A stretch of DNA of 7,406 bases from contig JALTZH010000010.1 in NCBI GenBank assembly GCA_027051265.1, positions 1 through 7,406 on the forward strand. Reading direction: 5' to 3'. The notes under the pieces are model-generated. The model worked only from the letters and a program-made list of their open reading frames with translations, had not been told where the DNA came from and searched no databases. This document shows positions 1 to 7,406 of this stretch, one piece after another; positions within the stretch are counted from its first letter, which is position 1; each line of letters opens with the position of its first letter. The DNA comes from an archaeon (lineage in GTDB: Archaea; Hydrothermarchaeota; Hydrothermarchaeia; JALTZZ01; JALUTC01). Position numbers and translations under genes: made by a program.

Positions 1-825
1 TTTAACCTTAAAAGTAATATTTGGAACTTCATTTTTTATATATGACTTTAACACATCAATTAGATATCTGTTATCTATTTTAGATAGAAAAGTTATAGTT
101 CTCTCTGCTTTAGATGGAATTTTTAAATCAATGAAACTCTCACCATATCCTATAGGTGTATTTTTTAGAAAGATTTGATGTTTTATACTCAACAAATATA
201 ATGCGTAAGGATTGTTATTATATATAGAAACCTCATGTTTTATCCATGTACTATATTGACTGATATTATACCACTCCACCTTTAGATTCTTAACGATAAA
301 AGGAAGCTTAATATCTGTTTTAAACATTTCATTATATCTATTGGATATTTCATTTATAATATTAGTCCTTAATTCTTTATCAAAGGAAATGGGAATATCA
401 AAGAGGAATATTTTCAACCTGTTATAAATTTTAATCTTAGATACCTCTCCATTTCTTATATGTGAGACCCACCATTTCATTAATCCCTCATCATCTATCG
501 GATATATTATAGTTATTTCGGTACGATTTTTTGCATTTAGTTTTATATTTTTGAGCTCATAACTCTCCGCAACTTTTATATCGTTTAAATATATGTAACT
601 TCTTAAACTTTTAATGCTTATTGAGAAGAAATTTGGATTATAAATAACGATTTTTGATATCAGTTTAATCGTTTCATTTTCAACTTTCCATTCCAAATCA
701 ATGTTCTCAATTTTAGGAGCTCTTTTTTCCAATTCCTTTTTTATAATATCAATACATGCTACCGTTGTTATTAATATTAAGATCAATATTATTACGGATA
801 AGTATTTTAATACTTTTAATTGCAT
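1..825 (-). CDS. Membrane-anchored tandem LEA-type-2 (LEA14-like) protein, 3' end missing
   Basis: This reading frame is open from an ATG at 825 to the window edge, giving 275 codons with no stop; an in-frame TAA at 832-834 fixes the start. Residues 8-24 form one strongly hydrophobic segment ending in TTVAC, which reads as an N-terminal membrane anchor or uncleaved signal. Cys24 could be a lipid-attachment site, but the residues before it fit a lipobox poorly. The rest is predicted extracytoplasmic. Two related units follow: residues about 40-150 contain IYNPNFFSISIKSL, then YIYLNDIKVAES, and residues about 178-275 contain IYNNNPYALYLLSIK, then a matching IFLKNTPIGYGES. This asparagine-proline strand followed by a short strand with a small polar residue is the pattern of archaeal LEA14/WHy domains. 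The molecular function of such proteins is not established. The gene is on the same strand as argH but separated by 95 bases, so it probably has its own promoter. Confidence 0.72.
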   Translation of the reverse strand, partial: MQLKVLKYLSVIILILILITTVACIDIIKKELEKRAPKIENIDLEWKVENETIKLISKIVIYNPNFFSISIKSLRSYIYLNDIKVAESYELKNIKLNAKNRTEITIIYPIDDEGLMKWWVSHIRNGEVSKIKIYNRLKIFLFDIPISFDKELRTNIINEISNRYNEMFKTDIKLPFIVKNLKVEWYNISQYSTWIKHEVSIYNNNPYALYLLSIKHQIFLKNTPIGYGESFIDLKIPSKAERTITFLSKIDNRYLIDVLKSYIKNEVPNITFKVK

Positions 826-861
826 AAGAATTTAAACAAAAATTTTAAAATAGAGATTTTT

Positions 862-867
862 TTTAAA
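862..867 (-). promoter_or_regulatory. Candidate archaeal TATA box for the LEA_2 protein gene
   Basis: On the minus strand, TTTAAA followed by an A-run lies 37-42 bases before the ATG at 825. Initiation about 25 bases downstream of the box would give a leader of roughly 13 bases. No Shine-Dalgarno sequence precedes the start. The sequence is simple AT and could be coincidental. Confidence 0.35.
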
Positions 868-890
868 CATCAATTATTACGGGGTTCGAA

Positions 891-904
891 AATTTTAATA
901 AAAA
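891..904 (-). terminator. Candidate T-rich terminator after argH
   Basis: The minus strand reads TTTTTATTAAAATTTT starting about 17 bases after the argH stop codon. Archaeal termination commonly uses such T-tracts without a hairpin. In this AT-rich DNA the tract is not very distinctive, so this is a weak call. Confidence 0.3.
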
Positions 905-920
905 CCGGAGCGCATAAAAG

Positions 921-2357
921 TTAAAGTTCCCGTTCGAGTTTTCGAGAAACATAGTAATAATCATTCATCAACAAGAAACGAAGCTTGTTCAGTTTTCTCA
1001 TGATTTTCTCCAAAACTTCTCTATCATACCTAGGAGAACCATACGTTTCTTTTCTATGTAAAGATTTAACGGGATCAAGTACTTCTTTCAATTCGTTTTC
1101 AGATATTTTAGGTAGTTCTATATTTAATTCCTTTGATATTTCTTCAATGAGATTAAGATTTATGTCTTTCTGACGTATATTTTTTTCTATACATCTTCTT
1201 ACCAGTCTTCCTACTAATAAGTGTGCCTTTCTAAACGTTAATCCCTTTTTAACTAAAAACTCTGCCAAGTCAGTTGCAAGTAAGAAGTTATGTTCACATA
1301 GTTCCTGCATTCTTTTCTTATTGAATGTTACATTTTTCAGAACAATTTTAGTTAGAGTTAAGATTTCAATCAATATTTTGTAGGATTCCAAATATATTGG
1401 ATTTATTTCTTGAAAATCTCTATTATAACCGTATGGTTTATCCTTTAAAATGTTTATACAAGTGAAATAATTCGAAAACAATCTGTTCAATTTTGCTCTC
1501 ATCAGTTCAAGTACATCTGGATTTTTTTTCTGCGGCATTATACTACTAGTACTGGAAATTTCATCTCCCAACTCTAATATATTAAATTCGTATGTTGAAA
1601 ATATTATAAATTCTTCAATCATTCTTGAAAGTTCGACCCCTATTAAATTATAACAATTCATCGCTTCCAATATAAAATCTCTAGAAGATGTAGCATCCAA
1701 AGTGTTGTCAAGAATATCGTTGAATCTCAACTCCTTAGCCAGGAATTTTCTATCTATGTTAAAGGAACTACCTGCCAATGCAGCTGATCCAAGTGGACAG
1801 AGGTTTACTCGTTTTAAACAATCAACGATTCGTTCTAGGCATCTATAAAGTGATTGAATCTTAGCGATGAAATAATGAGATAGCGTTATAACTTGTGCAT
1901 GTTGTAAATGCGTATAACCCGGCATTATCGTATTAAAATTTTTCTCCGAAAGATTTTTCATTTCTGTTATTAGATCCTCAAGATTTATGAACACATCAAT
2001 TAAATTTTCTCTAACAAGCATTCTAAGATTTGTAGCAATCAAATCATTTCTTGAACGACCGGTGTGAATTTTTTCTGAGATACTACCGATCTTTTCGTTT
2101 AATCTCTTTTCAATATACAAATGAACATCTTCAAGTTCATGTATAACTTTTAAACCCTCTTTACGTATTTCTTCCAAAGCATTTAAAACAAGATTTAACT
2201 CTTCATCGTTTAATATACCTATTTTGTTTAACATCTTTGCATATGCCATGTTGATTTCAATTTCGTACTTAAAAATGTTTTTATCAAAATCAAATGAGGA
2301 TACAAATTTAGAAACCGTTTCGTTGTAATCTTTTTTCAATCTTCCTTCCCTAATCAT
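921..2357 (-). CDS. argH: Argininosuccinate lyase
   Basis: The product cleaves argininosuccinate to arginine and fumarate, the last step of arginine biosynthesis, as a cytosolic homotetramer. At 478 residues it has the normal family length and belongs to the fumarase/aspartase superfamily. Visible landmarks are EDVH (76-79), HTGRSRND (98-105), PGYTHLQHAQ with the catalytic Thr149-His150 pair, LGSAALAGSSF (189-199), SSRDF (224-228) and the mobile signature loop SSIMPQKKNPD (271-281), whose serine is the expected catalytic base. The opening residues IREGRL match archaeal ArgH rather than the bacterial WGGRF start. The ATG at 2357 lies 7 bases after the DUF99 stop and has no Shine-Dalgarno sequence, so it is probably co-transcribed. 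The usual partner argG (argininosuccinate synthase) is not in this window. No catalytic residue appears to be missing. Confidence 0.96.
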   Translation of the reverse strand: MIREGRLKKDYNETVSKFVSSFDFDKNIFKYEIEINMAYAKMLNKIGILNDEELNLVLNALEEIRKEGLKVIHELEDVHLYIEKRLNEKIGSISEKIHTGRSRNDLIATNLRMLVRENLIDVFINLEDLITEMKNLSEKNFNTIMPGYTHLQHAQVITLSHYFIAKIQSLYRCLERIVDCLKRVNLCPLGSAALAGSSFNIDRKFLAKELRFNDILDNTLDATSSRDFILEAMNCYNLIGVELSRMIEEFIIFSTYEFNILELGDEISSTSSIMPQKKNPDVLELMRAKLNRLFSNYFTCINILKDKPYGYNRDFQEINPIYLESYKILIEILTLTKIVLKNVTFNKKRMQELCEHNFLLATDLAEFLVKKGLTFRKAHLLVGRLVRRCIEKNIRQKDINLNLIEEISKELNIELPKISENELKEVLDPVKSLHRKETYGSPRYDREVLEKIMRKLNKLRFLLMNDYYYVSRKLEREL

Positions 2358-2364
2358 ATATATA

Positions 2365-2964
2365 TTAAACTATTTCATGTTTCATTCTTATATAATTTTG
2401 GAAGAGTTCGTAAAGAATGTTTGCAAGATGTTTTGCTATCCTGATTGGTTCTGGTATTGAACCGAATATTGTGATTCTGTTAAGTAACGTTATAACATCG
2501 TTATATTTCATTCCAGCATATCTAACGAACAACTTACATCCAGTTTTAAGATGAATCTTTTCTCGAGCTTTAATTTTTCTATATTTTTCAAGTTTTAATT
2601 TATTTCCAGGAAAATATTCTTTGAGATATTTTTCTATACCATTGGATTCCTCATAAGATATGCATATTACCGGTACTTTTAATGTTTCGTATAACTGATG
2701 AACATCTATGATATTAAACCATGAAACTATACATCCACCGATCATTATTACGTTTATATCGTTTCTATTTAAGTTTCTATACATCTTAACGATATTTTCA
2801 CTTGCATCATCTCCACCAACCGTTGCATAAGTATAACAGAAACCATCCAATATAAGATCACACCTCATTATAACACCAGCTAATAATGAGTAACGATCCT
2901 CACGTTTAAATTTTTCAGCTATACCAAGAATTCTTGAACCTTTTTTTAGACGAAATCCCCTCAT
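2365..2964 (-). CDS. DUF99 / UPF0215 family protein (endonuclease V-like fold)
   Basis: This 199-residue protein has the full length and landmark order of the archaeal DUF99 (UPF0215) family: RILGIAEKF (11-19), TVGGDDASENIV (48-59), VIMIGG (72-77), FNIIDVHQLYETLKVPVI (83-100) and the near-invariant GSIPEPIRIAKHLA (168-181). The family is related to endonuclease V, with an RNase H-like fold, and some databases name it a deoxyuridine endonuclease; the physiological role is not settled. Many relatives, as I recall them, carry acidic residues in the first strand (IDD), before GDDA (VDGDDA) and in the middle strand (IMLDG). Here these read IAE, VGGDDA and IMIGG, so a standard acidic metal site is doubtful. 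The IAE/GGDDA form seems shared by a subfamily; the IMIGG change may be specific to this protein. The gene begins an operon with argH and has its own promoter facing that of rps17e. Confidence 0.88.
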   Translation of the reverse strand: MRGFRLKKGSRILGIAEKFKREDRYSLLAGVIMRCDLILDGFCYTYATVGGDDASENIVKMYRNLNRNDINVIMIGGCIVSWFNIIDVHQLYETLKVPVICISYEESNGIEKYLKEYFPGNKLKLEKYRKIKAREKIHLKTGCKLFVRYAGMKYNDVITLLNRITIFGSIPEPIRIAKHLANILYELFQNYIRMKHEIV

Positions 2965-2973
2965 AAATTAAAG

Positions 2974-2980
2974 TATATTA
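2974..2980 (+). promoter_or_regulatory. Candidate TATA box for the rps17e-dapA operon
   Basis: TATATTA lies 37-43 bases before the rps17e ATG, inside the 52-base divergent gap. Initiation about 25 bases downstream would leave room for a short leader carrying the AGGTGA ribosome-binding site. The position is sensible and nothing else in the gap fits as well, but the call rests on sequence resemblance only. Confidence 0.45.
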
Positions 2981-2997
2981 GTTGCGAATTTTTTCCT

Positions 2998-3005
2998 TTA
3001 TATTT
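2998..3005 (-). promoter_or_regulatory. Candidate TATA box for the DUF99-argH operon
   Basis: The minus strand reads AAATATAA 34-41 bases before the DUF99 ATG at 2964. It overlaps the predicted transcription start region of the opposite rps17e promoter, so the two promoters are back to back and could interfere with each other. No Shine-Dalgarno sequence precedes the DUF99 start. Confidence 0.42.
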
Positions 3006-3006
3006 T

Positions 3007-3012
3007 AGGTGA
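3007..3012 (+). promoter_or_regulatory. Shine-Dalgarno site of rps17e
   Basis: AGGTGA, complementary to the archaeal 16S 3' end, lies four bases before the ATG at 3017. It supports that start and is one of few clear Shine-Dalgarno sites in this window. Confidence 0.7.
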
Positions 3013-3016
3013 TTTA

Positions 3017-3244
3017 ATGGGTCGTGTAAAGAATAGTTTAATCAAGAGAATTGCACGAGAATTGTTTGAAAAATATAAGGATGAAATAACCGGTGATTTT
3101 TATAAAAATAAAGAATTATTAAAAGATATAATTCAGGTACAAAGTAAAAAATTAAGAAATCAAATCATCGGATACGTTACAAGACTATACCATATTGAAC
3201 AAGACAGGATGAAAAGATTGGAAGAAGAGCTTAGAAGTAGTTAG
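3017..3244 (+). CDS. rps17e: Small ribosomal subunit protein eS17 (S17e)
   Basis: This is the archaeal and eukaryotic small-subunit protein S17e, absent from bacteria. The 75 residues follow the family almost word for word: MGRVKNSLIKRIARELFEKY (1-20), the central DFYKNKELLKDI (27-38) and the most conserved segment SKKLRNQIIGYVTRL (43-57). The family core ends near residue 60; the rest, IEQDRMKRLEEELRSS, is a charged, probably helical tail somewhat longer than in many archaeal homologues. The start is fixed by the family N-terminus and by the ribosome-binding site just upstream. dapA follows after 22 bases on the same strand, so the two are likely transcribed together. Pairing of S17e with dapA also occurs, to my recollection, in Methanocaldococcus-type methanogens. 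Confidence 0.95.
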   Translation: MGRVKNSLIKRIARELFEKYKDEITGDFYKNKELLKDIIQVQSKKLRNQIIGYVTRLYHIEQDRMKRLEEELRSS

Positions 3245-3257
3245 CGATAAGGAGCGT

Positions 3258-3261
3258 GGAG
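3258..3261 (+). promoter_or_regulatory. Shine-Dalgarno site of dapA
   Basis: GGAG lies five bases before the dapA ATG at 3267. A second purine-rich stretch, AAGGAG at 3249-3254, sits 12 bases from the start, which is too far to be the main site. Only the ATG at 3267 gives the family N-terminus. Confidence 0.6.
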
Positions 3262-3266
3262 TATAT

Positions 3267-4151
3267 ATGCTAAAAGGATGTTTCACTGCAATAGTTACAC
3301 CTTTTAAAGGTACGGATATTAAGAGTGAAATAGATTATGATTCCTTTAAGTTTTTATTGGATTATCAAAAAGATGTCTCTGGAATAGTGGTATGTGGAAC
3401 AACCGGTGAGTCTTCAACATTATCTTATGAGGAACATAACAAGTTAATAGAGTTTGCACTGGAAAATTATAAAAACATCGTTATTGCTGGAACAGGATCT
3501 AATTCAACATGGGAAGCTTTGGAATTAACAAAACACGCTTATGATGCTGGTGCAGAATATTCTATGCAAGTTGTACCTTATTATAACAAACCAAATCAGG
3601 AAGGTTTATATAAGCATTTTGCAACGATTGCAGAAAAGATTGATATAAAGATTATCCTCTATAATATTCCTTCGAGAACAGGTGCAAACTTAGCTCCTGA
3701 AACGATAGCTAGGTTGTGTGAGGAATATTCAAACATCGTTGCAATAAAAGAAGCGAGTGGAAAAGAGGAGCAATGGAGAAAAATTAAGGAACTATGCAGA
3801 AAAGACTTTATAATCCTCTCTGGAAACGATTCAGATACGTATAAACTTATGAAGGATTATGATGCGAAGGGTGTTGTATCTGTTGCATCAAATATTATTC
3901 CTAAACAAATGCAGGAATTCGTTGAATATGGTTTAAAAGGAGATTTTAAGAAGATGGAAGAATTACATAAATATTACGAGGAATTCTTCAAAATGCTTTT
4001 CATAGATACAAATCCTATACCAGTTAAGGAAGCGATGAACATGTTAAACTTAAGAGCCGGTGGATTCCGTTACCCATTAACCGAGACAGATGAAGAAAAG
4101 AGAAAAATTATTAAGAACGTCTTAATCAAATATAAGCTATTGAAGGAATGA
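3267..4151 (+). CDS. dapA: 4-Hydroxy-tetrahydrodipicolinate synthase (DapA)
   Basis: DapA condenses pyruvate with aspartate semialdehyde, the first committed step of the diaminopimelate route to lysine; it is a cytosolic class I aldolase. The 294 residues have the standard TIM-barrel length and all expected active-site features: GTTGESSTL (44-52) with Thr45-Thr46, the PYYNKP loop (104-109) with Tyr106, YNIPSRTG (132-139) with Tyr132 and the substrate-carboxylate Arg137, the Schiff-base lysine Lys161 in AIKEASG, and NPIPVKEAMN near the C-terminus. Arg137 and the TTGE loop favour true DapA over related keto-deoxy-gluconate aldolases or N-acetylneuraminate lyases, though archaeal members of this superfamily can be multifunctional. 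Other dap genes are not in the window. The stop overlaps the start of the next gene as ATGA, pointing to translational coupling. Confidence 0.93.
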   Translation: MLKGCFTAIVTPFKGTDIKSEIDYDSFKFLLDYQKDVSGIVVCGTTGESSTLSYEEHNKLIEFALENYKNIVIAGTGSNSTWEALELTKHAYDAGAEYSMQVVPYYNKPNQEGLYKHFATIAEKIDIKIILYNIPSRTGANLAPETIARLCEEYSNIVAIKEASGKEEQWRKIKELCRKDFIILSGNDSDTYKLMKDYDAKGVVSVASNIIPKQMQEFVEYGLKGDFKKMEELHKYYEEFFKMLFIDTNPIPVKEAMNMLNLRAGGFRYPLTETDEEKRKIIKNVLIKYKLLKE

Positions 4152-4693
4152 ATAATCACCTAATTCAGAGGTTAAAAAAAATTGTAGAAGAGTTATATGG
4201 TATAAATAAAAACTTAAAAAATAAAAATATATTTTATGCTATAGATTTTTTAAACATAGCAATTCTAGAGCTTGGAGGAGAATTTGAAAGCAAAATGAAG
4301 GAAAGTTTATTACATTTTGTTTTAAAAAAACATGTTCTTAGGAATATAAAAAATATCGAAGGTATTTACTTCGAAGCAAAAGATTTGAAATTTCAAAAGT
4401 ATGGTTATAGACCTGATATCGTATTGATAACGAAGGATGAGATAATTTTTGTTGAAGCTGAGACTAAAAAAGAAAGGATTCCAAAAAAAATAGAAAAACT
4501 TAAATTCTTTTTGAAAAGAATTTCTGAGGAAAAACATTTAGAACCTGTTTTAAAATGTATAAAGGATGGTGATAAAAGATTAAAAGTAATATTTGTTACC
4601 AATAAAGATGTTAATGAAAAATCATTTATGATAGATGGAGATATTGATATTAAAATAGTTAAAATGATGAATGATCCAGTTTCTGAAAGGTGA
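4148..4693 (+). CDS. Uncharacterised protein with PD-(D/E)XK nuclease-like motif
   Basis: I do not recognise this 181-residue protein as a named family. Its start overlaps the dapA stop as ATGA, and AAGGA directly abuts the ATG. The N-terminal part (1-70) is helical and lysine-rich. Residues 86-107 then read GYRPDIVLITKDEIIF, followed by VEAETK: a Pro-Asp strand, a turn and a hydrophobic strand ending in acidic residues, the layout of the PD-(D/E)XK nuclease core. Asp90, Glu103 and Glu105 would be the metal ligands, with a helix containing Glu45, Glu47 and Glu52 supplying a further acid. The lysine of the classical D/E-x-K triad is replaced by Glu105, with Lys107 two residues on, as in a subset of such families with a VExET pattern. 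A later strand, RLKVIFVTNKD (144-154), would extend the sheet. Nuclease activity is an inference. The last codons also encode a box C/D sRNA, which may constrain the C-terminus. Confidence 0.6.
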   Translation: MNNHLIQRLKKIVEELYGINKNLKNKNIFYAIDFLNIAILELGGEFESKMKESLLHFVLKKHVLRNIKNIEGIYFEAKDLKFQKYGYRPDIVLITKDEIIFVEAETKKERIPKKIEKLKFFLKRISEEKHLEPVLKCIKDGDKRLKVIFVTNKDVNEKSFMIDGDIDIKIVKMMNDPVSER

Positions 4694-4712
4694 TGAGTTC
4701 ACCCTTGGCTGA
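4664..4712 (+). ncRNA. Box C/D guide sRNA (2'-O-methylation guide)
   Basis: The segment has the complete archaeal layout with every box perfect: C box ATGATGA (4664-4670), guide ATGATCCAGTTT (4671-4682), D' box CTGA (4683-4686), spacer AAG (4687-4689), C' box GTGATGA (4690-4696), guide GTTCACCCTTGG (4697-4708), D box CTGA (4709-4712). Both guides are exactly 12 bases and the D'-C' spacer is 3 bases, matching the compact symmetric architecture bound by L7Ae, Nop5 and fibrillarin. A terminal stem is weak: GTTAA at 4658-4662 could pair with TTAAT at 4716-4720. The RNA overlaps the last 30 bases of the preceding gene, including its stop, and ends in the convergent gap. It is probably cut from the rps17e-dapA operon transcript, as no separate promoter is evident. 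Targets are the bases pairing with the fifth guide position from each D box. No RNA data are available here, so the call is from pattern alone. Confidence 0.85.
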
Positions 4713-4728
4713 TAATTAATTACGAAGA

Positions 4729-5703
4729 TTAAAAAAGTTTATAAATTTCTTCCTCAACATATCTGTCAATTCTTTCCATTGAACCATTTTTCCTTTTAAA
4801 ATAAAATCCTTCACCTTCCTCCAATTTTCCAAGAATTGTATAATTTATGTTCTTCTTTCTTAATCTCTCCTCAAGTTCATCTAGGTTCTTTTCTGGAACT
4901 GATACTATAAAACAACCAGAACTTATAAGTTTGAAAGGATTTATACCAACAGCATTACATATCTCAATCGTCTCTTTACGGAATTTTATTACTGCTTCAT
5001 CTAAGACAAATTTTGTTCCAGATGAGTAAACAACCTCAGCAATTGCTCCTAATATTCCACCTTCAGTTGCATCATGCATAGCAGATACGAGATCCTTAAT
5101 CAAAAGGGCTTCCTTTACGATACTTATCTCATAGATAAATTTTTCAGCTCTAATTATTGTCTCTTTTTTTACTCCTTTTTTTAACAGAGTTTCTCTAAAA
5201 TCTGTTGCTATTATTGAAGTTCCTTCAAGAGCAGGTTCTTTAATTAATACGAGATAATCGTTCGGTTTTGCATCTGAGGTTTTAATTATTCGATCAGCAA
5301 TTCCAATTGCAGTTGTTATTATTATTGGAGAATTTAAATAAGAAACGTATTCGGAATGTCCAGATACTATCATTACACCAACATCTTTAGATGCGAGATC
5401 AATTTGTCTTGTAATTTGATCGATTTGTTTTTCTTCAATCTTTTCTGGAAGAAGTAGTACGTTTGATAGCCATTTAGGAGTAGCACCTCTAGTTACGATA
5501 TCGTTACATGCAACATAGACAGATAGGAATCCTATCTTATCAACAGCTGCCGTTATAGGATCTGAATGTACCACGAGAAAAATGTTGTCTAGTTTAATGA
5601 TCGCTGCATCCTCACCATACTTTGGTCCAAGTATAACATTCTCATCAATTTTTCCCAACCTTGAAAATATATATTTTTCCAATTCATCGGGTTTTAACTT
5701 CAT
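4729..5703 (-). CDS. AIR synthase-related (HypE-like) ATP-binding protein
   Basis: This 324-residue protein has the two-domain fold order of the PurM/HypE/ThiL/SelD superfamily. An N-terminal nucleotide-binding half carries GPKYGEDAAII (26-36), SDPITAA (47-53) and VACNDIVTRGATPKWL (64-79). A glycine- and histidine-containing strand, VSGHSEYV, lies at 113-120. The C-terminal half begins near 145 and carries HDATEGGILGAIAEV (210-224) and SSGCFIVSVP (261-270). It resembles HypE most, but the true HypE ends in a conserved Cys needed to carry the cyanate group; this protein ends in EEEIYKLF and lacks it. It therefore belongs to the archaeal HypE-related paralogues whose substrate is unknown. No other hydrogenase-maturation gene is nearby. 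The ATG lies two bases after the rimI stop, with no Shine-Dalgarno site, suggesting co-transcription with amzA and rimI. Confidence 0.88.
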   Translation of the reverse strand: MKLKPDELEKYIFSRLGKIDENVILGPKYGEDAAIIKLDNIFLVVHSDPITAAVDKIGFLSVYVACNDIVTRGATPKWLSNVLLLPEKIEEKQIDQITRQIDLASKDVGVMIVSGHSEYVSYLNSPIIITTAIGIADRIIKTSDAKPNDYLVLIKEPALEGTSIIATDFRETLLKKGVKKETIIRAEKFIYEISIVKEALLIKDLVSAMHDATEGGILGAIAEVVYSSGTKFVLDEAVIKFRKETIEICNAVGINPFKLISSGCFIVSVPEKNLDELEERLRKKNINYTILGKLEEGEGFYFKRKNGSMERIDRYVEEEIYKLF

Positions 5704-5705
5704 AT

Positions 5706-6158
5706 TTATAAATCTTTTTTAAATAGAAATGCATCTTCTCCATCAAGATAATACTTTCTGATTATTCCTTTGCATATGAAACCGTATTTTTTGTAGAGAG
5801 AAATCGCTGGAATGTTAGAGACACGGACTTCAAGATATACACTTTTACAGTTTTTTCTTTTTAACCTTTTTAAAATTTCTTCAAGTAATAAACTTCCTAT
5901 GCCTCTTCTTCTAAACTCTTTCTTTACAGCTATCGATAATATATGACCAACATCACCATATTCAACTACAGCTATAACGTATCCAACGACTCTTTTGAGA
6001 AATTCAGCAACTAAGAATGTATCGGGACTCTCTTTGTGATAATATAGTAATAGATTTTTACCATAAGGATTAGGAAAGGATTCCAGTTCTATTTCATATA
6101 CATCGTTTAAATCTTTTTCTTCAAATTCTCTAATTTTAACTTTATATATCTGAAGCAT
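5706..6158 (-). CDS. rimI: GNAT-family protein N-alpha-acetyltransferase, archaeal RimI/Ard1 type
   Basis: Archaeal RimI/Ard1 enzymes transfer acetyl from acetyl-CoA to protein N-termini. The 150 residues form one GNAT domain: VKIREFEEKDLNDVYEIE (7-24) as first strand and helix, PYGKNLLLYYHKESPDTFLVAE (31-52), the ILSIAV strand (73-78), the acetyl-CoA pyrophosphate loop RRRGIG (83-88), then LEVRVSNIPAISLYKKYGF (109-127) with the typical Glu, Asn and Tyr residues, and YYLDGEDAFLF (136-146), characteristic of the archaeal RimI/Ard1 group. The start ATG at 6158 lies inside amzA, giving a 52-base out-of-frame overlap. No later ATG, GTG or TTG precedes the conserved first strand, so this start is well supported. 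A weak Shine-Dalgarno-like GTGAG lies just upstream, within amzA. Confidence 0.92.
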   Translation of the reverse strand: MLQIYKVKIREFEEKDLNDVYEIELESFPNPYGKNLLLYYHKESPDTFLVAEFLKRVVGYVIAVVEYGDVGHILSIAVKKEFRRRGIGSLLLEEILKRLKRKNCKSVYLEVRVSNIPAISLYKKYGFICKGIIRKYYLDGEDAFLFKKDL

Positions 6159-6646
6159 TTCTCACATAAATATTTATTTTTCATATCAACTTCAAAGATA
6201 CTGTTTGAAAACTTCATTGCGCAATCGTTACTACAATGTCTTAAACCAAAACAATGTCCAAGCTCATGTAACATTTCTTTAAAAATTCTCTCCTTAAATA
6301 TTTTCAAATCCTCATTTCTTAAACGTTTTAGAGATAATATACAATAGTTACCATTTATCTCAGCTAATCCAAATATAAAATTTGTTCCTTCAACATATAT
6401 ATCATCACATATCGTTGCAATGATTTTATTTCCTTTTGTATCTATAGTTCTTCTTATATAGTTTAAGATTTCATTAGCATCGTATTGCATTCTCGTTTTA
6501 TTATACGTATTGTTTGGTAATTGAAACTTTTTTGGTATGCATTCAAAACGTATTCCTAAATATTCTGAGAGTTCTGTTAAAACATTGTCGAGAAGTCTTT
6601 CATCGATACACTCGAGTTCATTCAACTTAAGAATGAATATTTTCAT
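6107..6646 (-). CDS. amzA: Archaemetzincin, zinc metalloprotease
   Basis: The 179-residue protein is an archaemetzincin, a probably cytosolic zinc aminopeptidase-like metzincin. The hallmark is at 127-144: HELGHCFGLRHCSNDCAM, combining the catalytic HExxHxxGxxH zinc site (His127, Glu128, His131, His137) with the first half of a structural four-cysteine zinc site (Cys138, Cys142) and the Met-turn Met144. The second half, CEKC, is at 161-164. Compared with the published family pattern as I remember it (CX4C, then Met followed by 17 residues before CXXC), this protein has CX3C and 16 residues, so both spacings are one shorter. The natural substrate of archaeal members is not known. It is the first gene of a cluster with rimI, which it overlaps by 52 bases, and the AIR synthase-like gene. 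Its start is only 10 bases from the divergent AN1 gene. Confidence 0.93.
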   Translation of the reverse strand: MKIFILKLNELECIDERLLDNVLTELSEYLGIRFECIPKKFQLPNNTYNKTRMQYDANEILNYIRRTIDTKGNKIIATICDDIYVEGTNFIFGLAEINGNYCILSLKRLRNEDLKIFKERIFKEMLHELGHCFGLRHCSNDCAMKFSNSIFEVDMKNKYLCEKCFRYIKLKLENLKKKI

Positions 6647-6656
6647 AATTTTAATT

Positions 6657-6947
6657 ATGAAAACATGCCAAATCTGTGGTAAAGAAGAGACGTTACCGTT
6701 TAGATGTAAATTTTGTAACGGTATTTTTTGCTATGAACATAGATTGCCTGAGAATCATAACTGTACAGGATTATCACAAGTCAAAGAATATTTAGGAGAA
6801 AAAATAGTATACGAACCTTCGAAACTTGAGGTAAAGAGCGAAAAACATCCGAAAAAGATAGGAATAAAGATCAAATTTGAAATTTGGTATATTCTGCTAA
6901 TATTGATCTTAATCTTATCAATTTTAAGAATTTTAGGTTTTATATGA
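6657..6947 (+). CDS. AN1-type zinc-finger protein with C-terminal membrane helix
   Basis: Starting at the ATG at 6657, the product has 96 residues. Residues 4-36 form a complete AN1 zinc finger: Cys4, Cys7, Cys17, Cys20, Cys25, His28, His34 and Cys36, with the typical FCYEHRLPENHNC ending. A short conserved YLGEKI follows, then a lysine-rich linker, and residues about 74-96 (WYILLILILILSILRILGFI) form a single membrane helix at the extreme C-terminus. The finger should therefore face the cytosol, anchored by the tail. The frame is open further upstream, but that part runs antisense through amzA and lacks family similarity; AN1 proteins typically begin just before the first cysteine. No Shine-Dalgarno site is seen and the message may be leaderless. 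Eukaryotic AN1 proteins act in ubiquitin/proteasome stress responses; the archaeal role is unknown. The stop overlaps the DUF63 start as ATGA. Confidence 0.9.
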   Translation: MKTCQICGKEETLPFRCKFCNGIFCYEHRLPENHNCTGLSQVKEYLGEKIVYEPSKLEVKSEKHPKKIGIKIKFEIWYILLILILILSILRILGFI

Positions 6948-7406
6948 ACTTCAACGAATTTATAAAAGAATACTTTATTGAACCAATGTATACTGGAGAA
7001 GGTTATAATTTACCAAACACGATAGTGTATGGAATTCTGTTAGGAATTGGAGTAATAGTTTCTTATAAAATTATAAAGAATCTCAAAATAACTATAGATA
7101 GGGTCTTTTTAATAACTTTAATTCCTTATTTATTCACGGGATCAACGATACGTGCACTTACTGATGCGGAAATTCTTCCCAAGATCTTTCCATTTTTGAC
7201 GCCAGGTATATTTTTCACGATGTTTCTCATATATATGCCCATTTTAGTTTTATCCGTTAAGCTAAATATTTATCCAAGACTTGTAACAACTGCTGGTGTT
7301 ATGTTAAGTATATATCCTACGATATTGTTGATACAAAATATCAAATATTTTAATGTTATAATTTATTTTATATTTTATTTATTAATTTTATCACTTATAT
7401 TAATAC
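6944..7406 (+). CDS. DUF63 family multi-pass membrane protein, 3' end missing
   Basis: From the ATG at 6944 the frame stays open for 154 codons to the window edge. The opening FIKEYFIEPMYTGEGYNLPNTIVYGI (6-31) matches the start of archaeal DUF63 proteins, which begin with an EYFI-P-GYN-NT-Y pattern before the first helix. Hydrophobic segments lie at about 28-44, 54-66, 85-104, 113-130 and from 137 to the edge, with the polar loop STIRALTDAEILP (67-79) holding the conserved Arg and Asp of the family and TPGIFF (86-91) after it. The function of DUF63 is unknown. Its start overlaps the stop of the AN1-membrane gene as ATGA, so the two membrane proteins are probably co-translated and may work together. 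Confidence 0.85.
   Translation, partial: MNFNEFIKEYFIEPMYTGEGYNLPNTIVYGILLGIGVIVSYKIIKNLKITIDRVFLITLIPYLFTGSTIRALTDAEILPKIFPFLTPGIFFTMFLIYMPILVLSVKLNIYPRLVTTAGVMLSIYPTILLIQNIKYFNVIIYFIFYLLILSLILI

Follow-up and report, generated by a model that had tools for sequence, protein, structure and literature searches.

A candidate dual-guide C/D box sRNA overlapping the 3′ end of a protein gene and conserved between two species of a Hydrothermarchaeota genus

Archaeal C/D box sRNAs carry guides of 10–12 nt, have a short D′–C′ spacer and reach a total length of 50–70 nt (PMC7994747). Most of them originate from longer precursors; for their maturation the box motifs alone suffice and the flanking sequence can be changed (PMC7994747). 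A reported 25% of archaeal C/D sRNA genes run into the 3′ end of an ORF and include its stop codon, which can fall in any of the boxes; the review gives as the reason the TGA within the box sequences (PMC7994747). According to Lui et al. 2018, as cited in the same review, the two guides of a dual-guide sRNA usually act within 100 nt. Helices 90–93 of the 23S rRNA are described by Dennis et al. 2015 (PMC4644070) as a hotspot of archaeal methylation.

Here we analyse a stretch of 7,406 nt from an archaeon of the Hydrothermarchaeota (assembly GCA_027051265.1, contig JALTZH010000010.1), which is referred to as the window. Its sequence lets us suggest with high confidence that positions 4664–4712 of the plus strand are an archaeal dual-guide C/D box sRNA, or more exactly its 49-nt core from box C to box D. 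The order of the elements on the plus strand is ATGATGA-ATGATCCAGTTT-CTGA-AAG-GTGATGA-GTTCACCCTTGG-CTGA. Box C (4664–4670) is followed by the 12-nt D′ guide (4671–4682; ATAATCCAGTTT in the sister species), box D′ (4683–4686), the 3-nt D′–C′ spacer (4687–4689), box C′ (4690–4696; ATGATGA in the sister), the 12-nt D guide (4697–4708; ATTCACCCTTGG in the sister) and box D (4709–4712). Boxes C, D′ and D are the same in the sister species. All four boxes match the archaeal patterns, RUGAUGA for C/C′ and CUGA for D/D′, perfectly, and the guides of 12 and 12 nt, the spacer of 3 nt and the 56-nt extent of the Rfam match agree with the archaeal sizes. This is the architecture that the initial annotation had described, and its coordinates and spacing were exact.

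The reading of this segment as a C/D sRNA gains further support from the two following estimates. A perfect C-D′-C′-D arrangement is expected by chance 3.4e-6 times per window and 7e-4 times in the 1.46 Mb genome (first-order Markov estimate). The Rfam covariance search, proposed in the initial annotation as a check, gives snoPyro_CD as the top cmscan match with 44.1 bits and E 7e-7, spanning 4660–4715 (56 nt) and model positions 1–58; ten further archaeal sR families and snoCD11, another C/D snoRNA family, match more weakly at the same place. The score stays 0.9 bit short of the gathering cut-off of snoPyro_CD (RF00095), which is 45 bits. This shortfall bears out the earlier expectation that annotation would miss such an RNA. 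No terminal stem stands out at the ends of the sRNA, and the free RNA folds no better than its shuffles in a type of folding that does not capture kink-turns.

The sRNA overlaps ORF181, a plus-strand gene of 181 codons for a protein of unassigned family (4148–4693). The ORF ends with ATG ATG AAT GAT CCA GTT TCT GAA AGG TGA, that is MMNDPVSER and the stop, all within the sRNA. The TGA stop (4691–4693) lies within box C′ in both species, as had been noted before, and the D guide is located entirely 3′ of it. The last K codon (4661–4663) is directly 5′ of box C and therefore outside the sRNA, so that of the ten shared codons claimed previously (KMMNDPVSER) nine remain. One segment does serve as coding sequence, stop codon and putative guide RNA, and it is because RTGATGA contains TGA that the sRNA bases can also encode the last nine codons and the stop of ORF181.

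The presumed transcript unit begins with the gene of ribosomal protein S17e (3017–3244, plus strand; Pfam Ribosomal_S17e), followed by a gene of the dihydrodipicolinate synthase family (dapA; 3267–4151, plus strand; Pfam DHDPS), which overlaps ORF181 by 4 nt. The sRNA ends 16 bases before the end of the convergent gene; the downstream neighbour here, an AIR-synthase-related gene, is encoded by the opposite strand. A sigma-70 promoter and terminator scan of the region gave nothing above chance, and its model is not meaningful for archaea. For the ORF181 protein, neither Pfam nor NCBIfam gave a match over the cut-off, a search of named genomes gave none either, and homologues occur in 3 of the 60 relatives. 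The residues RPDIVL...FVEAETK of the protein seem to resemble the core of a PD-(D/E)XK nuclease; at the same residues the sister protein matches Hjc and REase_AHJR-like below threshold. The label 'nuclease-like' given to the protein earlier is still a weak one.

Conservation was assessed with one sister genome (G001), the sole other genome of the same genus. In it S17e, dapA and ORF181 follow each other in the same order, and the RNA occupies the same position. Between the two copies, 46 of the 49 bases from box C to box D are identical. The three differences are all G to A in the sister, at 4673 (outer D′ guide), 4690 (the R of C′) and 4697 (outermost D-guide base), and they are mild. The remaining ORF181 has 64% nucleotide identity between the species, and about 50% of the aligned residues agree. 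With this background 46/49 has P ~1e-6, the positions being taken as independent. The D guide and the D box, which are 3′ of the stop, are kept in the sister, whereas the adjoining sequence diverges at once and the downstream gene there is a different one, on the same strand rather than on the opposite strand. Codon constraint is no explanation for this, and since the untranslated half is included while the flanks have diverged, we conclude that selection acts on the RNA. The initial annotation had named the loss of boxes in relatives that keep the protein C-terminus as evidence against the sRNA; in this one sister genome the boxes and guides are kept beyond codon constraint, including the untranslated part.

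Outside the genus the loci of the ORF181 homologues (genomes G002 and G028) have no strict C/D box match, and the G002 homologue lacks the MMNDPVSER tail. A sequence-only model built from the two copies found no further copy in 23 genomes of the class; outside the genus its hits were either weak and fell on other C/D sRNAs or short and unrelated. The strongest same-order match, at G002, was rejected as it has no proper boxes.

We infer the following course of transcription, trimming, RNP assembly and methylation. The S17e-dapA-ORF181 transcript would contain the sRNA at its 3′ end, and the sRNA would then be released by trimming. Most likely it has no promoter of its own, because ORF181 overlaps dapA by 4 nt and the RNA ends that transcript. 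L7Ae would bind the C/D kink-turn and the C′/D′ kink-loop, and Nop5 and fibrillarin would then join, thus protecting the RNA. In the assembled particle the guides would direct 2′-O-methylation of those rRNA nucleotides that pair with the fifth guide position, counted upstream from D and D′.

As rRNA is missing from the assemblies of the genome itself and of its closest relatives, the guides were matched to class-level sequences, that is 16S and 23S of more distant genomes of the class. In these sequences the complementarity of the D guide to 23S is clear and that of the D′ guide is modest. The best place of the D guide in 16S and 23S is CCAAGGGUGGGG of 23S, with the score of 9.6; it is found in 6 of 6 alignable 23S sequences, the seventh being not comparable there. 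The D′ guide forms a contiguous, partly wobble pairing with GAGCUGGGUUUA of 23S, 37 nt downstream of the D-guide site. The two sites flank the A-loop GGGGUUGUUCGCCC and fall in helices 90–93. Shuffled guides score as well in 3 of 300 cases for the D guide and in 47 of 300 for the D′ guide, and the joint score within 100 nt is reached by 0/300 shuffled pairs with the sister guides and by 1/300 with the window guides. By counting from the A-loop in E. coli numbering, the fifth-nucleotide rule presumably gives G2543 for the D guide (Gm) and U2580 for the D′ guide (Um). We lean towards these two 23S nucleotides as the target pair on the basis of complementarity, although the assignment of the D′ guide target, taken separately, would be weak. 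If the 23S pair is true, the rRNA of the species itself would carry CCAAGGGU and GAGCUGGGUUUA, or compensating changes. The main text of PMC4644070 was found to make no mention of positions 2543 and 2580.

It is also possible, and in our view less probable, that the sRNA is real and its guides act elsewhere, for instance at CAAGGGGUGAAG and UAAUUGGAUUCA of 16S, 21 nt apart, or that the D′ guide has no target. We take these 16S sites to be near E. coli 930–960. As a joint place (alignment columns 893 and 914) they rank narrowly behind the 23S pair, and the sister D′ guide has its top-scoring single site (8.3) in 16S. However, the D guide is mismatched internally there, two bases away from the D box, and scores 8.1 vs 9.6 for 23S, and the joint score is the highest in 23S with the guides of both species. 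A scan of 30 tRNA loci of the genome as targets gave nothing convincing, with lower scores of at most 6.9.

The remaining alternatives concern the RNA itself rather than its targets. Box C, box D′ and the D′ guide fall in coding sequence, so the segment might be no more than a conserved C-terminal coding stretch that spells the boxes by coincidence. Such a resemblance is expected only ~3e-6 times per window. Moreover, C′, the D guide and the D box, which are at or 3′ of the stop, are kept in the sister though the flanks diverge, and the homologue outside the genus (G002) does without the tail. We give this reading a very low probability and regard it as contradicted by the conservation. One may suppose instead that the segment is mainly a cis element, where L7Ae at the kink-turn, or excision of the sRNA, governs how the ORF181 mRNA is translated or degraded. 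Such control is conceivable because ORF181 loses its last codons and its stop when the sRNA is trimmed out, and the overlap forces each transcript to be either a full mRNA or an sRNA precursor. Nevertheless, the guides are kept too, not just the kink-turn boxes, which points to trans targeting, and in reporter tests with other 3′-overlapping C/D genes the effects ranged from neutral to slightly negative (Tripp et al. 2017, as cited in PMC7994747). A mainly cis role is thus very unlikely. Only slightly better, and still improbable, is the proposal that making the sRNA cuts off the end of ORF181, so that guide supply and ORF181 expression are opposed in one transcript, and that the MMN(D/N)PVSER tail exists only for the guide RNA. 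That the tail may be owed to the needs of the guide RNA is by itself plausible, because the G002 homologue has no tail. We retain the guide RNA with trans targets as the preferred reading.

The sRNA at 4664–4712 is the top snoPyro_CD match in the whole genome, with a tail of further matches behind it. The strict box pattern finds about 15 other C/D sRNAs in the genome, and a fibrillarin gene is present (PF01269, E 3.3e-95); therefore, the organism runs a C/D methylation system. Stop-carrying sRNAs with a 3′ overlap make 4 of 16 in this genome: three of them have the stop in box C, and the one described here has it in C′. Across the genus the stop lies in C′ in this sRNA, in either species, and in a second one (L133), and in box C in five.

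Several other C/D loci of the two genomes have arrangements of their own. At L006 (contig C256 of the own genome, 1457–1552) there is a tandem pair of C/D sRNAs with overlapping boxes, where CTGATGATGA doubles as the D box of the first and the C box of the second sRNA; the pair was not found in the sister genome. A 75-nt run in the sister (G001, contig C112, L149 at 1501–1575) combines three 12-nt guides with three copies each of box C and box D, and is either a triple-guide sRNA or two sRNAs with a common middle unit. Its third guide is similar to the D guide in a dual-guide sRNA that is conserved in other genomes of the class (L185, L186, L187). In the own genome CTCGCGACAAA serves as D guide (sRNA at L014, near 1505, minus strand), whereas in the sister it is found as the D′ guide of another sRNA (L133, near 1505, minus strand), which suggests guide exchange between sRNAs.

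The locus adds a well-supported guide RNA to a little-studied archaeal lineage and is a clean case of an RNA conserved in its translated as well as its untranslated half. Two 2′-O-methyl sites adjoining the peptidyl transferase centre are predicted from it, and it demonstrates that the Rfam cut-off misses even the top C/D sRNA of such a genome. The understanding of C/D sRNA biology is unchanged, such overlaps being already described. With stop-in-box 3′ overlaps known for 25% of archaeal C/D genes (PMC7994747), the initial annotation overrated the novelty of this one. The overlap with the ORF 3′ end is not unusual, and the sRNA, newly located here, is an ordinary further example of an established type.

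Three known systems come closest. Like the archaeal C/D box sRNAs of Rfam snoPyro_CD (RF00095) and of the Pyrococcus families sR5, sR11 and sR35, the sRNA has four boxes, guides of the 10–12 nt class, a short spacer and a length of ~50–60 nt; it aligns to snoPyro_CD end to end, but has guides of its own and scores under the curated cut-off, so that Rfam would not call it a member. It resembles the dual-guide sRNAs for 23S helices 90–93 (PMC4644070) in that its two predicted sites, at a distance of 37 nt, fall into this hotspot as well. With the stop-carrying C/D genes of Tripp et al. 2017, as presented in the review (PMC7994747), it shares the stop in a box and probably also the origin from a longer transcript with no need for its own promoter; the stop is here in C′, whereas almost half of the stops in the published survey are in box C (PMC7994747). 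Considering this published share of a quarter of C/D genes and the 4 of 16 in its own genome, we therefore view the sRNA as a well-supported instance of a described type.
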